Positions 1 through 64,000 of a stretch of DNA of 64,000 bases are shown in pieces (position 1 is the first letter of the stretch; the number at the start of each line of letters is the position of its first letter). The notes below the pieces were generated by a model. That model had not been told where the DNA came from and ran no database searches. It was given only the letters and a program-made list of their open reading frames with translations. The stretch lies in contig JABTUL010000001.1 of NCBI GenBank assembly GCA_015075425.1, forward strand, positions 62,001 through 126,000, written 5' to 3'. The DNA is from Spirochaetales bacterium (GTDB lineage Bacteria > Spirochaetota > Leptospiria > Leptospirales > Leptonemataceae). Made by a program: the position numbers and the translations under genes.

Positions 1-2078
1 AAATGCAGGGGGAACTGTATTCTTTTGCCTATCCTCTTGCCGATGGTTCGGGGGAAATCGTCGTGGCCACCACAAGGCCGGAAACCATGCTGGGCGATGT
101 AGCCGTCGCCGTTCATCCAGATGATGAGCGCTATAAAGCATTGATCGGAAAGGTGTTGCGCCATCCCTTCCTTGAGCGGTCGATTACCATTGTTGCCGAT
201 TCTACAGTGGACCGGGATTTTGGTACGGGCGCTGTTAAGATCACACCGGCACATGATCCGGCCGACTATGAGCTGGGGCGTCGCCATCAACTGGAATCCA
301 TAAATATTTTTGATGAATCGGCCTGCATCAATGCGGCCGGTGGAAAATTTGCCGGCCTGGATCGTTTCAAGGCGCGGGTGGCCATCAAAGAGGCGCTGGC
401 CGGCCTGGGCCTTGAGCGCGGGAGCCAGAAGCATACGATGGCTGTCGGTCGTTCGGAGCGATCCGGTGTCATAGTGGAACCCATGATTTCAACCCAATGG
501 TTTGTGCGTGTAGGCCCGCTGGCGGCAGAGGCCATCAAGGCTGTTGAATCCGGTGCGATTCGCATGATTCCGGAAGTGCGCCGCAATATGTATTTCAGCT
601 GGATGCGCGAAATCAAGGACTGGTGCATTTCGCGCCAGCTCTGGTGGGGTCACCAGATCCCGGCCTGGTACGGGCCGGATGAAACGGTCTTTGTGGCGCT
701 TTCGGAAGAGGAAGCGCTTGCGGCGGCTCGAAAGCACTATGGCCAGGACGTGGTCCTGCGGCGTGATCCCGATGTACTGGATACCTGGTTTTCCTCTGCA
801 CTCTGGCCTTTCAGCACCATGGGCTGGCCAGAAAAGACCGCGGATTTGAGAGATTTCTATCCCACGACAGTGCTGGTCACAGCGTTTGACATCATCTTCT
901 TCTGGGTGGCCCGGATGATTATGTTTGGCCTCTTTGCTCTGAAGAAACCACCGTTTAAGACTGTTTACATTCATGGCCTCATGCGCGATGAGCAGGGCCG
1001 CAAAATTTCCAAAAGCCTGGGCAATAACATCGATCCTCTCGACATCATTGAAGAGTATGGAGCTGATGCTTATCGCTTTTTTTTGACAGCGACGATTGCG
1101 GAAGGGAAAGATTCCAAGTACTCTCACCAGCGGCTCAAAGGATATAAGAATTTTATCAATAAAATATGGAACTCATCGCGTTTTGTGCTGCTCAATCTTC
1201 CGGCTGATTTTCAGCCACCGGAAGATTTACTTGCATTGCCGCTGGAACAGGAAGATTTCTGGATTCTGTCAGAGCTTGATCAGACCCGTGAGTCGCTCGA
1301 AGATGCTCTGGACAACTGCAAATTTCATCTGGCCAGTGAAATGGTCTATCAGCTGGTCTGGAACCAATTCTGCGACTGGTACATTGAACTCATCAAGCCG
1401 CGCATGTTTGGCAAAATTTCCGTCGAGTCACAGCAGGCGGCACAGGCCACGGCGCATAAGGTTCTTAAAGACATTTTATCTCTCTTGCATCCATTCACTC
1501 CCTACGTGACGGAGGAAATCTACGAACATCTGGGCGGTGAGCATCTTCTAACGGTCAGTTCCTGGCCGCGACCCATCAAATTGTCAGCAAGTGGTAGGCG
1601 AGCCGCGCATGGGCTAAAGCTCGTTCAAGAGGTGGTAGTGGCTGCGCGATCCCTGCGTGCGGAAGCGGGTCTACCGCCCGACCGCAAGATGGATCTGGTA
1701 ATACGCAGCACGGACCGATCCATCCAGGCCGTACTCAAGCAAAAGGAAGCCGCTCTCCTGCGACTGGCTGGGGCCGCGAGTATCAGCGTGCAGGCTGGAT
1801 ACACTCCGCTTAAAGGTGATGCTATGAGTCCCTTCTCTGCCGGAGAAGTTTTTGTGCCACTGGGCACTTTGATCGACCCCGGTAAAGAGCTGGCCCGAAT
1901 GCAAAAAGAGATCGCCGAGCTGGACCGCTATATTCAGGGGCAGGAAAGTAAACTGGGCAATGAATCCTTCCTGTCCAGGGCTCCGTCTGCCGTTGTGGAA
2001 CAGGAACGCGAGCGTCTGAAAGAAGCTCAGGAGAAGAAGAGCAAAATAGCTCAGGCCATTGAGAGGTATTCTTCATGA
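1..2078 (+). CDS. valS: Valine--tRNA ligase, C-terminal part (5' end outside window)
   Basis: Cytoplasmic class I synthetase charging tRNA-Val. About 691 codons are visible. The HIGH motif lies upstream of the window, so the ATG at position 3 is internal. Visible are the editing-domain region, the WCISRQLWWGHQIPAWY segment, the signature KISKSLGN (KMSKS loop) and the anticodon-binding domain. The last ~65 residues are a charged coiled coil, the tRNA-binding arm typical of ValRS and not of IleRS or LeuRS. The stop overlaps the purD start as ATGA, suggesting coupled translation. Confidence 0.97.
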   Translation, partial: MQGELYSFAYPLADGSGEIVVATTRPETMLGDVAVAVHPDDERYKALIGKVLRHPFLERSITIVADSTVDRDFGTGAVKITPAHDPADYELGRRHQLESINIFDESACINAAGGKFAGLDRFKARVAIKEALAGLGLERGSQKHTMAVGRSERSGVIVEPMISTQWFVRVGPLAAEAIKAVESGAIRMIPEVRRNMYFSWMREIKDWCISRQLWWGHQIPAWYGPDETVFVALSEEEALAAARKHYGQDVVLRRDPDVLDTWFSSALWPFSTMGWPEKTADLRDFYPTTVLVTAFDIIFFWVARMIMFGLFALKKPPFKTVYIHGLMRDEQGRKISKSLGNNIDPLDIIEEYGADAYRFFLTATIAEGKDSKYSHQRLKGYKNFINKIWNSSRFVLLNLPADFQPPEDLLALPLEQEDFWILSELDQTRESLEDALDNCKFHLASEMVYQLVWNQFCDWYIELIKPRMFGKISVESQQAAQATAHKVLKDILSLLHPFTPYVTEEIYEHLGGEHLLTVSSWPRPIKLSASGRRAAHGLKLVQEVVVAARSLRAEAGLPPDRKMDLVIRSTDRSIQAVLKQKEAALLRLAGAASISVQAGYTPLKGDAMSPFSAGEVFVPLGTLIDPGKELARMQKEIAELDRYIQGQESKLGNESFLSRAPSAVVEQERERLKEAQEKKSKIAQAIERYSS

Positions 2079-3340
2079 AAGTGCTGTTGCTGGGTTCAGG
2101 CGGTCGCGAGCATGCACTGTACTGGAAACTGAAACAAAGTCCCCGGCTTTCGCGGATCGCTGTCATGCCAGGCAATGGCGGCATTCCGGTCGCCGATCAG
2201 ATCCCCGCAGTCTCTTTCGAAAATTCCGATTTCCGCCGACTCATAGAGTCTGAAGGGTTTGACCTTATTGTTTCCGGGCCGGAGCAACCGCTGGTGGAAG
2301 GCTGGCTCGATGAAGTGCGCGATATATGTCCGGTTTTTGGCCCCACGCGGAATGCGGCTGCCCTGGAAGGATCCAAGTCTTTTGCCAAAGAATTCATGCA
2401 GCGCCAGGGGATTCCCACGGCTCGCTCCCGCTCCTTCGCGGATTTTGCATCGGCATTGCTGTATGTTAAGGAATGCCGTCCGCCTTATGTGATCAAAGCC
2501 GATGGCCTGGCTGCCGGAAAAGGGGTCAGCATCTGTGGCACCCAGGAGGAGGCTGAGCAGGCCCTTTCGCGCACCATGCAGGAACTGGCTTTCGGGGCTG
2601 CGGGCAGTCGTGTCGTAATTGAGGATTACCTGGACGGCCAGGAGATGTCCCTTTTTGCTCTAAGCGATGGCAAGAACACCATGCCCTTCATAGCTTTACA
2701 GGATCACAAGCGAGCCTTTGATCACGATGAGGGACCCAATACCGGCGGTATGGGTGCCTACCAGCCGGTGCCATTTGCCACAGATAATGTACTGAAAAAA
2801 GTTCATGATCGGATACTGCAGCCCACCATCCAAGGAATGGCCCGTGAGGGTCGACCCTACCGGGGCCTCCTCTACATGGGTTTGATGATTGTGGAGGATG
2901 AACCATTCGTAATTGAATACAATGTTCGCTTTGGCGATCCAGAAACCCAGGCGCTCCTGCCCGTTGTGGCCGAAGATATGCTTCCGCTCCTCTATGAATC
3001 GGCAGCCGGGACTTTGCCGGGACGGCCGGTGCAGATCAAAAATCAGGCTTCTTTGACGGTAGTTCTGGCAGCTGCCGGTTATCCGGGAGAATACAGTAAA
3101 AATCTGGAGCTAAAAAATATTGACAGGATGGAAGGTGACATAATGTTTTTCCACGCGGGGACCGTCCGCTCGTCGGAGGGCTACCGTTCCAGCGGGGGTC
3201 GTATTTTGAATGTGACTGCACTGGGAAAGGATCTGGCTGAGGCCAGAGAGCGAGCATACGCTGCGCTCGGGGCCCTGGATTGCCCGGGAACATTTTACCG
3301 CCAGGATATTGGGAGCAAAGGCATTGTTATCCGTAGCTGA
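2075..3340 (+). CDS. purD: Phosphoribosylamine--glycine ligase
   Basis: Purine biosynthesis: ATP-dependent joining of glycine to phosphoribosylamine to give GAR. At 421 aa it has normal length. It opens with the dinucleotide-like loop LLLGSGGREHAL and contains an ATP-grasp domain with VIKADGLAAGKGV near residue 140, GPNTGGMGAY near 222 and RFGDPETQ near 289. Its start overlaps the valS stop by 4 nt. The next ORF begins inside its 3' end. A monofunctional PurD; no fusion is seen. Confidence 0.97.
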   Translation: MKVLLLGSGGREHALYWKLKQSPRLSRIAVMPGNGGIPVADQIPAVSFENSDFRRLIESEGFDLIVSGPEQPLVEGWLDEVRDICPVFGPTRNAAALEGSKSFAKEFMQRQGIPTARSRSFADFASALLYVKECRPPYVIKADGLAAGKGVSICGTQEEAEQALSRTMQELAFGAAGSRVVIEDYLDGQEMSLFALSDGKNTMPFIALQDHKRAFDHDEGPNTGGMGAYQPVPFATDNVLKKVHDRILQPTIQGMAREGRPYRGLLYMGLMIVEDEPFVIEYNVRFGDPETQALLPVVAEDMLPLLYESAAGTLPGRPVQIKNQASLTVVLAAAGYPGEYSKNLELKNIDRMEGDIMFFHAGTVRSSEGYRSSGGRILNVTALGKDLAEARERAYAALGALDCPGTFYRQDIGSKGIVIRS

Positions 3341-4091
3341 GCATTTCCAGTCTTTACCGGAAGCAGAACTCCGCCGTATACAGATTCAGCTAAAAATCAT
3401 CCTCAAACATTCGGGAAAAAATTTCCGTCAATTGCTGACCGCTGCCTATAGCGGGCTTTCCTTTTCCGCTGCAGACCTGGAGCTGGCCATGGAGCTGATT
3501 CGTTCCTTTGGCAGCCGCAAGCGCAAGCAGCTCAGTGAAGCCGCTCAGTTGCGTTTGCGCAGCGTTGCCTGGGTGGTCTGGCCCGATGAAAACAGCTGTG
3601 CTCTGGTCGCCGAAGCGCTCCCCGCTCTGCTGGCCCAGAAGTCGCTGGTAAAAGAAAGGATTCTTTACTATCACCTGCGTACCCTTGCCCCGCGGGAGCG
3701 CCGGTCATGGAGCCAGTGGCTGGGGCTCCTGACAATTCAACCAGAAGCCATGTACCAGGAGATTGGACTCTTGCGATCCCGGACTGGAACTTTGCCCGCT
3801 CCTGTTCGTCTGCCGCGCTTCCTGGATGAAGCCTTTACCGCAGAGCAGCTTTTCTGGTTTTCCCGACAGGTCCTGCCATTCTACGCGACTATGCTTCATC
3901 TGGACAAACTATCTCTGAGTGCCGAGCAGCGCAGCTACCTGCTCCTCTTCAAACAGGGCTATCTGCGGTTACGAGAATGTATTGTTCCCGGTGCATTCTC
4001 TCGCTTCGCATTGATTGCAACAAGCGAAGAAGTTCCCGGGAAAGAGGACACTATTCCCTGGCATACGGACCAGCATCTTTTGTTTAAATAA
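3309..4091 (+). CDS. Hypothetical protein downstream of purD
   Basis: A 260-aa protein of no family I recognise. It is mostly helical by composition, rich in Leu, Arg, Gln and Ser, with no signal peptide or membrane segment, so probably cytoplasmic. The first in-frame start is TTG at 3309, overlapping purD by 32 nt; a second TTG at 3324 has a better placed GGGAG. Both are non-ATG, so the start is uncertain. The overlap implies cotranscription with purD. Confidence 0.75.
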   Translation: MGAKALLSVAEHFQSLPEAELRRIQIQLKIILKHSGKNFRQLLTAAYSGLSFSAADLELAMELIRSFGSRKRKQLSEAAQLRLRSVAWVVWPDENSCALVAEALPALLAQKSLVKERILYYHLRTLAPRERRSWSQWLGLLTIQPEAMYQEIGLLRSRTGTLPAPVRLPRFLDEAFTAEQLFWFSRQVLPFYATMLHLDKLSLSAEQRSYLLLFKQGYLRLRECIVPGAFSRFALIATSEEVPGKEDTIPWHTDQHLLFK

Positions 4092-4147
4092 AGAAAATCG
4101 ACCTAAAAAAGGCTTTTGATTCTGGATGAGCGCATTCTACTGGGTCC

Positions 4148-4813
4148 ATGTTTGGTGAAATAGATCAACTGATCAGCAATCGGGAAAGCCCCTATCCAGA
4201 AAATCTCCTGCTGGCTCGTGAAAAGCTCGAGGCCCTGCCCGGACAGGCGGCCGGGCCTGTCAGCATTCGTCTGGCAGAGGTCCTTTTCTGGCTGGGAGAG
4301 TATGCGGAAGATAGTGCAGAGAAGGAAAAGTATTTCAGCGCTGGTGTGGAAGCGGGGAAAAAGGCAGTGGAGCTGGAAGCTGAGAATGTGGCCGCCCATT
4401 TATGGTATGCAGCCTGCATGGGATCTCACGGGGTTGTCCGCGGCATCATGTCCAGTCTTTTCTATCTGGGGCCTGTAGAAAAGCATGGGAAAAAAGCTAT
4501 GGAATTAGATGAAAATTATTATGAAGGCGGCCCGTTGCGGCTGATGGGACGGCTCTACCAGCAGGCTCCCGGCTGGCCGGTGGGCCCTGGTGACGGAAAG
4601 AAAGCCATTGAATTGCTGGAGAAAGCCGTGAAGGTCGGTCCTGACTTTCTCTACAACCATGTCTATCTGGCGGAAGCGTATCTGGCAAAAAGTCGTAAAG
4701 GCGATGCAAGCCGGATGATCGAGGATGTTCTATCAAGAGTCGATGGCCTTAAGTACCAGCGTCAGGCTGCCATGATCAAGAAGGATGCGCTGGCTCTGAA
4801 GGCCCGGCTGTAG
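4148..4813 (+). CDS. TPR-like protein resembling TRAP transporter TatT component
   Basis: A 221-aa helical-repeat protein. The central region HLWYAACMGSH and the stretch from GGPLRLMGRLYQQAPGWP to GKKAIELLEKAVK resemble the TatT (TRAP-T) family, which forms tetratricopeptide-like periplasmic scaffolds. Here no signal peptide is visible, so location is unclear. No TRAP transporter genes lie nearby. ATG start at 4148 with only a weak ribosome site. Assignment rests on motif resemblance. Confidence 0.7.
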   Translation: MFGEIDQLISNRESPYPENLLLAREKLEALPGQAAGPVSIRLAEVLFWLGEYAEDSAEKEKYFSAGVEAGKKAVELEAENVAAHLWYAACMGSHGVVRGIMSSLFYLGPVEKHGKKAMELDENYYEGGPLRLMGRLYQQAPGWPVGPGDGKKAIELLEKAVKVGPDFLYNHVYLAEAYLAKSRKGDASRMIEDVLSRVDGLKYQRQAAMIKKDALALKARL

Positions 4814-4973
4814 AGTCGCGGCCGTTGATGTTTCCTGCTCCCGCGCGTACCCGCTGTTTGTAGGTTCCCCGGGCCTGCCCCTTCCGTGCGGGAACGGCGC
4901 CTTCATCCGGCTCACATTCCATCTGAATCTTGATTGGACAGGGGGCCCGGCTTTGAAATCCTGACCCGAACAT

Positions 4974-6440
4974 TTGAAAACATTTAAAGACCTCGGTCTC
5001 CATCCAGAACTTCTCGGGGCAGTCGAGCGCCTCGGATTTGAGCAGCCTACTCCCATTCAGAAAGAAACCATACCGGCCATTCTGGAAGCACGCCGCGACA
5101 TCATCGCCATGGCGCAAACTGGCACGGGCAAAACGGCCGGCTTTGGTCTGCCCATCGTTCAGCAGGTGGAGACGGGAAAACCGGGCGTGCAGGCGCTCAT
5201 CCTCTGCCCCACTCGCGAGCTCTGCCTGCAAATCACTCGTGATTTGACAGCCTTTGCCAGCGGGCGGCAGGGTGTGTCTCTGGTTTCCGTGTACGGCGGC
5301 GCCAGCATAGAAACGCAGATCAAATCGCTGAAAAGGGGGGCGCAAATCGTAATTGGAACGCCAGGGCGCACGCTTGATTTGATCAAACGCAAAGCTCTGC
5401 GTCTGGAAACCCTGCGCTGGCTGGTCCTGGATGAGGCCGACGAAATGCTCAACATGGGCTTTCGAGAGGACCTGGATGCCATTTTGAGTAAAACCAGTAG
5501 CGAAAAGCAAACATTGCTATTTTCCGCAACCATGCCAGAGGGAGTGCGCCGCATCAGCGCCAGCTATATGCAAAATCCCCGCGAGATTACGGCCGGCGTT
5601 CGTAATAGCGGCGCGGATCAAGTAAGCCATGAGTACTATGTTGTAAAGTCGCATAACCGCTACACAGCGGTCAAAAGACTTGCCGATTTAAATCCCGATA
5701 TTTACGGAATCATATTCTGTCGGACCCGCAGTGATGCCCGCGAAATTACCTCGGAACTGCTCAGTGATGGCTACAATGCTGATGCTTTGCATGGTGATCT
5801 AACCCAGGCGCAGCGCGACACGGTGATGGACCGCTTTCGTAAGCGGCAGATCCAGTTGCTGGTTGCAACCGATGTCGCTTCCAGAGGACTGGATGTTAGT
5901 GAGCTTTCTCATATCATTAATTTTACGCTGCCGGATGATCCAGAAGTTTACGTGCATCGCAGCGGGCGCACTGGCCGTGCGGGTCGGGCCGGTAAATCGC
6001 TCATCATTCTGCAACCCAAAGAACTTTTTATGATCCGTCGGCTGGAAAAGCTGGTGGGCAAAAAATTTGAATACAGAAAGATCCCCTCCGGTCAGGAAAT
6101 CTGCGAAAAACGACTCTACAGCTTGATGGATCGTCTGGAAAAAATAACAGTTAATGAAAAAGAAATTGCCCCGTTCCTTCCCGCTATTGTGAAGAAATTT
6201 TCCTGGCTGGATCGTGATGAGCTACTCAAGCGCATTGTAGCTTTTGAATTCAACAGGTTCCTGGATTATTATCGGCTGGCCGGTGATATCAATGCCAGTG
6301 TGGAGCCGGTAGTTCATTCCGACCAGGGCCAGGGTAAGAAACGCAAGAGAAAGCCACCTGCTCCTTCCAGCGGACACAAGCAGGGTAGAAAAGGAAAGCC
6401 CGCCGCCGGGAAACGGCGACGGGCCGGTCGAACTCAGTAG
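4974..6440 (+). CDS. DEAD-box ATP-dependent RNA helicase
   Basis: ATP-dependent RNA helicase, 488 aa. All core motifs are visible: Q motif (GFEQPTPIQ), I AQTGTGKT, Ia PTREL, Ib TPGR, II DEAD, III SAT, IV IIFCRT, V ATDVASRGLD, VI HRSGRTGRAGR. The ~40-residue C-terminus is Lys/Arg/Gly rich and probably binds RNA. The only possible start is TTG at 4974, 12 nt after an in-frame stop. It converges on an RRM protein gene with a 7-nt 3' overlap. DeaD/RhlE/CshA-like; exact subfamily unresolved. Confidence 0.93.
   Translation: MKTFKDLGLHPELLGAVERLGFEQPTPIQKETIPAILEARRDIIAMAQTGTGKTAGFGLPIVQQVETGKPGVQALILCPTRELCLQITRDLTAFASGRQGVSLVSVYGGASIETQIKSLKRGAQIVIGTPGRTLDLIKRKALRLETLRWLVLDEADEMLNMGFREDLDAILSKTSSEKQTLLFSATMPEGVRRISASYMQNPREITAGVRNSGADQVSHEYYVVKSHNRYTAVKRLADLNPDIYGIIFCRTRSDAREITSELLSDGYNADALHGDLTQAQRDTVMDRFRKRQIQLLVATDVASRGLDVSELSHIINFTLPDDPEVYVHRSGRTGRAGRAGKSLIILQPKELFMIRRLEKLVGKKFEYRKIPSGQEICEKRLYSLMDRLEKITVNEKEIAPFLPAIVKKFSWLDRDELLKRIVAFEFNRFLDYYRLAGDINASVEPVVHSDQGQGKKRKRKPPAPSSGHKQGRKGKPAAGKRRRAGRTQ
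6398..6424 (-). terminator. Candidate Rho-independent terminator for the RRM gene
   Basis: Ten-bp GC-rich stem (6398-6407 with 6415-6424, one mismatch) around a 7-nt loop. Read on the minus strand it is followed by a T-rich stretch (6397-6388) and starts 10 nt after the RRM stop. It lies inside the 3' coding end of the convergent helicase gene. Confidence 0.55.
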
Positions 6441-6721
6441 CGGTTGTTGTATCCGCCGCGACCGCCGCTGTTGCCTTTGGCTCCAGAATCGCGGGCCTGG
6501 TTTACGACCAGAGCGCGTCCATTCAGTTCCTGACCGTTGAGGTTGGAAATAGCCTCGCGGCCGGCAGCGTCGTCCATAGTTACGAAAGCAAAGCCTCGAG
6601 AGCGTCCGGTGTCGCGGTCAGTGATGACTTTTACATCGTTCACTTCGCCCATGGCGGAAAAATGGTTGCGTAGATCGCTTTCTGAGGTATTAAAAGCGAT
6701 ATTTCCTACATAGAGATTCAT
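6434..6721 (-). CDS. RRM-domain RNA-binding protein
   Basis: A 95-aa single RNA-recognition-motif protein of the bacterial/cyanobacterial Rbp type. RNP2 is LYVGNI near residue 3 and RNP1 is RGFAFVTM near residue 43. The tail is Gly/Arg/Asn rich. Such proteins bind RNA and are often cold-responsive. ATG start preceded by AGGA at good spacing. It faces the DEAD-box helicase gene tail to tail; a role in the same RNA-remodelling response is an inference. Confidence 0.95.
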   Translation of the reverse strand: MNLYVGNIAFNTSESDLRNHFSAMGEVNDVKVITDRDTGRSRGFAFVTMDDAAGREAISNLNGQELNGRALVVNQARDSGAKGNSGGRGGYNNRY

Positions 6722-6862
6722 TTGATTGTCCTGTTCTTAAAATAAACCCAGATTAAAAGCAATACAGAAAGATGTCGCAAAATCCGTTTCAATAACAAGA
6801 AAGGTGAAAGTGAGATCTATGGCAGGATTGAAAATAATGTGAGCTGAAACAGGGTCTGCAGC

Positions 6863-7933
6863 TCAGCTTTCCCTGTCAACAAAGATTTCCCGACGGAGCA
6901 AACCTTCCAGCTCCAGTGCCCCCGTAAGCGGCAGGCCATACAGAGGGATCTGAAACATCTTCCAGTGCAATTTGATGAGGGCTGGAAGGTAGCTCAGCTG
7001 AACGGTCATTTCCTGGAGACTGCGGACTTCGTCCTGGTCCAGAAGGAGCAGCTTCTGGACACCGCGTCCCGGTTCAAAGTGGCAATGCAACGCGTGGAGC
7101 CGGGAAAGGGAAAAATGCCGGGATTTGCGCAATGCAATCTTGCCGCCGTATCGCCATAGATACACCGCTTGAATACGGTCACTATTGATTTCCAAACCGG
7201 GTCGGCAGAAGAAAGACCGGAGCAGTGACAGGCCGGCATAAATCAGGAAAATAGCAAGGACAGAGAGGACAATCAGGGCAGCCACGTGGCTCTCTGACCT
7301 GACAGAGCCGTAAAGGATCAGAGACGCTCCGCCGAGTAGCATGACGATCCACAGGGTCGCCAGGATCGACAGCCGATCCTGCCAGGAAAACAGCGTACTC
7401 CCGGGCAGGCGCTGGATTTCCAGAGAAGTTTTGTCGTTTTCCGAAGGCATGTCTGGCTTGAGCTTTCCAGCACTGGCAACGGGCTTTAGCGCATCCTCCA
7501 GGATCTCCAGATTTTTTCGGGCCCGATTCAGGGAAGAGAAGCTGATAAGATCCAGGCGTGAACCGCCGCGGCGTTCTATGTACAGAACATAGCGGCGTTG
7601 CTCGCGGCGGATCAGTGGTTGCACAATTTCTGTAAAGGGAATGGTCGCCTGAACGGCAGTGGCGCTGCAGATTTCCAGTTGTGCATTTTCCTTGTTAAGA
7701 AAAAAGGAAGCAGGTAAGGATCGTAAGTAGGCTGTCATGAGGAAACTCGCTGAAAACAGGAAGAGTCCCATTCCAGCCAGGATAACAATGATATCCTGTG
7801 AAGAATCAATGGCCAGGGCGGGAACAGCCGGAAGGAGTAAGAGACCGATCAGCCGCATGGGCCAGGCATACCAGAGCAGCAATGCTGACCGTTTGTAGCG
7901 CAGCCCTTTTTCTTCTTGTTTTAATTTGTACAC
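6863..7933 (-). CDS. Putative membrane protein, four hydrophobic segments
   Basis: A 356-aa protein I do not recognise. Hydrophobic segments lie near residues 20-45, 48-72, 190-212 and 217-240, in two pairs. Each pair is followed by a soluble stretch rich in beta-forming residues (around 75-145 and 245-350). This duplicated architecture resembles bacterial PH-like membrane proteins, but that is only a suggestion. Start is GTG at 7933, 18 nt after the CBS gene stop, so it is likely the last gene of the udg-CBS unit. Confidence 0.75.
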   Translation of the reverse strand: MYKLKQEEKGLRYKRSALLLWYAWPMRLIGLLLLPAVPALAIDSSQDIIVILAGMGLFLFSASFLMTAYLRSLPASFFLNKENAQLEICSATAVQATIPFTEIVQPLIRREQRRYVLYIERRGGSRLDLISFSSLNRARKNLEILEDALKPVASAGKLKPDMPSENDKTSLEIQRLPGSTLFSWQDRLSILATLWIVMLLGGASLILYGSVRSESHVAALIVLSVLAIFLIYAGLSLLRSFFCRPGLEINSDRIQAVYLWRYGGKIALRKSRHFSLSRLHALHCHFEPGRGVQKLLLLDQDEVRSLQEMTVQLSYLPALIKLHWKMFQIPLYGLPLTGALELEGLLRREIFVDRES

Positions 7934-7951
7934 AATGGTGGCGCCAGGCTC

Positions 7952-8359
7952 TTAGAAGCGATCGTACCGATCCCGGTTTGCCAGATGTTTGAGCAAATCT
8001 GTGGAAGTCACAATCCCCTGGAGGAGGCCGTTTTCATCGGTGATGACCATGGCATGGATGCTGTTATCAATCATTGCCTGAGCTACATCCTGGATCTCAA
8101 TTTTATCCGTAAGAGTAAAAGCCGGGCAGGTCATGATATCGCGAACCAGAACAGGATCTTCCCTGGATTGTAATATTTTAACAATATTAACATAATTCTC
8201 AAAATCCTTCTCAGAGACCATCCCGACGACCTGTTTTTCCGTTGAAACGACGGGAACATGTTTGATATTGTTATCTTTAAATACGTTCAGATGGTCCAGG
8301 ACCCTGTCTTCCGGTTGCAGTGTAACCACCCGTTGCGTCATCAGCTCACTTGCTCTCAT
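7952..8359 (-). CDS. CBS-domain pair protein
   Basis: 135 aa comprising two tandem CBS motifs and little else (about residues 5-60 and 72-130). Each has the usual VVSTEKQVVGMVSEKD-like or GIVTSTDLL-like end. CBS pairs bind adenine nucleotides or SAM and act as stand-alone regulatory modules; the partner is unknown. Its start overlaps the upstream glycosylase stop by 4 nt (ATGA), implying coupled translation. Confidence 0.9.
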   Translation of the reverse strand: MRASELMTQRVVTLQPEDRVLDHLNVFKDNNIKHVPVVSTEKQVVGMVSEKDFENYVNIVKILQSREDPVLVRDIMTCPAFTLTDKIEIQDVAQAMIDNSIHAMVITDENGLLQGIVTSTDLLKHLANRDRYDRF

Positions 8360-8976
8360 GGCGATCTTTCATCCTTTCCCGGCACAGGCCAGCCCAGCTT
8401 CTGCATGACAAGTTTGATGTCATGCCAGACATCTTTTTTAAGAGGAGAATGGTCACCACCGTTGCGCAGAACATAACTTGGATGGTAGGTGGGCATGACC
8501 GGTATGCTTTTGAATTCGGCCCATTTTCCCCGTAGAGCTGTGATTCCCGTTGTTGTATCCAGCAAAAATTTTGTTGCCGGACCGCCCAGGGTCATAATGA
8601 CCCTGGGCGCAATGATTTCTATTTGCCTTAATAGTACCGGGCTACAGGCCGCGACTTCCTCAGCATCCGGAGGGCGGTCTTTCTGAAATTGCAGATCCAC
8701 GGTGGGCCGGCATTTTACGATGTTGGCAATGTAGACTGCAGCGCGCTCCACCCCCATGCCTTTTTCGATGATTTTTGTCAGCAGTTCGCCCGATCGGCCC
8801 ACGAAAGGGCGGCCGGTCAAATCTTCCTGTTTTCCCGGTCCTTCGCCAATGAACATCAGTTCAGCTTCAGGATTTCCTTCTCCAAAAACAACTTGAGTAC
8901 GCGTACGCGATAGTTTGCAATGTTCACAGGACCGATAACGCTCTTCCAGCAATGCAAGTCGTTCCCTGCGGTTCAT
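8356..8976 (-). CDS. Uracil-DNA glycosylase, Fe-S (type 4/5 family)
   Basis: Base-excision repair enzyme removing uracil from DNA. The start at 8976 (MNRRERLAL) gives ~206 aa, normal for the family; the frame stays open further upstream, but that stretch has no family-like residues. Visible are CEHCKLSRTRTQVVFGEG (first Cys pair), GEGPGKQED, and the second Cys pair in VKCRPT and ACSPVLLRQ, which together ligate a 4Fe-4S cluster. The C-terminal motif is MPTYHPSYVLR. Divergent from the glycosyltransferase with ~48 nt between starts. Confidence 0.93.
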   Translation of the reverse strand: MNRRERLALLEERYRSCEHCKLSRTRTQVVFGEGNPEAELMFIGEGPGKQEDLTGRPFVGRSGELLTKIIEKGMGVERAAVYIANIVKCRPTVDLQFQKDRPPDAEEVAACSPVLLRQIEIIAPRVIMTLGGPATKFLLDTTTGITALRGKWAEFKSIPVMPTYHPSYVLRNGGDHSPLKKDVWHDIKLVMQKLGWPVPGKDERSP

Positions 8977-9024
8977 CCTGGACCAGAAGCGTGGATTGGA
9001 ATTGCTTTGCAAGAAAGAAAGGTT

Positions 9025-10125
9025 ATGGCAGGCACTCCCGTGGGGCTCTATCTTTACACTTCCTGGAATCTGAACCCGGCAGAGGGAACCGGCGTTGCCG
9101 TGGCGATGAGGCACCTGTCTGCAGCTCTTGAGGCCGGGGCCAGCAAATTCCTTTTTATCACGGAGAATTACCGGTTTGGAAATTTTGCCCTGTTCTTACT
9201 GAAACGTATCTATTCCAATGGAAAGGTTGCCCTGCGCTTCTGGCTATCCCGCGAAACGTGCACGCTTATGGGCGTCGATTTTGATGGCTGTATTCTTCCC
9301 GGGCGGGTGCGCTATATTTTGAATCTGCGGAGTAATTTCATGCGGATCAAAGATCAGGAAAAAGGTTGGCTCTACCTCGTTGCCTGGCTGGAAGCGTTCC
9401 TCCAGCGACTGGCCTGCAAACGGGCCGCCATCATTGTAACGGCAACGCGAGAAACGCGCCAGGCAGTCGCCAGTGATTATGGTGTTCCTCTGGAAAAAAT
9501 CGTTGTGATTCCCAATGGTATCGATGCTTTCTGGAAAAACTTACCCGTGCGCAGCCTTCCGCCTGAGCCACGAATCCTCAGTGTGGCGTCGCTGTATCCG
9601 CGAAAAGGGATCCTGTATTTACTTCAGGCTTTGATAATTTTAAAAAAAAGAAATATTCCGTTTTATTACACGCATGTGGGCGGCGGTCTGCTTTTTGCTG
9701 AACTGCAGGAAAAGGTCAGGGCGATGGGTCTCTCCAGTCAGGTAGAGTTTACCGGTCCCGTATCCGACCGGCGAGTTCTGGCCAACTACTACCTGCAGGC
9801 GCGGATTTTCTGCCACCCGTGTCTGCACGAGGATTTTGGTAACGTGCTGCTCGAAGCGATGTCTGCCGGTTGCCCGGTCGTTGCTTTTGATAATTCCGGT
9901 GCCCGTGAGCTCATCAGGCCTGGATGGGGAATCCTGGTTGAGGATCGTAATATCGAGAGCCTGGCAGCGGCTCTGGAGCGGCTTCTTCTGGATGATGCTC
10001 TTTGTGAAGCTATGGGCAGACAGGGAAAGGAGGAGGTGCAGCGTTACTCCTGGGAGGAAAGTGCACTGGCTTTTCAGTCCGTGCTCCTTGCCTCCGAGCT
10101 TCCGTCGGCTAAACCGAAACGCTGA
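9025..10125 (+). CDS. Glycosyltransferase family 4
   Basis: About 366 aa, GT-B fold retaining glycosyltransferase. N-terminal acceptor domain with the Gly-rich NPAEGTGVAVAMRH loop; C-terminal donor domain starts near RILSVASLYPRKG. The E-x7-E region is HEDFGNVLLEAMSAG. Start chosen at ATG 9025, just after AAAGG; an upstream ATG at 8920 would overlap the glycosylase start and adds unconserved residues. Likely a surface polysaccharide or glycolipid transferase; sugar unknown. Its 3' end overlaps the convergent gene by 17 nt. Confidence 0.9.
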   Translation: MAGTPVGLYLYTSWNLNPAEGTGVAVAMRHLSAALEAGASKFLFITENYRFGNFALFLLKRIYSNGKVALRFWLSRETCTLMGVDFDGCILPGRVRYILNLRSNFMRIKDQEKGWLYLVAWLEAFLQRLACKRAAIIVTATRETRQAVASDYGVPLEKIVVIPNGIDAFWKNLPVRSLPPEPRILSVASLYPRKGILYLLQALIILKKRNIPFYYTHVGGGLLFAELQEKVRAMGLSSQVEFTGPVSDRRVLANYYLQARIFCHPCLHEDFGNVLLEAMSAGCPVVAFDNSGARELIRPGWGILVEDRNIESLAAALERLLLDDALCEAMGRQGKEEVQRYSWEESALAFQSVLLASELPSAKPKR

Positions 10126-10963
10126 CTTGTTTTTCTTTACGTGCTCCGACCGGGCGGCGGGCCTTCTGCGTCCGCGTTGACTTGCGCAGTGGAAAAAGGG
10201 CAGCAAAATCGCCGGGTTCAGGAGTGACAATTCCGTCCGCACCCTGATCCAGAAGCATCTGAGCCGTCTGCTTATCCGCTACGTTTTGAAAATCCAGTCG
10301 CAGCCCCTGCCGGTGGCAACGCTCGATGAAAGACGGGCTTCCGGTGGCTAAGTAATCTTTACGATAGGTCACTGCTATTTCCGTGACAAAAAGAGGACTG
10401 AAAGATTTGGGGAGGTAGAGAAACGGAATATCCTGGTCTGTGAGGATTATGGTTCCGGGATAAATATGGCTGATCTTCCGGTTCCACCAGAGATTGCCTC
10501 CGCTGATGCTAATGCGGCCGGAGGCATTGTACTGGTGAATGGTGGCCATGATCTGTGTATAGGCGGCCATGGATTTTTCCTGCAAGCGGAGATGAAAATT
10601 TTGCCGCGGGAAAGCTTCGAGCACCTGTCCCAGGTCTGCCTCTCCTGCCTCCGTGTCTTTCCGGGTGGACAGCTGGACGCTGCCATCCGCTTTTAAAAAA
10701 GCATTCAACCAGATCCGGCCGTTGACATGCCTTAAATTCTGCCGAATCAAAGCCAGATCAAGGACATCCGGGCAATAGTGCAGCTGGCGTTCATAGGGAT
10801 CTTCCGCCAGGCTAAGGATAGCCTTCCATTCTCCTGATTGCATCGGTGCTCCAGTGGCACTCTGATTCCAGAAGTCCGGTTCGTACACCTTTTTTTTACC
10901 CGGTACAGAAAAAAAGGGACAACATCTGTATTTGGTTGCAAAGCATTCCCCTGCGTAAGCCAT
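10109..10963 (-). CDS. GDPD-like TIM-barrel protein with Cys-rich N-terminus
   Basis: About 284 aa. The C-terminal half resembles glycerophosphodiester phosphodiesterases (LRLDFQNVADKQTAQMLL, then DQGADGIVTPEPGDF), but I find no catalytic His-Arg motif at the N-terminus. The first 15 residues instead contain three cysteines (C7, C14, C15). ATG at 10963 is preceded by AAAGG; TTG at 10993 is a poorer alternative. No signal peptide. Either a non-catalytic GDPD-fold protein or an unrelated TIM barrel. Confidence 0.6.
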   Translation of the reverse strand: MAYAGECFATKYRCCPFFSVPGKKKVYEPDFWNQSATGAPMQSGEWKAILSLAEDPYERQLHYCPDVLDLALIRQNLRHVNGRIWLNAFLKADGSVQLSTRKDTEAGEADLGQVLEAFPRQNFHLRLQEKSMAAYTQIMATIHQYNASGRISISGGNLWWNRKISHIYPGTIILTDQDIPFLYLPKSFSPLFVTEIAVTYRKDYLATGSPSFIERCHRQGLRLDFQNVADKQTAQMLLDQGADGIVTPEPGDFAALFPLRKSTRTQKARRPVGARKEKQVSVSV

Positions 10964-10984
10964 TTGCCTTTGAGGACAATTTAG

Positions 10985-11386
10985 ATGGAACAAATCAAAT
11001 CAATCTGGAAGATCACCAAACGGGTCCTGCTTCTTGCCCTGCTGGGTGTAGTGCTATTGACTGCCGGGGGCATATGGGTGATTTCCACGGCAAGTTACAG
11101 TGACGGAACGCGCTCCGGAAGACTTATCAAACTGAGCAAAAAGGGATTCATTTTCAAAACGTATGAAGGTCAGCTTGATGTTGGCGGGCTGCAATCCGGC
11201 GCTTCCGGGGAAGGGTTCACTTCTTTGTGGGATTTCTCTGTCGACTCCGGCCAGCAAATGGTTCTCTCAGAGCTTGAGAAATATTCAGGAAAGAATGTAA
11301 AGTTACACTATGAAGAACGTTACTATCGTTTGTTCTGGAAAGGAGACACCAGGCATTTTATTGTTCAGGTGGAACCTATCGAATAG
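10985..11386 (+). CDS. Conserved small membrane-anchored protein
   Basis: 133 aa with one N-terminal transmembrane segment (about residues 13-35) and a soluble domain opening with SYSDGTRSGRLIKLSKKG. Proteins of this type occur widely in bacteria and have been misnamed 6-phosphogluconate dehydrogenase; function unknown. It is divergent from the GDPD-like gene with only ~21 nt between starts. One nt separates its stop from the convergent patatin gene. Confidence 0.8.
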   Translation: MEQIKSIWKITKRVLLLALLGVVLLTAGGIWVISTASYSDGTRSGRLIKLSKKGFIFKTYEGQLDVGGLQSGASGEGFTSLWDFSVDSGQQMVLSELEKYSGKNVKLHYEERYYRLFWKGDTRHFIVQVEPIE

Positions 11387-11387
11387 C

Positions 11388-12869
11388 TCAATGGATCAAG
11401 GCGGATAATTCCGTTCGTGCCAGGAAACGGCCCAGCATATAGTAGCTGCGAATGGCTTCATCGGAGTAGCCTGAGCTGAAGGTGGGATGAAAGGGAAAGC
11501 GGCCGTCTGTGCTTACAAAATTCGATAAGGCCGGACATTCTCTTTGCATGGTCCTTTGAAACGATTCTGATTTCTTTAGTTTTAAGTAATAGATTGTGGC
11601 CGTTCTTACGGGAATCAGGAACCTCCTCCTGGTTGCCCGTCCCTTAAGCGTTGCCGTTGAAAGCTCTGCAAAGGATTCCGTGTCCCTCACGGTAATATTG
11701 ATTCCCAGCAATTGCCTGGCCTGCTTTTTTAGCTGCTGTAGACTGGCAAAAGTGTAGCGTGGATCTTCCGATGCATCAGAAACGATGATGGTTTCCACTC
11801 CTCGTTCCAGGAGCGGCAGAACACCCAGATTTTCACTGTGACCGCCATCGGTTAGAGTGTAAGAAGAACGGATGGCTTTATGATCAGGGAGCTTCACATT
11901 CCATTCCAGAACCCGCAGGCGCAGGGTGGAAAGAATTTGAATGGGTGGCAGGACAGCGGAAGAAACAGCCATGGCCAGCGAAAGGGCAGGGGCCATTGCC
12001 TGGTTCTGCTCAAGATCCACGACTGCTCCTTCGGCTCCGCTCTGTTTGTTACAGTAGTTGGTTGTTTTGCAATCTGCAATGGTACCGATCTGAAATGAAC
12101 TGAATTCGAAAGGAAAACTGCGACTGAAATGATCATCCAGATTCTCCGGTAAATATCCCACGTCGACAGTGGCGCTGTGCGTTCCGCTGATGATGGGCAG
12201 GGCCCGATGTGGATGGCGGAAGCGCAGGTTTGTCAGCGAAATATCTTCATCGTTTAGAAAATTAGAGAGAACCATTTTACGCCACAGTTCTGCGATGAGT
12301 GAGCCCTGGCTGCGGCCTTTAAAAAAATCTGCCGGGCTGATGGCCGTTGCCAGTCCGCCGTATCCGGTCATGAGCACGCGCAGCGCCGGGACGTTCTTTG
12401 CTGTCTGTTCATTGCATACGGCTCGATCCAGCTGGCCAAAGTATTCGGCATCACTTTCCCGGCGGGCGCGGTAGGCTCCGGTGGCCCAGGAACCACCGGA
12501 TACAGCGGATATGTAATCCACACGTGGTAGCACACGGGCTGCGAAGAGGCCGGAAAGAATGCCGGTTTGAAAAGCGTTGGAACGAATGCCGCCACCGGAA
12601 AAGGCCAGCCCCACAGAATCCTGGTCTGGCGGGACGCCGGCTTTTTTACGCCTTTCCTGGATCCAGGCCCGCTCTGCGGCAAAAAACAGTTTTTGATTCT
12701 TAAGCCGGGCTCGGGTATCGTGGAGGACAATGAGGCCATCGGGGCGGGGGCCGCTGTAGGAAGAGGCGCAGGAGATGGCCGTGCAGGCTAAAAAGCTAGG
12801 GAAAAAAATGCACGCGCTTATCACCTTTACGAAAGGCAAAGTAGGGCCTCTCTTTCTGGATTGCCGCAT
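11388..12869 (-). CDS. Patatin-like phospholipase, exported
   Basis: 493 aa Ser-Asp dyad lipid acyl hydrolase. The oxyanion loop SGGGIRS is at 91-97, the nucleophile elbow AVSGGS has Ser124, and the catalytic Asp is in the TDGGHSENLG motif near residue 330. The N-terminus has a basic region and a hydrophobic segment ending in candidate lipobox cysteines (C29 or C34), so it may be a lipoprotein. ATG at 12869 overlaps the Nudix gene by 74 nt; GTG at 12824 reduces this to 29 nt and keeps the signal. Confidence 0.88.
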   Translation of the reverse strand: MRQSRKRGPTLPFVKVISACIFFPSFLACTAISCASSYSGPRPDGLIVLHDTRARLKNQKLFFAAERAWIQERRKKAGVPPDQDSVGLAFSGGGIRSNAFQTGILSGLFAARVLPRVDYISAVSGGSWATGAYRARRESDAEYFGQLDRAVCNEQTAKNVPALRVLMTGYGGLATAISPADFFKGRSQGSLIAELWRKMVLSNFLNDEDISLTNLRFRHPHRALPIISGTHSATVDVGYLPENLDDHFSRSFPFEFSSFQIGTIADCKTTNYCNKQSGAEGAVVDLEQNQAMAPALSLAMAVSSAVLPPIQILSTLRLRVLEWNVKLPDHKAIRSSYTLTDGGHSENLGVLPLLERGVETIIVSDASEDPRYTFASLQQLKKQARQLLGINITVRDTESFAELSTATLKGRATRRRFLIPVRTATIYYLKLKKSESFQRTMQRECPALSNFVSTDGRFPFHPTFSSGYSDEAIRSYYMLGRFLARTELSALIH

Positions 12870-13521
12870 CCAGTTCCACAGGCAGGGGATCGGGCCATTC
12901 GTCCACTTTTTTTACAAAAATCCAGGATCCATCCGCGCAGCCGTGGTCGAGCTCAAAGGAGGCCAAAAGATAACGCTGCTGGCAGCGTGGACAGATCCCG
13001 CGACCGCCGCTATTTTTTGCCGGGGTTTCTATCGCGCTCAGCTCAAAACACAGGCAGGGCCCAGAGTACTGCGCCATGACTTGTTTCGCCAGTTCGACCA
13101 CGGTAGCGTACACGTCCCTTTTGAAATATACAATAGAAGCAAGCACTTCTTCCGGGCGTAGCCAGGCCAGGCGCTCGAACTCGCGATCGTGATGATCCAG
13201 GGAAAGTTCGGCCACATTTCCGTCCCAGAAAAAGAAGAACCATTTTTGTTCCTGGCCCTGATACGGTTTCAAATGCTCTGCGACAGAATCCGGGAAGTCG
13301 TAGCGCAACCAATCTTCTGTTTCACGAACAGGTGGATCTTCTATTTTCAGGCCGATTTCTTCAAATAGTTCGCGCCGGGCTGCAGCAAGCGGTTCCTCCC
13401 CCGGGTCAATTCCTCCCTGGGGAAATTGAAAAGCGCCTGGAGCACCGCTGCGCTCGCCGGCCAGAACCTGGCCGCGAGCATTGAACACCACGATGCCAAC
13501 GTTTTTGCGGTAGGGTTTCAT
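12796..13521 (-). CDS. Nudix hydrolase, RppH-type, with C-terminal extension
   Basis: 241 aa. The N-terminal ~155 residues match the RppH/Ap4A-hydrolase Nudix family: MKPYRKNVGIVVFN start, FQFPQGGID, and a complete Nudix box from GGIDPGEE to RELFEEIG. RppH removes 5' pyrophosphate from mRNA. A further ~85 residues contain a CPRC motif and a His/Cys-containing stretch, possibly a small zinc site, not found in standard RppH. Its ATG overlaps the upstream stop by one nt (TAATG). Confidence 0.88.
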   Translation of the reverse strand: MKPYRKNVGIVVFNARGQVLAGERSGAPGAFQFPQGGIDPGEEPLAAARRELFEEIGLKIEDPPVRETEDWLRYDFPDSVAEHLKPYQGQEQKWFFFFWDGNVAELSLDHHDREFERLAWLRPEEVLASIVYFKRDVYATVVELAKQVMAQYSGPCLCFELSAIETPAKNSGGRGICPRCQQRYLLASFELDHGCADGSWIFVKKVDEWPDPLPVELDAAIQKERPYFAFRKGDKRVHFFP

Positions 13522-14867
13522 TAAAATGTTTGAAAACGCTTATAGATTAGAGCTGTCGGTGCCCCGACACGGGCAATGAATTCGGGCTGGTTGATGTCCG
13601 CACAGTTGCTCTCTTTCAGCGCTTTCTGCATTTGCGAGCGGATCTGGCGGACCAGCGATGTGTACAGGCCATAGTCATCCTTCTCCGGACCGATAGTCGG
13701 CAGAACTACAGTGCGCCACCAGGTCATCAAAATGAGTTTCAACAGCTCTGCCGGAATGTACTTCACGATGGTCGGTCCCTTCTTACGATGGAAGGTTCCG
13801 GTCTGTGCCTGCTGCAGGAAGCGTTTGGTGAGATTGTAGAAAGAGTAAGGGCCCAGGTGGAAAAGAAAAAGACGCCGCATGCCTGACTCGAGTCCCAGGT
13901 CCACAAGGCAAATGTCTGTTACCAGTTCAAAATAGGTATGTAAAAAATCAGCATAAAGAGCTTCGATTTCAGTGGGTTGCAAATGAGAAACTTTACGCGT
14001 CAGATTGCGAATGATGTCTCCTTTAATGACATGAGCCTCTGCACCCATGTGCGTATCGATATGCACTACGGATGGATACTTTTTGCGTTCCTGATCCAGC
14101 AAGAAACGGTCGTATGCCAGCGAATAAAATGGCGTCGTATTCCAGGCCTGAGAGCCGCCGGCATTGAGTCGGTGTGAGGCCTGGATTTTTTTCTGAGTTT
14201 CCACGCTGCCGGCTGCTTTAAGATCGGGGATTGCGACCGGTTCAAACATTGTGTAAAGGTTTTCCTGATATACGGCAGAGAAGCGATAGTCTCGATCCAT
14301 AGAGTAGCGGGCCAGTTTTTCCGCTTTTTTGTCTTCCGTCATCCGCACGGGAATTCCCAGGATGAACCCCATACGCCGCAAAAAGATTTTGATTGCACCT
14401 GCCTGTGTCAGACACGGTTCCACGCGAAACCGGATGAACTGGTTGTAGAAGTCGCTTTTTTCGGGAATTTGCAGTTCACGTACAGCGTGCAGCGCGAACT
14501 TCCAGCCGCGTTCCAGCAGGCCAGTATGATCGCGGAGATGGGTAAAAAAACGTAAAAATTTTATAAACGATAACTGATGGGCGGAGGGATTTTCGCGGAA
14601 AAAAGAATGGATTTCGCGCTGTGCCTCTTTTTCCAGATTGTCATCCTGCAAATTAAAGACAGCGCGACGGGTTGCCGTCTGGATTTCTCCCAGAAGACCA
14701 TCGATCTCTGCGCGATAGTTCTGCATCGCTTTTCTTTCTTCGCCGGAAAGGAGGTTGGAAGCCAGGAGTTGCTGGCAGGTTGTAGCCTGGGTGGCCTGAG
14801 CCTCCAGGGATTCCTTGAAGCCGCGCTTGAAAGGTGCGATAGCTTCTAATTCATGCTGGTCCTGCAT
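13521..14867 (-). CDS. Hypothetical protein, 448 aa
   Basis: No family recognised. A long, mostly helical soluble protein with no signal peptide. An N-terminal coiled-coil-like region (residues 1-90) precedes a domain with HIDTHMGAEAHVIKGDI around residue 275. Translation starts at ATG 14867, 3 nt after the SppA stop. Its own stop overlaps the Nudix start, so sppA, this gene and the Nudix gene look like one operon, possibly continuing into the patatin gene. Confidence 0.8.
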   Translation of the reverse strand: MQDQHELEAIAPFKRGFKESLEAQATQATTCQQLLASNLLSGEERKAMQNYRAEIDGLLGEIQTATRRAVFNLQDDNLEKEAQREIHSFFRENPSAHQLSFIKFLRFFTHLRDHTGLLERGWKFALHAVRELQIPEKSDFYNQFIRFRVEPCLTQAGAIKIFLRRMGFILGIPVRMTEDKKAEKLARYSMDRDYRFSAVYQENLYTMFEPVAIPDLKAAGSVETQKKIQASHRLNAGGSQAWNTTPFYSLAYDRFLLDQERKKYPSVVHIDTHMGAEAHVIKGDIIRNLTRKVSHLQPTEIEALYADFLHTYFELVTDICLVDLGLESGMRRLFLFHLGPYSFYNLTKRFLQQAQTGTFHRKKGPTIVKYIPAELLKLILMTWWRTVVLPTIGPEKDDYGLYTSLVRQIRSQMQKALKESNCADINQPEFIARVGAPTALIYKRFQTF

Positions 14868-14870
14868 GCT

Positions 14871-15863
14871 TCAATTCAGGTAAGGTTCCCAGATATAAAA
14901 CAGACCAAACTGGCTGCGCAGTGTATCCCGGATGATTTGTGGCAGTTGTTCCGGCGGACCGATCTGCACATCGTACAGGGAGTAATTGGAATACTCCGCC
15001 GGAAGATAAGCGACTACTTCCACGCTTCCCATGCTTTCTCTCTCTTTTATTTTTTTAATATAATCTTCCAGATAATCTGTTGAATCGATCAGGCCAGCGT
15101 CGCGGGCACGATTGGCGTTCATTACCCGGCCATCAGCGATGGTTCTCAGATTCTCAGCGCTGATTTTCTCTTTGCGACCGGTTTTTACGATCTGCAGAAA
15201 TCGTTCATAGGAATGTTCCACTTCCTTCTGGTAGTAAGCCTTTTCTTCTGCGGTCATTTCCCGGAATGGAGAAAGAGTATCTTTATTTTTGCCGGTCTGG
15301 ATGGTCCGGTATTTGATGCCGGATTTATCCAGCAGGCCGGTCAGCTCAAAGCCTCGCATAATCACTCCAATGGAACCGACCAGCGCTGTAGGTCTGGCAT
15401 TGATGTAATCTGCTGCCATGGCTGCATAGTAACCGCCACTGGCCCCAAGATCATCGATATGTGCATAAACTTTATAGTTATGCTTTTCCTGTGCTTTACG
15501 GATCAGTTCATAGATCAGGTCAGAAGCGCCCACGCTACCTCCGGGAGAATCGATTTGTAAAAGTACCGTTTTGATGCTTTTATCGCGCCCGGCAGCCTCA
15601 AGAACTGCAGCGACCTGCGAGGGGCTTACACGATCCCGAACATTTTGCTCATTTGAGCTCATGATGGTACCCTTCACCGGCAGGAGCAAAATGCGCGCTG
15701 ATGCACCAGGGCTGAAGCAACCACGGGGAGCTTCCGAGTAGACGCTTACAGGCCGTAAATTGGGCTTGCGCCTGGACATGCTGTCCAGAACAATATTATT
15801 AAAGCAGTGCATTGTGGTCAAAAGAGCAAGCAAAGCAATCATACGTAACATAGGGATCCCCAT
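14871..15863 (-). CDS. sppA: Signal peptide peptidase SppA, short form
   Basis: 330 aa, the half-size SppA that degrades cleaved signal peptides in the membrane. Catalytic Ser sits in LGASGGYYAAMAADYI near residue 165 and the general-base Lys in QTGKNKDT near 218. QIDSPGG precedes them as in ClpP-fold peptidases. The N-terminus has a hydrophobic segment ending at a Cys (LLTTMHC), which could be a lipobox. ATG at 15863, with another in-frame ATG 12 nt later. The 5' end overlaps the divergent CapA-like frame. Confidence 0.93.
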   Translation of the reverse strand: MGIPMLRMIALLALLTTMHCFNNIVLDSMSRRKPNLRPVSVYSEAPRGCFSPGASARILLLPVKGTIMSSNEQNVRDRVSPSQVAAVLEAAGRDKSIKTVLLQIDSPGGSVGASDLIYELIRKAQEKHNYKVYAHIDDLGASGGYYAAMAADYINARPTALVGSIGVIMRGFELTGLLDKSGIKYRTIQTGKNKDTLSPFREMTAEEKAYYQKEVEHSYERFLQIVKTGRKEKISAENLRTIADGRVMNANRARDAGLIDSTDYLEDYIKKIKERESMGSVEVVAYLPAEYSNYSLYDVQIGPPEQLPQIIRDTLRSQFGLFYIWEPYLN

Positions 15864-16992
15864 TCGGGCTTCCGCCTACCGGGCGGGCCTCACAATCAGT
15901 GTCCTCCTGCTCTTACTTCAGTGTCAAAGAATTTTATGGAAGGAGCCACCAAAAAGCGAACCGCTCCGCGAGTGGCCGGAGGTGCGCCTGATCTTTGCCG
16001 GAGACACGCATTTCATGTGGGGCGTGGAGGAGCTCCAGAAAGCCCGGGGCATGGTTCACCCGGTTGAAAACCTGGTGGGTTTCTTTAAACAGGCCGATTT
16101 TCGGGCATTAAATCTGGAAACGACGATCACCCGTCGCGGTGTGCCCATGAATCGCAAAGCGCATGTGTTTCGCTCTGATCCAGAGACCCTGGCCGCTCTG
16201 CAGGCATTGCAGGTGGATCTGGCCATCCTTGCCAACAATCATGCCATGGATGCGGGCGAAGAAGGTTTGCTCGATACTATCGCGGAATTAAAGAAAGTGG
16301 GAATAGACCACGTGGGGGCCGGCAGCAATGCTCGCGAAGCCTTGCAGAGTTACCGCTTTGAACGCAAGGGAATTCGTTTTGCTGTACTTGCTTTTAATGC
16401 CATCGGGGAAGGGCTTTCCTTCAGTGCTGGAGCCCGCGCTGGAGTGGCACCGGCAGGCGCGGAGATGGTTGCTCTTGTGACCCGTGCCCGGCAGGAGGTC
16501 GATCATGTTATTGTCAGTCTGCACTGGGGTGTAGAGTACTTCACAAGGCCACGCCCGGATCAAATCTCTCAGGCGCGCCGTCTCATCGATGCTGGAGCGA
16601 GTATCATTGTGGGCCACCATCCGCACATTCCCCAGGGAATGGAAATTTACGGGAACGGTTTGATTTTTTACTCTCTGGGAAATTTTTTGTTTGGTAGCGT
16701 GAATCAGCAGCAGGAACACAATATTATTTTTCGGATCGATTATTCCCCGCAGAGCAAGCGTCCCCTGCGGCTGGTACTGCGGGCCATCAATGGCCGTTAC
16801 CGTGAGCGAGGGCACAGGATTGATTTTTTAACAGCAGAGGAATCGCGTCCCTTCTGGGCCGAATTCTTGCAGCAATCGGCAGACCTGACACCGACCCTGC
16901 GTGAACGACTCTACCTGACGGCTGAGGGCATGGAGATCACCTGGGCGGCAGAAGCAAAGGGTCGCGAAAACCCGGGCTTGCCGGTCCCCTGA
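15814..16992 (+). CDS. CapA-family (PGA_cap) metallophosphoesterase-like protein
   Basis: Calcineurin-like phosphoesterase of the poly-gamma-glutamate CapA family, ~392 aa. Metal-site motifs are FAGDTHFMWG, LNLETTIT, LANNHAMDAG, LHWGVEY and GHHPHIPQG, followed by YSLGNFLFG. The N-terminus has a hydrophobic stretch ending LLLQC, a good lipobox, so probably an envelope lipoprotein. The start is unclear: GTG 15814, ATG 15775 and ATG 15760 are in frame and all lie within the divergent sppA gene. No PGA synthase genes are nearby. Confidence 0.88.
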   Translation: MVKRASKAIIRNIGIPIRASAYRAGLTISVLLLLLQCQRILWKEPPKSEPLREWPEVRLIFAGDTHFMWGVEELQKARGMVHPVENLVGFFKQADFRALNLETTITRRGVPMNRKAHVFRSDPETLAALQALQVDLAILANNHAMDAGEEGLLDTIAELKKVGIDHVGAGSNAREALQSYRFERKGIRFAVLAFNAIGEGLSFSAGARAGVAPAGAEMVALVTRARQEVDHVIVSLHWGVEYFTRPRPDQISQARRLIDAGASIIVGHHPHIPQGMEIYGNGLIFYSLGNFLFGSVNQQQEHNIIFRIDYSPQSKRPLRLVLRAINGRYRERGHRIDFLTAEESRPFWAEFLQQSADLTPTLRERLYLTAEGMEITWAAEAKGRENPGLPVP

Positions 16993-17944
16993 GTGAGCGC
17001 AGATAGTCTTCGAGTTCCTTGCGTTCTGCGGGAAGGCCGCTCAGCTTGCGCAGAGCCTGTGCCGTTGCAATGTTTTGTTTATGTAAACAAAATAAATAGG
17101 CTTTTTTGTCTTCCAGCGAAGCGTTTTTCTGGTAGGCTACAAGGCGCAAATGCGGCATGGCCCGGGCAAATTCACCGTGTTGCAGACGGATGCGGCCGAT
17201 GAGTCGCTGAATATCAGGGTCTGCTGACGTAGCCAGTTCCTGTGAAAGTTTGAGACTGAGTCGTGTATCCCCGGCCAGATAGGCGGTCTGTAGATAGGCC
17301 TTGAGGAAGGCCGGACTTGCCTGACCAAATTGCCTGCTATTTTCAAACGCTGCCAGGGCCGCCGGATAGTTGCGCCGATCACGCTGGATCAGAGCAGCCA
17401 GATAAAAAAAATCATGAGAATTGTATTTGGCATTCAAGGCTCGTTCAATGATTGCGAGCGCTTCGTCGTAGCGGCCCAGTTTGTAGAGGCTCTGGGCCAG
17501 GTTGTAAGAGTAGGATGGCTCAAAAGGAGCAGCCGCGTAGGCCCTCTGAAAAGCATCGGATGCCCGGCCGTATTCCTCGGCTTCCGTGTAGATGAGGCCG
17601 ATTAAGTTGTGTGCCAGATCAAAGTGGGGATTGCGCCGGATGGTTTCCTCCAGAGCCAGGAGAGCAGCGCTTTTTTCTTTTTTCCTGTACTGCGCGAATC
17701 CCCGGGCATAGGCTGCAGCGTCGGCATCAGGATCGATTTGTTCCAGTTTCTTGAGCTGTGCTTCATGGGGCTTCCCGGTGAAAAGAGCATACAGAAGTTC
17801 AATGGTGGCCTGCCGCTTGTCCAGCCTCGTACGGGCAGCCTTCAGTTCCTCAGCGCTAAAAGGCAGAATACTTTGTTCTGCTCCTTGGAGAGAAATGGTA
17901 AGAAAGAAGAGCGGTGGCAAAAAATGTAAGGGCTTCACAGGCAC
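16937..17944 (-). CDS. Exported TPR-repeat protein
   Basis: 335 aa with an N-terminal signal peptide (LHFLPPLFFLTISLQGAEQ) and at least four tetratricopeptide repeats between about residues 75 and 250 (AHNLIGLIYTEAEEYGRASD and YNLAQSLYKLGRYDEALAI are typical). A periplasmic or outer-membrane scaffold is likely. Start is GTG at 17944. Its 3' end overlaps the convergent CapA-like gene by 56 nt. Confidence 0.85.
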   Translation of the reverse strand: MPVKPLHFLPPLFFLTISLQGAEQSILPFSAEELKAARTRLDKRQATIELLYALFTGKPHEAQLKKLEQIDPDADAAAYARGFAQYRKKEKSAALLALEETIRRNPHFDLAHNLIGLIYTEAEEYGRASDAFQRAYAAAPFEPSYSYNLAQSLYKLGRYDEALAIIERALNAKYNSHDFFYLAALIQRDRRNYPAALAAFENSRQFGQASPAFLKAYLQTAYLAGDTRLSLKLSQELATSADPDIQRLIGRIRLQHGEFARAMPHLRLVAYQKNASLEDKKAYLFCLHKQNIATAQALRKLSGLPAERKELEDYLRSLRGPASPGFRDPLLLPPR

Positions 17945-17979
17945 GAATCCGGATCAGGGGAATCGTTATCAGACGCATG

Positions 17980-18915
17980 TCAAGTGGTTTTGAATTCCTC
18001 AGGAAGCTCACATTCGTAATGAACATAGCTTCCATCCATTAAAGGAAATCCAAGTTTCCAGCTGTGCAGGGCCATGCGTCCGAGCCGCAATCGAATCCGG
18101 TCTTTCTCTGTCAGGTCATCGCTCAAAAAACGTAAGTAGCAGCCCTCATCAGGGCCGTAGAGGAGATCACCGACTACGGGATAACCCAGGCTACAGAGGG
18201 TAGCCCGGATCTGGTGCATCCGCCCGGTGTGCAGATGGGCGCGCAAAAAACTTATGTTGCGGCCGGCATCATACTTTTCCAGAGAGAATTCGGTGCGTGC
18301 TGATTCTCCGGGATCGTCGGCACCGCCGGATTCTTCTGTGGAAAGGAACCTTCTTTTCTTTCGCACAAGGCTCTGTTCATCGGCTCTCAAAAAGCCGGAG
18401 GCGTCAAGGTAGTCGGGAAAAGATCCCTCCACCAGAACAGCGTACTCTTTGCGCATCTTCTGGCGTTCCTTGAAAAAGAAGCGAGCCCAGCGGGGATTCC
18501 AGGCAACCAGGAGACAGCCACTGGTTTCCCGGTCCAGGCGACTGATCAGGTGGGGTCGTCTGCCTTCCCGACTTTCCATCAGGCGCAAAAGGGTATGCTC
18601 TCTGTAAGGTCCGGCAGGGTGGACCGGGAGATTGGCCGGTTTATGCACAACGGCATAGTCCTCACTATTGTGGACGCAGAAGTAGCGGGAATCTACCTCC
18701 GGCTCAGGCCGATTCGGCAAAAAGAAGCTGATGCGGCTGTTAGGCTGCAGGCGATGGGCAGGACGGACGCTGCGGCCGTTGACCAGAACCTTCCCCTGTA
18801 AAATGCGTTCCTGCCAGACCCGCCTCCCCGCCGCGCTGAAGCGACGGGCAAGATACAGATCCAGCCGCCAGCCGTCGACCGTGGAAAGGATCTGTCTTTC
18901 GATTTCTTCAGCCAT
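17980..18915 (-). CDS. RluA-family pseudouridine synthase
   Basis: About 311 aa. N-terminal S4-like RNA-binding domain (LDLYLARRF to VLVNGRSVRPAHRL) followed by the catalytic domain. The motif HLISRLDRETSG near residue 127 holds the catalytic Asp, and HTGRMHQIRATLCSLGYPVVGD is typical of RluA/RluD enzymes. Isomerises uridine in rRNA or tRNA; target unknown. Preferred ATG at 18915; a GTG lies one codon upstream. Confidence 0.94.
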   Translation of the reverse strand: MAEEIERQILSTVDGWRLDLYLARRFSAAGRRVWQERILQGKVLVNGRSVRPAHRLQPNSRISFFLPNRPEPEVDSRYFCVHNSEDYAVVHKPANLPVHPAGPYREHTLLRLMESREGRRPHLISRLDRETSGCLLVAWNPRWARFFFKERQKMRKEYAVLVEGSFPDYLDASGFLRADEQSLVRKKRRFLSTEESGGADDPGESARTEFSLEKYDAGRNISFLRAHLHTGRMHQIRATLCSLGYPVVGDLLYGPDEGCYLRFLSDDLTEKDRIRLRLGRMALHSWKLGFPLMDGSYVHYECELPEEFKTT

Positions 18916-18977
18916 CACGACTTTTTAAGCAACGATCCTTTCTTCCTGGACCAGTAAGGAACACAGGAGAAGAAATC

Positions 18978-19415
18978 ATGCAATACCAATGGTTGGAAAT
19001 CGAAGAAGGAAAAAAGGAATTCATAAAAATTGTGGACCTTCTGGTCCGCTTTGATGAAAAAACACATCGCCATCAACAGTATGCCCATCCCGAAATGCAC
19101 TGGATGCGGCGGGCCATTGTTGCCGCCAGCACGGAAGATTTACGGGTTTTCATCAACCCTCTGTCGGAATGGCTGTACTACATTGTGGTCGAGCTCAAGG
19201 CACAGGGTCATTTTCTGGCGACTGCCTGGATGCACGAAGACGGGATCTTTATGGAACGTAGGGAAGCGCCGGCGGATCATCCGGTCCACCAGATCACCTG
19301 CATGCACGATCTGGCCTGCCTGGCCCGGCCGTTGCCTCTGGATCTTTCGGATTCTCTGATCGACGGTGCTTCTCTGGAATTGATGGAGTCGGGGCTGGAT
19401 AAGGAGTGTGCCTGA
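18978..19415 (+). CDS. Hypothetical protein, 145 aa
   Basis: No known family recognised. Acidic, soluble, with no signal or membrane segment. It contains several His residues (THRHQQYAHPEMHW) and two Cys in ITCMHDLACLA. ATG at 18978 has a clear GGAG at suitable spacing. It is a single-gene unit, bounded by the divergent pseudouridine synthase and by a strong terminator immediately after its stop. Confidence 0.8.
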   Translation: MQYQWLEIEEGKKEFIKIVDLLVRFDEKTHRHQQYAHPEMHWMRRAIVAASTEDLRVFINPLSEWLYYIVVELKAQGHFLATAWMHEDGIFMERREAPADHPVHQITCMHDLACLARPLPLDLSDSLIDGASLELMESGLDKECA

Positions 19416-19442
19416 AAAGCCGCTTCCCCCAGAAGCGGCTTT
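19416..19442. terminator. Rho-independent terminator between convergent genes
   Basis: Perfect 11-bp stem (19416-19426 with 19432-19442) with loop CCCCA. The A-rich 5' side and T-rich 3' side make it usable from both directions. It begins right after the 145-aa gene stop and lies 17 nt before the stop of the minus-strand lipoprotein gene. Confidence 0.85.
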
Positions 19443-19459
19443 CTGGCCTGAGAAAGATC

Positions 19460-19984
19460 TTAGAGCAGACCGCCAGGGAATCCCTGAGCTTCTCCAGCAT
19501 TGATCAAATATCCGGTGCGCACCAGAATGTTATCACAGGAGGCACGTGAAGTTACGACCATCGGGTCAATGACTGCGTCTTCTGCTTTGCTTGCAGTCCC
19601 GGCCTTCCCGTCGAAGTAAACCAGAGTAAGGCCCAGAACGCTGTTGAAGACATGATCCAGGCAACGATCTACGGTGTGAGACTTGAAATAGTATCCTGAC
19701 CATTCCTGTTTGTTGACGGCGCTGCGGCCTACCCAAACGGCAGTGGCGAAGGCGGTGTCACGATCAGCCTGGAATTTTCCCTGCTCAGCGGTGAACTTGG
19801 AATTGGAGAACATTTCTGTACCCAGAAGCCAGGCAGATGAGGCCTTGGCAAAAATTCCCTGTCCCACCTCCGCAACGGGGATGGTTCCGGGGGTTTGTAT
19901 AGCATCCATGCCTTCGACCAGAACGCAGCTGGACAGACTTACTGCAAAGAATGCAGCCATGGTAGTTTTCATTAGAGTTTTCAT
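19460..19984 (-). CDS. Putative lipoprotein (Leptospira-type family)
   Basis: 174 aa. Signal peptide with lipobox LSSC (Cys20), then a Gly/Ala/Ser-rich mature part with several regularly placed aromatic residues and three further Cys. It resembles a small lipoprotein family annotated in Leptospira (TIGR04452-like, from memory). Start at ATG 19984, with GGAGGAG six nt upstream; an in-frame start at 20023 lacks these features. Probably its own transcript, ending at the shared terminator. Confidence 0.82.
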   Translation of the reverse strand: MKTLMKTTMAAFFAVSLSSCVLVEGMDAIQTPGTIPVAEVGQGIFAKASSAWLLGTEMFSNSKFTAEQGKFQADRDTAFATAVWVGRSAVNKQEWSGYYFKSHTVDRCLDHVFNSVLGLTLVYFDGKAGTASKAEDAVIDPMVVTSRASCDNILVRTGYLINAGEAQGFPGGLL

Positions 19985-20019
19985 GGTATAACTCCTCCTG
20001 TTGTACCGAACCTGGGCCA

Positions 20020-20862
20020 TCAATTGAAAAAGTCAATGAAATTTGCCAGTCCGCCAAAATACTGCTCTGGATGGGCCATCAGGTCATTATGACCGGCCCC
20101 GGGGATGATCTGGAGCTTTTTGCGATTGTGGGGAATGGCGGCAAAATTCGCGCGTGCATTTTCCGGGCCGATCAGCGAATCTTCCGCTCCGTGGAGCAAG
20201 AGGACGGGCAGCCGTAGGGAGCGGACCTTCCGATCATTGGACAAAAGGGCCTGAATTTCGCTTTTTAGATGGTCAGGCACGTCCAGGCGCAGCAATTCAA
20301 GAAGCGGAAGCACGTCAGCAAAGCCGCTTTCCAGGATCAGTCCGGCGTAGGCCTCCGGGTATTTGTGAGCCAGGTGGGTTGCCGGCCCCGATCCCAGAGA
20401 GCGTCCCATCACAACGGGCGCTGGAGCGCCATTTATGCGAACCTGGCTCTGAAAGAAATGGTGTATCGCCTCCGCATCGGGCATTAAGGTGCCCACGGAT
20501 GGTTTGCCGGTGCTGAAGCCGTAGCCACGGTAATCTACCACAAATAAGCTGAACCCCACCTGGTGAAAAAAGGGAGCAATGCTATCGTAATCGGGCACGG
20601 TTTCGCCATTGCCATGGAAGAAGAGGAGCGGGCGGCCATCCCCCGGATTGTGGAAACGGGCGCCCACCACGGCTCCGTCCACCGGGATCTCAAAATCCTG
20701 GGCGCCGGCCGGAGTGTTTTTGTCGGTTCGACGGGGATGGAAAAGACCGCCGAGTATACTCTGGCGGTCCAGGATCCGGTAGAGTTCTTCCACTGAGCTG
20801 ACTTTCCTTTTACAGAAGCCAGCCAGCAGGAAGCAAAGACAGAGTGCAATCAGACTGCGCAT
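20020..20862 (-). CDS. Alpha/beta hydrolase (exported, possible lipoprotein)
   Basis: About 280 aa. Signal-like N-terminus MRSLIALCLCFLLAGFC. Hydrolase core: FFHGNGE, VVDYRGYGFS, nucleophile elbow GRSLGS (Ser), acid in HGAEDSLIG and His in GAGHNDL, as in BAEM/ABHD13-like serine hydrolases. Start at ATG 20862 shares one nt with the transglycosylase stop (TGATG), giving coupling; the longer frame upstream overlaps that gene. Substrate unknown. Confidence 0.9.
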   Translation of the reverse strand: MRSLIALCLCFLLAGFCKRKVSSVEELYRILDRQSILGGLFHPRRTDKNTPAGAQDFEIPVDGAVVGARFHNPGDGRPLLFFHGNGETVPDYDSIAPFFHQVGFSLFVVDYRGYGFSTGKPSVGTLMPDAEAIHHFFQSQVRINGAPAPVVMGRSLGSGPATHLAHKYPEAYAGLILESGFADVLPLLELLRLDVPDHLKSEIQALLSNDRKVRSLRLPVLLLHGAEDSLIGPENARANFAAIPHNRKKLQIIPGAGHNDLMAHPEQYFGGLANFIDFFN

Positions 20863-21476
20863 CAAGTTGTAGCGGGCTTTCCTTTCTGGAGCAATCGATA
20901 AGAGCGCAGTATTTTTTGCCAGTACGATTCGGAATACAGTCCCCGACGCAGGTTGAAGGGGCCAGCATTGTAAGCCAGGGCAGCCAGGCGGGGGCTTTTG
21001 AATTCGGTCAGGAGCAGCGCCAGGTAGCGGGTCCCCCAGCGGATGTTGACATCGGTACGGAAAAGGTCTTCGCGTGTGAGCTTTCCACCCCACTGGTCAT
21101 TCATCCAGGCAAGAGTAGCGGGCATGACCTGCATGTAGCCGCAGGCACCGGCGAAGCTCACCACTTCGCGCTTGAATGTGGATTCGGTAAAAATGAAGGC
21201 CAGCAGCAGATCAAAGCTATCCATCGGCTTGCCGTCAATCTTCAGACCAACAGGGATTTCCGGTGCGGCAAACAGAACTGCGTCCAGAATGGCCTCGATT
21301 TCTGTCGCGGATACTGCCGGGTTGCTTTTCTTGATGAAATCACGGGCGTATTCGTAGCGGAATTGCGGTAAGCTCCGCTCCACGCTCCGCACGGAGGGGG
21401 ATAGAATGCCAGCCTGGAACCAGACCGTAGTCATAAGCAGCGGTATCCAGATTCTTTTCTTAAAAGTCGTATTCAT
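20862..21476 (-). CDS. Lytic transglycosylase, SLT family
   Basis: About 204 aa. Signal peptide or anchor at residues 5-28. SLT domain: catalytic Glu in FTESTFKREV, then GYMQVMPAT and LAALAYNAGP. Cleaves peptidoglycan between MurNAc and GlcNAc with 1,6-anhydro formation. Start at ATG 21476, preceded by AGGAGGT at six nt; the frame extends 15 codons further upstream without support. Coupled to the downstream hydrolase by a 1-nt overlap. Confidence 0.92.
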   Translation of the reverse strand: MNTTFKKRIWIPLLMTTVWFQAGILSPSVRSVERSLPQFRYEYARDFIKKSNPAVSATEIEAILDAVLFAAPEIPVGLKIDGKPMDSFDLLLAFIFTESTFKREVVSFAGACGYMQVMPATLAWMNDQWGGKLTREDLFRTDVNIRWGTRYLALLLTEFKSPRLAALAYNAGPFNLRRGLYSESYWQKILRSYRLLQKGKPATT

Positions 21477-21687
21477 TCGTGACCTCCTGCAGCATTGAAG
21501 CTGCCATTTTGTGCGACGCACAAAATGTTACGGCCATTATCTTGCGTTGCACCATGCGGTCAAGAAGTTTCTGGCCCACATCCGGAAAAACCGGGCGGTG
21601 CCAGCCGGTACAGGTTACAGGGGCCCGTAGCGCCCGGTCCTCAGAGAATCGATTGACCTGGGCGCAAAAAGGCCTTTTCTTGCCGGG

Positions 21688-23766
21688 ATGACCAATCCAT
21701 TGCTTTTGGGACATCGCTTGCCCGATTTTCCCGCCATCAAGCCCGAACATGTGGAACCGGCAGTCCGCGATTTGCTGAAGAAGGGCAAGGAGACCCTGAA
21801 TCGGCTGGAGCAGGAAAAAGACATCCGCTGGGAGACGATCGTCGAGCCCCAGGAAGAATTGGCCCTGGCCTACCAGCAGATCTGGGGACCGGTTGGCCAT
21901 CTGATGGGTGTGCGCAACACTCAGGAACTGCGCGAAGCCTATGAAAAGGTCCTCCCCGATGTAGTGTCTTTTGGCCTGACCATGGCCCAGAGCAAGCCCC
22001 TCTTTGCTGCCCACCGGACCCTCCTGGAACGGGGGGACCTGACACCCACACGAAAAAGGATCTTAGAGAAAAAACTACTGGATGCCCGCCATTCGGGCAT
22101 TGAACTGGAGGGTCCGGAGAGAGAGCGCTTTCAAGCCATCGCCCAGGAACTTTCGCAACTGGGCAATGAATTTTCCAACAATGTACTGGATGCAACCCGC
22201 GCCTGGTTTTTAGACCTGGAAGAAAGCGATCAAGTGGCAGGCCTGCCGGAATCCTGGAAGGAGCTGGCGGCCGAGAGTTACAATCGGGCCAACCCGGAAA
22301 AAAAAGCCACGGCAGAAAACGGCCCCTGGCGTTTGACCCTGGACACTCCGGCCTACCTGCCTTTCATGCAGCATGCGCGTCGTCGCGATTTGCGCGAAGC
22401 GGCTTACCTTGCAAGCATCCGCCGGGCAAGCGCTGCACCCTATGATAATACAGAGCGCATCCGTCGGATTCTGGAACTGCGACAGGAAGAGGCGCGGCTT
22501 TTGGGCTACAAGAATTTTGCGGCCCTTTCCCTTGCCGAGAAGATGGCCGGTTCCGTGGAAAAGGCCTGGGAATTGCTGGAAAGTTTGCGGGTGAAAAGTC
22601 TGCCTGCTGCCCGGGCCGATCTTTCCGAAATTCAGGAGCTGGCTCGCGTCAATGGCCATGAGCTGGCCCTCCATGATGTGGCTTTCTACGCCGAACGACT
22701 CAAAGAGCAGAAATTTCAATTCAACGAAGAAGATTTACGGCCCTACTTTCCTCTCGAGAAGGTGCTTGCCGGGCTCTTCAGGCTGGTGGAGACTTTGTTT
22801 CAGGTTCGAGTGGTTGCAGCTCCCGGTGAAGCACCGGTCTGGCATGAAGATGTCCGCTATTTTAAGATCCTTGACCTGGATGGGCAGGAGCGCGCGGCTT
22901 TTTACCTGGACCCTTATTCTCGTCCGGCCGACAAACGCGGCGGAGCCTGGATGAATGACTGCGTGGGTCGCCGGAGAACGCGGGTGGGACTGGATAAACC
23001 CGTGGCTTATTTGATCTGCAACAGCACGCCTCCGGGATCGGATCGACCTTCTCTCATGACCTTTGACGAGGTTGTAACTCTGTTTCATGAATTTGGTCAT
23101 GGCCTGCAACATATGCTAACAGAAATTGATGAATCGGATGCCAGCGGAATCAACGGAATTGAGTGGGATGCGGTGGAGCTTCCCAGTCAGTTCATGGAAA
23201 ACTGGTGCTATGTCCGCGCAGTGCTCAATGATCTCTCCGGCCACTACCGGACCGGAGAAGCTCTGCCCGACGATCTCTACGGCAAATTGATGGCTGCCCG
23301 GACTTTCCGGGCTGGATCCGATATGCTGCGTCAGCTGCGCTTTGCGATGCTTGATCTGGAGTTACACCGCCGTGCTCTGGCTGCGGATGAGACCCCCTTT
23401 GATGTGCAGAGGCGGATTGATGAAAAAACCACTGTAATGCCCGCTCATAGCGAGGATCGCTTTCTTTGCAGCTTTGGCCATATTTTTGCCGGTGGGTACA
23501 GTGCCGGATACTACAGCTACAAATGGGCGGAAGTGATGAGTGCCGATGCATTCGGCGCTTTCGAGGATGCGGGGCTGCGGTTTTCCGACGTGGCCCTACC
23601 GGAGGCAGTACTGCAGGTGGGTATGCTGTTTCGAAGAACGGTACTGGCCAGGGGTGGCAGTTCGCATCCATCCCGCGTGTATCAGGAGTTTCGGGGTCGT
23701 GACCCGGATGTTGGCGCTTTGCTACGGCATAGCGGCCTTGCGCCCGGTCCGGTCCCGCTACAATGA
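21688..23766 (+). CDS. Oligopeptidase A-like M3 zinc metallopeptidase
   Basis: 692 aa, the usual length for M3 oligopeptidases (OpdA/PrlC). The zinc site is the HEFGH motif near residue 470 with the following Glu in the GIEWDAVELPSQFMENW region. YSYKWAEVMSADAFGAF near the end is also typical. Cytoplasmic degradation of short peptides, including cleaved signal peptides. An ATG at 21688 gives the N-terminus MTNPLLL. The tRNA and metG follow on the same strand. Confidence 0.95.
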   Translation: MTNPLLLGHRLPDFPAIKPEHVEPAVRDLLKKGKETLNRLEQEKDIRWETIVEPQEELALAYQQIWGPVGHLMGVRNTQELREAYEKVLPDVVSFGLTMAQSKPLFAAHRTLLERGDLTPTRKRILEKKLLDARHSGIELEGPERERFQAIAQELSQLGNEFSNNVLDATRAWFLDLEESDQVAGLPESWKELAAESYNRANPEKKATAENGPWRLTLDTPAYLPFMQHARRRDLREAAYLASIRRASAAPYDNTERIRRILELRQEEARLLGYKNFAALSLAEKMAGSVEKAWELLESLRVKSLPAARADLSEIQELARVNGHELALHDVAFYAERLKEQKFQFNEEDLRPYFPLEKVLAGLFRLVETLFQVRVVAAPGEAPVWHEDVRYFKILDLDGQERAAFYLDPYSRPADKRGGAWMNDCVGRRRTRVGLDKPVAYLICNSTPPGSDRPSLMTFDEVVTLFHEFGHGLQHMLTEIDESDASGINGIEWDAVELPSQFMENWCYVRAVLNDLSGHYRTGEALPDDLYGKLMAARTFRAGSDMLRQLRFAMLDLELHRRALAADETPFDVQRRIDEKTTVMPAHSEDRFLCSFGHIFAGGYSAGYYSYKWAEVMSADAFGAFEDAGLRFSDVALPEAVLQVGMLFRRTVLARGGSSHPSRVYQEFRGRDPDVGALLRHSGLAPGPVPLQ

Positions 23767-23808
23767 ATAAAGTTGCCGGGAAAGCCTGCACCCTCCTTCT
23801 GACAGTCA

Positions 23809-23882
23809 GGGCCTATAGCTCAGTCGGTTAGAGCAGGAGACTCATAATCTCTTGGTCCCTGGTTCGAGTCCAGGTGGGCCCA
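23809..23882 (+). tRNA. tRNA-Ile2 (anticodon CAU, lysidine type)
   Basis: Complete cloverleaf of 74 nt: acceptor GGGCCTA paired with TGGGCCC, D arm TAGCTCAGTCGGTTAGAGC, anticodon loop CTCATAA (CAT), T arm CCTGG TTCGAGT CCAGG. CCA is not encoded. The GACTCATAATC anticodon arm and TTGGTC variable region resemble E. coli tRNA-Ile2, whose C34 becomes lysidine, more than elongator tRNA-Met. The stop of the peptidase gene is 42 nt upstream and metG starts 13 nt downstream. Confidence 0.9.
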
Positions 23883-23895
23883 CTTCTAAAAAGCT

Positions 23896-25923
23896 ATGTC
23901 CGGCAAACATTTCTACGTTACAACGCCCATCTACTATGCCAATGATAAACCGCATATAGGTCATGCTTACACGACGCTTTTAGCCGACGTCCTGGCTCGT
24001 TACCACCGCCTCTTGGGCTACGAAGTCTTCTTTCTGACCGGAACCGATGAGCACGGGCAGAAGGTTGAGCAGGCCGCCCGCAAGCGCGGCGTCAGTCCGG
24101 AAGAGCACGTGGATGAATACCACCGCCGCTTCAAGGATCTCTGGCAGCGCCTGGGAATTGAATACGATTATTTCATTCGCACCACAGATAAAGATCATAT
24201 ATCTTTTGTGCAAAAATGCCTGCAAGAGTTATATGATCGCGGTGAAATCGTTTTGCGCGAGTATGAGGGCTGGTATTCTGTCAGCGAAGAGCGATTCTTT
24301 CAAGAAGATGAACTGGTTGATGGCAAAGACCCGATAGGCCATAAGCCGGTAGAATGGATTTCTGAGAAAAATTATTTCTTTTTGATGAGTAAATACAGAG
24401 AAGCGTTGATCGAACATATTGAAAAACATCCGGATTTTATTTTGCCACAGACGCGCAAGAATGAAGTGCTGGGTTTTCTACGACAACCGCTGGGAGATCT
24501 GTGCATCAGCAGACCACGGGCGCGCCTTGCCTGGGGTATTCCGCTGCCATTTGACGCTGATTTTGTAACCTATGTGTGGTTTGATGCTCTGTTGAATTAT
24601 GAATCGGCTGTTGTCCAGCGTTCTTACAAAGATGGGACCCCGCTCTGGCCGGCCACCTACCACCTTCTGGGCAAAGACATCCTGACCACACATTGCGTGT
24701 ACTGGCCGACAATGCTACTTGCTCTCGGGCACGCTCTGCCGTGTCACATATTTGCGCACGGCTGGTGGCTGAGTCAGGGCGCCAAACAGAGCAAAAGCTC
24801 GGGCAATGCCGTAGATCCCCTGGGTTATATGGATCTCTATGGCGTTGATACTGTCCGTTACTTCCTGCTTCGTGATATGGTGCCTGGCCAGGATGCCAGT
24901 TTCAGCGATGAACAGTTTAAAGAGCGTATCAATTCGGATCTGGCCAATGATCTGGGCAATGCCCTGCAGCGTGTGCATGTTTTTCTGGCTCGCTCTCTGG
25001 ACGGGAAAGTTCCCCGGCCGCCTGCCAATGCCGGCACCGCTGAAGAAGCTCTGCGGGCCTTTACGGAGGACAGCATCAGGAAGGTTATGGATTTGATCAC
25101 TTCACTGCGCCTGTCGCCTGCGCTGGAAGCGGTGGCGGAAATGGTCCGGCAGGTGAATCGGTATCTGGAGAAACGAGCTCCCTGGCAGGTGGTCCGGGAC
25201 CCGGAACGCAAAGAGGAACTGAATACGATCCTCTACACGGCTGCGGAGGCCCTGCGCTGTGCCCTGATTTTGCTCGGACCGGTGATGCCCGCTAAAGTGG
25301 CCACAGGACTTGCTATGCTTGGTGTAAAAACTCAGCCGACTCTTCTGGACCTGGCCTGGGGCGGGCTTCCGTCCGGTGCACCTGTAGAGCCGGGCGGGCC
25401 TCTGTTTCCCCGAATCCAGTCCGAAGCAAAGAAAGAAGAAAGCCCGGCACCGGATGTCCTTCCTGCCGCACAGCTGGATCTGCGTGCCGGTAGAATCGTT
25501 GAGGTGGACGACCACCCTTCCGCAGATAAGTTGTATGTACTCCGCGTGGACCTTGGATCAGAAACGCGCACAATTGTTGCCGGTCTTAAAGCATTTCGGC
25601 CAGAGGATCTAATCGAACGCACCTGTGTTGCTGTGGCCAATTTGAAAGCGGCCCGCCTGCGTGGTGTGGAAAGTCACGGTATGCTCCTTGCCGTCAGTCT
25701 GGCCTCCGGTCCGGAGCTTTTGAGTCCCGGGGATGCGAAACCGGGCGCGGAACTATCCTTTCAGGGAGTGGTTCGCCAGCCGGAAAAGCGACTGACTGTC
25801 GAGACACTGCAGGCAGCAAAATTGGAAGTCCGCTCCGGTCGCGTAACGGGCAACGGATGCGATCTTTTGAGTGGAGGGAAACCGGTTCTTTTTGATGCCC
25901 CGGACGGCACGGAAGTTCGCTGA
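23896..25923 (+). CDS. metG: Methionine--tRNA ligase
   Basis: 675 aa. HIGH variant HIGHAYT near residue 21, TGTDEHGQKVE, and KMSKS variant KQSKSSGN near residue 298. The segment WYSVSEERFFQEDELV lacks the four-Cys zinc knuckle, as in the B. subtilis/Thermus subgroup. A C-terminal OB-fold tRNA-binding domain (from LDLRAGRIVEVDDHPSADKL) favours dimerisation. The stop shares one nt with the next start (TGATG). It follows a tRNA gene by only 13 nt. Confidence 0.97.
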   Translation: MSGKHFYVTTPIYYANDKPHIGHAYTTLLADVLARYHRLLGYEVFFLTGTDEHGQKVEQAARKRGVSPEEHVDEYHRRFKDLWQRLGIEYDYFIRTTDKDHISFVQKCLQELYDRGEIVLREYEGWYSVSEERFFQEDELVDGKDPIGHKPVEWISEKNYFFLMSKYREALIEHIEKHPDFILPQTRKNEVLGFLRQPLGDLCISRPRARLAWGIPLPFDADFVTYVWFDALLNYESAVVQRSYKDGTPLWPATYHLLGKDILTTHCVYWPTMLLALGHALPCHIFAHGWWLSQGAKQSKSSGNAVDPLGYMDLYGVDTVRYFLLRDMVPGQDASFSDEQFKERINSDLANDLGNALQRVHVFLARSLDGKVPRPPANAGTAEEALRAFTEDSIRKVMDLITSLRLSPALEAVAEMVRQVNRYLEKRAPWQVVRDPERKEELNTILYTAAEALRCALILLGPVMPAKVATGLAMLGVKTQPTLLDLAWGGLPSGAPVEPGGPLFPRIQSEAKKEESPAPDVLPAAQLDLRAGRIVEVDDHPSADKLYVLRVDLGSETRTIVAGLKAFRPEDLIERTCVAVANLKAARLRGVESHGMLLAVSLASGPELLSPGDAKPGAELSFQGVVRQPEKRLTVETLQAAKLEVRSGRVTGNGCDLLSGGKPVLFDAPDGTEVR

Positions 25924-26423
25924 TGGCAGCCATAGACCGCAGCACTATCCGGGGGGACCGTTTGCCCTACTATGTAATGCTTCATAATTTACGATCAGCG
26001 CACAATGCGGGCTCCATTGTCCGGCTCTGTGATAACTTTGCTTTAGAAGGTGTCATTTTAACAGGTTTCACAGCCGGTCCGGAGCACAGGGGATTTCAGA
26101 GCGCTGCCATGTATTCCCATGAGTACACGACCATCAAGCGCTACGGTCTTCCCGGCGAGGCACTTCAGGACCACTCCGCTTACAGCCTGATGTCTCTTGA
26201 AGTAACGGATTCTTCCATCGACCTGGCTGATTTTGAGTGGCCGGATCGGGGCATTCTGGTTGCGGGCAGCGAGTTCTACGGTGTAAGCGAAGAGCTGCTT
26301 GCTCTATCCATGGCCGTCATCTCCATACCGATTTTTGGCCGCAAGGCCTGTTTAAATGTAAGCAATGCTGTGGCCATTGCCCTTTACGATCTGCGGCTGA
26401 AATCTCATGGCCGTGAGCGGTAA
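25923..26423 (+). CDS. SpoU/TrmH-family RNA 2'-O-methyltransferase
   Basis: 166 aa, the SPOUT core alone. Motif 1 NLRSAHNAGSIVRLCDNF with catalytic Asn/Arg, motif 2 ILVAGSEFYGVS, motif 3 ACLNVSNAVAIALYDLR, forming the knotted SAM site. Methylates ribose in tRNA or rRNA; TrmH or TrmL type cannot be settled from sequence alone. Coupled to metG and overlapped 17 nt by the histidine kinase. Confidence 0.92.
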   Translation: MAAIDRSTIRGDRLPYYVMLHNLRSAHNAGSIVRLCDNFALEGVILTGFTAGPEHRGFQSAAMYSHEYTTIKRYGLPGEALQDHSAYSLMSLEVTDSSIDLADFEWPDRGILVAGSEFYGVSEELLALSMAVISIPIFGRKACLNVSNAVAIALYDLRLKSHGRER

Positions 26424-27477
26424 ATGGGAAGAGTGGCTGGAGCAATTGCCGGCCTGGACCCGGCTTGCTTCTACTGAGCTTGCCCTGGCACTGCGCCGCA
26501 CGTTGCCGCCGGGCAACTGGCAGCTATCCTACCAACAGAATTCTGAGCGCGCGATTGCCGGCAAGCGCTGGATTTTTCAGCGATCCATGCTGCGTCGGTA
26601 TTTTTCCCTGATGCAGAAACATCAGCTGAATGTTGCCTGTGTTGAGAGCTTTCCGCGTGACTGGGTGTTGTTTCAAATTCAAGAAGGTTCCGACTGCCTG
26701 AAAATGGCGATTCGGTCCGGAAAAGAAGTTCCCCGGGATTTGTTGCTTTCAGCTTTGAAGCGTTTTATCCATGATCGATTGCGCGAACGTGAACGGTCCG
26801 GGGTCGGTCCGGGAATGGATGCAATGTATCTGGCCCGGCTGGCCCATGATCTTCGGGCTCCCCTGAGCAGTCTCTCTCTCCTGCTGGAAACGATCCATGC
26901 CAGCCACCCGGAAATCAAGCTGATCGACAATTGCCTGCGTCAGTGCGACATTCTGGAACAATTGACCTTTGATATCACTTCGCTGGAGTCGGGCCGACTT
27001 CCGCTGGAGGAACGGCGGGAGGCCCTTTTGCTCTCCACCATTATCGAAGAGACTCTTCGTGCCTTTGCCGACCATCTCGAGAAGCGCAGTATCCATCTTG
27101 ATTGTAACTTCTCCAGGGAAAAACCTGTCTCCACGGTTCGCAGTCATGCCGGGCGTATAATCAATAATCTAATCTTTAATGCGATTAAGTTTTGTTCTTC
27201 ACCCGGTCAAATCAACATCGAAATCCGGCCCCGGGAGAACGGCGTCGAGCTGCATCTGGAGGACTCCGGTCCGGGACTGTCCGGATCTTCAGAGACCATG
27301 TTTTCCCTTTTCCGGAGCAATCTGGGGCGATCCGCGAGCGGCTGGGGACTGGGACTGGCTTCAGCGCGAACTCTGGCAGAACGCTCGGGAGGGTCCCTCA
27401 GCATGGTGCAGGGGGAACAGTTGCGGGGCGCTCGCTTTATCCTCTATCTTCCGGATCGGCCGGGGGCCCCTGATTAA
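26407..27477 (+). CDS. Soluble sensor histidine kinase
   Basis: 356 aa without membrane segments. An unrecognised N-terminal sensor region (1-135) precedes HisKA with H-box LAHDLRAPLSSLSLLL near residue 145 and the HATPase domain: N box NNLIFNAIKF, G1 LEDSGPGLS, G2 GWGLGLASARTLAE. No response regulator is adjacent, so it is an orphan here. It starts inside the methyltransferase 3' end. Confidence 0.92.
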   Translation: MAVSGKWEEWLEQLPAWTRLASTELALALRRTLPPGNWQLSYQQNSERAIAGKRWIFQRSMLRRYFSLMQKHQLNVACVESFPRDWVLFQIQEGSDCLKMAIRSGKEVPRDLLLSALKRFIHDRLRERERSGVGPGMDAMYLARLAHDLRAPLSSLSLLLETIHASHPEIKLIDNCLRQCDILEQLTFDITSLESGRLPLEERREALLLSTIIEETLRAFADHLEKRSIHLDCNFSREKPVSTVRSHAGRIINNLIFNAIKFCSSPGQINIEIRPRENGVELHLEDSGPGLSGSSETMFSLFRSNLGRSASGWGLGLASARTLAERSGGSLSMVQGEQLRGARFILYLPDRPGAPD

Positions 27478-27529
27478 TGCAATCAAGAAAAAAAGCTTGT
27501 ACTCAGGACGATATTTGCTGTAGTGCGCC

Positions 27530-27784
27530 ATGATCCTTTTGAGGAATGATACCGGTCGGTCCCGCGGTAAATACTTATGCTATGAATACGGTCAGGATTT
27601 GTTTGGTTATTACTATCTGGATGTGATTCGCGGCAAAAAGCACCGCAGCAAAACGGAAAAGCGGGAGCTGTACCACAGGCCCCAGGATTTGATTTGCGCG
27701 CTGGATGTCCACCTGGAACGGCAAGAACAAAGAGACTATCTTACTTTTGTTCCCGACAAACAATCCGACAATCGTTCTCAATGA
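27530..27784 (+). CDS. Small WGR-like protein
   Basis: 84 aa. The pattern GKYLCYEYGQDLFGYYYL, then IRGKKHRSKTEKRELY and a downstream helix, resembles the WGR fold, a nucleic-acid-binding module seen in PARP and bacterial proteins. The WGR triad itself is replaced by VIRGK. Basic, and probably cytoplasmic. Its last 44 nt overlap a minus-strand small lipoprotein frame, so one of the two may be spurious. Confidence 0.6.
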   Translation: MILLRNDTGRSRGKYLCYEYGQDLFGYYYLDVIRGKKHRSKTEKRELYHRPQDLICALDVHLERQEQRDYLTFVPDKQSDNRSQ

Positions 27785-27932
27785 CTTCGGCAGCAACAGC
27801 GCGCATCATATTACTTTGCATACAGCGCTGGTAGCACTCGTCTCCGGAGCTTTCCATTTTCACTTCAGACTGACGTTGCGTGCAATGCCCGAGGGCACTA
27901 ATCAAGATGAGAAAACAAAGGGTTTGTCGCAT
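27741..27932 (-). CDS. Small cysteine-rich lipoprotein with two CX3C motifs
   Basis: 63 aa. Signal peptide MRQTLCFLILISALGHC with lipobox LGHC (Cys17), then ~46 residues containing CYQRC and CRIVC, two CX3C motifs about 17 residues apart, suggesting a disulfide-linked helical hairpin in the periplasm. ATG at 27932 lies 35 nt inside the xseA 3' end, with GGAAG upstream, so it is probably the last gene of that operon. Function unknown. Confidence 0.65.
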   Translation of the reverse strand: MRQTLCFLILISALGHCTQRQSEVKMESSGDECYQRCMQSNMMRAVAAEVIENDCRIVCREQK

Positions 27933-29196
27933 GGCTTTTCACTTCCACCTCCAGACCACCATGGCCAAACAGGATGTCCAGCGATTCTCCCTCTTTCACC
28001 CTATCCGCAGTCCGCACAACGTCACCATTTGCCTGGCGCACAATGGCATAGCCCCGATTTAAGGTGGCCCGGGGGCTGTAGTTCTGCAATCGTTCTCTTT
28101 CGATGTCGAGCCGGGCCCGGCCTTTCTGTAACAGTCGCTCAAAGGCCAGCCCGGGGTGCGGCGCTTTCAACAAATCGTGCCGGGCACGCATAAACCGATC
28201 TCTTGAAGCCCGTCGCAGATCGCGGCCCGCGAAGTCCAGTCGCTGTCCAGCCGCTTCGAGCATAGCGGCCGGACTTTCAAAAATCCTTGATTTTGCCGCG
28301 CGTTGCAGGCGCTCGCTGTAGTTTGTGAAGAGACGCTCCAGAGCACTGCGCGAGCGCCACTGGTATTCGAGCAGGCGTTCCAGAAACATCTCTTCCTCAG
28401 GGATGGCCATTTGTGCGGCCGCGGTGGGTGTCGGCGCGGCAACATCGGCGGCCAGATCCGTGAGGGGATTGTCGATCTGGTGGCCCACAGCGGAAATGAT
28501 GGGAATGGAACAGCTGGCCACTGCCCGCACCACACTTTCCGCACTGAAGGGCAGGAGATCTTCAAATGAGCCGCCACCCCGGCCGCAGATGATCACATCC
28601 ACAGCATGAACGGGGTCCTGGATGAGTCGCAGGGCTTCGACAATGGATGGCGGCGCTTCTTTCCCCTGCACCAGACAGGGAGCAAGCAGGATATTGAGGC
28701 CCGGAAAACGTTTCAAAGCGACTTTGCGAATGTCCTGAAACGCTGCACCGCCCGCTGCTGTAACCACGCCGAGTGTCAGGGGCATGGCGGGCAGGGGCTT
28801 CTTATTTTCCGGCCGGAACAGACCCTCGGAATAGAGTTTCTTCTTTAAAATTTCAATCTGGAGCCGCAAGTCTCCTTCGCCGGCCAATTTGATTGCCCGG
28901 ACGTTAAACTGGTAGCTGCTGCGAGCCGGATAGATGCTGACGCTCCCCAGCGCATGAACCAGCAACCCTTCCTGCAATTTGATCTGACGGAAGCCCATAT
29001 TCTGGCTGCGAAAAAAGGTACAGTTAAGGGAGGTATCTTTGTCTCTCAGAGAAAAATAGATATGACCGGATCCATGGTAGATCAGGTTTTCGATTTCACC
29101 TTCAATCCAGATGTTGCGCAGGAGTTTGCTCTGTTCGAGCGTGTCTTTGATGATCTGGCTGAGTCGCTGGATGGAGAAGGGATTTTTTTCGTTCAT
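27898..29196 (-). CDS. xseA: Exodeoxyribonuclease VII large subunit
   Basis: 432 aa, standard length. N-terminal OB fold (IWIEGEIENLIYHGSGHIYF), then the catalytic domain with GVVTAAGGAAFQDI, DVIICGRGGGSFEDL and ISAVGHQIDNPLTDLAADVAAPTPTAAA. Central coiled coil and C-terminal RGYAIVR motif. ExoVII, with a small subunit, degrades single-stranded DNA in repair. No xseB is seen next to it. Its start lies 95 nt inside the upstream permease gene. Confidence 0.96.
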   Translation of the reverse strand: MNEKNPFSIQRLSQIIKDTLEQSKLLRNIWIEGEIENLIYHGSGHIYFSLRDKDTSLNCTFFRSQNMGFRQIKLQEGLLVHALGSVSIYPARSSYQFNVRAIKLAGEGDLRLQIEILKKKLYSEGLFRPENKKPLPAMPLTLGVVTAAGGAAFQDIRKVALKRFPGLNILLAPCLVQGKEAPPSIVEALRLIQDPVHAVDVIICGRGGGSFEDLLPFSAESVVRAVASCSIPIISAVGHQIDNPLTDLAADVAAPTPTAAAQMAIPEEEMFLERLLEYQWRSRSALERLFTNYSERLQRAAKSRIFESPAAMLEAAGQRLDFAGRDLRRASRDRFMRARHDLLKAPHPGLAFERLLQKGRARLDIERERLQNYSPRATLNRGYAIVRQANGDVVRTADRVKEGESLDILFGHGGLEVEVKSHATNPLFSHLD

Positions 29197-30298
29197 TGAT
29201 CAGAGTGCTCCATAGGCTGACAAAGAGTGTGACCATGAGGGGGCCAATGATCAGACCGCCCATTCCGAATTCTTTAAGACCGCCCAGAATGGCCAGAAAC
29301 AGGAACAGGGGATGAATGCCCAGCTTGCGATCCAGAATTCTGGGTTTGAGTACATTTTCGAGAAGCAAATAGGCGATCAGACAAAAAGATCCCAGCAAAA
29401 AGGCCGTCCAGTAGGCATTCTGAAAAAAGCCCAGGTAGAGGCAAGCGGGCAGCCAGACAAGAGCCGTTCCCACAACCGGAATCAAAGAGAGGATGGTAGC
29501 AATGAAAGCATAAGCCAGGGGATTGGGAATTCCTGCGATCACGAAAGCGATTCCCAGGGCCGCCCCCTGGAGCAGGGAAATGAGCAGGTTGCCTTTAAGC
29601 ACTGCTACCAGAATCATCTTGCTGCGCTGGGCAAAATCCTGGACATAGTGTTCCGGGAGTGGCAGCATCCGGCGAATGTAGAGCTGGAAGTATTCCGCAT
29701 CTTTGAACAAGAAGAAAAGCAAAAGCACGGTAAAGAAGAGATTGCCCGCTGCAAGCAGGGCAAAGCTGATCCCACCCATGAGCAATGAAGTTGCCCCTCC
29801 CAGCCAGTTGCTGAGCTGATCGATGTCCATGTAGTTAATGTATTCGGAATATATAAACTCCAGTAAGCGATAGTAGTCGACCCAGAAGGTCGGATCGCGG
29901 GTGAGCAATTGAATAAGCGCGGGGAAATTTTGTATGGTCTGGAAGAGTCTTTCGCCCACGATTGCCTGACGGGTGGTTTCATACAGACTGAGCAGTTCCA
30001 TGATCAATTGCTGCGCCATGAAGCCCAGTGGTGCAAGAACCAGGCCCACGGACAGCAGTGTGGAAAGCGCAGCGGCCGCCGTCCTTCGACCCTTCAGGCG
30101 CAGCAGTATCCGGCGGTTCACGCCGCCAAAGGAGGTGTAAAGTACTACGGAAAGAAAGGCGGACCACAGAAAAGAGCGGTAGATCAGGAAAACGAAGACC
30201 GCGCAGGCAAGGAGAATGATTCCGGCCACAATGCGATATGGTTCCATTCTAAAACCAGACAGGGGCGGATCAGGCTGCCGGCTGCCCGTTACATCCAT
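29102..30298 (-). CDS. AI-2E/PerM-family membrane transporter
   Basis: 398 aa. About eight membrane segments arranged as in PF01594: two or three at the N-terminus, a soluble middle region (~residues 90-180), then the conserved block from LLISLLQGAALGIAF to PNPLAYAFIATILSLIPVVG and GPLMVTLFVSLW. Members export small molecules or act as antiporters; substrate unknown. ATG at 30298 overlaps the upstream lipoprotein stop by 1 nt. The basic C-terminal tail overlaps xseA by 95 nt. Confidence 0.9.
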   Translation of the reverse strand: MDVTGSRQPDPPLSGFRMEPYRIVAGIILLACAVFVFLIYRSFLWSAFLSVVLYTSFGGVNRRILLRLKGRRTAAAALSTLLSVGLVLAPLGFMAQQLIMELLSLYETTRQAIVGERLFQTIQNFPALIQLLTRDPTFWVDYYRLLEFIYSEYINYMDIDQLSNWLGGATSLLMGGISFALLAAGNLFFTVLLLFFLFKDAEYFQLYIRRMLPLPEHYVQDFAQRSKMILVAVLKGNLLISLLQGAALGIAFVIAGIPNPLAYAFIATILSLIPVVGTALVWLPACLYLGFFQNAYWTAFLLGSFCLIAYLLLENVLKPRILDRKLGIHPLFLFLAILGGLKEFGMGGLIIGPLMVTLFVSLWSTLINERKKSLLHPATQPDHQRHARTEQTPAQHLD

Positions 30299-30714
30299 CA
30301 GTTGTCAGCGCTGGAGCGAGTATAGATCTTAATCGTGCGGGATTCTCCGTCGCGTACCAGCACCGTGATCAGCTTGCGGTAATCGGATTCGGCCATGAGC
30401 AGGCTTTCTCCAGGGCGATCCATGCTCTGGATAATATTCCAGCGCTCCTTTTTGAAAGCAGCCATGAAAAAGGCGATCAATTCCTCGCGGGATTTCTCTG
30501 AGGCGAAGATGGTTGCCGATTCCGGGAAAGCCAGGAAGGATCCGGAGTTGTAACTTCCATTGATGAGCACCCGGGCCCCGGAGGGGATCAGGTAAGAGGG
30601 CAGATCCTGGGCCGCTTCGCGATCCAGGGTAATCTCTGAGGTTTCCAGCGCCGGCTCATTCCAGCAGCCAGACAGCAAAAAAAGAAGCAAAGGCAAAATG
30701 AGAAAGCGTTTCAC
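30298..30714 (-). CDS. Putative lipoprotein, 138 aa
   Basis: Signal peptide MKRFLILPLLLFLLSGC with textbook lipobox LSGC (Cys17). The mature part is an ~120-residue domain with alternating beta and helix and no recognised family; it contains a VLINGSYNSGSF segment. Coupled at both ends: ATGA overlap with the XPB-N-like gene upstream and TGATG with the permease downstream. Confidence 0.85.
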   Translation of the reverse strand: MKRFLILPLLLFLLSGCWNEPALETSEITLDREAAQDLPSYLIPSGARVLINGSYNSGSFLAFPESATIFASEKSREELIAFFMAAFKKERWNIIQSMDRPGESLLMAESDYRKLITVLVRDGESRTIKIYTRSSADN

Positions 30715-32708
30715 CGGATCAACCGTACTATCAAGTTCAACTTTTCAGCATAGGTAATGAGTTCCGGTATTTTCGTATTCTCAATCAATATCGTGGTCGG
30801 GCCGATCTTTTCCAGAAGAATCTTCTTACCATTGATCTGACCGAGCAGCAGTTCCATATGATTTGTATCCTGGGTCTGGACCACCACGCATTCATCGGTA
30901 ATGGTAACCAGGGGCAGGGCCCGCGACCAGTCTTCGATGGAAAAGAGCAGATTCTGGCTTAATTCATTGCGTGAAACATGATTCAAGAATTTTACAAACT
31001 CGTTGACATCATTCTTTAATAACAGGCCTTCCTGGAAGCTCTCCCTGGTGATCTGAAAGGTATAGATGTTGTCAAAACTTTTAAATTCACAGAAAGCTTT
31101 GAGCAGGAAGCGGCCACGCAGGCTTACTTTTTCCGGTATGGCAATGAGGCTCAGGTCAGGGTTGATGATGATGCCGCCTTTTTCATCATGCGTGTGCAAT
31201 GCTTCATGGCTCAAGTAATGGCGGCCCAGCTCTGAAAGCTGAATTTCACGATCTGGATAGTCAACAGCAATAAGTCCCAGCAGTTGTAGATAAAAAAGGG
31301 CGCTGGTCAACTCGCGACGCAGATCACCCAGTTCGACCTGGTAGTTCTTGATCCTGAAATACTTTGAAAGCACCAGCTTGCTGCGAACGATGCTGGCCAT
31401 GATAACAAAATAATAGACCTTTTCGCGATGTTTGATGTAAGCAACGCATTCGTCAAACACGGGTTTGCTAAAAAAGGGAACATACAATGGCTCAAAGACA
31501 TCTTCGTTGGTGCTGCGGCGATTGCGGGCCTCACCAATTTCTTTGATAATTGTATCCAGCAGCAGGAAAGGATCGGCGCGCAAAATTTTATCGAATTCAT
31601 TGCGCAGGACAATATCATCATGTTTGATCCGAACAATGTCCAGAAGTCGCATTACCGGTAAGAGTAATTCGATTTGATAGATTTCACTTTTTTCCAGAAA
31701 CAGAGCAATATCAGGCCGCAGCAACCGATTCTCCGTTTCTTTTAGGTCTACCTGTTTGAGTTTGCCCGATTTGGCCAGGTTGAGACCTTTACGACTGATG
31801 TAGCTGATGAGTTTTTTCAGGTTGAGGATAAAATCCATTTCATTGGAAAGGATCTTCTCCTGGCGTTTGCGCGTCCCTTTTTTGCCTGAAGGAGCGATAG
31901 GCTGGTGCTGCAGGTGTGTAAACACCTCCGTGGGCATGGAAAGGATGCGAATAAAACGCTCATCGATATAATACACATCCAGCAGCAGTCCAAGCTGGTT
32001 CATTTTCCGTACAAGATCTTCCCAGCGAGATCGCCGCTGCGCGGCGATCTCCCGCGCTCTGTTGATTTCCAGAATACCGCCCTGAAGGAAGCATTCAGAA
32101 AGAAGAGATTTCTCCGATTCATTCAGGCCAGAGATCAAACTCTGCAAATGGCTGCTTTCCAGTGCCTTCTGGAAATCCCGGGCTACCGGTTTGACCTTTT
32201 TCTTGAGCCCCATCACTTTGAGCCAGGGATCCGGCAGGACTTCCAGTTGCTGTAGATGGCGGGCAAGGCTGAGACGAAATTTATCTCCCTTCTCATTGCC
32301 TTCCATGCGGACCAGCGAGCCGCTCTCTGGATAGTGGTAGTATTTATCCAGATTGTTGGTCAGGCGTTCGCGATTTTTCCGTTGATAAACCAGGAAGTAA
32401 CGTTTGAGAACTCCCAGCTCCATCTCTGCATTCACCGGGGGCATGCCGATTTTGCGGGCAATTTCTCCGAGAGTCAGAATGGATTTCTTGCTTTTCAGAA
32501 TGGAGGTATAGATTACGACCTGCGTGGGGCTGAGTTTCTCAAGGATGCCTTTGATCTGGAACTCATCTTGCATGCAGGCGATGAGATTTTTGAGAATGGC
32601 TTTTTTATCGGCTCCCGGCTTTTGTAGATTCCAGACGTTGGCCACGCGTTTGAGTGCGGCCAGGTCCAGTTTGTCTAATTCCAGCTGAAGGACATTCTCT
32701 TCGGACAT
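30711..32708 (-). CDS. Helicase-associated XPB/Ssl2 N-terminal-like domain protein (no helicase core)
   Basis: About 665 aa. I see no Walker motif or helicase core. The C-terminal ~180 residues (INPDLSLIAIPE, then a helical block, then ALPLVTITDECVVVQ and KIGPTTILI) resemble the XPB/Ssl2 N-terminal domain found in bacterial helicase-associated proteins (PF13625). The N-terminal part is helical, winged-helix-like. ATG at 32708 preferred over GTG 32744, which would overlap the lepB frame. A DNA-binding or repair role is an inference. Confidence 0.7.
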   Translation of the reverse strand: MSEENVLQLELDKLDLAALKRVANVWNLQKPGADKKAILKNLIACMQDEFQIKGILEKLSPTQVVIYTSILKSKKSILTLGEIARKIGMPPVNAEMELGVLKRYFLVYQRKNRERLTNNLDKYYHYPESGSLVRMEGNEKGDKFRLSLARHLQQLEVLPDPWLKVMGLKKKVKPVARDFQKALESSHLQSLISGLNESEKSLLSECFLQGGILEINRAREIAAQRRSRWEDLVRKMNQLGLLLDVYYIDERFIRILSMPTEVFTHLQHQPIAPSGKKGTRKRQEKILSNEMDFILNLKKLISYISRKGLNLAKSGKLKQVDLKETENRLLRPDIALFLEKSEIYQIELLLPVMRLLDIVRIKHDDIVLRNEFDKILRADPFLLLDTIIKEIGEARNRRSTNEDVFEPLYVPFFSKPVFDECVAYIKHREKVYYFVIMASIVRSKLVLSKYFRIKNYQVELGDLRRELTSALFYLQLLGLIAVDYPDREIQLSELGRHYLSHEALHTHDEKGGIIINPDLSLIAIPEKVSLRGRFLLKAFCEFKSFDNIYTFQITRESFQEGLLLKNDVNEFVKFLNHVSRNELSQNLLFSIEDWSRALPLVTITDECVVVQTQDTNHMELLLGQINGKKILLEKIGPTTILIENTKIPELITYAEKLNLIVRLIR

Positions 32709-32770
32709 GAGGAAAGCAGGGACCAGGATTGAATATCGGGGCACACTGTAAAACGATTTTCAGGTTTCTA

Positions 32771-33499
32771 ATGCTTTTACTTTTGTGGGGAAGCTGTTCC
32801 CTGCTGGCAGCACGCCTGGAAACCTTGTCATGGCTCGTTTTTCCCGGTAGTGCCCTGCTTTTCAGTGTCTATTTTTACCTGAAACCGGGTCGGACCTTTG
32901 TTCGCTTGATAGGACTTGCCCTGCTTTGCTTGGTCCTGATCGGTCGCTCCTCCTGCCGGGAGCGACTGGTGATTGCGGGTCGCAGTATGGAGCCGCTTTT
33001 CCCGGATGGGGGCAGTCACTGGCTGGATAAAACCAGGCCCTGTCTGCGCTTGCCTGATTGGACCGATTTGCTGGGCCGGCGTCGATCCGGGGCTTTGCTG
33101 CGCTGCAGTCCGCTCGAGCGCGGGGCCGTGGTGGCCTTTGAGTATCCTTCTCTGACCGGTTCCTTTGATTATGCTGTAAAACGTATTATTGCCGGCCCTG
33201 GAGATTCGTATGAACTATTTCCGGGCGGTGTTGCCGTGGCCGGTGAACTGCTCAAGGAACCTTATGCAAGCTCTATCAGCGGCCAGCCTTACTTTCCGCC
33301 TCTTTCCGCCGACATTCCGGAAAGTGTCTATGAACTGGAGGGGCTGGTGGCCTATTCCATGGCCCACGGGATTCCGGAAAAAGGAGTTGTACCGCAGCGG
33401 ACCTACCTCCTCCTGGGTGACAATCGAATGGAATCCAGAGATTCTCGCTCACTGGGCTTTATCCCTGAATTTTTTATTCGAGGTCAAATTATTCAGTAA
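32771..33499 (+). CDS. lepB: Signal peptidase I
   Basis: About 242 aa membrane serine protease that cleaves Sec signal peptides. Catalytic Ser in AGRSMEPLFPDG and catalytic Lys in YAVKRIIAGPGD, followed by LLLGDNRMESRDSRSLGFI. Three N-terminal hydrophobic segments occupy residues 1-60. ATG at 32771 chosen; TTG 32729 would extend into the divergent gene's start region. Five nt separate its stop from the penicillin-binding protein start. Confidence 0.93.
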   Translation: MLLLLWGSCSLLAARLETLSWLVFPGSALLFSVYFYLKPGRTFVRLIGLALLCLVLIGRSSCRERLVIAGRSMEPLFPDGGSHWLDKTRPCLRLPDWTDLLGRRRSGALLRCSPLERGAVVAFEYPSLTGSFDYAVKRIIAGPGDSYELFPGGVAVAGELLKEPYASSISGQPYFPPLSADIPESVYELEGLVAYSMAHGIPEKGVVPQRTYLLLGDNRMESRDSRSLGFIPEFFIRGQIIQ

Positions 33500-33504
33500 T
33501 ATAG

Positions 33505-35355
33505 ATGGATGCCATTGTCAGAGCAAATCGCCGTTTGCGGATGGTCCTCCTGGTCTTTACCCTGCTTTTTCTGGTGATAGGCGGGCGTATTTACTACCTG
33601 ACCTTTCTGCAACCGCCCTTTCAGGCGCCCGCGCGCGCGGAGATCATCCGCGGACCGATCATGGACCGCCGCGGCCTGGCTCTGGCCATCACGGAAGAAG
33701 CCAGCACAATCGGCATATCACCCCAGGATATTGTCGATCCAGAGTTTACTGCGGAAAAGCTATCGGCCTACCTGGATATGACTCCGGAGGACATTCTTCA
33801 GAGATTCTATATTAACAAAAATAGGAAATACTTTTTACTCAGAAGACAGCTGGATAATGTAACCGCTGACAGGATTGTTGATTTGAATCTGCCTGGAGTT
33901 CGCCGCGAAGCAGAGTACCGGCGGGTCTATCCAGCAGAAAGTCTGGCCAGTAACCTTCTGGGATTTGTTGGCCGGGATCAGTCCAATGCTCTGGATGGTC
34001 TGGAGCGTATCTTCAATCAATCGTTGCTAACGCCGGAGCAAGCAGCTCCCGGCAAAGGACCTATCCTTGCCCTTTCGCTGGATTCCTTGATACAGTATAG
34101 ACTGGAAAAAGTGCTGGGCCGCGCGTTTGAAGAGTCCGGCAGCGAACGCGCTGTCGGCATTCTCATGCATATACCTACGGGAGAAATTCTGGCCCTGGCA
34201 AATTTTCCCAACTTTGATCCCAACACTTACTATCGTTCCAGCCCTTTCCAGCGTAACAACTGGGCCATGCGTTTCAATTATGAACCAGGTTCAACGGTTA
34301 AGGTTTTTATGGCAGCCATGTTGCTCAATGAAAATTTAGTAAAAGAAGATGAGAGATTCTTTTGTTCCGGCGAAGTTCATGCGCGACACGCAACCGTCCG
34401 GTGCAAGAGCGGCACGCGAACCATCCGGCACGGAGCCCTGACGCTGGAAGAAATAATCGAGCGTTCCTGCAATGTGGGAACCATCAAGGCCATGCAGAAG
34501 TTAAAGCCCCCGATTTTTCATCGCTATCTGGCGGAACTGGGACTGGGGCGTAAGACGGAAGTTTTGCCGGACGGTGTGGGAGAAACGGAAGGTTACCTGC
34601 CGGATATAAAAAACTGGTTGCCTTCATCCGGCCTCTACTATCCCATCGGCCAGGGTTTTTCTCTGACACCTCTGCAACTGGTGCGTGCCGGAGCTGCGAT
34701 TTCTGGCAACGGCCGTTTGCACCGCCCCATTCTGGTTCGTGAGATTCGCGAAAGCGGCGGCCGTATATTGCAGCAGGCGGAGGCACGCAGTGTTCAGCTT
34801 TCCTACCGTCCAGAAGTCCGCAAGCGAGTGGCTACCATGATGGCAAAAGTCGTGCAGAGCGGAACCGGAAAGAAAGCCTATCATAAATCCATTTCCATTA
34901 TAGGGAAGACGGGTACGGGCCAGAAATCCAGCGCTCAGGGTTATGTGGAAAAATATGTCGTTTCATTCCTTGGCTACTTCCCTGGAGATCAACCGGAGTA
35001 TGTGGGGCTCATTCTTTTTGACGAGCCTCAGAACAATCATGCCGGGGGCACGCTGGCCGCGCCGGTCTTTCGTGATTTTGTCGCGGAAATTTTACCGATC
35101 ATCCAGAAAGGCCAGGCAGTGCGCCCGATGGAAAAGCTTGCCGCTCTGCAGCCGCGCAGCCCGCGGGCCATGCGACCGGGAACGGTTCCGGATTTCCGCG
35201 GCCTTTCTGCCAGCGAAGCTCTGACGGCAAGCGTGAAAAAGGAGTTACAAATTGAACTGAAGGGCTCGGGTTTTGTTTTTAAGCAGGATCCCTCACCTGG
35301 AAGTATACTCAAATCCGGGCAAAAGATTATCCTTTACCTGGAGTATGTTGAATAG
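33505..35355 (+). CDS. Class B penicillin-binding protein with C-terminal PASTA domain
   Basis: 616 aa D,D-transpeptidase of the FtsI/PBP2 type. One N-terminal membrane anchor (residues 10-30), dimerisation domain with RGPIMDRRGLALA, transpeptidase with SxxK in PGSTVKVF (near 265), SxN in RSCNVGT and KTG in IGKTGTGQKS. The last ~60 residues (GTVPDFRGLSASEAL onward) form one PASTA domain. Synthesises septal or lateral peptidoglycan cross-links. No ftsL, ftsW or mraZ homologue is adjacent, so FtsI or PBP2 identity is open. Confidence 0.93.
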   Translation: MDAIVRANRRLRMVLLVFTLLFLVIGGRIYYLTFLQPPFQAPARAEIIRGPIMDRRGLALAITEEASTIGISPQDIVDPEFTAEKLSAYLDMTPEDILQRFYINKNRKYFLLRRQLDNVTADRIVDLNLPGVRREAEYRRVYPAESLASNLLGFVGRDQSNALDGLERIFNQSLLTPEQAAPGKGPILALSLDSLIQYRLEKVLGRAFEESGSERAVGILMHIPTGEILALANFPNFDPNTYYRSSPFQRNNWAMRFNYEPGSTVKVFMAAMLLNENLVKEDERFFCSGEVHARHATVRCKSGTRTIRHGALTLEEIIERSCNVGTIKAMQKLKPPIFHRYLAELGLGRKTEVLPDGVGETEGYLPDIKNWLPSSGLYYPIGQGFSLTPLQLVRAGAAISGNGRLHRPILVREIRESGGRILQQAEARSVQLSYRPEVRKRVATMMAKVVQSGTGKKAYHKSISIIGKTGTGQKSSAQGYVEKYVVSFLGYFPGDQPEYVGLILFDEPQNNHAGGTLAAPVFRDFVAEILPIIQKGQAVRPMEKLAALQPRSPRAMRPGTVPDFRGLSASEALTASVKKELQIELKGSGFVFKQDPSPGSILKSGQKIILYLEYVE

Positions 35356-35404
35356 GATCTGTCCAGGATGGAGCCCATTCTGAAGCATTCGGAATTCTTA
35401 CCGT

Positions 35405-36823
35405 ATGCTTTTTAACTCAGCGGCCTTTCTGGCTTTCTTTGGCCTGGTTCTTATCGTGCAGGGCAGCCGCCTTCCCTGGAGCTATCGTAAGTTTTTTTTG
35501 CTATTATCCAGTTATTTTTTTTATGCAGCCTGGAACCCGCCCTTTGTGCTTTTGCTCTGGTTTTCCACGCTTGTGGACTACTTTGTGGGGCTGGCAATCT
35601 TCAGAACGCCAGAGAGCCAGCGCAGGCGTCGGAAGGTGCTGCTTGTCCTGAGCCTCATTGCCAATCTGGGGCTGCTTGGCTATTTTAAGTACGGTTTATT
35701 TGCCATTGAGAATGGTAAGGCGCTGGCCTCCCTTCTGGGATGGAACTTTGAACCAACTCTGGTAAGCATCGTTCTGCCTGTCGGTATTTCTTTTTATACA
35801 TTTCAAACAATTTCTTATACACTTGATATTTACAATGGCCGTATTCAGAAGGCTCGAAGCTTCCTGGACTATGCCCTGTATGTGACTTTCTTCCCGCAAC
35901 TGGTGGCCGGCCCCATTGTTCGGTCGGAGGAATTTCTTCCTCAGTGTCGTGAGGAGAGCCGGGTGAGCGGCGAAACAATGGGTCTGGGTCTTTTTGTCCT
36001 CACTCTGGGGCTCTTCCAGAAGGTTGTCCTTGCGGATCTTTTCCTTGCTCCCGTTTCCGATGCAGTTTTTGGCGGACGATATTCGGCCAACGTGCTCAAT
36101 CATACGACGGGGATGCTGGCCTTTGCCGGGCAGATCCTCTTTGATTTTTCTGGGTACACCAACTGTGCCATAGGTGCTGCTCTGTGTCTGGGATTCCGCC
36201 TGCCGGTCAATTTTAACTCGCCCTATGCCGCTGTTGGTTTGAGGGATTTCTGGCGCCGCTGGCATATCACTCTGTCCAGCTGGCTGCGTGATTATCTTTA
36301 CATTCCGCTGGGCGGTAGCCGACAGGGGGCTATCCGGATGGTGGCGGCCCTTTTTATCACCATGCTCCTTGGTGGCCTCTGGCATGGTGCTTCCTGGAAT
36401 TTTGTGATCTGGGGAGCTCTTCATGGATTTTTCCTGATCGCAGAACGCTGGCTCAGGCAAAATAAAGAACCCGTCCAGAGCGTCCGGGCAAAAAAATGGA
36501 CTGCTTTTTTTACTTTTCTAATCGTATCTTTTGCCTGGATCTTTTTCCGTAGCAGCGATCTGCCGGCTGCCATGCGTTTTCTGGGAGGATTGATCGAGCT
36601 GAACCTCGAAGGCACCAATCTCAAAGGTTACGAAGTACTCGGTATTTTTCTATTCACCTGGTTCATGCTCCGCTGGCAATGGAAGTGGCGTGATAAAGAT
36701 TTACAGAGTGCTCTGGCTGAGTGGGGTCCCGCCCGACGCATCCTGATCTGGCTTTTTATTATTCTTTTTCTGATTTTGATTCGCGGAGGCGAGGGCAATG
36801 CATTTATCTACTTCCAGTTCTGA
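35405..36823 (+). CDS. MBOAT-family O-acyltransferase (AlgI/DltB-like)
   Basis: 472 aa, about 11 membrane segments. MBOAT hallmarks: LPVGISFYTFQTISYTLDIY, WRRWHITLSSWLRDYLYIPLGG and the catalytic His in GGLWHGASWNFVIWGALHG near residue 325. Such proteins pass acyl groups across the membrane for O-acylation of polysaccharides or teichoic-type polymers. The following gene, overlapping by 26 nt, encodes the expected periplasmic partner. Confidence 0.94.
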   Translation: MLFNSAAFLAFFGLVLIVQGSRLPWSYRKFFLLLSSYFFYAAWNPPFVLLLWFSTLVDYFVGLAIFRTPESQRRRRKVLLVLSLIANLGLLGYFKYGLFAIENGKALASLLGWNFEPTLVSIVLPVGISFYTFQTISYTLDIYNGRIQKARSFLDYALYVTFFPQLVAGPIVRSEEFLPQCREESRVSGETMGLGLFVLTLGLFQKVVLADLFLAPVSDAVFGGRYSANVLNHTTGMLAFAGQILFDFSGYTNCAIGAALCLGFRLPVNFNSPYAAVGLRDFWRRWHITLSSWLRDYLYIPLGGSRQGAIRMVAALFITMLLGGLWHGASWNFVIWGALHGFFLIAERWLRQNKEPVQSVRAKKWTAFFTFLIVSFAWIFFRSSDLPAAMRFLGGLIELNLEGTNLKGYEVLGIFLFTWFMLRWQWKWRDKDLQSALAEWGPARRILIWLFIILFLILIRGGEGNAFIYFQF

Positions 36824-37799
36824 CCCGTCTAACGGATGGAAGAAGACGCTCATCGTTACAGCCCTGTTGACTCTGCTATGCCTCTCCGGATACGAATTTT
36901 ACTGGCGACTCCGGGGCTTTGTTCCGGTGCACACGGACACTAAAGAACACTGGGCTTCCGTTCGGCAGAAACTCAAGCAGAAGACGGGAGCGATTGCTTT
37001 TGTGGGCGCATCGCGTGTCTTTTATGGGATCCATCGTGAGATTTTACAGAAGGAAACGGGCCGGCCGGTATTTCAACTGGCTATCAACGGCAGTTCTGCC
37101 CTGCCGGTAATTCACGATCTGGCCAACGACCCGGATTTTCAGGGAATCATCATCAGCGGGGTTTCCCCACAATATTTTTTTAACATAAAAAATCCCTATC
37201 GTATAGCCGAATCCTGGGTGAGTTACTCCCGCCAGCAGACGCCTGCGGATCGTTTGAGCCATCTGGTAACAAAGAATCTGGAAAGACTTTTTGCCTACCC
37301 GGAAAAGAGGGAACTTTTTTTCCAGGTCCTTCTCGGGCAACTGTATGAAAAGGAGCCAGACATTTCCACCCAGCTTTCCTTTATGGATGAAAACCGCTAT
37401 GCCTACATGCCGGCCATTGTTCAGGAAACGCCGGAGGTCCGTGATTTCATTATTGATAAGCAAATTCGCGAAGTTAAGGATGAGAAGTCTCTGTCAGAAC
37501 GGGAACTTGCTCTGGAAATCAACAGGTTAAAGGAGTCGGTAAGGCAACTTGATCTTCGCTCAAGTCAACTGATCTTTTTACGTATGCCCAGCAGTGGTCA
37601 GTATTATGCAGAGGAAGAGCGGATCTGGCCGCGGAGCGCAACCTACGATCGGCTGCTGGTCGAGACGGGGGCCAGGGGGATTCACTTTAAAGACTACCCG
37701 ACTTTGCAGTTCCCCTGTCCTGATGAATCGCATTTATCTCAAAGGTCGGCGGAGGCATTCTCCAGGGAGCTGGCGCAGATTCTGCAAACGCTTCCTTAG
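36798..37799 (+). CDS. SGNH-like partner of MBOAT acyltransferase
   Basis: 333 aa. One N-terminal membrane anchor (~residues 17-36) and a periplasmic domain. VGASRVFYGIH near residue 72 carries the nucleophile-type Ser, and PDESHLSQRSAEAFS near the C-terminus carries the Asp-x-x-His pair, as in DltD/AlgX/AlgJ-like SGNH enzymes. It starts inside the MBOAT gene, so the two should be made together and act as an acyl-transfer pair on an extracytoplasmic glycan. Confidence 0.85.
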   Translation: MHLSTSSSDPSNGWKKTLIVTALLTLLCLSGYEFYWRLRGFVPVHTDTKEHWASVRQKLKQKTGAIAFVGASRVFYGIHREILQKETGRPVFQLAINGSSALPVIHDLANDPDFQGIIISGVSPQYFFNIKNPYRIAESWVSYSRQQTPADRLSHLVTKNLERLFAYPEKRELFFQVLLGQLYEKEPDISTQLSFMDENRYAYMPAIVQETPEVRDFIIDKQIREVKDEKSLSERELALEINRLKESVRQLDLRSSQLIFLRMPSSGQYYAEEERIWPRSATYDRLLVETGARGIHFKDYPTLQFPCPDESHLSQRSAEAFSRELAQILQTLP

Positions 37800-38506
37800 C
37801 TCTTGCGCCGGCGGCGCAGCCGCCGAACTTCCGTCCGGCAAATTTTCATATTTTCAAGCAAATGATATTCAATTTCTTGTAGTTTTCCATCCCATTCTTC
37901 AGAACTGAGAGTTCGGGGCACATAAACGGGATCGCCATAGCGCACTACAAAAGTTGTGAAAGGTAAAGGAATCCTATGTTTGTCCCAGGCTTTCAGGGCA
38001 ATCTTCTGCCGGGTGCATTCATAATGAAAAGGGATGATGGGCGCTCCACTCTGCTGGGCAATGGTCAGGAGGCCGCCCTGCACCTTGAGCGCCGGGCCAC
38101 GCGGTCCATCGGGGGTGATGGCCACCGCGGATCCTCCTTTGATCACGCCAATGATCTGCTTTAAGGCCCGCAGTCCGCCGCGCGAAGTCGAGCCACGCCG
38201 CGCTAGATTGCCAAAGTGCTTTACGATGCGAGTGATGAGTTCACCATCGCGGGAGGAAGAGATCATCACCGTGATATTCCGGTTGCGATGCAAAAATGGT
38301 GAGTAGAGTACATTGGTGTGCCAGATAGAAAGGATAAAGGGCCGGCCGGATGACTGCAGATCCAGAAATCCCTCATTATTTAGATCCACACGCTTCGCAG
38401 TCAGGCCCACAAATCGTTGCAGAGCGACAACCAGCCAGGGAATCAACCAGAGGGAAAATCGTTCGCGCAGACCCGGAGCGCGTTCCTGGTCTTCAGAGGA
38501 ATTCAT
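37796..38506 (-). CDS. DUF374 lysophospholipid acyltransferase family protein
   Basis: 236 aa. DUF374 pattern: SIWHTNVLYSPF, MISSSRDGELI, RRGSTSRGGLRAL and the block AITPDGPRGPALKVQGGLL. The Lys/Arg-rich tail RRLRRRRKS ends 4 nt inside the convergent SGNH gene. The family is related to lipid acyltransferases acting on phospholipids or lipid A; substrate not assignable. Its start overlaps the maf stop by 4 nt. Confidence 0.9.
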   Translation of the reverse strand: MNSSEDQERAPGLRERFSLWLIPWLVVALQRFVGLTAKRVDLNNEGFLDLQSSGRPFILSIWHTNVLYSPFLHRNRNITVMISSSRDGELITRIVKHFGNLARRGSTSRGGLRALKQIIGVIKGGSAVAITPDGPRGPALKVQGGLLTIAQQSGAPIIPFHYECTRQKIALKAWDKHRIPLPFTTFVVRYGDPVYVPRTLSSEEWDGKLQEIEYHLLENMKICRTEVRRLRRRRKS

Positions 38507-39120
38507 CTATTTTTTTCTATAAAAAGTAGCATCTGCTGATAGAACATGTGCAAAGGAAATCCCAGAACATTATTGTAATCCCCATCAATGCGCTGGATAT
38601 GGAAGCATCCAAAGTAATCCTGAATGCCATAGGCACCGGCCCGGTCAAAAGGGAGGTCGCTTTCTATGTAATCCGCGATGTCCTTTTCGCTGTAATGACT
38701 CAGATGAACGGCGGTGGCCACAGAAAAATCCAGGCAGGTTTTTTGTCCTTCGCGGGCATGGACTCCAGAGACAACCTGATGGGAGCGGCCACGTAGAGAT
38801 AAAAGCGTAGCTTGCGCTTCTTCCCTGGTTCGTGGCTTGCCCACAATACGGTGGTCAAGGGCTATGACCGTGTCGGCTCCGATGGTAAAAAAATCCGGCC
38901 CCGACAGAGCGACCGCTGCATCCACCTTGGTGCGCGCCATGCGACGCACAAAATCATGGGCGCTTTCCTGTTCTTCGGGAATTTCTGCCACTGAGGTTGA
39001 AATGAGCTCAAAAGAAAGTCCTAAAGATTGAAACAGTTCCTGGCGGCGCGCGCTGCGGCTGGCCAGAAGGATGCGGCGAGAACGCAAAAAACCAAGGACC
39101 GGATCTGCCCTGGCTATCAT
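38503..39120 (-). CDS. maf: Maf-family nucleoside triphosphate pyrophosphatase
   Basis: 205 aa. LLASRSARRQELF at the N-terminus, ARTKVDAA, IGADTVIALDHRIVGKP with the catalytic Asp, and AGAYGIQDYFGCFHIQRIDGDYNNVLGFPL are all Maf motifs. Maf hydrolyses non-canonical or modified dTTP/UTP-type nucleotides. Situated between prfB and the DUF374 gene with 4-nt overlaps on both sides. Confidence 0.94.
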   Translation of the reverse strand: MIARADPVLGFLRSRRILLASRSARRQELFQSLGLSFELISTSVAEIPEEQESAHDFVRRMARTKVDAAVALSGPDFFTIGADTVIALDHRIVGKPRTREEAQATLLSLRGRSHQVVSGVHAREGQKTCLDFSVATAVHLSHYSEKDIADYIESDLPFDRAGAYGIQDYFGCFHIQRIDGDYNNVLGFPLHMFYQQMLLFIEKNR

Positions 39121-40253
39121 GCCCTGCTTCTGGTCTCCAGAGCCAGACTTTTCAGATACGCGTCCACAAAGCCATCGAGCTCACCGTCCATGACAGCATC
39201 CACATTTCCGGTTTCAAAATCGGTTCGTAAGTCTTTTACAAGTTTATAGGGATGGAAAACGTAGCTGCGAATCTGACTGCCCCAGGCCACGTCTTTCTTT
39301 TCCCCAGACCTGGATTCTATGTCCTCTTCCTGTTTTTGCTTCTCCAGCTCATAGAGCCGCGCTTTTAGCATTTTAAGTGCTGTGGCCCGGTTCTTATGCT
39401 GGGAGCGTTCATTCTGGCATTGTACCACGATTCCGGTGGGCAAGTGGGTGATGCGTACAGCAGAATCTGTTTTGTTGATATGCTGGCCACCGGCTCCAGA
39501 AGCGCGGTAGGTGTCTTCGCGGAGATCTTTTTTCTCTATGACTACATCGATGTCATCATCAATTTCGGGCATGACATGAACGGAAGCAAAGGATGTGTGC
39601 CGGCGTTTATTGGAATCAAAAGGAGAAATTCGAACCAGGCGATGCACTCCATTTTCCGCTTTCAAATAGCCATAGGCGTTCTCGCCTTTTACCAGAACTG
39701 TTGCCGTTTTGATACCGGCTTCTTCTCCATACTGCAGATCCAGCGTTTCTGCATCGTATTCTTTTTTATTGAACCAGCGCGAGTACATGCGCAGGAGCAT
39801 CTCTGCCCAGTCCTGACTCTCTGTTCCGCCGGCACCCGATGAGATGGTTATGATGGCATTGCGTCCGTCATCCGGACCCATCAGTGCTTCGGAGAGCAGG
39901 AGAGCATCAAATTGCCCGACAAGGCGCTCATAGTCATCTGCCAGAGAGCGAATCGCTTCCTTTTCCTGGCCGCTTTCTTCCAGGGTAAGCTCGATCAATT
40001 CAGGAAAATCGTTTAATTCATTTTTTAAGCTTTTCCAGGGAAGCAGCTTTTTCTCGAGGCCGGATTTCCGCATGGACAATTTCTTGGCTTCTTCCGGGTC
40101 ATCCCAGAAATCGGACCTTTCCATGGAGCGGGCCAGGTCTTCCATTTCAGAAAGCGAGCCTTCAATGCCATTGCGAACCCAGCGCTCCTGGAAAGAATCG
40201 GTCAATTCACGCAGGGCGGCGAGCAGCTCGGTTTTATTGCGGAATTCAGCCAT
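39117..40253 (-). CDS. prfB: Peptide chain release factor 2
   Basis: 378 aa, terminates translation at UGA and UAA. Codon-recognition tripeptide SPF in RISPFDSN and catalytic GGQ in RASGAGGQHINKTDSAVR. Start at ATG 40253 with AAGG five nt upstream; the 29 upstream in-frame residues look like shadow sequence. The N-terminal domain reads through in one frame, so the programmed +1 frameshift known for many prfB genes appears absent. Confidence 0.95.
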   Translation of the reverse strand: MAEFRNKTELLAALRELTDSFQERWVRNGIEGSLSEMEDLARSMERSDFWDDPEEAKKLSMRKSGLEKKLLPWKSLKNELNDFPELIELTLEESGQEKEAIRSLADDYERLVGQFDALLLSEALMGPDDGRNAIITISSGAGGTESQDWAEMLLRMYSRWFNKKEYDAETLDLQYGEEAGIKTATVLVKGENAYGYLKAENGVHRLVRISPFDSNKRRHTSFASVHVMPEIDDDIDVVIEKKDLREDTYRASGAGGQHINKTDSAVRITHLPTGIVVQCQNERSQHKNRATALKMLKARLYELEKQKQEEDIESRSGEKKDVAWGSQIRSYVFHPYKLVKDLRTDFETGNVDAVMDGELDGFVDAYLKSLALETRSRA

Positions 40254-40296
40254 ATGACCTTGAAGGCCGCCGCGAAAAAACAAGCAAGAAGAATCT

Positions 40297-40818
40297 TTAA
40301 CAGTCGTTCTGCAGATAACAGAAGGAAGGATTGAGCGCAAGTGAGGTGATCACACCGGTCACGGCATCTGCGGCTGAGTCTTCCCAGGTAAGGTAAGCCA
40401 GGTGGAGGAAGTGGCCGCTGCGGTTGAAATACAACTTACGTCGCAGGGGATTGCCGGTAATTTCTGTTTCGCATTCGCTTTCAATGGCAAAATCCCCGGC
40501 TCCGGGAAATTCCGGGATACGACAGGGACCGTCTATCAGCTCATGCAAGGCATCTCTGCGCAATCGAAACGAGGCCAGCATCAGATAAAAATCATTGCGT
40601 TTCAGCGGCAGAAATTCAAAAATACGGAAATTGCCGCGCATGGATGTTTCTACTTTGAGGTCTGCCGGAATCCTGAGCTTCAGGCCGCTGCGGATGTGGC
40701 TCCACTCGCTGCCTGCTGCATGCAATCGTTCCCGGCTGACTCCCTGACTTTTTTCTCTGGCGATCAGGGGAAGGGAGAGGAGGAGGCAAAGGTAAAGGTA
40801 AAGGACAAACGTTTTCAA
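40297..40818 (-). CDS. Hypothetical exported protein, 173 aa
   Basis: Signal peptide MKTFVLYLYLCLLLSLPLIAR, then a mature domain of ~150 residues with mixed beta strands and four Cys (C103, C120 and two near the end), possibly disulfide-bonded. No family recognised. Its ATG overlaps the upstream stop by 4 nt and prfB follows after a 43-nt gap, so it belongs to the same transcript. Confidence 0.8.
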   Translation of the reverse strand: MKTFVLYLYLCLLLSLPLIAREKSQGVSRERLHAAGSEWSHIRSGLKLRIPADLKVETSMRGNFRIFEFLPLKRNDFYLMLASFRLRRDALHELIDGPCRIPEFPGAGDFAIESECETEITGNPLRRKLYFNRSGHFLHLAYLTWEDSAADAVTGVITSLALNPSFCYLQNDC

Positions 40819-41528
40819 AACAGGATCTGCTCGATGCGCAGCGGCCGGGCACCGCTGAACCGGTAGGTCAGTACTGATTCGTTTTTGGTCAGCAGCTCGC
40901 GGAAGCGGGTATCAGCACGGGGAATGAATTCAGACGCCAGAGACAGACCCAGGAGCTCTCCGGCAACCAGATAGGCCTGTCCGGAAAACAGCCCTTCGCG
41001 GATGCGATCGGCTTTCCGGTCAAAGCGGTCTTCACGGTAGCGATAGTAGATTTCCTGTCCTTCAAGATCATAGAAAGCCAGATAGTCGCCCACGGCGCGG
41101 CTGTAACGGAGCCTCAATTCAGCGGGCAAATTTTCATCGCGCTCGATGGCCGACTTTATTTCGCGGATGCGCAAATCTTCTTCGCGAATATCGCCCTGGT
41201 AACGGTTCTCTCCGCTATCGCGGAGGAGTCGAGCATAAGGTTTTCCGTCGCGAGCAAATCCAAGCAGCACGATTTCCAGCGTGTAGTTGCTTCGCTCTTG
41301 AAACGATCCCTGACCCAGAACATAGAGCTTTGAGCCGGCCTCGCTCAAAAAGCGAAACCCCCGTGCAATCTCATCTTCTGTTTCAAATTTCTGCAGCCCA
41401 TCGTAGGTGAGTAGAAGCTCTACCGGTCGCTGGCTGTGCACGAGAGCGCTGAGGTCCCGGTAGCGGGCCAGAGGATCGGCCTGAAAAGTGAACCCCAGGA
41501 GCAAGGCGGTAACAAGCAGGGATCGCAT
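40815..41528 (-). CDS. Hypothetical exported protein, 237 aa
   Basis: Signal peptide MRSLLVTALLLGFTFQADPLA. The mature part is charged, with many Glu, Arg and Tyr residues (IYYRYREDRFDRKADRIREG) and beta-type segments. No family recognised. Coupled to the HEAT-repeat gene upstream (TGATG) and the 173-aa protein downstream (ATGA). Confidence 0.8.
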   Translation of the reverse strand: MRSLLVTALLLGFTFQADPLARYRDLSALVHSQRPVELLLTYDGLQKFETEDEIARGFRFLSEAGSKLYVLGQGSFQERSNYTLEIVLLGFARDGKPYARLLRDSGENRYQGDIREEDLRIREIKSAIERDENLPAELRLRYSRAVGDYLAFYDLEGQEIYYRYREDRFDRKADRIREGLFSGQAYLVAGELLGLSLASEFIPRADTRFRELLTKNESVLTYRFSGARPLRIEQILF

Positions 41529-42481
41529 CAGTATTCTGCCAGAGCCTTCGCCGCTTCTTTGCGAACCTGACGGCTGGGATCATTTTTGGCTTTGTATTCC
41601 AGCAGAGGCCTGGCCTCGGGGTAGCGCGACTGGCGGATCAGTTCGATTGCCTGCAGCCTTGCATTGGCATCATCGTCACGTGCTGCGGCTTCCAGTTCCG
41701 GCCACAGGTTGGATTCTCCCAGCTGTATCAGGGTGGCCAGCAAATTCAGTTTTACCGGGCTCAGACGGGCCTTCTGGGCGGGATTGTGGACTGCCGTAAT
41801 TTCCGCATAGAGTTCTTTTAGAGGGCCCAGAGAGCCGCGTGCCTGCATTTTACCCAGGGCATTAACGGCATAGGCACGGGCTACCGGACCTTCATTGGCG
41901 GAACGGGCAACCTCCAGAAGACGCGGCTCCATGTCCATGGCTTTTGTTTTTCCAAAATATAGAATGATTTGTTGCTTTATTTCTTCATGGATTTTAGGAT
42001 CGGCGTATTTTTGACGCAAGAGTTCCGAGCGCGTGTTCAATACTCCCAGCGTGTTGACAGAAGCGCTGATCAGGACGGACATAGCGCTGAAATCCTGGGC
42101 AGAGAGCATTTTTTCAATGGCCGGACCCACGGCTGGGGCTTTCAGGTGTGCTGATGAACGCACCGCTGCTACCTGTAGATCGGTTTGACCGCTTTCAATG
42201 GCTTTGATGAGTGCACCCTCCCCGGAGCGCAATTTGAGTTTACCGATCATGGTCAGCGTGCGTTCCCGGACGATTGAATCACGATCGTCAGCGGCTATCT
42301 TCAAAATCAAAGCTTCAAATTGCTTTAATTCATCGTCTTTGAGTTTTTCGACTTTCTTGAGTGCTTCCAGTCTTTGCTTTGTGGCCGCGTATTCAATATC
42401 GGCCCGGAGTTTTTTCAGGCCTTCTTCCCTTTTTTCTGAGGCCGGAAGGGCACCGCTGCTGAGAAGCAGTCCGCCGCACAA
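41528..42481 (-). CDS. HEAT-repeat protein with signal-like N-terminus
   Basis: About 317 aa of alpha-helical HEAT/PBS-like repeats from residue ~45 to the end (VARAYAVNALGKM and ANARLQAIELIRQSRYPEARPLL are typical units). A hydrophobic segment around LCGGLLLSSGALPA suggests export. The start is uncertain: an ATG at 42646 would overlap the response regulator by 146 nt, whereas TTG at 42481 follows its stop by 19 nt and is preferred. Likely a protein-interaction scaffold. Confidence 0.78.
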   Translation of the reverse strand: MCGGLLLSSGALPASEKREEGLKKLRADIEYAATKQRLEALKKVEKLKDDELKQFEALILKIAADDRDSIVRERTLTMIGKLKLRSGEGALIKAIESGQTDLQVAAVRSSAHLKAPAVGPAIEKMLSAQDFSAMSVLISASVNTLGVLNTRSELLRQKYADPKIHEEIKQQIILYFGKTKAMDMEPRLLEVARSANEGPVARAYAVNALGKMQARGSLGPLKELYAEITAVHNPAQKARLSPVKLNLLATLIQLGESNLWPELEAAARDDDANARLQAIELIRQSRYPEARPLLEYKAKNDPSRQVRKEAAKALAEY

Positions 42482-42500
42482 TATCAGTGCCGGAAGATAA

Positions 42501-42974
42501 TCAGGTTTGCAACTCTCTTTCCAGCTCTGCCACCCGCATCTCCAGAGCCTTGAGCATCCTTTGATTTTCAATGTTTTGCTTGAATTTTTCAATGAGTTCA
42601 GTGATGTCTTCTTTGAGGCTCTCCATGTTCCAGGGCTTTTCCACATAACGATTCAATCCACCTTTGTTGATGGCATGGATGGCGCTGTCCAGGCCGGCCT
42701 GACCGGTCAAAAGGATCTTGATCGTGTCCGGCAGCACCTTTTGCACCTGCTCCAGGAAGGAGTCTCCTTTCATTCCGGGCATGACCTGATCGGTAATGAT
42801 CAGCTCAATCATCCCCCCGGAAGAATGGATATCATCTATCAATTCCAGGGCTTCCTCCGCACTCTGAGCCACCTCAATTTCATGAGAATGACCAAAGTGG
42901 GTCCTGAGCTGCTGGCGCAGTGTGTCGAGTACCGATGCCTCATCGTCCACACACACAAAATAGCGCTTTTCCAT
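42501..42974 (-). CDS. Single-domain response regulator with coiled-coil tail
   Basis: 157 aa. REC domain with acidic pair VDDE (D10, D11), phospho-acceptor Asp in [13 protein letters not shown] near residue 61, Thr in LLTGQAG and Lys in VEKPWN. A helical heptad-like tail (residues 120-157) replaces an output domain. ATG at 42974 preceded by AAGGAGAG. First gene of the minus-strand unit running to the DUF374 gene; no kinase is adjacent. Confidence 0.93.
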
Positions 42975-43131
42975 CCAATGCTCTCCTTTCCTGGTTCGAC
43001 AGCTGACAGAAGGACTTTAGAAGAAGGGGCTCTCGGGGCAATAAAAATAAATTCCGGGCCGCTCTCGGGAGTACCCATGTTCCGCCGATTTTTGGGCTTG
43101 CCCTGAGGAGCTTCCGACTTCCTGGTGCTTC

Positions 43132-43884
43132 GTGCCTTCTGTGCTCATTCCTTTACCCTCCTGCGACTTTGATCCGACGGAGGTGGGTGTCCCTGGGAGC
43201 TATCTTCTGGAGCGGGGCTTTTCCCTGACTTTTGCCACACCCGACGGGAAAGCAGCCCAGGCCGATCCTATCATGGTAACGGGGCAGGGTCTGGGCCTTC
43301 TGTCAGGATCCTTGAAGGCCCGTAGGGATGATGTTGAGCTCTACAAGAAGCTGGTGCAGCACCCGGTTTTCTGTCAGCCAATGACCTACAGCGCGGCCCG
43401 GGAATCGGACTTTGATGCATTGCTATTGCCCGGAGGTCACGCAAAGGGCATGCGCGTGTATCTGGAATCGCACGAGCTCAAACGCCTGGTAGCCGACTTT
43501 TTTCGATCCGGGAAGCCCGTGGCCGCCATCTGCCACGGTGTGTTGCTTGCGGCGCGCAGCACAGACCCGGCAAGCGGCATGTCTGTGCTTTACGGGCGCA
43601 AGACTACGGGTCTGCTCAAAAGGCAGGAGATGCTGGCGTGGCAACTGACCCGTGCCTGGATGGGAGACTACTATCGGACCTATCCTTTGCCGATGCAAAC
43701 AGAAGTGCAAAATGTTCTGGCATCACCGGCCGATTTCATCGAAGGTCCGCTGCCGCTATTTCGCGACAGCTTCCAGAAGGCACAACATGGATTCATTCTC
43801 AAAGACGGGAACTATCTTTCTGCTCGCTGGCCGGGCGACGCACACGCGTTTGCTCTGGCGTTGCCGGAGCATTTTGGAGGATAG
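43132..43884 (+). CDS. DJ-1/PfpI-family protein (class I glutamine amidotransferase-like)
   Basis: 250 aa. The nucleophile elbow AAICHGVL (Cys near residue 134, followed by His) and DALLLPGGHAKGMR are DJ-1/PfpI superfamily marks. The extra C-terminal region with LPEHFGG is as in the glyoxalase III/Hsp31-like group. May detoxify aldehydes or act as a chaperone. GTG start at 43132, or GTG 43141. Single gene between divergent regulator and ankyrin lipoprotein. Confidence 0.88.
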   Translation: MPSVLIPLPSCDFDPTEVGVPGSYLLERGFSLTFATPDGKAAQADPIMVTGQGLGLLSGSLKARRDDVELYKKLVQHPVFCQPMTYSAARESDFDALLLPGGHAKGMRVYLESHELKRLVADFFRSGKPVAAICHGVLLAARSTDPASGMSVLYGRKTTGLLKRQEMLAWQLTRAWMGDYYRTYPLPMQTEVQNVLASPADFIEGPLPLFRDSFQKAQHGFILKDGNYLSARWPGDAHAFALALPEHFGG

Positions 43885-44071
43885 ACGGTCCCTGACCTTA
43901 GCCCAGCTTCTACTGGAAATACTGGATCGCCCGACCACCTCTCTCCTGGGTTGGGGCCTGACTCGGTCCAAGGCAGGTGCAACAACTTTTCCGTTGAGGA
44001 CCTTCCCGCAAAATCGCAAATAAAGCTGGAAAACCAGCACTCCCTTGTTACGGCGCATTCTGGAGGAAATT

Positions 44072-44518
44072 ATGCGTTTACATTTCTTGATTTTTTGTGC
44101 ATCCCTTTGCATTGTCCTGACTTGCAAAGGCGAGGCACCGTCGGGGACTCTGGACTGGAGTGCCATTGAGCAGGGCGATTTGCAGTCGATGGGGCCTTAT
44201 CTGGAAAAGGGAGGCGATCCCTCGGCCCGCCATTCCGGCCCGACCGGGTGGCACCTCCTGCATTTTGCTGCTCGATGGGGTAATAATGATATGGTTGAAA
44301 AACTTCTACAGCGTGGGGCGCAGGTAGATGCAACCACCAGTGATGGCTGGACGCCGCTTTTCTTTGCCTCAATGAATGGCCATACGGCAACCGTAAAACT
44401 CTTGCTTGCCAAGGGGGCCCGGGCCGCGGCAAGAGCCAGTGATGGTTCCTCGATTCTGGATCTGGTGGATAGCGCAGAAATTGAGGAAATATTAACTGCA
44501 GCGGGCGCAACAAGGTAA
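44072..44518 (+). CDS. Ankyrin-repeat lipoprotein
   Basis: 148 aa. Signal peptide MRLHFLIFCASLCIVLTC with lipobox VLTC (Cys18). Then about three ankyrin repeats (GWHLLHFAARWGNNDMVEKL and GWTPLFFASMNGHTATVKLL are canonical). ATG at 44072 has GGAGGAAATT just upstream; an in-frame start at 44045 lacks these. Protein-interaction module in the envelope. The ~190-nt region upstream holds only a short GCTGG/CCAGC hairpin at 44025-44038. Confidence 0.9.
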   Translation: MRLHFLIFCASLCIVLTCKGEAPSGTLDWSAIEQGDLQSMGPYLEKGGDPSARHSGPTGWHLLHFAARWGNNDMVEKLLQRGAQVDATTSDGWTPLFFASMNGHTATVKLLLAKGARAAARASDGSSILDLVDSAEIEEILTAAGATR

Positions 44519-44567
44519 GAGAACGCAGAGTGCTCGACTGGTGGCCCGATCCATCGAAAGCCTTGAC

Positions 44568-44593
44568 GCAGGGGCTGTGCAAAAGCCCCCTGC
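44568..44593 (+). other. Stem-loop directly before the 74-aa gene
   Basis: GCAGGGGCT pairs with AGCCCC-C-TGC, nine pairs with one bulged C, around a 7-nt loop. It ends 3 nt before the ATG at 44597 and covers the expected ribosome-binding region. No T tract follows, so it could be a translational control hairpin or a weak terminator of the ankyrin gene. Confidence 0.5.
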
Positions 44594-44596
44594 AGA

Positions 44597-44821
44597 ATGG
44601 TCCTGTATCTTAAGACTGAACAGATCGTGCCCGGACAGGGCATGAGCTATACCTACTACGAACTCGAAGAACCGGACACCATAGTTCGCATGTTGACAAC
44701 CATACCGGAAACAGGGATGGTCAAGAAATACCCCAAACCTCCCGTCAAGAAATTGTTTGCTCCCGAACGTTGCCTGCCGGCCACGGCCCAGGAATTCCTG
44801 GACCTCTGGTCCCGCGAATGA
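44597..44821 (+). CDS. Small hypothetical protein upstream of beta-CASP nuclease
   Basis: 74 aa, soluble, with aromatic and acidic residues (MSYTYYELEEPDTIVRMLT). No family recognised. ATG at 44597 lies immediately after a stem-loop. Its stop overlaps the nuclease start as ATGA, so the two are probably translated together, which supports it being real. Confidence 0.7.
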   Translation: MVLYLKTEQIVPGQGMSYTYYELEEPDTIVRMLTTIPETGMVKKYPKPPVKKLFAPERCLPATAQEFLDLWSRE

Positions 44822-46224
44822 AGCTCCACTTTTACGGGGCTGCAAGGACAGTCACCGGATCGTTGCACGGTGTGGAAGTGAACGGTGAGCGCATTTTGCT
44901 CGACTGTGGATTGTACCAGGGTCATCGTGAAGAAGCACTCAAACGCAACCGTACTCTCCCGGATTGGGCCATAGCGGCCGGACATCTGATTTTGTCACAC
45001 GCTCATGTGGATCACTGTGGCAACATCCCGGGACTTGTAAAACAGGGCTTTACAGGAAATATCTATTCCACAGCTCCCACCCGGGACCTGGCGGCCCTGA
45101 TGCTCCAGGACAGCGCACACATCCACGAACAGGATGCAAAATTTCTCAGCCGCCGGCGCAGAAAGGCCGGGCACAATGGCGAAATCAAGCCTCTTTACAC
45201 CCTGGGCGATGCCCTGCGGTCTCTTGAGCATTTTATAACGCTCCCCTACCATCGCCCGTTTCGGCTGGCTTCCGGTGTCCATTTTACCTTTTTCGACGCC
45301 GGTCACATTCTGGGAGCGGCCATGGTATTGCTGGAGGTGCAAGAGAACGGCAAAAAAGCGCGCCTGCTTTTCAGTGGCGATCTGGGGCGGCGTAATATGC
45401 CTATCCTGCGCGACCCGGAAATTGTTTCAGATGTAGATTATCTTATTTTAGAAAGCACTTATGGAAACCGGAAACACAATGACCGGGACCTGATGGATGA
45501 AGCCCTGGCAGGCGAAGTGGACCGCATCCTCCAGACTGGTGGCAAGCTCTACATTCCTTCTTTTTCCCTGGAGCGCGCCCAGGAAATCCTGCTTTCCATT
45601 CACAAGCTGGAAGCACAGAATCGTATCCCTGTTCTGCCGGTATATCTGGATTCACCGCTGGCCAGTGCCATCACAGATGTATTTCGACTGCATCCGGAAT
45701 GCTTCGATGAAGAGTTACTGAGAATGCTCAACCGCAAAGACCTGCCTTTTTTCACCCAGAACCTGGTGCGTGTGCGTTCCGCCGATGAATCCCGCGAGGT
45801 CATGGTGCGCAAAGAGAGTGCTATTGTCATTGCTGGTAGCGGCATGTGCGAATTTGGACGCATTGTGCATCATTTGAGTTATGGACTTTCCAGCCCGGCC
45901 AATACGGTGGCCATCGTGGGCTTTCAGGCAGCCAATACGCTTGGACGCAAATTGCTGGATAATGTGAATCCGGTACGCATCTTTGGCGATGATGTGGCCG
46001 TGCGTGCGCGAATCGTTGCCCTGGACGGATTCAGTGCTCATGCAGACCTTCCTGAATTATTATGGTTTGTTAAGGAAATTCGATCACGCGGGTACTTAAA
46101 AAAAGTCTTTCTGGTGCACGGTGAGGATCGCGCCTTAATGAATCTCAAACAGGAGCTAAAGCAAACAGGTCTTGAAAGCGTAGAAGTGCCCGAACAGGAT
46201 TCCATGTACGACCTGAATGCATAA
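44818..46224 (+). CDS. MBL-fold/beta-CASP RNA hydrolase
   Basis: 468 aa metallo-beta-lactamase exonuclease of the Ysh1/CPSF-73-like group. Zinc motif SHAHVDHCGN near residue 62, FFDAGHILGAAMV, SGDLG and the beta-CASP motifs IPSFSLERAQEIL, IAGSGMCEFGRIVHHL and DGFSAHAD. Probably processes RNA; bacterial substrates of this group are poorly known. Start at ATG 44818 overlaps the small upstream gene. The stop was 3 nt from a convergent MFS gene before the IS inserted. Confidence 0.93.
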   Translation: MKLHFYGAARTVTGSLHGVEVNGERILLDCGLYQGHREEALKRNRTLPDWAIAAGHLILSHAHVDHCGNIPGLVKQGFTGNIYSTAPTRDLAALMLQDSAHIHEQDAKFLSRRRRKAGHNGEIKPLYTLGDALRSLEHFITLPYHRPFRLASGVHFTFFDAGHILGAAMVLLEVQENGKKARLLFSGDLGRRNMPILRDPEIVSDVDYLILESTYGNRKHNDRDLMDEALAGEVDRILQTGGKLYIPSFSLERAQEILLSIHKLEAQNRIPVLPVYLDSPLASAITDVFRLHPECFDEELLRMLNRKDLPFFTQNLVRVRSADESREVMVRKESAIVIAGSGMCEFGRIVHHLSYGLSSPANTVAIVGFQAANTLGRKLLDNVNPVRIFGDDVAVRARIVALDGFSAHADLPELLWFVKEIRSRGYLKKVFLVHGEDRALMNLKQELKQTGLESVEVPEQDSMYDLNA

Positions 46225-46230
46225 CAGCTA

Positions 46231-46239
46231 TCGGGCCTG
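46231..46239. repeat. 9-bp target-site duplication, left copy
   Basis: TCGGGCCTG directly outside the left inverted repeat, identical to 47704-47712 outside the right one. Removing the element and one copy restores a continuous MFS reading frame ending in TAG. Confidence 0.92.
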
Positions 46240-46260
46240 GGGCGTACCCGCCAATCGTAG
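46240..46260 (+). repeat. Left terminal inverted repeat
   Basis: Starts GGGCGTACCC and ends ATCGTAG. Differs from the reverse complement of the right repeat at one position only (T versus C at the sixth base). Confidence 0.93.
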
Positions 46261-46269
46261 CGCCGGGGT

Positions 46270-47620
46270 TCAGGCGGCCGACCGGCCCCATTGCAGGTCC
46301 CAAGATCCGTCGTAGAGCATCTGGCGGAGCCGGATAATAGCGGATGCGCCGTCGATGGTCCATTTCATTCCGGCCTGCTTGAGCCGGGATTGGACGAGGT
46401 ACTTATGAGCGCTCTCGACCGCACCGCTCCCAATGAAGAATCCCATGCGGCGGAAATGCGGATAGCGCATCTTATCCAGGCGACTTTTGTAATAGTTGTG
46501 TAATTCAATGATTGGGGTCTGGACTCGGGGCCGGCGCTTGGCTTCGAAGAGTAGACGTTCGCAGACCGCTTCGGCCATTCCGTTCCATAACATTTCTCGA
46601 AGTGGCTCCACCCATTCCCTGACGCTTGCGGTTTCATTCTCCCCGAAGATGGCTTTCCCGCAATTCCAGAGGTGTTCACTTGCGTGGTACCAATCCAGAA
46701 TGTGCACTGACCGGGGAAAAAGTCTTTCGCGCATATGGTCCAGCCAGTCCGCGCCATCGCTTATGAAGACGATCGTTTGCGCGCGCATGCTGCCGGCTTC
46801 CGCAGCCACTCGCTTCAGGAGTTGTGCGAAGTGCTCTACGCCCTTACCGATTGATGTTGCGAAGCGTTTTTTTGTAATACGGCATATTTCTTTTCCTTTT
46901 GCAGACTTTCTCCTGATGATATCCTCTGTACGAAAAACAACTCCAACTTTTACCTCCTTGTACTCGGTTTTGAGCCGATTTTCAGGGGTTTTTCCCCGAA
47001 TCGGCACCATGCCACCGTCTGCCTGAACATAGAGAATTTCTGTCTTCTCAGCAGACACCGTACCGAACTCTTTGCTTCTGTATTCATCTGCAGCACAGAA
47101 TGATGCTCCATACGCCTCGGCCGTTTCGCGCAGCATAGTCTCTGTGATATCGACTTTTTCAAAGCGTCCGAGATAATGACGCGCCTGATCAAAGGGGACG
47201 GCTGCGCCCAACCAGCACAATAGCTCAGCAAATTTTCCTGACGCCGAATGAGGTGTCAGTCCGAGGATTTTCTCCAGTGGGAATTCTGTGCAGCGGCAGG
47301 ATTTGTTAGTGCACGTATAATATGCACGATGAATTCCAATAACACCAGTTCGGCCCAGATTTAGTTTGCGCTCTCGAGTTCCCTGGAATTTCTGCGGGCT
47401 TCCGCATTCAGGACATTTTTTTTTCGCCGGCCTTCAGGCCCGGTCCTATTTTTCCCAGAATCTTCAGCAGAACTTCAGGGTGGTCTACATGGTGACGGAT
47501 CATCCAATCCTGAATTTCCGCCAGGTTTGGAGCCGTCCGGTCCGGGTGTTCCTCCCCCTTCCGGAGACTTTCCTTGAAACGCTCTCCCAACTCCTCGATT
47601 TCCGCATCTGTGAAAAACAT
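46270..47620 (-). CDS. ISKra4-family transposase, two-frame (frameshift at A9 run)
   Basis: The N-terminal frame (47620 to 47408) encodes ~70 aa ending GEKKMS. The second frame, open from the same A9 run (47416-47424), continues with CPECGSPQKF, a zinc-finger-like CX2C, then YYTCTNKSCRC and the catalytic part: FISDGADW, ILDWYHASEHLW and GSGAVESAHKYLVQSR. Losing one A, or a +1 shift, joins them into ~454 aa. Start ATG 47620 follows AGGGGGTG. Either programmed slippage or a disabling homopolymer mutation. Confidence 0.88.
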
Positions 47621-47682
47621 CAGCACCCCCTTCAATTACAGGGAAGCTTGGGCCAGACGGCCGCCGGTACCAGCACTTTTTC

Positions 47683-47703
47683 CTACGATTGGCGGGTGCG
47701 CCC
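47683..47703 (-). repeat. Right terminal inverted repeat
   Basis: Reads GGGCGCACCC...ATCGTAG on the minus strand. It also encodes the last codons and the TAG stop of the adjoining MFS gene. Confidence 0.93.
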
Positions 47704-48870
47704 TCGGGCCTGGCGCAAAGCCTGTAAACTTAGAAAAGTTATAGATCCAATTGCTGCTGTCAGGAAGCCGGCCAGAAGAAGAGTTTCAGCGGTGCCCAGT
47801 CGGTCTGCCAGAAAAGCGTAGGCCAGGCCGCTGGCTGCAGGGGTGAGCAAAAACAGGAGAGAAAACAAACTCATCACCCGACCGCGCAAATGATTGGGTG
47901 TGCACTCTTGCAAAAGGGCCGGGGCGAATGCCGTTATCATTCCCAGAAATACGCCGGTAAGGACCAGGCCGGCGGCTGCCGGCAGGGTTTGACGGGAAAG
48001 AGCCGTGGCACAAAAAATAAGACCGGAAAGTGGAATTGCCGCCAGCAGTATCCGGCCCCGGCTGAAGTGAGAAGAGAAGCGACTGGCGAAGAGGGCACCC
48101 AGTATCAGCCCGAGCCCCAACATGCCCATGAGCGTGCCACGTGCTGCTTCGCCCAGCTGCAATATTTTTTGGCCAAATTCCGGCAGGAGTACTTGAATGG
48201 GGCCGACCAGGATCATAGATAAAAATAAACCGATCAGAACTTGACGTGGCAGTGCGGCGGCTTTTAGAAAATCACGCGCACCGGTTGTTTGCGCCTTCGC
48301 AGCTTCTCTGGGCAGAAGGCGTACAAGAAGTAACAGACCAAGGCTAACCAGATACATGAGGCCGTTAATGGAGAAGAGAACGCTGAAGGGGAGTGCGGAG
48401 CGTACCCAGCCGGCAAGGACGGGAGCCAGGGCGAAGCCCAGTAACATAAAAACATTCTGAACCATCGTGGCCTGGGCAAGCTTCTCGCGGACCAGATCGC
48501 CAAGGATCGCCAGCCTTCCGGGCATCACAAAGCTCATGGCCACACCGTTCAGAAGCGCGAAGAGAATCAAAATTTCACGATTGTCGCTCCGTAGCAATCC
48601 GCTGGCTGAGAGTAGCGCGGGTATCAGGCAGGCCAGGGCGCTGATTCCCTGACAGAGGCCCACAACCAGTTTACGGGAATGGCGGTCCAGAAGATGACCG
48701 GCCTGCCAGGATAGAAAAAGAAAAGGGATGTAGGCGGAAAAAAATACAATGCCAGCAAAACGTTCATTGTCCGACAGACTGTGTGAGTAGATCACAATCG
48801 TATAGTTGAAAACACTTCCAGCCATGAGGCCCAGAAAAGAAGAAATATAATAAATGAATAGATTGTTCAT
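47683..48870 (-). CDS. MFS transporter (3' end altered by IS)
   Basis: 395 aa, about 12 membrane segments, major facilitator of the enterobactin-exporter/multidrug type. The loop motif GHLLDRHSRKLVVG follows the second segment (about residues 58-71), and RGRVMSLFSLLFLLTPAASG lies in the second half. The last six residues, GRTRQS, are read from the IS terminal repeat; before insertion the protein ended QALRQAR. The transporter is therefore probably still functional. ATG start at 48870 with weak ribosome site. Substrate unknown. Confidence 0.9.
   Translation of the reverse strand: MNNLFIYYISSFLGLMAGSVFNYTIVIYSHSLSDNERFAGIVFFSAYIPFLFLSWQAGHLLDRHSRKLVVGLCQGISALACLIPALLSASGLLRSDNREILILFALLNGVAMSFVMPGRLAILGDLVREKLAQATMVQNVFMLLGFALAPVLAGWVRSALPFSVLFSINGLMYLVSLGLLLLVRLLPREAAKAQTTGARDFLKAAALPRQVLIGLFLSMILVGPIQVLLPEFGQKILQLGEAARGTLMGMLGLGLILGALFASRFSSHFSRGRILLAAIPLSGLIFCATALSRQTLPAAAGLVLTGVFLGMITAFAPALLQECTPNHLRGRVMSLFSLLFLLTPAASGLAYAFLADRLGTAETLLLAGFLTAAIGSITFLSLQALRQARGRTRQS
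47704..47712. repeat. 9-bp target-site duplication, right copy
   Basis: TCGGGCCTG, identical to the left copy, lying within the MFS coding sequence just before the IS. Confidence 0.92.
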
Positions 48871-48903
48871 TTTAGGAAACGATGCAGCAGCAACTCCAGC
48901 CTG

Positions 48904-49488
48904 TCAGGCGGCAATTCGCACGGCTGCTCGTAAACCCCAGGCCATCATAGCAATGGCTATGGTCATCAGGTAATGAAACACATCAATACGTAACATGCCC
49001 GCAAGCTCACCTTTCGTGCCCACAACAAGCCCGGCGATGACCAGAAGCAGGGCTCCGCCGGCGGTAAAAAATGCCGATCCACCGGGAAACAGGGCAATCC
49101 CGGCCGCAATGATTGCCAGGGCCCCGATGGCCCCGGCGATGGTACCGTAAAGATTCCATTGTATAAAATGTGTGAATACAAAAAACAGGGCACAGAGAGC
49201 GATCGTCAGGATCAAAGCCCAGGGAGGCGGTGGGATTCGGAATACAATGAGGCAGAATCCAAGACCAATCAGCGGTATGCCTACCTGTCCGGCTGCGGCG
49301 GAGAGGGAAGTGTGCAGCGGAACAAGATCCGGGAGGATAGAAAAGCGCAGAACACCCACGGAAGCAGCCAGGGCCACCAGAGCAAAGCCGGCCGCTGCAG
49401 GGCGGGACCCGCTCATGTGCGCGAGGCAGGCAGCGCCCCAGGTGATCAGCGCAAGAACGGCATCGGAAACCGCTGTGGATGGTTGCAT
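48904..49488 (-). CDS. Integral membrane protein, about six to seven segments
   Basis: 194 aa, almost wholly hydrophobic with many Ala, Gly, Leu and Ile; no soluble domain. A short FTHFIQWNLYGT segment lies mid-protein, and GLRAAVR ends the last helix. No family assigned. It sits 33 nt before the MFS start on the same strand, so the pair may be cotranscribed and divergent from the efflux genes. Confidence 0.8.
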   Translation of the reverse strand: MQPSTAVSDAVLALITWGAACLAHMSGSRPAAAGFALVALAASVGVLRFSILPDLVPLHTSLSAAAGQVGIPLIGLGFCLIVFRIPPPPWALILTIALCALFFVFTHFIQWNLYGTIAGAIGALAIIAAGIALFPGGSAFFTAGGALLLVIAGLVVGTKGELAGMLRIDVFHYLMTIAIAMMAWGLRAAVRIAA

Positions 49489-49573
49489 GCTCTGCTTCTT
49501 TTCCGGGCAAACGATCTGTCATCATAAAAAAGGCGGAGGGTTCCGATATGATTAATCTCATGGTGAATCCGAC

Positions 49574-50002
49574 TTGACGGCAGGGCCCGAATATGCCTTC
49601 CTGAAACAAGTGCATCTGACGTTCCTGCGAATTTCTGGCGCTGGCCTGCTCTTTTATCTGGCTCTGGCGATCAATGGGCATATTCACCATTCTTACCCGG
49701 AGGATCACGGTTTCCAGGCCTCTCATTGCCCGGCCGGGGAACCTTCGCCTGCGCCGCATTCCTGCGTTCCGGAAACTGCTCTGTTCCATTTTTTTGAATC
49801 GGCACGTCCCCAACTGGATGGCTTCAGCCTCTCTTTCCAGTCTGGCACGCCTTCCCTGACTTTTCTCCCTGTGTCCGCTCCGGGCCTGAATCGGGACAGC
49901 GCGCCCGGTCGTCCACTGGCCGCGTTGCGGGAGAATCGAGATAATCGAGCAGAGCGGGATGGCAGCGGTCCGCGGGCATCACGCGCTCCTCCGCGCGTAT
50001 AA
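49574..50002 (+). CDS. Small exported His-containing protein before efflux genes
   Basis: 142 aa from TTG 49574, or ~130 aa from GTG 49610, which places a signal-like segment (FLRISGAGLLFYLALAI) at the N-terminus. Next comes HIHHSYPEDHGF and two Cys, a possible metal-binding patch, then a Pro/Ser/Arg-rich low-complexity tail. No family recognised. Its position 67 nt before a heavy-metal efflux operon suggests a periplasmic metal-related role, but this is inferred from context. Confidence 0.55.
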   Translation: MTAGPEYAFLKQVHLTFLRISGAGLLFYLALAINGHIHHSYPEDHGFQASHCPAGEPSPAPHSCVPETALFHFFESARPQLDGFSLSFQSGTPSLTFLPVSAPGLNRDSAPGRPLAALRENRDNRAERDGSGPRASRAPPRV

Positions 50003-50028
50003 CTCACCTCAATTACTTAAAAACAGAT

Positions 50029-50048
50029 TATTTCACCGTTGTGAAATA
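50029..50048. promoter_or_regulatory. Perfect palindrome, likely operator of efflux operon
   Basis: TATTTCAC-CGTT-GTGAAATA: 8-bp arms, 4-nt spacer, in an AT-rich leader 20 nt before the efflux start codon at 50069. Size and symmetry suit a dimeric metal-responsive repressor (for example ArsR-type), but no regulator gene is in the window. Confidence 0.65.
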
Positions 50049-50068
50049 TTGAACATAAGGATTTTACT

Positions 50069-51358
50069 ATGGTTTTTATTCAAAACAAGGCCTGGTTGAT
50101 TTTATTCCCGATTACGGTTCCCTTTTCCGGAATCCTTCCCCAGGCCGGATCTACTCTGGAGCAGTTGCAGAAACATGCTCTACTTAAAGCCCCGGCCGTA
50201 ATCGGGTGTGAGCTGCGCTTGAAGCAGGAACAAGAGTTGCAACAGTCGCAATGGCGAGCCTATTATCCCCTTGAGCTGGGTGGCTCTATTGAATCGGGTC
50301 AGTACCAGGAAAACAGTCCCCTCTCCCTGACAACGCAGCAATTGCCGGAACGCCGTCGCGATAGCCTGAAAGGTTGGGACCTGGAGGTCAGTCAACGCAT
50401 CGATCTGACCGGGGGACGCACAAAGAGCCAGGAATTGCTGCGAGCAAGGATTCGCTTCCTGGAGAAGGATTGTCAGCGAGTCCGCCAGGAAACCCGCATC
50501 CTTGTCGCTGAAAAAATCTATTCCATCCAGCTGTTGCGCGATCTGGCCGGCGATCTGCGTCTTGTGATCGGGCGTCTGGAACGTATCCGGGCCAGCCTGA
50601 GCGGCAGCTATCGTGACCCGGCCATGGGTAACTATGCCATCCATACGATTGGGGCTAATCTGCGGGAGCACCGCGAAGATCTCAACAACATCGAACTGGA
50701 AATCCTGGGCAAACAAAATGAACTTTCCCTGCTACTGGGGGGAGAGTCATTTTCCCTTCCCCCGGAAGCCCGGGCCACACAGATGCTTCCGGAAGCAACG
50801 CCGGACCGTCCCGCACTTTCTCTTGAGCGTATCGCTTTAGAAAGCCAGGTGCGCATACAGGAAGGCTATCTTCAGGCGGCCACTCTTTCCGAACCCATGA
50901 CTCTGTTTGCCAGCGGCGGCCAGAAGGAAGTTGGCCCGGCCGGCAATGCCCTGCGAACCTATGAAAAAGAAAACTATTTACGGGCCGGTCTGCGCTTGCC
51001 TGTCTTTTCCGGCGGGCCGGAGTTACGTGCGCAGCGTGGGGCCAGGCAGAACCAGGTGCGCGAAAATCTGGCGCAGGAGAATCAGGAAAAGCAGGCGCTT
51101 ATGCATTTTGAGTTGCTAAAAAAAGATTACAATCAGCTGCGCGCACAGGTGCTGATTCTTGTGCCCTTGCGCAAACAGGCACCCGTTCAGATCAATTTGC
51201 TGGAGCGTGCTTTGCTCCTGGGTCGTATCTCCTACGGAGATTTCTGGAACGGACACGAACTCTGGCACAAGCAGGAAGTCCATTACGTCAGGCTGGCAAT
51301 GGAAGCTCTGCAAAAATTGCGCGAGATTCAACTGATGGCCGGAGGTTCCCATGATTGA
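50069..51358 (+). CDS. TolC-like outer-membrane efflux channel (CusC/CzcC type)
   Basis: 429 aa outer-membrane factor: N-terminal signal (LILFPITVPFSGILPQAG) and long amphipathic helices typical of the periplasmic tunnel, arranged as two repeats (QELQQSQWRAYYPLELGGS near residue 55; GLRLPVFSGGPELRAQRGARQ near 310). ATG 50069 with AAGG eight nt upstream. It overlaps the RND pump gene by 8 nt, so both should be expressed together from the palindrome-bearing leader. Confidence 0.88.
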   Translation: MVFIQNKAWLILFPITVPFSGILPQAGSTLEQLQKHALLKAPAVIGCELRLKQEQELQQSQWRAYYPLELGGSIESGQYQENSPLSLTTQQLPERRRDSLKGWDLEVSQRIDLTGGRTKSQELLRARIRFLEKDCQRVRQETRILVAEKIYSIQLLRDLAGDLRLVIGRLERIRASLSGSYRDPAMGNYAIHTIGANLREHREDLNNIELEILGKQNELSLLLGGESFSLPPEARATQMLPEATPDRPALSLERIALESQVRIQEGYLQAATLSEPMTLFASGGQKEVGPAGNALRTYEKENYLRAGLRLPVFSGGPELRAQRGARQNQVRENLAQENQEKQALMHFELLKKDYNQLRAQVLILVPLRKQAPVQINLLERALLLGRISYGDFWNGHELWHKQEVHYVRLAMEALQKLREIQLMAGGSHD

Positions 51359-54300
51359 GAAAATATATAATGTAATACTGGATCGCAAAATGAGCATCTT
51401 TGCTCTGTTTCTCGTGGCTTCTGGTGCCGGAATTTTTGCGCTACAGAATCTAAAGATCGATGCCGTCCCGGATATTACAGAAACCCAGGTGATGATCAAT
51501 ACTCTGACGGGCTCTCTGGAACCGGAAGAAATCGAAGCGACGATCACCTTTCCCATTGAGACTTTGATGGCCGGCATTGAAGGAGCGAGAGAGGTCCGCT
51601 CCATCACCAAGTTTGGTCTTTCACAGGTTATTGTCATTTTTGCTGAAGGAACCAACCTTTATTTTGCAAGGCAACAGGTGAGCGAACGGCTGGCTCAGGC
51701 CGATTTACCGGCAGGTTACAAACCGGAACTGGGTCCCGCCTCAACGGGTCTTGGTGAGGTTCTCATGTACGTGTTGCTTCCCAAAGAGCCAGAAGCTGGC
51801 ACTCAAGGCACCGCGATGCAGACCATGCTCCGGCTGCGCCAGATTCAGGAAAAGATTATCGCTCCACGCCTGCGCACGGTGGAAGGGGTGGCGGAAGTTG
51901 ATACGAACGGAGGAGCCCGCAAAATCATTCATGTGGCTCTTGAACCCGATCGCCTGCGCAACAGTAATATCAGCCTTTCTTCTCTGTTGCATCAGCTCGA
52001 TGATCTGGGTCTCAATCGTAGCGGCGGCTATGTAGAGCTAAAAAAGGAACGGATTCTGGTCCGGGCTGGGGCCAGAACCAAACAGCTAAGTGACCTTCAA
52101 GAATTTCCCGTACGCACGGGCAGCATGGCTGACTATCTACCGCTTCGTCGCCTGGCGGACGTGGGACCCGGAGCGGACTTTCGGGTAGGCGCTGCCACCT
52201 ATGATGGACAGGAGACGATCCTTGGAACCGTGCTGATGCGCAACGGGGCCAACAGTCGCGCGGTGGCCCTGCAGGCAGAAGTGATGATCGCGCAGCTGCA
52301 TCTACCGGAAGATGTTGAGATAAAAATTCTTTATAGTCGGAGCAAGCTGGTCAATGCTACAATCAGTACAGTTGTACGCAACCTGGTTGAAGGAGGGATT
52401 TTAGTTATTGTTGTTCTTTTTTTATTGCTGGGTAACTTTCGTGCTGCCCTGCTGGTAAGTCTGACCATTCCCCTGGCCATGCTGATTGCTTTCAGTGGCA
52501 TGGTGGCCAGTAACATTTCTGCCAGCTTGATGAGTCTCGGGGCTATCGATTTTGGTTTGATCGTTGATGGCTGTGTGGTGATAGTAGAAAATATCACTCG
52601 ACAGATGGAAAAACATCCTGGCATCTCCCGGCGCAGTGCCATCATTCAGGCGCTCAAAGAGGTGTATCGTCCTGTATTTTATGGGGTGCTGATCATCATT
52701 CTTGTTTATGTTCCCATACTGGCACTTACCGGAGTGGAAGGAAAACTGTTCCGGCCCATGGCTCTCACGGTTGTTTTTGCCCTGGCTGCCGGACTGGTCA
52801 TTGCCATGCTGCTTATGCCGCCGCTGGCCCTGGTCTTTTTGCGCATCAAGCACAGTGGTGCGGAAGAAGCAGAGAGTCGCCTTTTCCGCTATATAAAAAA
52901 CGGTTATCGTCCCGTGCTTGATTTTTCCCTGAGACGCCCCCTCCGCCTGGCTTTATTTCTCAGTCCGATTTTTCTGCTGGCTCTTTTTTCATTCTACCGG
53001 CTGGGTTTCCAGTTTATGCCGGCTTTTGATGAGGGAGATATGGTGCTTGGCATGGTTCGTGATTCGCGTTCCAGTCTTGAGCATTCCATTGATGTTCAGA
53101 AGAAAAGCGAAACGATCCTGCGTCAGTTCCAGGAAGTAGATCACATCTTCAGTCGTATAGGAACGCCCGAGTCGGCAACGGATCCCATGGGGGTCAATTT
53201 CTCCGATACATTTCTGATTCTGCGGCCGCATTCGCAGTGGCCCGAGCACAATGGAAAGAAATGGAGTAAAGACGAACTGTATGAATCCATGAAGGATGCA
53301 CTGGAGAAAGCCGGCCTGCAGCAGGAAGTTTTCCCCACCCAGCCGATTGAGATGCGCTTCAATGAGATGCTCGAAGGCAGCCGCGCTGATGTCAGTTTGC
53401 GAATTTTCGGGCCGGATCTAAAGATTCTCTTTGAGGCATTATCCAGAGCTGAGCCCATGCTGGAGCGTTTACCCGGTGTATCTGAGATCGGTGTGGACGA
53501 ATTATCCGCACTCAGGCTGGGACGGGTGATGGAATACAGTCTCAACCAGCAAAGAATAGCCGACGCGGGACTGGATCCGGCTGACCTGAAGGATGTTTTT
53601 GAAACGGCCATGAGCGGCCGGTTGCTGGGATTTCATTATGAAGGCGCTTATCGCTTTCCGATTGTGGCCCGGCTCAAAGATGAGGTGCGAATCGATCCCC
53701 TGCAGGTAGGTTCATTGCAGGTAGAAACACCGGGCGGCCGCCTTTTTCCGCTGTCTCGATTTTTGACTCTGCGCGAGGAGGAACAGATTACCACCATTGC
53801 CCGCACAGAGGGCCAGCGCTATGCCGGACTGAACATCTACATGGATGGCTCTGATCTGGAAGCCTTTGTACGTCAGGCGGACACATTATTAAAAAAAGAA
53901 CTTAATCTACCGGAAGGTTATCGTATGGTCTGGGGTGGACAATTCAAGCATTTGCAGAAGGCCAAAGGTCGGCTCTCAATCCTGATTCCGCTAACACTCA
54001 TCATGATATTTCTTCTGTTATGGAAAAGTACAGGGCATGCGCGTCAGGCTGCTTTGATCTTTGCCTGCATTCCCCTGGCTTTGACCGGCGGTTTCATTCT
54101 GCTTTACCTTAGCGGACAGGCGCTCAGCGTTTCCGCATCGATAGGTTTTATTGCCCTGTCCGGGATTGCCGTCCTGAACGGGTCGGTTTTAATCCATTTC
54201 TACCATGAGCTGGAACAGAGCGGCCATTCCATTCTTGAAGCGGTGCATGAAGGGACTTTGAGTCGTCTGCGACCAGTGCTCATGACGGCTCTTGTGGCCA

Positions 54301-54461
54301 TGCTGGGATTTTTGCCCATGGCTTTGAACACGGGGACCGGAGCGGAAGTGCAGCGACCCCTGGCAACCGTTGTCGTCGGCGGGCTTTTTTCAGCCACTCT
54401 GCTGACGCTGCTGGTATTACCGTATCTTTACTTCTGGATGGAAAATCGGTTCCGGAAGTAG
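51351..54461 (+). CDS. Heavy-metal efflux RND pump (CzcA/CusA family)
   Basis: 1036 aa inner-membrane proton-driven metal pump, normal length. Twelve segments in two blocks of six, each preceded by a large periplasmic loop. Family motifs: IDAVPDITETQV near residue 35, the proton-relay helix with IDFGLIVDG then VVIVEN near 405, and FMPAFDEGDMV near 560. The DFG-type relay places it among divalent-metal (Co/Zn/Cd) or Cu/Ag pumps. No membrane-fusion protein gene is adjacent, which is unusual. Confidence 0.94.
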   Translation: MIEKIYNVILDRKMSIFALFLVASGAGIFALQNLKIDAVPDITETQVMINTLTGSLEPEEIEATITFPIETLMAGIEGAREVRSITKFGLSQVIVIFAEGTNLYFARQQVSERLAQADLPAGYKPELGPASTGLGEVLMYVLLPKEPEAGTQGTAMQTMLRLRQIQEKIIAPRLRTVEGVAEVDTNGGARKIIHVALEPDRLRNSNISLSSLLHQLDDLGLNRSGGYVELKKERILVRAGARTKQLSDLQEFPVRTGSMADYLPLRRLADVGPGADFRVGAATYDGQETILGTVLMRNGANSRAVALQAEVMIAQLHLPEDVEIKILYSRSKLVNATISTVVRNLVEGGILVIVVLFLLLGNFRAALLVSLTIPLAMLIAFSGMVASNISASLMSLGAIDFGLIVDGCVVIVENITRQMEKHPGISRRSAIIQALKEVYRPVFYGVLIIILVYVPILALTGVEGKLFRPMALTVVFALAAGLVIAMLLMPPLALVFLRIKHSGAEEAESRLFRYIKNGYRPVLDFSLRRPLRLALFLSPIFLLALFSFYRLGFQFMPAFDEGDMVLGMVRDSRSSLEHSIDVQKKSETILRQFQEVDHIFSRIGTPESATDPMGVNFSDTFLILRPHSQWPEHNGKKWSKDELYESMKDALEKAGLQQEVFPTQPIEMRFNEMLEGSRADVSLRIFGPDLKILFEALSRAEPMLERLPGVSEIGVDELSALRLGRVMEYSLNQQRIADAGLDPADLKDVFETAMSGRLLGFHYEGAYRFPIVARLKDEVRIDPLQVGSLQVETPGGRLFPLSRFLTLREEEQITTIARTEGQRYAGLNIYMDGSDLEAFVRQADTLLKKELNLPEGYRMVWGGQFKHLQKAKGRLSILIPLTLIMIFLLLWKSTGHARQAALIFACIPLALTGGFILLYLSGQALSVSASIGFIALSGIAVLNGSVLIHFYHELEQSGHSILEAVHEGTLSRLRPVLMTALVAMLGFLPMALNTGTGAEVQRPLATVVVGGLFSATLLTLLVLPYLYFWMENRFRK

Positions 54462-54510
54462 CTAAAAAAAATGTCTTTACTGTTCGTTACCGGGTGTTTA
54501 GCCTACAACG

Positions 54511-55062
54511 ATGGTTGAATTGTTGGCCAGCCCAGAGGTCCGCAGCCAAATTGCGCGGCTGTCGGTTGCTCAATATCATAAACTTTCCGCGATGGGCATC
54601 TTGCCCGAACGGACTGAACTCATTGAAGGGCTGGTCCTGTGTAAAATGCCCAAACCACCGGAACATACTTATGCCGTGGCCGTTCTGGAACGCTTTCTCA
54701 GACTGATATTTCCTGATCACTGTATCCGTAAGGAAGAGCCACTTTCCCTGAAAGATTCAGAGCCTGAACCTGACCTTGCCGTAGCGGAAGGAAGTATAGC
54801 CGATTTTCGCGGTGCGCATCCTCACATAGCGCGCCTGGTAGTCGAAGTTTCTAAGACGACATACTCATTGGATTTCGATAAGCAATTCATTTATGCACGG
54901 GCTGGTATTCAAGAATACTGGTTGGTTGATCTTGAGCGAAAGCAGGTGGAGCTGTATCAAGAGCCAGAGGCAAGCATGTATGTAAAAAAGCAGTTTCTCG
55001 GCTCCGGCACTGCCATCACGATTGGTCAGCAAAGCCTCGCAGTAAACGAACTGTGGGCCTGA
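54511..55062 (+). CDS. Uma2-family (DUF820) putative endonuclease
   Basis: 183 aa, PD-(D/E)XK-fold family abundant in cyanobacteria and spirochaetes. Features: YHKLSAMGILPERTELIEG near the start, EPDLAV (catalytic Asp region near residue 89), ARLVVEVSKTT (Glu-x-Ser-x, near 112) and YARAGIQEYWLVDL. DNA cleavage by the family is presumed; biological role unknown. It follows the RND gene by 49 nt with no clear ribosome site. Confidence 0.9.
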   Translation: MVELLASPEVRSQIARLSVAQYHKLSAMGILPERTELIEGLVLCKMPKPPEHTYAVAVLERFLRLIFPDHCIRKEEPLSLKDSEPEPDLAVAEGSIADFRGAHPHIARLVVEVSKTTYSLDFDKQFIYARAGIQEYWLVDLERKQVELYQEPEASMYVKKQFLGSGTAITIGQQSLAVNELWA

Positions 55063-55077
55063 AGAAAGTAAAAGCCT

Positions 55078-55521
55078 TCATTCATTTCTTACCGGGCCCC
55101 GCAGGGCTTTGGTGGCGCCTGCCTTGCGCTTGTCAGCCACCATCTTTGCTCGGGCCCGGGCCGATCGCCGGCGCTTCTGCCTCCGTATCTTTTCGATTTT
55201 CTTTCTGGCTTCACTTTCCTTCCCTTTGATGGCTTCTTCCAGCTTATCCAGCAATCGCTTGCGGGCGAGGTAGCGGTTCAGTCCCTGGGTGCGTGCTGTG
55301 TCGGCCTGCACCGCGATCCCCGTTGGCAGATGCTTTAGTTTTACACATGTGGCCACTTTGTTGACGTTCTGGCCGCCTTTTCCGCCGGAGCGCACAAATT
55401 GTTCCAGCAAATCTTCCTCGCGCACGCCCAGAGCATCCATACGACGGGAGAGCCCGGCTGCCTTAGGGGCGCCCACGGGAAACGCTCTGCTACCAGGGGT
55501 AGCGTTCGGCTGTTTCGTCAT
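55078..55521 (-). CDS. Release-factor-like ribosome rescue protein (GGQ domain)
   Basis: 147 aa comprising only the peptidyl-tRNA hydrolysis domain of class I release factors. GGKGGQNVNKVAT carries the GGQ, followed by HLPTGIAVQADTARTQGLNRYLARKRL and a long Lys/Arg tail. Similar to the ArfB/C12orf65-type rescue factors that free stalled ribosomes. ATG 55521 overlaps the upstream gene by 32 nt; the RRMDALGVREEDLLEQF segment before GGQ supports this start. Confidence 0.9.
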   Translation of the reverse strand: MTKQPNATPGSRAFPVGAPKAAGLSRRMDALGVREEDLLEQFVRSGGKGGQNVNKVATCVKLKHLPTGIAVQADTARTQGLNRYLARKRLLDKLEEAIKGKESEARKKIEKIRRQKRRRSARARAKMVADKRKAGATKALRGPVRNE

Positions 55522-56191
55522 TGCTGTAGTTCACATCCTGTTTCGCTGTGGCTTCCTCGATCAGCTTGCCATTGGCCCCCACAGTTGCTGTCCAGCCAAA
55601 AGATCTTTCCGCCCTGAGGTCTGCGCGCGTGGGATAGATGTGGCCATAGATGAGTATCGTTTGATTTTTACTCAGGTGCAAGCGATCAGCTGCTGGATTG
55701 TTTTCATTGCCTGATCCCCGGAAGAGAAGTTCCCAGACGACGGAACCCTGGTCATCAAGCTTCAAAAGCCAGATCTGGTTGGCCGTGGCGGGATGAGCAA
55801 AGGGGCCCAGGTCCACATAGAATCCCCCGCCGGGCAGCATAACAGCAGCATGTCCTTCAATCGCACGCTTACCAGCTTTGCGAAACGATTTTTTCCAGAG
55901 CACTTTTCTGCTGGCATCAAAGCGAATGACGACGGCCTCCTGGTCACCGTTGGCCGTCGCGACCAATAAAGCACCGCCGTCGTGCGTTGCGATGATGGGA
56001 GCAAAGATCCCTTCTTTGTTGCCAATATAGCGCAAATAGGAAGAGTAAAGCCCCAGAGCGTTAGCTTCCGCATACTCTCTGGCGAATTGATAAAGGGGCT
56101 GTTTCTCATAGGGGAACTCGGCGCGAACATGGCCGGGGAAAAAAAACAATAGAAAAAAAACTAAAATTATGGTAGGTCGAAGATAATTCAT
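55490..56191 (-). CDS. Exported protein with beta-propeller-like sequence
   Basis: 233 aa. Signal peptide MNYLRPTIILVFFLLFFFPGHVRA. The mature part has repeated units such as DGGALLVATANGD, GGGFYVDLG and QIWLLKLDDQGSVVWE, the pattern of bacterial PQQ/Kelch-like or delta-60 propeller repeats. No enzyme motif seen. Its 3' end overlaps the rescue-factor gene. Confidence 0.8.
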   Translation of the reverse strand: MNYLRPTIILVFFLLFFFPGHVRAEFPYEKQPLYQFAREYAEANALGLYSSYLRYIGNKEGIFAPIIATHDGGALLVATANGDQEAVVIRFDASRKVLWKKSFRKAGKRAIEGHAAVMLPGGGFYVDLGPFAHPATANQIWLLKLDDQGSVVWELLFRGSGNENNPAADRLHLSKNQTILIYGHIYPTRADLRAERSFGWTATVGANGKLIEEATAKQDVNYSNDETAERYPW

Positions 56192-56344
56192 AAATTCTCC
56201 ATATTATGATCAAAGTAAGGCCAGCCAGGAGAGCGAGCAGCCTGGAGCACGCCTTTTTGCACAATGAAGGAAAAAAAGGTCAGGGGTAAAAAGCCGGGGA
56301 GCTGTTCGATCAAGGATGTCATCTATGTTTACTATGATACAGGG

Positions 56345-56359
56345 CGGGTGTGACAGGGA
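56345..56359 (+). repeat. 15-bp direct repeat, left copy
   Basis: CGGGTGTGACAGGGA, exact match to 58409-58423. It lies in the intergenic region 3' of the peptidase gene. The two copies enclose a four-gene cassette of about 2.06 kb. No other annotated function. Confidence 0.7.
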
Positions 56360-56394
56360 AGAAAAAAAGGGGTGAGCGGGGGAGAGAATTGCGC

Positions 56395-57297
56395 CTATTT
56401 GCGAGATTCAGGGACAAAGGCGACCACTGCATTTTCCTGGTGGTTTTCAATGATCTTGATGGCTCGCGACTGCCCAAAAGTATGCATAAAAGCATGGTGA
56501 GTAGTCAGAAGAAGATTCTGGAATTCATCATCGAATTCGTTCTCGATGCTTCTGATTTTTAGGCCAATAGAGCGGGCTTCTTCTTCATGGATATGACGCG
56601 CATGAGTTTTAGTATCATCATGATTGTTCAGATAGTTCACTATTTTACCAATGTCCGCATCTGCAGCATCGGAGAACATCACAGTCTTTAACCAGCCACT
56701 GACCATGCCGGATGCGAGCTCTATGGCATTCTGGCATTCGCCAATGAAGGTTGGGTGATACTTCTGGATAACGGCTTGCCATATCGGTATGGTACGCGGA
56801 TCCTTTATCGTTTCTGTAATGGCGCGCTCAAACTCAGCAAGGACTCCGTGTGCCGGGATGCCGTTAAATTGCGGATCAACCGGCCCAATGTTCGAATGCT
56901 TTCCCATAATGATCTCTTTGCAGGCACACGCGACCATTGTGCCCGCCGACATCGCGATTTGAGGTATCACCGCTCTAATATCTGAGCCAAACATTTTATG
57001 AATATAGTTCACCAGAGATTCAGTGGCGGTCAGATTGCCTCCGGGCGTGTGCAGAATCAGGTCCAATCCTTTCTTGCGATCCAGGCCGTGGATCACGGCC
57101 ATAAAGCCATTTTTATCATCGTCATTTATTTCAGCATTGCCTATGCCTGGCTTCTGTAGCCAGCCGGAGTAGTAAGCAATTACGTTGCGCCCGGTTTTCT
57201 CTGCAAATTGTCCGAGATACTTGCGGCGAACGAAGTCTAATCCATCGATTCGGCGCGAATCCTGGATTTCACGCAAGACATCATTCCAGTTAGGCAC
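56395..57297 (-). CDS. SDH/ClpP-fold serine peptidase
   Basis: 300 aa. Resembles the SDH family (PF01972), soluble relatives of SppA and ClpP. HTPGG at 83-87 forms the oxyanion region, MSAGTM carries nucleophile Ser117, and the following GKHSNIGPVDPQF block is typical. The N-terminus MPNWNDVLREI agrees with the family start, supporting the GTG at 57297 that directly follows the small gene's TGA. No signal peptide. Last gene of the repeat-flanked cassette; substrate unknown. Confidence 0.88.
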   Translation of the reverse strand: MPNWNDVLREIQDSRRIDGLDFVRRKYLGQFAEKTGRNVIAYYSGWLQKPGIGNAEINDDDKNGFMAVIHGLDRKKGLDLILHTPGGNLTATESLVNYIHKMFGSDIRAVIPQIAMSAGTMVACACKEIIMGKHSNIGPVDPQFNGIPAHGVLAEFERAITETIKDPRTIPIWQAVIQKYHPTFIGECQNAIELASGMVSGWLKTVMFSDAADADIGKIVNYLNNHDDTKTHARHIHEEEARSIGLKIRSIENEFDDEFQNLLLTTHHAFMHTFGQSRAIKIIENHQENAVVAFVPESRK

Positions 57298-57504
57298 TCA
57301 GTCGTCCCGAGAAATATTAGAATAAGATATATTCATATATTCTAATACGCTACATTTACGATACCGTTTCGCGAAATCCTCCGCGCTCTCATACCTTTCA
57401 TTGAGGACGTGCTGAAGACCGAGCCTTGCAAAGGCTCGGTCTATGTCAGCTCTATCCAGAGCTTGTTTCCCATTTTGCACAGATGTCTGCATACACTCAA
57501 ACAA
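57298..57504 (-). CDS. Small hypothetical protein preceding SDH peptidase
   Basis: 68 aa from TTG 57504, or 64 aa from ATG 57492. No family recognised. Its stop codon directly abuts the peptidase GTG (TGAGTG), so it may serve as a coupled leader or partner. The frame contains a perfect 12-bp hairpin and an AT-rich 10-bp inverted repeat, so part of this DNA may be structural or regulatory and not selected as protein. Confidence 0.55.
   Translation of the reverse strand: MFECMQTSVQNGKQALDRADIDRAFARLGLQHVLNERYESAEDFAKRYRKCSVLEYMNISYSNISRDD
57315..57347. repeat. AT-rich inverted repeat before SDH gene
   Basis: TATTAGAATA (57315-57324) and TATTCTAATA (57338-57347) are perfect complements around 13 nt. 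It sits 18 nt 5' of the peptidase start on the minus strand, within the small ORF, in a patch visibly richer in A+T than its surroundings. Possible regulator site or RNA hairpin controlling the peptidase. Confidence 0.6.
57416..57442. repeat. Perfect 12-bp hairpin with 3-nt loop
   Basis: AGACCGAGCCTT and AAGGCTCGGTCT flank GCA. No T tract follows on either strand, so it is not a standard terminator. It lies inside the 68-aa ORF of the cassette. Confidence 0.65.
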
Positions 57505-57600
57505 AGAGAATCCCGATTAAAAGTCAATCGTAAAGAGGGCCCCGTTGTAACAATTTCCTCAGGAACACTTTCCGGCCACTGCTGGAAAGGCTCGCATGCC

Positions 57601-58044
57601 TCACAGAGCAATCGCCTTCCCCTGCCCCTTCCGGCGCAGGGTTTTGCGCACGAAGGCCGCTGTCCTTTCTGCATCAGGCGCATATTGTCTGGTCCATTTA
57701 ACGCAATATTCCTCATTCCGAAATTCCAGCGGCACATCCCTGTGATACAGATGCAGAAATAGCAAGTCGTAGGCCAGATGGTCCTGCGAATATTTGGTCA
57801 GATACTCACCGCCCCATTTGTGCAGGCCACGCTGTAAACAGAAAAAGACTGCGAAATTCCTGGGTTCGTCTTTGTAGAATCGTAAGCTTCTGACCAAAGG
57901 CTTCATAGTCCGGTAGAGACTTCCGCCTGTTTCACCCGGAATGGCCCTCAGCACTCTATTCTCAAACTCATAGCCAGCGAAACGCAGCGCGCAAACGGAC
58001 ATTGCCTGATCGATAACAGACGGGAAATAGGAGTAGTCTTTCAT
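57601..58044 (-). CDS. Hypothetical protein in repeat-flanked cassette
   Basis: 147 aa, basic and aromatic-rich, with no signal or membrane segment. It contains LYRTMKPLVRSLRFYKDEPRNF-type sequence with many Arg, Tyr and Phe, three Cys and a strongly basic C-terminus (RKTLRRKGQGK). No family recognised; nucleic-acid binding is possible from composition only. ATG 58044 has GGAAG upstream. It follows the 106-aa gene by 12 nt. A 97-nt gap to the next gene shows nothing clear. Confidence 0.75.
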   Translation of the reverse strand: MKDYSYFPSVIDQAMSVCALRFAGYEFENRVLRAIPGETGGSLYRTMKPLVRSLRFYKDEPRNFAVFFCLQRGLHKWGGEYLTKYSQDHLAYDLLFLHLYHRDVPLEFRNEEYCVKWTRQYAPDAERTAAFVRKTLRRKGQGKAIAL

Positions 58045-58056
58045 ATGCTTCCGGGT

Positions 58057-58377
58057 TCATTCCTGCAGATCATAGAGTGTGCCCCAGATTCTGGAATACG
58101 CTTCATATTTCCGCTTCTGGTCGCCTTTCTGGTGGATCATATTCTTGAAATTGGGGTAATCCACCGATGCTTGCAATGCTGCCACAATCTGGCTGTATTC
58201 GAGATCATCCACGATGATACGGTAGCGATAATCGGCATCAGGCCAGGTCAGGATGCTTTTTTTGATCCTCGCAGCGGTTATCAGATTTTCCAGATCTTTC
58301 ATAAGCCGTGCGCGCACATGCAATCCGTCAGCCTTTTTTACAATAGAATAAAATCCATACTTTGATGCAATCCACAT
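58057..58377 (-). CDS. Conserved small protein (MWIASKYGFYSIV type)
   Basis: 106 aa. The N-terminus MWIASKYGFYSIVKK and the segment DADYRYRIIVDDLEYSQIV are reminiscent of small uncharacterised proteins found sporadically in many bacteria; I cannot give a family name. Soluble, alpha/beta. ATG 58377 with GGAG at six nt; the in-frame start at 58407 lies in the palindrome and is less likely. First gene of the cassette, 23 nt after a GC-rich palindrome that may control it. Confidence 0.78.
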   Translation of the reverse strand: MWIASKYGFYSIVKKADGLHVRARLMKDLENLITAARIKKSILTWPDADYRYRIIVDDLEYSQIVAALQASVDYPNFKNMIHQKGDQKRKYEAYSRIWGTLYDLQE

Positions 58378-58400
58378 AGTGCACTCCTTCGATGGAGAGA

Positions 58401-58418
58401 GTAACACCCGGGTGTGAC
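58401..58418. promoter_or_regulatory. Palindrome overlapping right direct repeat
   Basis: GTAACACCC-GGGTGTGAC pairs at 8 of 9 positions, with the core ACACCCGGGTGT perfect. It lies 23 nt upstream of the first cassette gene and overlaps the right 15-bp repeat. The left repeat lacks the palindrome's other arm. Could be an operator or recombination site. Confidence 0.55.
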
Positions 58419-58423
58419 AGGGA
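58409..58423 (+). repeat. 15-bp direct repeat, right copy
   Basis: Exact copy of 56345-56359. It ends 8 nt before the stop codon of the adenylate cyclase gene (the stop is at 58431-58433), a position typical of integration next to a gene 3' end. Confidence 0.7.
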
Positions 58424-58430
58424 TTAATGC

Positions 58431-59528
58431 CTATCCAGCCGGCCCTTTCAGGGCAACCACTTCAAGCGGTTCCTTCTTGCCCCGCAGCTCAATGGCTCCC
58501 AGTTCACGCACCTGCCATCCGGCCGGCATTGACATTCTGTCCAGCAGTGCCCGGGACAGAAGCAGGACCTCACCGGCCACGCGACAATGCGCAGCCAGGC
58601 GAGCTGTTGTGTTCATGGCATCCCCTACATGAGCGATTTCCTTTTTGAGGTCACCCAGCTCCCCGGTGATGATGCGGCCAAGATGCATTCCCGCGCGATA
58701 CAGAGGAGTAATACCAAAATGCAATTGAAAAAATTCTCTGCTTTTCTTGAGTTCTGCATTCAAGCGCTCAAAGAACAGGAGGCAGCGATTTTCCTGAGTC
58801 GCGGACTCTACCGGCCAGGTCAGAATGATTTCATCGCCAACATACTTATAAATCTCCGCTTTGGATTCTAGGATGGGTTCTGTCAGCCGATCAAAAAAGG
58901 CATTGAGGAAGTGCAAAAACTTTTCATCGCCCAGCTCTTCCGCTATTGTCGTTGAAGAAGCCAGATCCAGAAAAACGATGACTCTCTCTTCCGGGCGCGG
59001 TTGATGATAACGGCCACTGATAAAATTAAGCAGAATCTGCGGACCCAACAGGCGATTGATTTCAAAGGTGAAATTGAAAAGGAATGACACAAAGACAGCA
59101 ACGAATAAAGACTGAAAGAAATGTACGCGGGCCACATCATTGGCAACGGGGAATAAAATAAAACTATCATATTCCATAATGTAGCGGCCGGTGGCCCGCC
59201 CCACAAGGATCAGGAGCGTATAGACCAGAGTATTGAGGAAGACAACAGCAGAAAAGTTCCAGCGGTGCAGGACGGCCTTGAGGTAGAATTCAAAAAGGAG
59301 CAGTGTATAACCGCTCAGCAATAAAGCGATGAGGAAACCGTCCACCACCCCATTGAAAACGTTGAGTAAGGTCACGCTACCGCTGCCGGAGAAGCCCTGA
59401 TAGGTGCTGATGGAGGTTGCGGCCAGCCCGGTGACCGTGGAAATTTTCCAAACACGGCCAAGGTTGCGCTTCCATTTGTACGATCCGGGGCTATAGTTTT
59501 TTATTTTCAACAGCAATTCCTGAGCCAA
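58431..59528 (-). CDS. Membrane-bound class III adenylate/guanylate cyclase
   Basis: 365 aa. About six N-terminal membrane segments (residues 30-165), then a cyclase domain: FLDLASSTTIAEELG with the first metal Asp, KYVGDEIILTW with the second, and HVGDAMNTTARL for the transition-state region. Makes cAMP or cGMP; the substrate-specifying residues were not resolved. TTG start at 59528. Borders the repeat-flanked cassette on its 3' side and is divergent from the ketosynthase gene. Confidence 0.92.
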   Translation of the reverse strand: MAQELLLKIKNYSPGSYKWKRNLGRVWKISTVTGLAATSISTYQGFSGSGSVTLLNVFNGVVDGFLIALLLSGYTLLLFEFYLKAVLHRWNFSAVVFLNTLVYTLLILVGRATGRYIMEYDSFILFPVANDVARVHFFQSLFVAVFVSFLFNFTFEINRLLGPQILLNFISGRYHQPRPEERVIVFLDLASSTTIAEELGDEKFLHFLNAFFDRLTEPILESKAEIYKYVGDEIILTWPVESATQENRCLLFFERLNAELKKSREFFQLHFGITPLYRAGMHLGRIITGELGDLKKEIAHVGDAMNTTARLAAHCRVAGEVLLLSRALLDRMSMPAGWQVRELGAIELRGKKEPLEVVALKGPAG

Positions 59529-59662
59529 TGGATTCTCAAGTCATTCTGTTTGTCAAGTCTTGATATGCCGCCTGGTAGCGCAGCCGGGTTGCTTGTCTTT
59601 TTTTGATAGGGGACGATCGTAAAAGGGTGGTCGGAATGCGAGAACGATGATTGTCTGCCGCC

Positions 59663-60928
59663 ATGGTCAGATGGTTCAAACAACATTGGTCGGGCAAAAA
59701 GCCACCCCGCCCGGTCGTAACGGGTGTTGGTATCGTTTCACCGATAGGAACGGGTCAGGACGCCTTCTGGGCTGCTCTCCTTGCGGGCCGTACGGGAGTA
59801 AGAAAGATCAGTCTCTTTGATGCAACTCATTATCCCACGCGAATCGCGGCTGAAGTACCGGATCTTGATGAATGGGAGGAAAAATTGCTCAGCGCCAGGC
59901 AGAGAAATCACTTTTCTCGGGCAGCGAGGATGGCTCTGATTGCTTACAAGCTCGCACACGTAGATAGTGGTCTGCGTGAATTTGATCCGTTCCGCACGGC
60001 TGTGGTAACCGGTTCCGCTTCCATTGCTTTTGAAGTTCTGGAGGAACAAATCCGCCGGAGCTCTTCCGCCCTGCTTGATTTTTCTCAGGGAGAAATGGAG
60101 CCACTCTCCATGTTGCGTACAGTGATGAGCGCCCCGACCAATGCAATCGCTCTGGATGCGGGAATAGAAGGCTACTCCACCACGGTTACCAATGCCTGCG
60201 CATCGGCTCTGTCCGCTATAGCATTGGGTGCAGATAGGATTCGCAGAGATGAAGCAGAAGTCGTTATTGCAGGGGGTGTAGATGCTCCGATCACTCCGAT
60301 TGTGTTGAATGCCCATTGCGCGGCGCGATTGCTGACGACAAACAATGAAGATCCTGAAACTGTACTGGAGCCATTCGATATGCGCCGGACCAAGCCTGTT
60401 CTCGGTGAAGGTTCCGCTTATTTAATTCTTGAAGACCGGGAACGTGCCCTGGCACGCGGCGCCAGGATTTACGCCGAAATAGGCGGGTATGCCCAGATGC
60501 AAGAAAATATGAATGAAATTTTTCCCATGGATCGCAGCGGCAGTAAATGGGCTGCATGCCTGAAAGCTGCGGGCACAGAAGGAGTGAGTCATATCAGCGC
60601 GCATGGGCCATCCGACCGTATCATTGATCGGACGGAAAATCTGGCGCTCAAAACAGCCTTTGGGGAGCGCGCGCAATCACTGTTTATCACATCGATAAAA
60701 GGGGCAGTTGGTTCAGGAATGGCCTCCGCGAGCGCACTCCAGGTGGCTGCGGCCGTGTTAAGCCTGAAACACCAGATGATTCCCCCCATTTACAACTATA
60801 AGGAACCTGATCCCGAATGTGACTTACGCTATATACCGGAAGCCATGTCTGCCCGAATCAAAACGATTTTGCTCAGCAGTCATGGCCTGGGAGGAATCAA
60901 CTGCGCATTGCGGGTTTCGGGAGCTTGA
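59663..60928 (+). CDS. Beta-ketoacyl-ACP synthase-like protein with altered triad
   Basis: 421 aa thiolase-fold KAS I/II type protein (FabF-like). Active-site Cys179 in VTNACASALSAI and first His (314) in SAHGPSDRIID are present. The second His, in the TGHLLGAAG motif, is replaced by Ser351 in KGAVGSGMASAS, and the gatekeeper motif reads SSHGLGG instead of the usual NSFGFGG. Decarboxylative condensation is probably impaired. ATG 59663 chosen; TTG 59651 is possible. Next gene starts 1 nt after its stop. Confidence 0.88.
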   Translation: MVRWFKQHWSGKKPPRPVVTGVGIVSPIGTGQDAFWAALLAGRTGVRKISLFDATHYPTRIAAEVPDLDEWEEKLLSARQRNHFSRAARMALIAYKLAHVDSGLREFDPFRTAVVTGSASIAFEVLEEQIRRSSSALLDFSQGEMEPLSMLRTVMSAPTNAIALDAGIEGYSTTVTNACASALSAIALGADRIRRDEAEVVIAGGVDAPITPIVLNAHCAARLLTTNNEDPETVLEPFDMRRTKPVLGEGSAYLILEDRERALARGARIYAEIGGYAQMQENMNEIFPMDRSGSKWAACLKAAGTEGVSHISAHGPSDRIIDRTENLALKTAFGERAQSLFITSIKGAVGSGMASASALQVAAAVLSLKHQMIPPIYNYKEPDPECDLRYIPEAMSARIKTILLSSHGLGGINCALRVSGA

Positions 60929-60929
60929 T

Positions 60930-62921
60930 ATGAATATGGAACTTACCCTGCAGATCCTCCTTAACCTGGTCGCGGGAATACTGCTAACCATTGCTTTTTT
61001 GCGTGTTCCACGTGGTCCATTGCGTCTTACCTTCATCCTGTTTGTCGTAGCTATGCTCTGCTGGCTGAATCCGCTTCTTATCATGCGGCGCCCGAACTTC
61101 GATCTGGCCTACTCTGCTCCAGTGGCGCGCTTAATTTTCTGTTCTGGCCTGGCAACGTTGATTGCATTTGGATTTTTTTTGGTGATGCTGTTTGGCCGCA
61201 ATGACTACCTTCGCGGTCGGGTTTTCTGGATCTTTCAGGCCAATAATCTGCTTTTGGTGGCTTTCGTAATCAGCGGATATGTAGTCATTGACTTTGATCG
61301 TAGTGCGTCAGGACAAATCTTACCCAACTATGGTCCTCTCCATGGCTACTTCATCCTTTCATGGGCCGCTTTTGGTGTTTTTCTTTTCTGGCTGGGAGCT
61401 TCAACCTATCGCAATACAACGGATGAGTTCACACGATTGCAAATCGGACAGGTCTTCTGGAGCAGCCTCGTCACATTTGTGGCCATCATTTTTACGAACG
61501 CCGTTTTACCCCGCCTGACCGGCGAGTCCCGGTTTTCGCATCTGGGGCCTTTATCTACGCTGGTGGTTTTTGGCGGAATATTGCGGCTCCTCGTTCTGGG
61601 GCGCAAACTGGTGGTTGACCGGGCCCTGGGACACCTCTTGAGTCTGGCAGTATTTCGCGTTGATAACAACGTCGCTGAACTGCGGCGCCTGATCGATGGT
61701 TTGTTGGTCTTTTTTGAGAAATCACCGCCGCAGATGCGCCAGGTTTTTGCTTTTGAAGATGGCGCGGCTGAACTCAAGTTACAGCTGGAGCGACCAGGCG
61801 GTCCGGAACGGGTGAAACGTTTAAGTCCGGGCTGGCTTCAGGGATTCCTCGACAGTGTTCGCGGACTGGAGACTGAGAATCAGCGGCTGGCCTTTGCACT
61901 GCTGCGGGCTGAGGGTTTGCTCGCCGAACAACAGCCGGTCAAAGAACTGACAGAACCGAGTCTACAAAAGCCCTGGGGCCTGGTGCAGGCTGATGACTAC
62001 GGCAGGAGGACCGAGCTCCACCTGCAGGAAATGACCGAACTCTTTGGTCGTGAAATCTTCGCAATGTCACCTAAGGCTTATCGACTGATGGTGCGCTTGA
62101 ACGCAGCACGAAACCACTGCGAACCGACCCTCTTTGTCGGTGAAACGGGAAGTGGCAAAGCATTGCTGGCCAGGGCCCTGCACTATGCGAAGGGAGGGGG
62201 TGAGTTGGTCGAACTCTCTTGCGAATTTGAATCGGTTACCTCATTGCGGCAAGCCATTCGGAAATTCATTGCGAATTCCGAGCAGGGTGGGGAGAAAATT
62301 GGGCTCCTGCTTCTTCATATTGACGCTCTGGCCTCTACCGGAGTGCATCTTCTGGAGCCCCTGTTCAGACTGGATGAAGGCCGTAGCCGGGTTTACTTTA
62401 CAACAAACCCCGATTCAGCTCTCGACCGCAGCGAGGTTCCAGAATCCGTGCGCCAGGGTCTGGCCCGATGCCTGAAATATGAAACCATCCCGCTGCGGGA
62501 TCGGCCCGAAGATTTGCGAGCCGCTACGTTGCATGCCCTTTCCCGAAAGGGCCCTGGTTTTCTTCTGGAGCCGCAGTTGCTTCAGGGTATAGAGAATCGG
62601 AACTGGCCAGGAAATTTTAGGGAACTCAAGGGAGTACTGCAATCTCTCTTGCTGACCGGAGGCACCGGGCCAGCATTTGCTGCAGAGAGCTTGCTTGAGA
62701 TACCGGCTCCTGAAGAAATTTTGCCTCCGGGACTGACGCCCCTGGAAGACGCCGAACGACGGGTGATCATCCGGTATTTGAAGAAGCACGCTTACAATAA
62801 AAGTCGGACCTTTCGGGACCTTGGTATCACAATGAACACCCTCAAGGCAAAAATTGATAGGTACGGAATACCTTTACCCACACGCCGGCAAGGCCCAGCT
62901 ATAAGAAAAGAATTGCCATAA
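60930..62921 (+). CDS. Seven-TM protein with AAA+ and Fis-type HTH domains
   Basis: 663 aa. Seven N-terminal hydrophobic segments (residues ~5-240), a linker with coiled-coil character, an NtrC-like AAA+ domain with Walker A GETGSGKALLA near 405 and Walker B-like LLLLHID (second acid missing), the R-finger region DRPEDLRAATLHAL, and a C-terminal Fis-like helix-turn-helix (RTFRDLGITMNTLKAKIDRYG). The GAFTGA loop for sigma-54 contact is not seen. Start ATG 60930 avoids overlap with the ketosynthase gene. Confidence 0.85.
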   Translation: MNMELTLQILLNLVAGILLTIAFLRVPRGPLRLTFILFVVAMLCWLNPLLIMRRPNFDLAYSAPVARLIFCSGLATLIAFGFFLVMLFGRNDYLRGRVFWIFQANNLLLVAFVISGYVVIDFDRSASGQILPNYGPLHGYFILSWAAFGVFLFWLGASTYRNTTDEFTRLQIGQVFWSSLVTFVAIIFTNAVLPRLTGESRFSHLGPLSTLVVFGGILRLLVLGRKLVVDRALGHLLSLAVFRVDNNVAELRRLIDGLLVFFEKSPPQMRQVFAFEDGAAELKLQLERPGGPERVKRLSPGWLQGFLDSVRGLETENQRLAFALLRAEGLLAEQQPVKELTEPSLQKPWGLVQADDYGRRTELHLQEMTELFGREIFAMSPKAYRLMVRLNAARNHCEPTLFVGETGSGKALLARALHYAKGGGELVELSCEFESVTSLRQAIRKFIANSEQGGEKIGLLLLHIDALASTGVHLLEPLFRLDEGRSRVYFTTNPDSALDRSEVPESVRQGLARCLKYETIPLRDRPEDLRAATLHALSRKGPGFLLEPQLLQGIENRNWPGNFRELKGVLQSLLLTGGTGPAFAAESLLEIPAPEEILPPGLTPLEDAERRVIIRYLKKHAYNKSRTFRDLGITMNTLKAKIDRYGIPLPTRRQGPAIRKELP

Positions 62922-63068
62922 AAGTCGAAGGAACGGATATTAGCGCACGGTGCTTTGTGTATCCGCCGTCTGGCGGACCGCAAGCAGAAGTGAGGTATCA
63001 ATCTTTGAAGGGTGCGCGTGATCGGCTGTGTTGTCTTTTTTCTCTTTTTTTTCGCAACGGCAGGTTTT

Positions 63069-63099
63069 TTGAGATAAATTCTGTCCGGGACTGTATCTA
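63069..63099 (+). promoter_or_regulatory. Possible promoter of REC-STAS gene
   Basis: TTGAGA at 63069-63074 and TATCTA at 63094-63099 (19-nt spacing), or TGTATC at 17-nt spacing. A CT-rich stretch (63028-63052) lies upstream. Weak matches only. The ~195-nt gap upstream otherwise shows a 6-bp hairpin at 62962-62977. Confidence 0.3.
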
Positions 63100-63117
63100 A
63101 TCCATCCTGGGGGCATC

Positions 63118-63867
63118 ATGGGCAGTACGATTCTTATAGTGGATGATGAAGAAGATGTTCGCAAGCTCTTTGCGGGCTTTCTCAAGCGTAAGGGATACGA
63201 GTGCCTGCTGGCGGGGGATGCCCTCTCTGCGCTGCGCTTTGTTCGCAAGGAGGCATTGGATCTGGTCCTCACCGACTATTCGATGCCCGAGGTCAATGGT
63301 ATCACTTTGCTCAAAGAGATCCGGCAAATCCGGCCCGAGCTTCCGGTGGTCATGATCAGCGGCACAGCGGATATGCAAACAGCCATGCACGCTCTCAAGG
63401 AGCATGCCTTTGATTTTCTGGGCAAACCCGTGGATTCCGGTGAACTCCTTTCCGTAATCGAACAGGCCTTAAAACGCCCGCTTCCTGATACTGCCGGGGA
63501 AGGGCCGCCTGCCAGAGAATTGGGTCCCATCCTTGTTAGTGCTACGGCTCAGCCCGATGTTCAGGTAGTCCACTTCAATCGGCCTCTGGATGAGTACTCC
63601 ATCAAAGCCTTTACCCAATCTCTGGCGCAACTGACGCCAACCTTCAGCCGGCGATTGATTTTTGTGCTGCGCAACGTGAGTTACATAAATAGCGTGGGTC
63701 TCAATTTCCTGCTTGAATTTCTCCAGAGAATCAAAGCCAGCAAACGACAGGCTGTGCTCGCCAGTGTGTCCGAGCCCGTGTACCGCTATCTAAAACTGCT
63801 CGGTTATCTCGATCATCTATCGGTTGTGCCCACGGTGGAGGCCGGCCTGGAATTTCTGAGAGACTGA
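63118..63867 (+). CDS. Response regulator with STAS output domain
   Basis: 249 aa. REC domain: VDDEED, phospho-acceptor Asp in LVLTDYSMPEVNG near residue 59, MISGTAD, FLGKPVD. After a linker, a STAS/anti-sigma-antagonist-like domain (~residues 140-249) contains YINSVGLNFLLEFL, where the Ser in NSVG matches the phosphorylatable Ser of SpoIIAA-type proteins. Likely links a two-component input to a partner-switching output. ATG 63118 with GGGGG upstream; the stop overlaps the next start (TGATG). Confidence 0.9.
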   Translation: MGSTILIVDDEEDVRKLFAGFLKRKGYECLLAGDALSALRFVRKEALDLVLTDYSMPEVNGITLLKEIRQIRPELPVVMISGTADMQTAMHALKEHAFDFLGKPVDSGELLSVIEQALKRPLPDTAGEGPPARELGPILVSATAQPDVQVVHFNRPLDEYSIKAFTQSLAQLTPTFSRRLIFVLRNVSYINSVGLNFLLEFLQRIKASKRQAVLASVSEPVYRYLKLLGYLDHLSVVPTVEAGLEFLRD

Positions 63868-64000
63868 TGCAGGATAAAATAGTGAAATGGTGGCGCAGTC
63901 CTATCCTGCATGTAGTCCTTGGTTATCTTCTTGCCGGAAGCGTCTGGATCTACTATTCCGATGGCTGGCTGGCCAGCCTCATCCCCCGGGAAAGCGAGCG
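63867..64000 (+). CDS. Membrane sensor protein, N-terminal fragment
   Basis: Only ~44 codons before the window end. MQDKIVKWWRSPILHVV, then a hydrophobic segment (GYLLAGSVWIYYSDGWL) and LIPRES, the usual opening of membrane histidine kinases and GGDEF/PAS sensors. Its ATG shares one nt with the REC-STAS stop, so it is likely a partner in that pathway. Domain content beyond the window unknown. Confidence 0.75.
   Translation, partial: MQDKIVKWWRSPILHVVLGYLLAGSVWIYYSDGWLASLIPRESE

Follow-up and report, generated by a model that had tools for sequence, protein, structure and literature searches.

A small-protein gene paired with a gene for an SDH-type peptidase of predicted ClpP fold in a Spirochaetales genome, in phages and across bacterial phyla

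The window analysed here, a 64,000-nucleotide stretch of contig JABTUL010000001.1 from a Spirochaetales bacterium, contains a minus-strand operon of four genes that is bounded on both sides by the same 15-bp word, CGGGTGTGACAGGGA (Table 1). The initial annotation had described an exact 15-mer pair around one minus-strand operon, and this description is confirmed, with the genes following each other in the order p106, p147, p68, and SDH. The two copies are identical and are the only occurrences in the 4.13-Mb genome; an exact search thus found none of the many scattered copies that the initial annotation had named as counting against its reading, and no further copy was found in the window at up to two mismatches. 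One detail needs correction, since the right copy ends 7 nt, rather than 8 nt, short of the stop codon of the cyclase gene, which begins at position 58431.

Table 1. Genes and repeat copies of the locus, in window coordinates
Feature	Position	Strand	Description
Flanking exported protein	55490..56191	-	233 aa; homologs of ~335 aa, 45-46% identical, in two relatives
Left repeat copy	56345..56359	+	35 bp 3' of the SDH stop codon
SDH	56395..57297	-	SDH/ClpP-fold serine peptidase (predicted), 300 aa, GTG start, phrog_11747 subfamily; PF01972 3.2e-20, phrog_11747 6.9e-97
p68	57298..57504	-	Small partner; 68 aa if started at TTG, 64 aa if started at the ATG at 57492; homologous to small ORFs upstream of other SDH genes
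p147	57601..58044	-	Not a member of the conserved pair; distantly related to the gene that closes an MZA-type defence operon in Hymenobacter
p106	58057..58377	-	Not a member of the conserved pair; its family, with members in phage contigs and on plasmids, conserves an initial MW and the motifs VR.R and DY.NFK
Right repeat copy	58409..58423	+	Between the p106 start and the cyclase stop; overlaps palindrome ACACCCGGGTGT, which is absent from the left copy
Flanking protein with class III (adenylate/guanylate) cyclase domain	58431..59528	-	PF00211 1.8e-7

The cyclase-domain protein has 41 matches in the whole genome, with similar numbers in several relatives, and it therefore belongs to a large paralogous set. 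The ~335-residue homologs of the exported protein carry about 100 extra residues on the N-terminal side, and the end of the gene in the window overlaps a gene for an RF-1-domain protein (55078-55521).

The last gene of the operon encodes a peptidase that scores 72.7 bits against PF01972 (SDH_protease), above the Pfam gathering score of 31.3. With this family and with the equivalog NF047768 ('SDH family Clp fold serine proteinase') it shares the ClpP-like fold, the MSAGT motif with the nucleophilic Ser, and the GP(I/V)DPQ motif, but its score against NF047768 (88.1 bits) lies far under the NCBI cut-off of 250, and it represents instead the phrog_11747 branch, which is accompanied by a dedicated small partner gene. 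The phrog_11747 record, which describes the same protease branch (E 6.9e-97), is listed with unknown function and names no partner. The structure was modelled as an artificial read-through of the p68 stop codon; in this model the SDH part is confident, with pLDDT above 90 nearly throughout, whereas the helix of p68 is only moderately so. The predicted structure of SDH aligns with ClpP1 (4u0h) over 169 residues with a VIA-align Z of 12.9 and an rmsd of 4.1, and on this basis SDH is predicted to have the ClpP fold; Foldseek E-values taken alone are weak, the best being 2.6e-3. A search of viral structures also matched SDH-like proteins of giant viruses.

In a profile alignment, Ser117 of SDH coincides with the serine of PH1510-N that we take to be the nucleophile Ser97, which makes Ser117 the putative nucleophile of SDH. 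This residue, together with Asp61, His83, Ser135, Asp141, His232, and Lys281, is invariant in all 139 distinct SDH sequences compared, and the conservation of the latter six suggests an active-site set different from those of ClpP and SppA/NfeD. While the fold and the position of the nucleophile are thus common to SDH, ClpP, and the SppA/NfeD (PH1510) peptidases, no AAA+ ATPase is seen in the two-gene module to which SDH belongs.

The other member of that module is p68, whose TGA stop codon directly precedes the in-frame GTG start of SDH. At 125 of 137 nonredundant loci, SDH has immediately upstream of it an ORF of 45-160 aa on the same strand, compared with 278 of 718 control genes (39%). An iterative profile seeded with p68 alone recruits 60 of the ORFs that precede SDH, whereas of 559 decoy ORFs it recruits none. 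The upstream ORFs of the remaining loci may be more diverged members of the same family or unrelated ORFs. In 14 close pairs, dN of the small ORF is well below dS (dN/dS well under 1) and is usually about 1.2-4 times the dN of SDH; the small upstream ORFs are under purifying selection and evolve faster than the enzyme. In members of the small-protein family, an initial helix containing aromatic residues is followed by another, short helix and by a Ser/Thr-rich tail, the latter a feature that is only moderately enriched (more than 25% Ser+Thr in 31% of these ORFs versus 15%). The gene for the small partner can be absent from annotation: in the two E. coli records that were viewed, SDH is annotated and the small ORF is not, as with the ORF that precedes SDH in the prophage at L228:9098-9301, which RefSeq leaves unannotated.

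The two genes at the head of the operon do not share this association. At none of about 170 other SDH loci is p106 or p147 a neighbour, and both have other partners elsewhere. A homolog of p106 in genome G006 adjoins an unrelated gene of 216 aa, and the structural model of p106 (pLDDT 74) has no PDB match below E 0.3. At L025 (32-802 and 1501-2034), a CRISPR array with 13 repeats at 61-bp spacing lies about 700 bp upstream of the p106 homolog of genome G092. The best homolog of p147 (tblastn 1e-5, 32% identity over 80%) comes from Hymenobacter, where its neighbours match MzaD/MzaE and its gene overlaps the end of the AIPR/MzaE gene. This is a likeness to the MZA defence system of p147 alone, and no window protein tested matches an MZA gene model. 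No convincing homolog of p147 was found in 393 genomes of the phylum, where two borderline matches contain stops, or in viral contigs. With homologs of p106 and p147 in other mobile or defence contexts, none of them near SDH in the loci compared, the operon adds to a conserved pair two small genes from families with mobile or defence links. The search for the three small proteins next to other SDH peptidases, which the initial annotation had proposed, thus succeeded for p68 and failed for p106 and p147, and the conserved unit is formed by the last two genes, p68 and SDH, not by a four-gene cassette.

Relatives of SDH occur in phages, on plasmids, in 153 viral contigs, and in at least 558 genome stretches, the best-matching ones being 37-66% identical. 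Named phages with the module include five Porphyromonas phages, the Mu-like MuM16-1 of Shewanella, and Gordonia phage BeeGee, which has a tyrosine integrase; of four high-coverage plasmid matches that were viewed, at least three have a phage-derived look. The pair spans many bacterial phyla and one archaeon; in the latter, a MAG of the methanogen Methanimicrococcus (L035), SDH is 63% identical and has a small ORF upstream, and the pair therefore crosses domains. The chromosomal neighbours are mostly unique, with 173 Pfam families over 136 neighbours, and include a few transposases, integrases, GmrSD, and BrxL; defence genes are in general few. At one locus (L005:1559-2750), an HNH-type protein and a DNA methyltransferase are encoded directly upstream of the pair.

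Among the matches listed for the SDH of the window, the best lies in a Nitrospirota MAG (66% identity), while in 100 relatives no match exceeds 46%. In the tree, it groups with two viral contigs and the Nitrospirota MAG with a support of 0.87-0.88. The G+C content between the repeats, compared with the surroundings as the initial annotation had advised, is 47.9% versus 52.7% for the window, placing the block in the lowest 1% of 2-kb windows, which fits a foreign origin. As the match to Nitrospirota exceeds those to relatives, and in view of the grouping with viral contigs and the low G+C, the module was probably acquired horizontally from a phage-borne lineage and came to lie beside the unrelated p106 and p147.

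A separate question, compatible with any functional reading, is whether the four genes form a single mobile element framed by the 15-bp repeat. The repeat is exact, unique to this place in the genome, and located in both intergenic gaps that bound the operon, and the low G+C of the block also agrees with such an element. The chance of the repeat, initially put well below 0.01, depends on how its placement is treated. When placement is ignored, an average of 0.2 exact direct repeats of at least 15 bp within 2.1 kb is expected per window, as estimated from first-order Markov versions of it, so that the earlier figure was too low by at least an order of magnitude for an unconstrained pair. When both copies are required to fall in the gaps on either side of the operon (203 and 53 bp), the chance becomes about 1e-5 per operon and roughly 1e-3 across the window, according to our own post hoc arithmetic.

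Related loci provide a comparison, in which the controls were flanks of equal geometry elsewhere in the same contig. Shared words of at least 14 bp are present in 6 of 105 module flanks and in 17 of 466 controls (p = 0.23), and because such words are not enriched, a lone 15-bp word is weak evidence. Repeats of at least 17 bp occur around 5 of 105 modules versus 4 of 466 controls, a weak enrichment (p = 0.013, uncorrected for the several cut-offs). Framing by repeats as a rule of the family had been indicated by an apparent excess of words of at least 14 bp (6/124 versus 0/611) when flanks were paired across different loci, and it vanished with the fairer same-contig control. Longer direct repeats enclose the two-gene module at a few other loci: of 260 bp and 89% identity in a Flavobacteriales MAG (L061, 1244-1501 and 3203-3461), of 94 bp and 88% identity in L096, and of 49 bp and 88% identity in L067 (1989-2037 and 3259-3307), where the repeat duplicates the 3' end of an upstream gene just past the SDH stop codon. 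These resemble the insertions with long target duplication described for restriction-modification systems (PMC3031569). Two further candidates were rejected, the repeat in L113 being two alike terminators and that in L049 a three-copy repeat.

Other observations bear against a single element in the window. Profile searches of the four ORFs returned no match to a recombinase or transposase, in agreement with the initial statement that no integrase lies inside, and p106 and p147 do not accompany SDH in any other locus examined. Nor was a syntenic empty site found: no orthologous junction of the cyclase and exported-protein genes was detected in the family, since the homologs of the exported protein sit among other genes and the best homolog of the cyclase is only 38% identical, and no second species of the genus was found among the relatives compared. 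Movement of the block is therefore unproven. Mobility through the 15-bp repeat is possible, and the two copies may be the scar of a horizontal insertion, which they do not prove; that the four genes constitute one mobile element, however, we consider unlikely. Of the exchangeable module proposed by the initial annotation, what stands is its accessory and horizontally spread nature, centred on SDH and plausibly linked to phage conflict, and what lacks support is the unity of the four genes.

The surroundings of the pair can be followed most closely in E. coli, where one allele is present in 42 of 5,426 genomes and is located between the lysis and terminase genes of prophages. About 2,100 genomes match the terminase-side flank and are without the module, although many of these matches are short; one such prophage was viewed, and similarity of this flank starts sharply after the module. 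The small ORF is preceded, at a distance of about 54 bp, by a promoter-like match, and 19 bp past SDH there is a hairpin with a T-run, both in numbers near shuffle expectation. The E. coli copy is moron-like, that is, an optional insert between phage genes that is absent from sibling prophages. In this it resembles prophage morons such as the superinfection exclusion gene gp15 of HK97 (cited in PMC10269795), likewise optional cargo between phage gene blocks. The product of gp15 is a membrane exclusion protein, whereas the module would act through a protease and a small protein.

That the small protein controls its protease is suggested by the order of the genes, by their tight coupling, and by how well the enzyme is conserved compared with its rapidly evolving partner; this control would most likely serve the prophage or its host, probably in phage conflict. 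The unit would then be a portable two-gene module in which a small protein, encoded just ahead of a ClpP-fold SDH-type peptidase, binds its own protease and holds it in check, with the extended Ser/Thr-rich tail perhaps serving as a docking strand or pseudosubstrate. The protease would be freed by a trigger, for which infection by another phage is the likeliest candidate, and might then cut host or phage proteins so that the infection is aborted or blocked. This reading, in which infection dislodges an inhibitor or pseudosubstrate and thereby sets proteolysis free, is the one that we favour over an adaptor, a toxin-antitoxin pair, or a counter-defence protein, and we hold it at a little under even confidence. 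None of the four proteins has a match in PADLOC 2.0.0.

If SDH were instead a housekeeping-like or phage-development protease to which the small protein, as an adaptor, hands substrates, for example late in phage development or in the quality control of host proteins, the nearly constant presence of the small gene beside the protease, the predicted ClpP fold, and the location of the pair among structural or late genes in some phages would all be accounted for. This seems improbable, as most prophages that share the terminase-side flank lack the module, which is therefore dispensable for the phage, the chromosomal copies are scattered beside unrelated genes, and the E. coli prophages that carry the module encode, apart from it, a ClpP-like prohead protease that is fused to the capsid protein. 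Two tightly coupled genes with the small, fast-evolving one first, found also on plasmids, equally recall a toxin-antitoxin pair, in which a putative unstable small antitoxin would restrain a putatively toxic protease and serve mainly to stabilise mobile elements. Such a role is doubtful, given that this allele sits in the chromosome of its E. coli carriers and that the high-coverage plasmid matches are mostly prophage-like plasmids. Finally, a phage-borne counter-defence, in which the protease destroys a host immune protein recognised by the small protein, would fit the phage location and explain the fast evolution of the partner, but it is very unlikely, because moron-like, late-region, or end-of-prophage sites and the many stand-alone chromosomal copies better suit a benefit to the lysogen than early takeover.

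Returning to the release of a restrained protease upon infection, we can speculate further that the pair represents a cross-phylum system of immunity or prophage warfare, in which a dedicated ClpP-fold protease needs no AAA+ unfoldase and has the hypervariable small protein as both its sensor and its pseudosubstrate, and in which the sensor gene is unannotated in some genomes; this broader version is conceivable, if on the doubtful side. The fold of the enzyme is known, and its conserved pairing with a small protein appears to be undescribed, as no paper on such a pair was found in the open-access literature, subject to paywalled or recent work. Present in hundreds of genomes, in temperate phages, and on plasmids, the two-gene module has a known fold but no established function, and annotation can miss one of its two genes. 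The E. coli prophage copy offers a laboratory-ready version of the module. If the small protein gates the protease, the pair would amount to a compact protease switch that is amenable to tests, and likely to a new class of phage-conflict genes.
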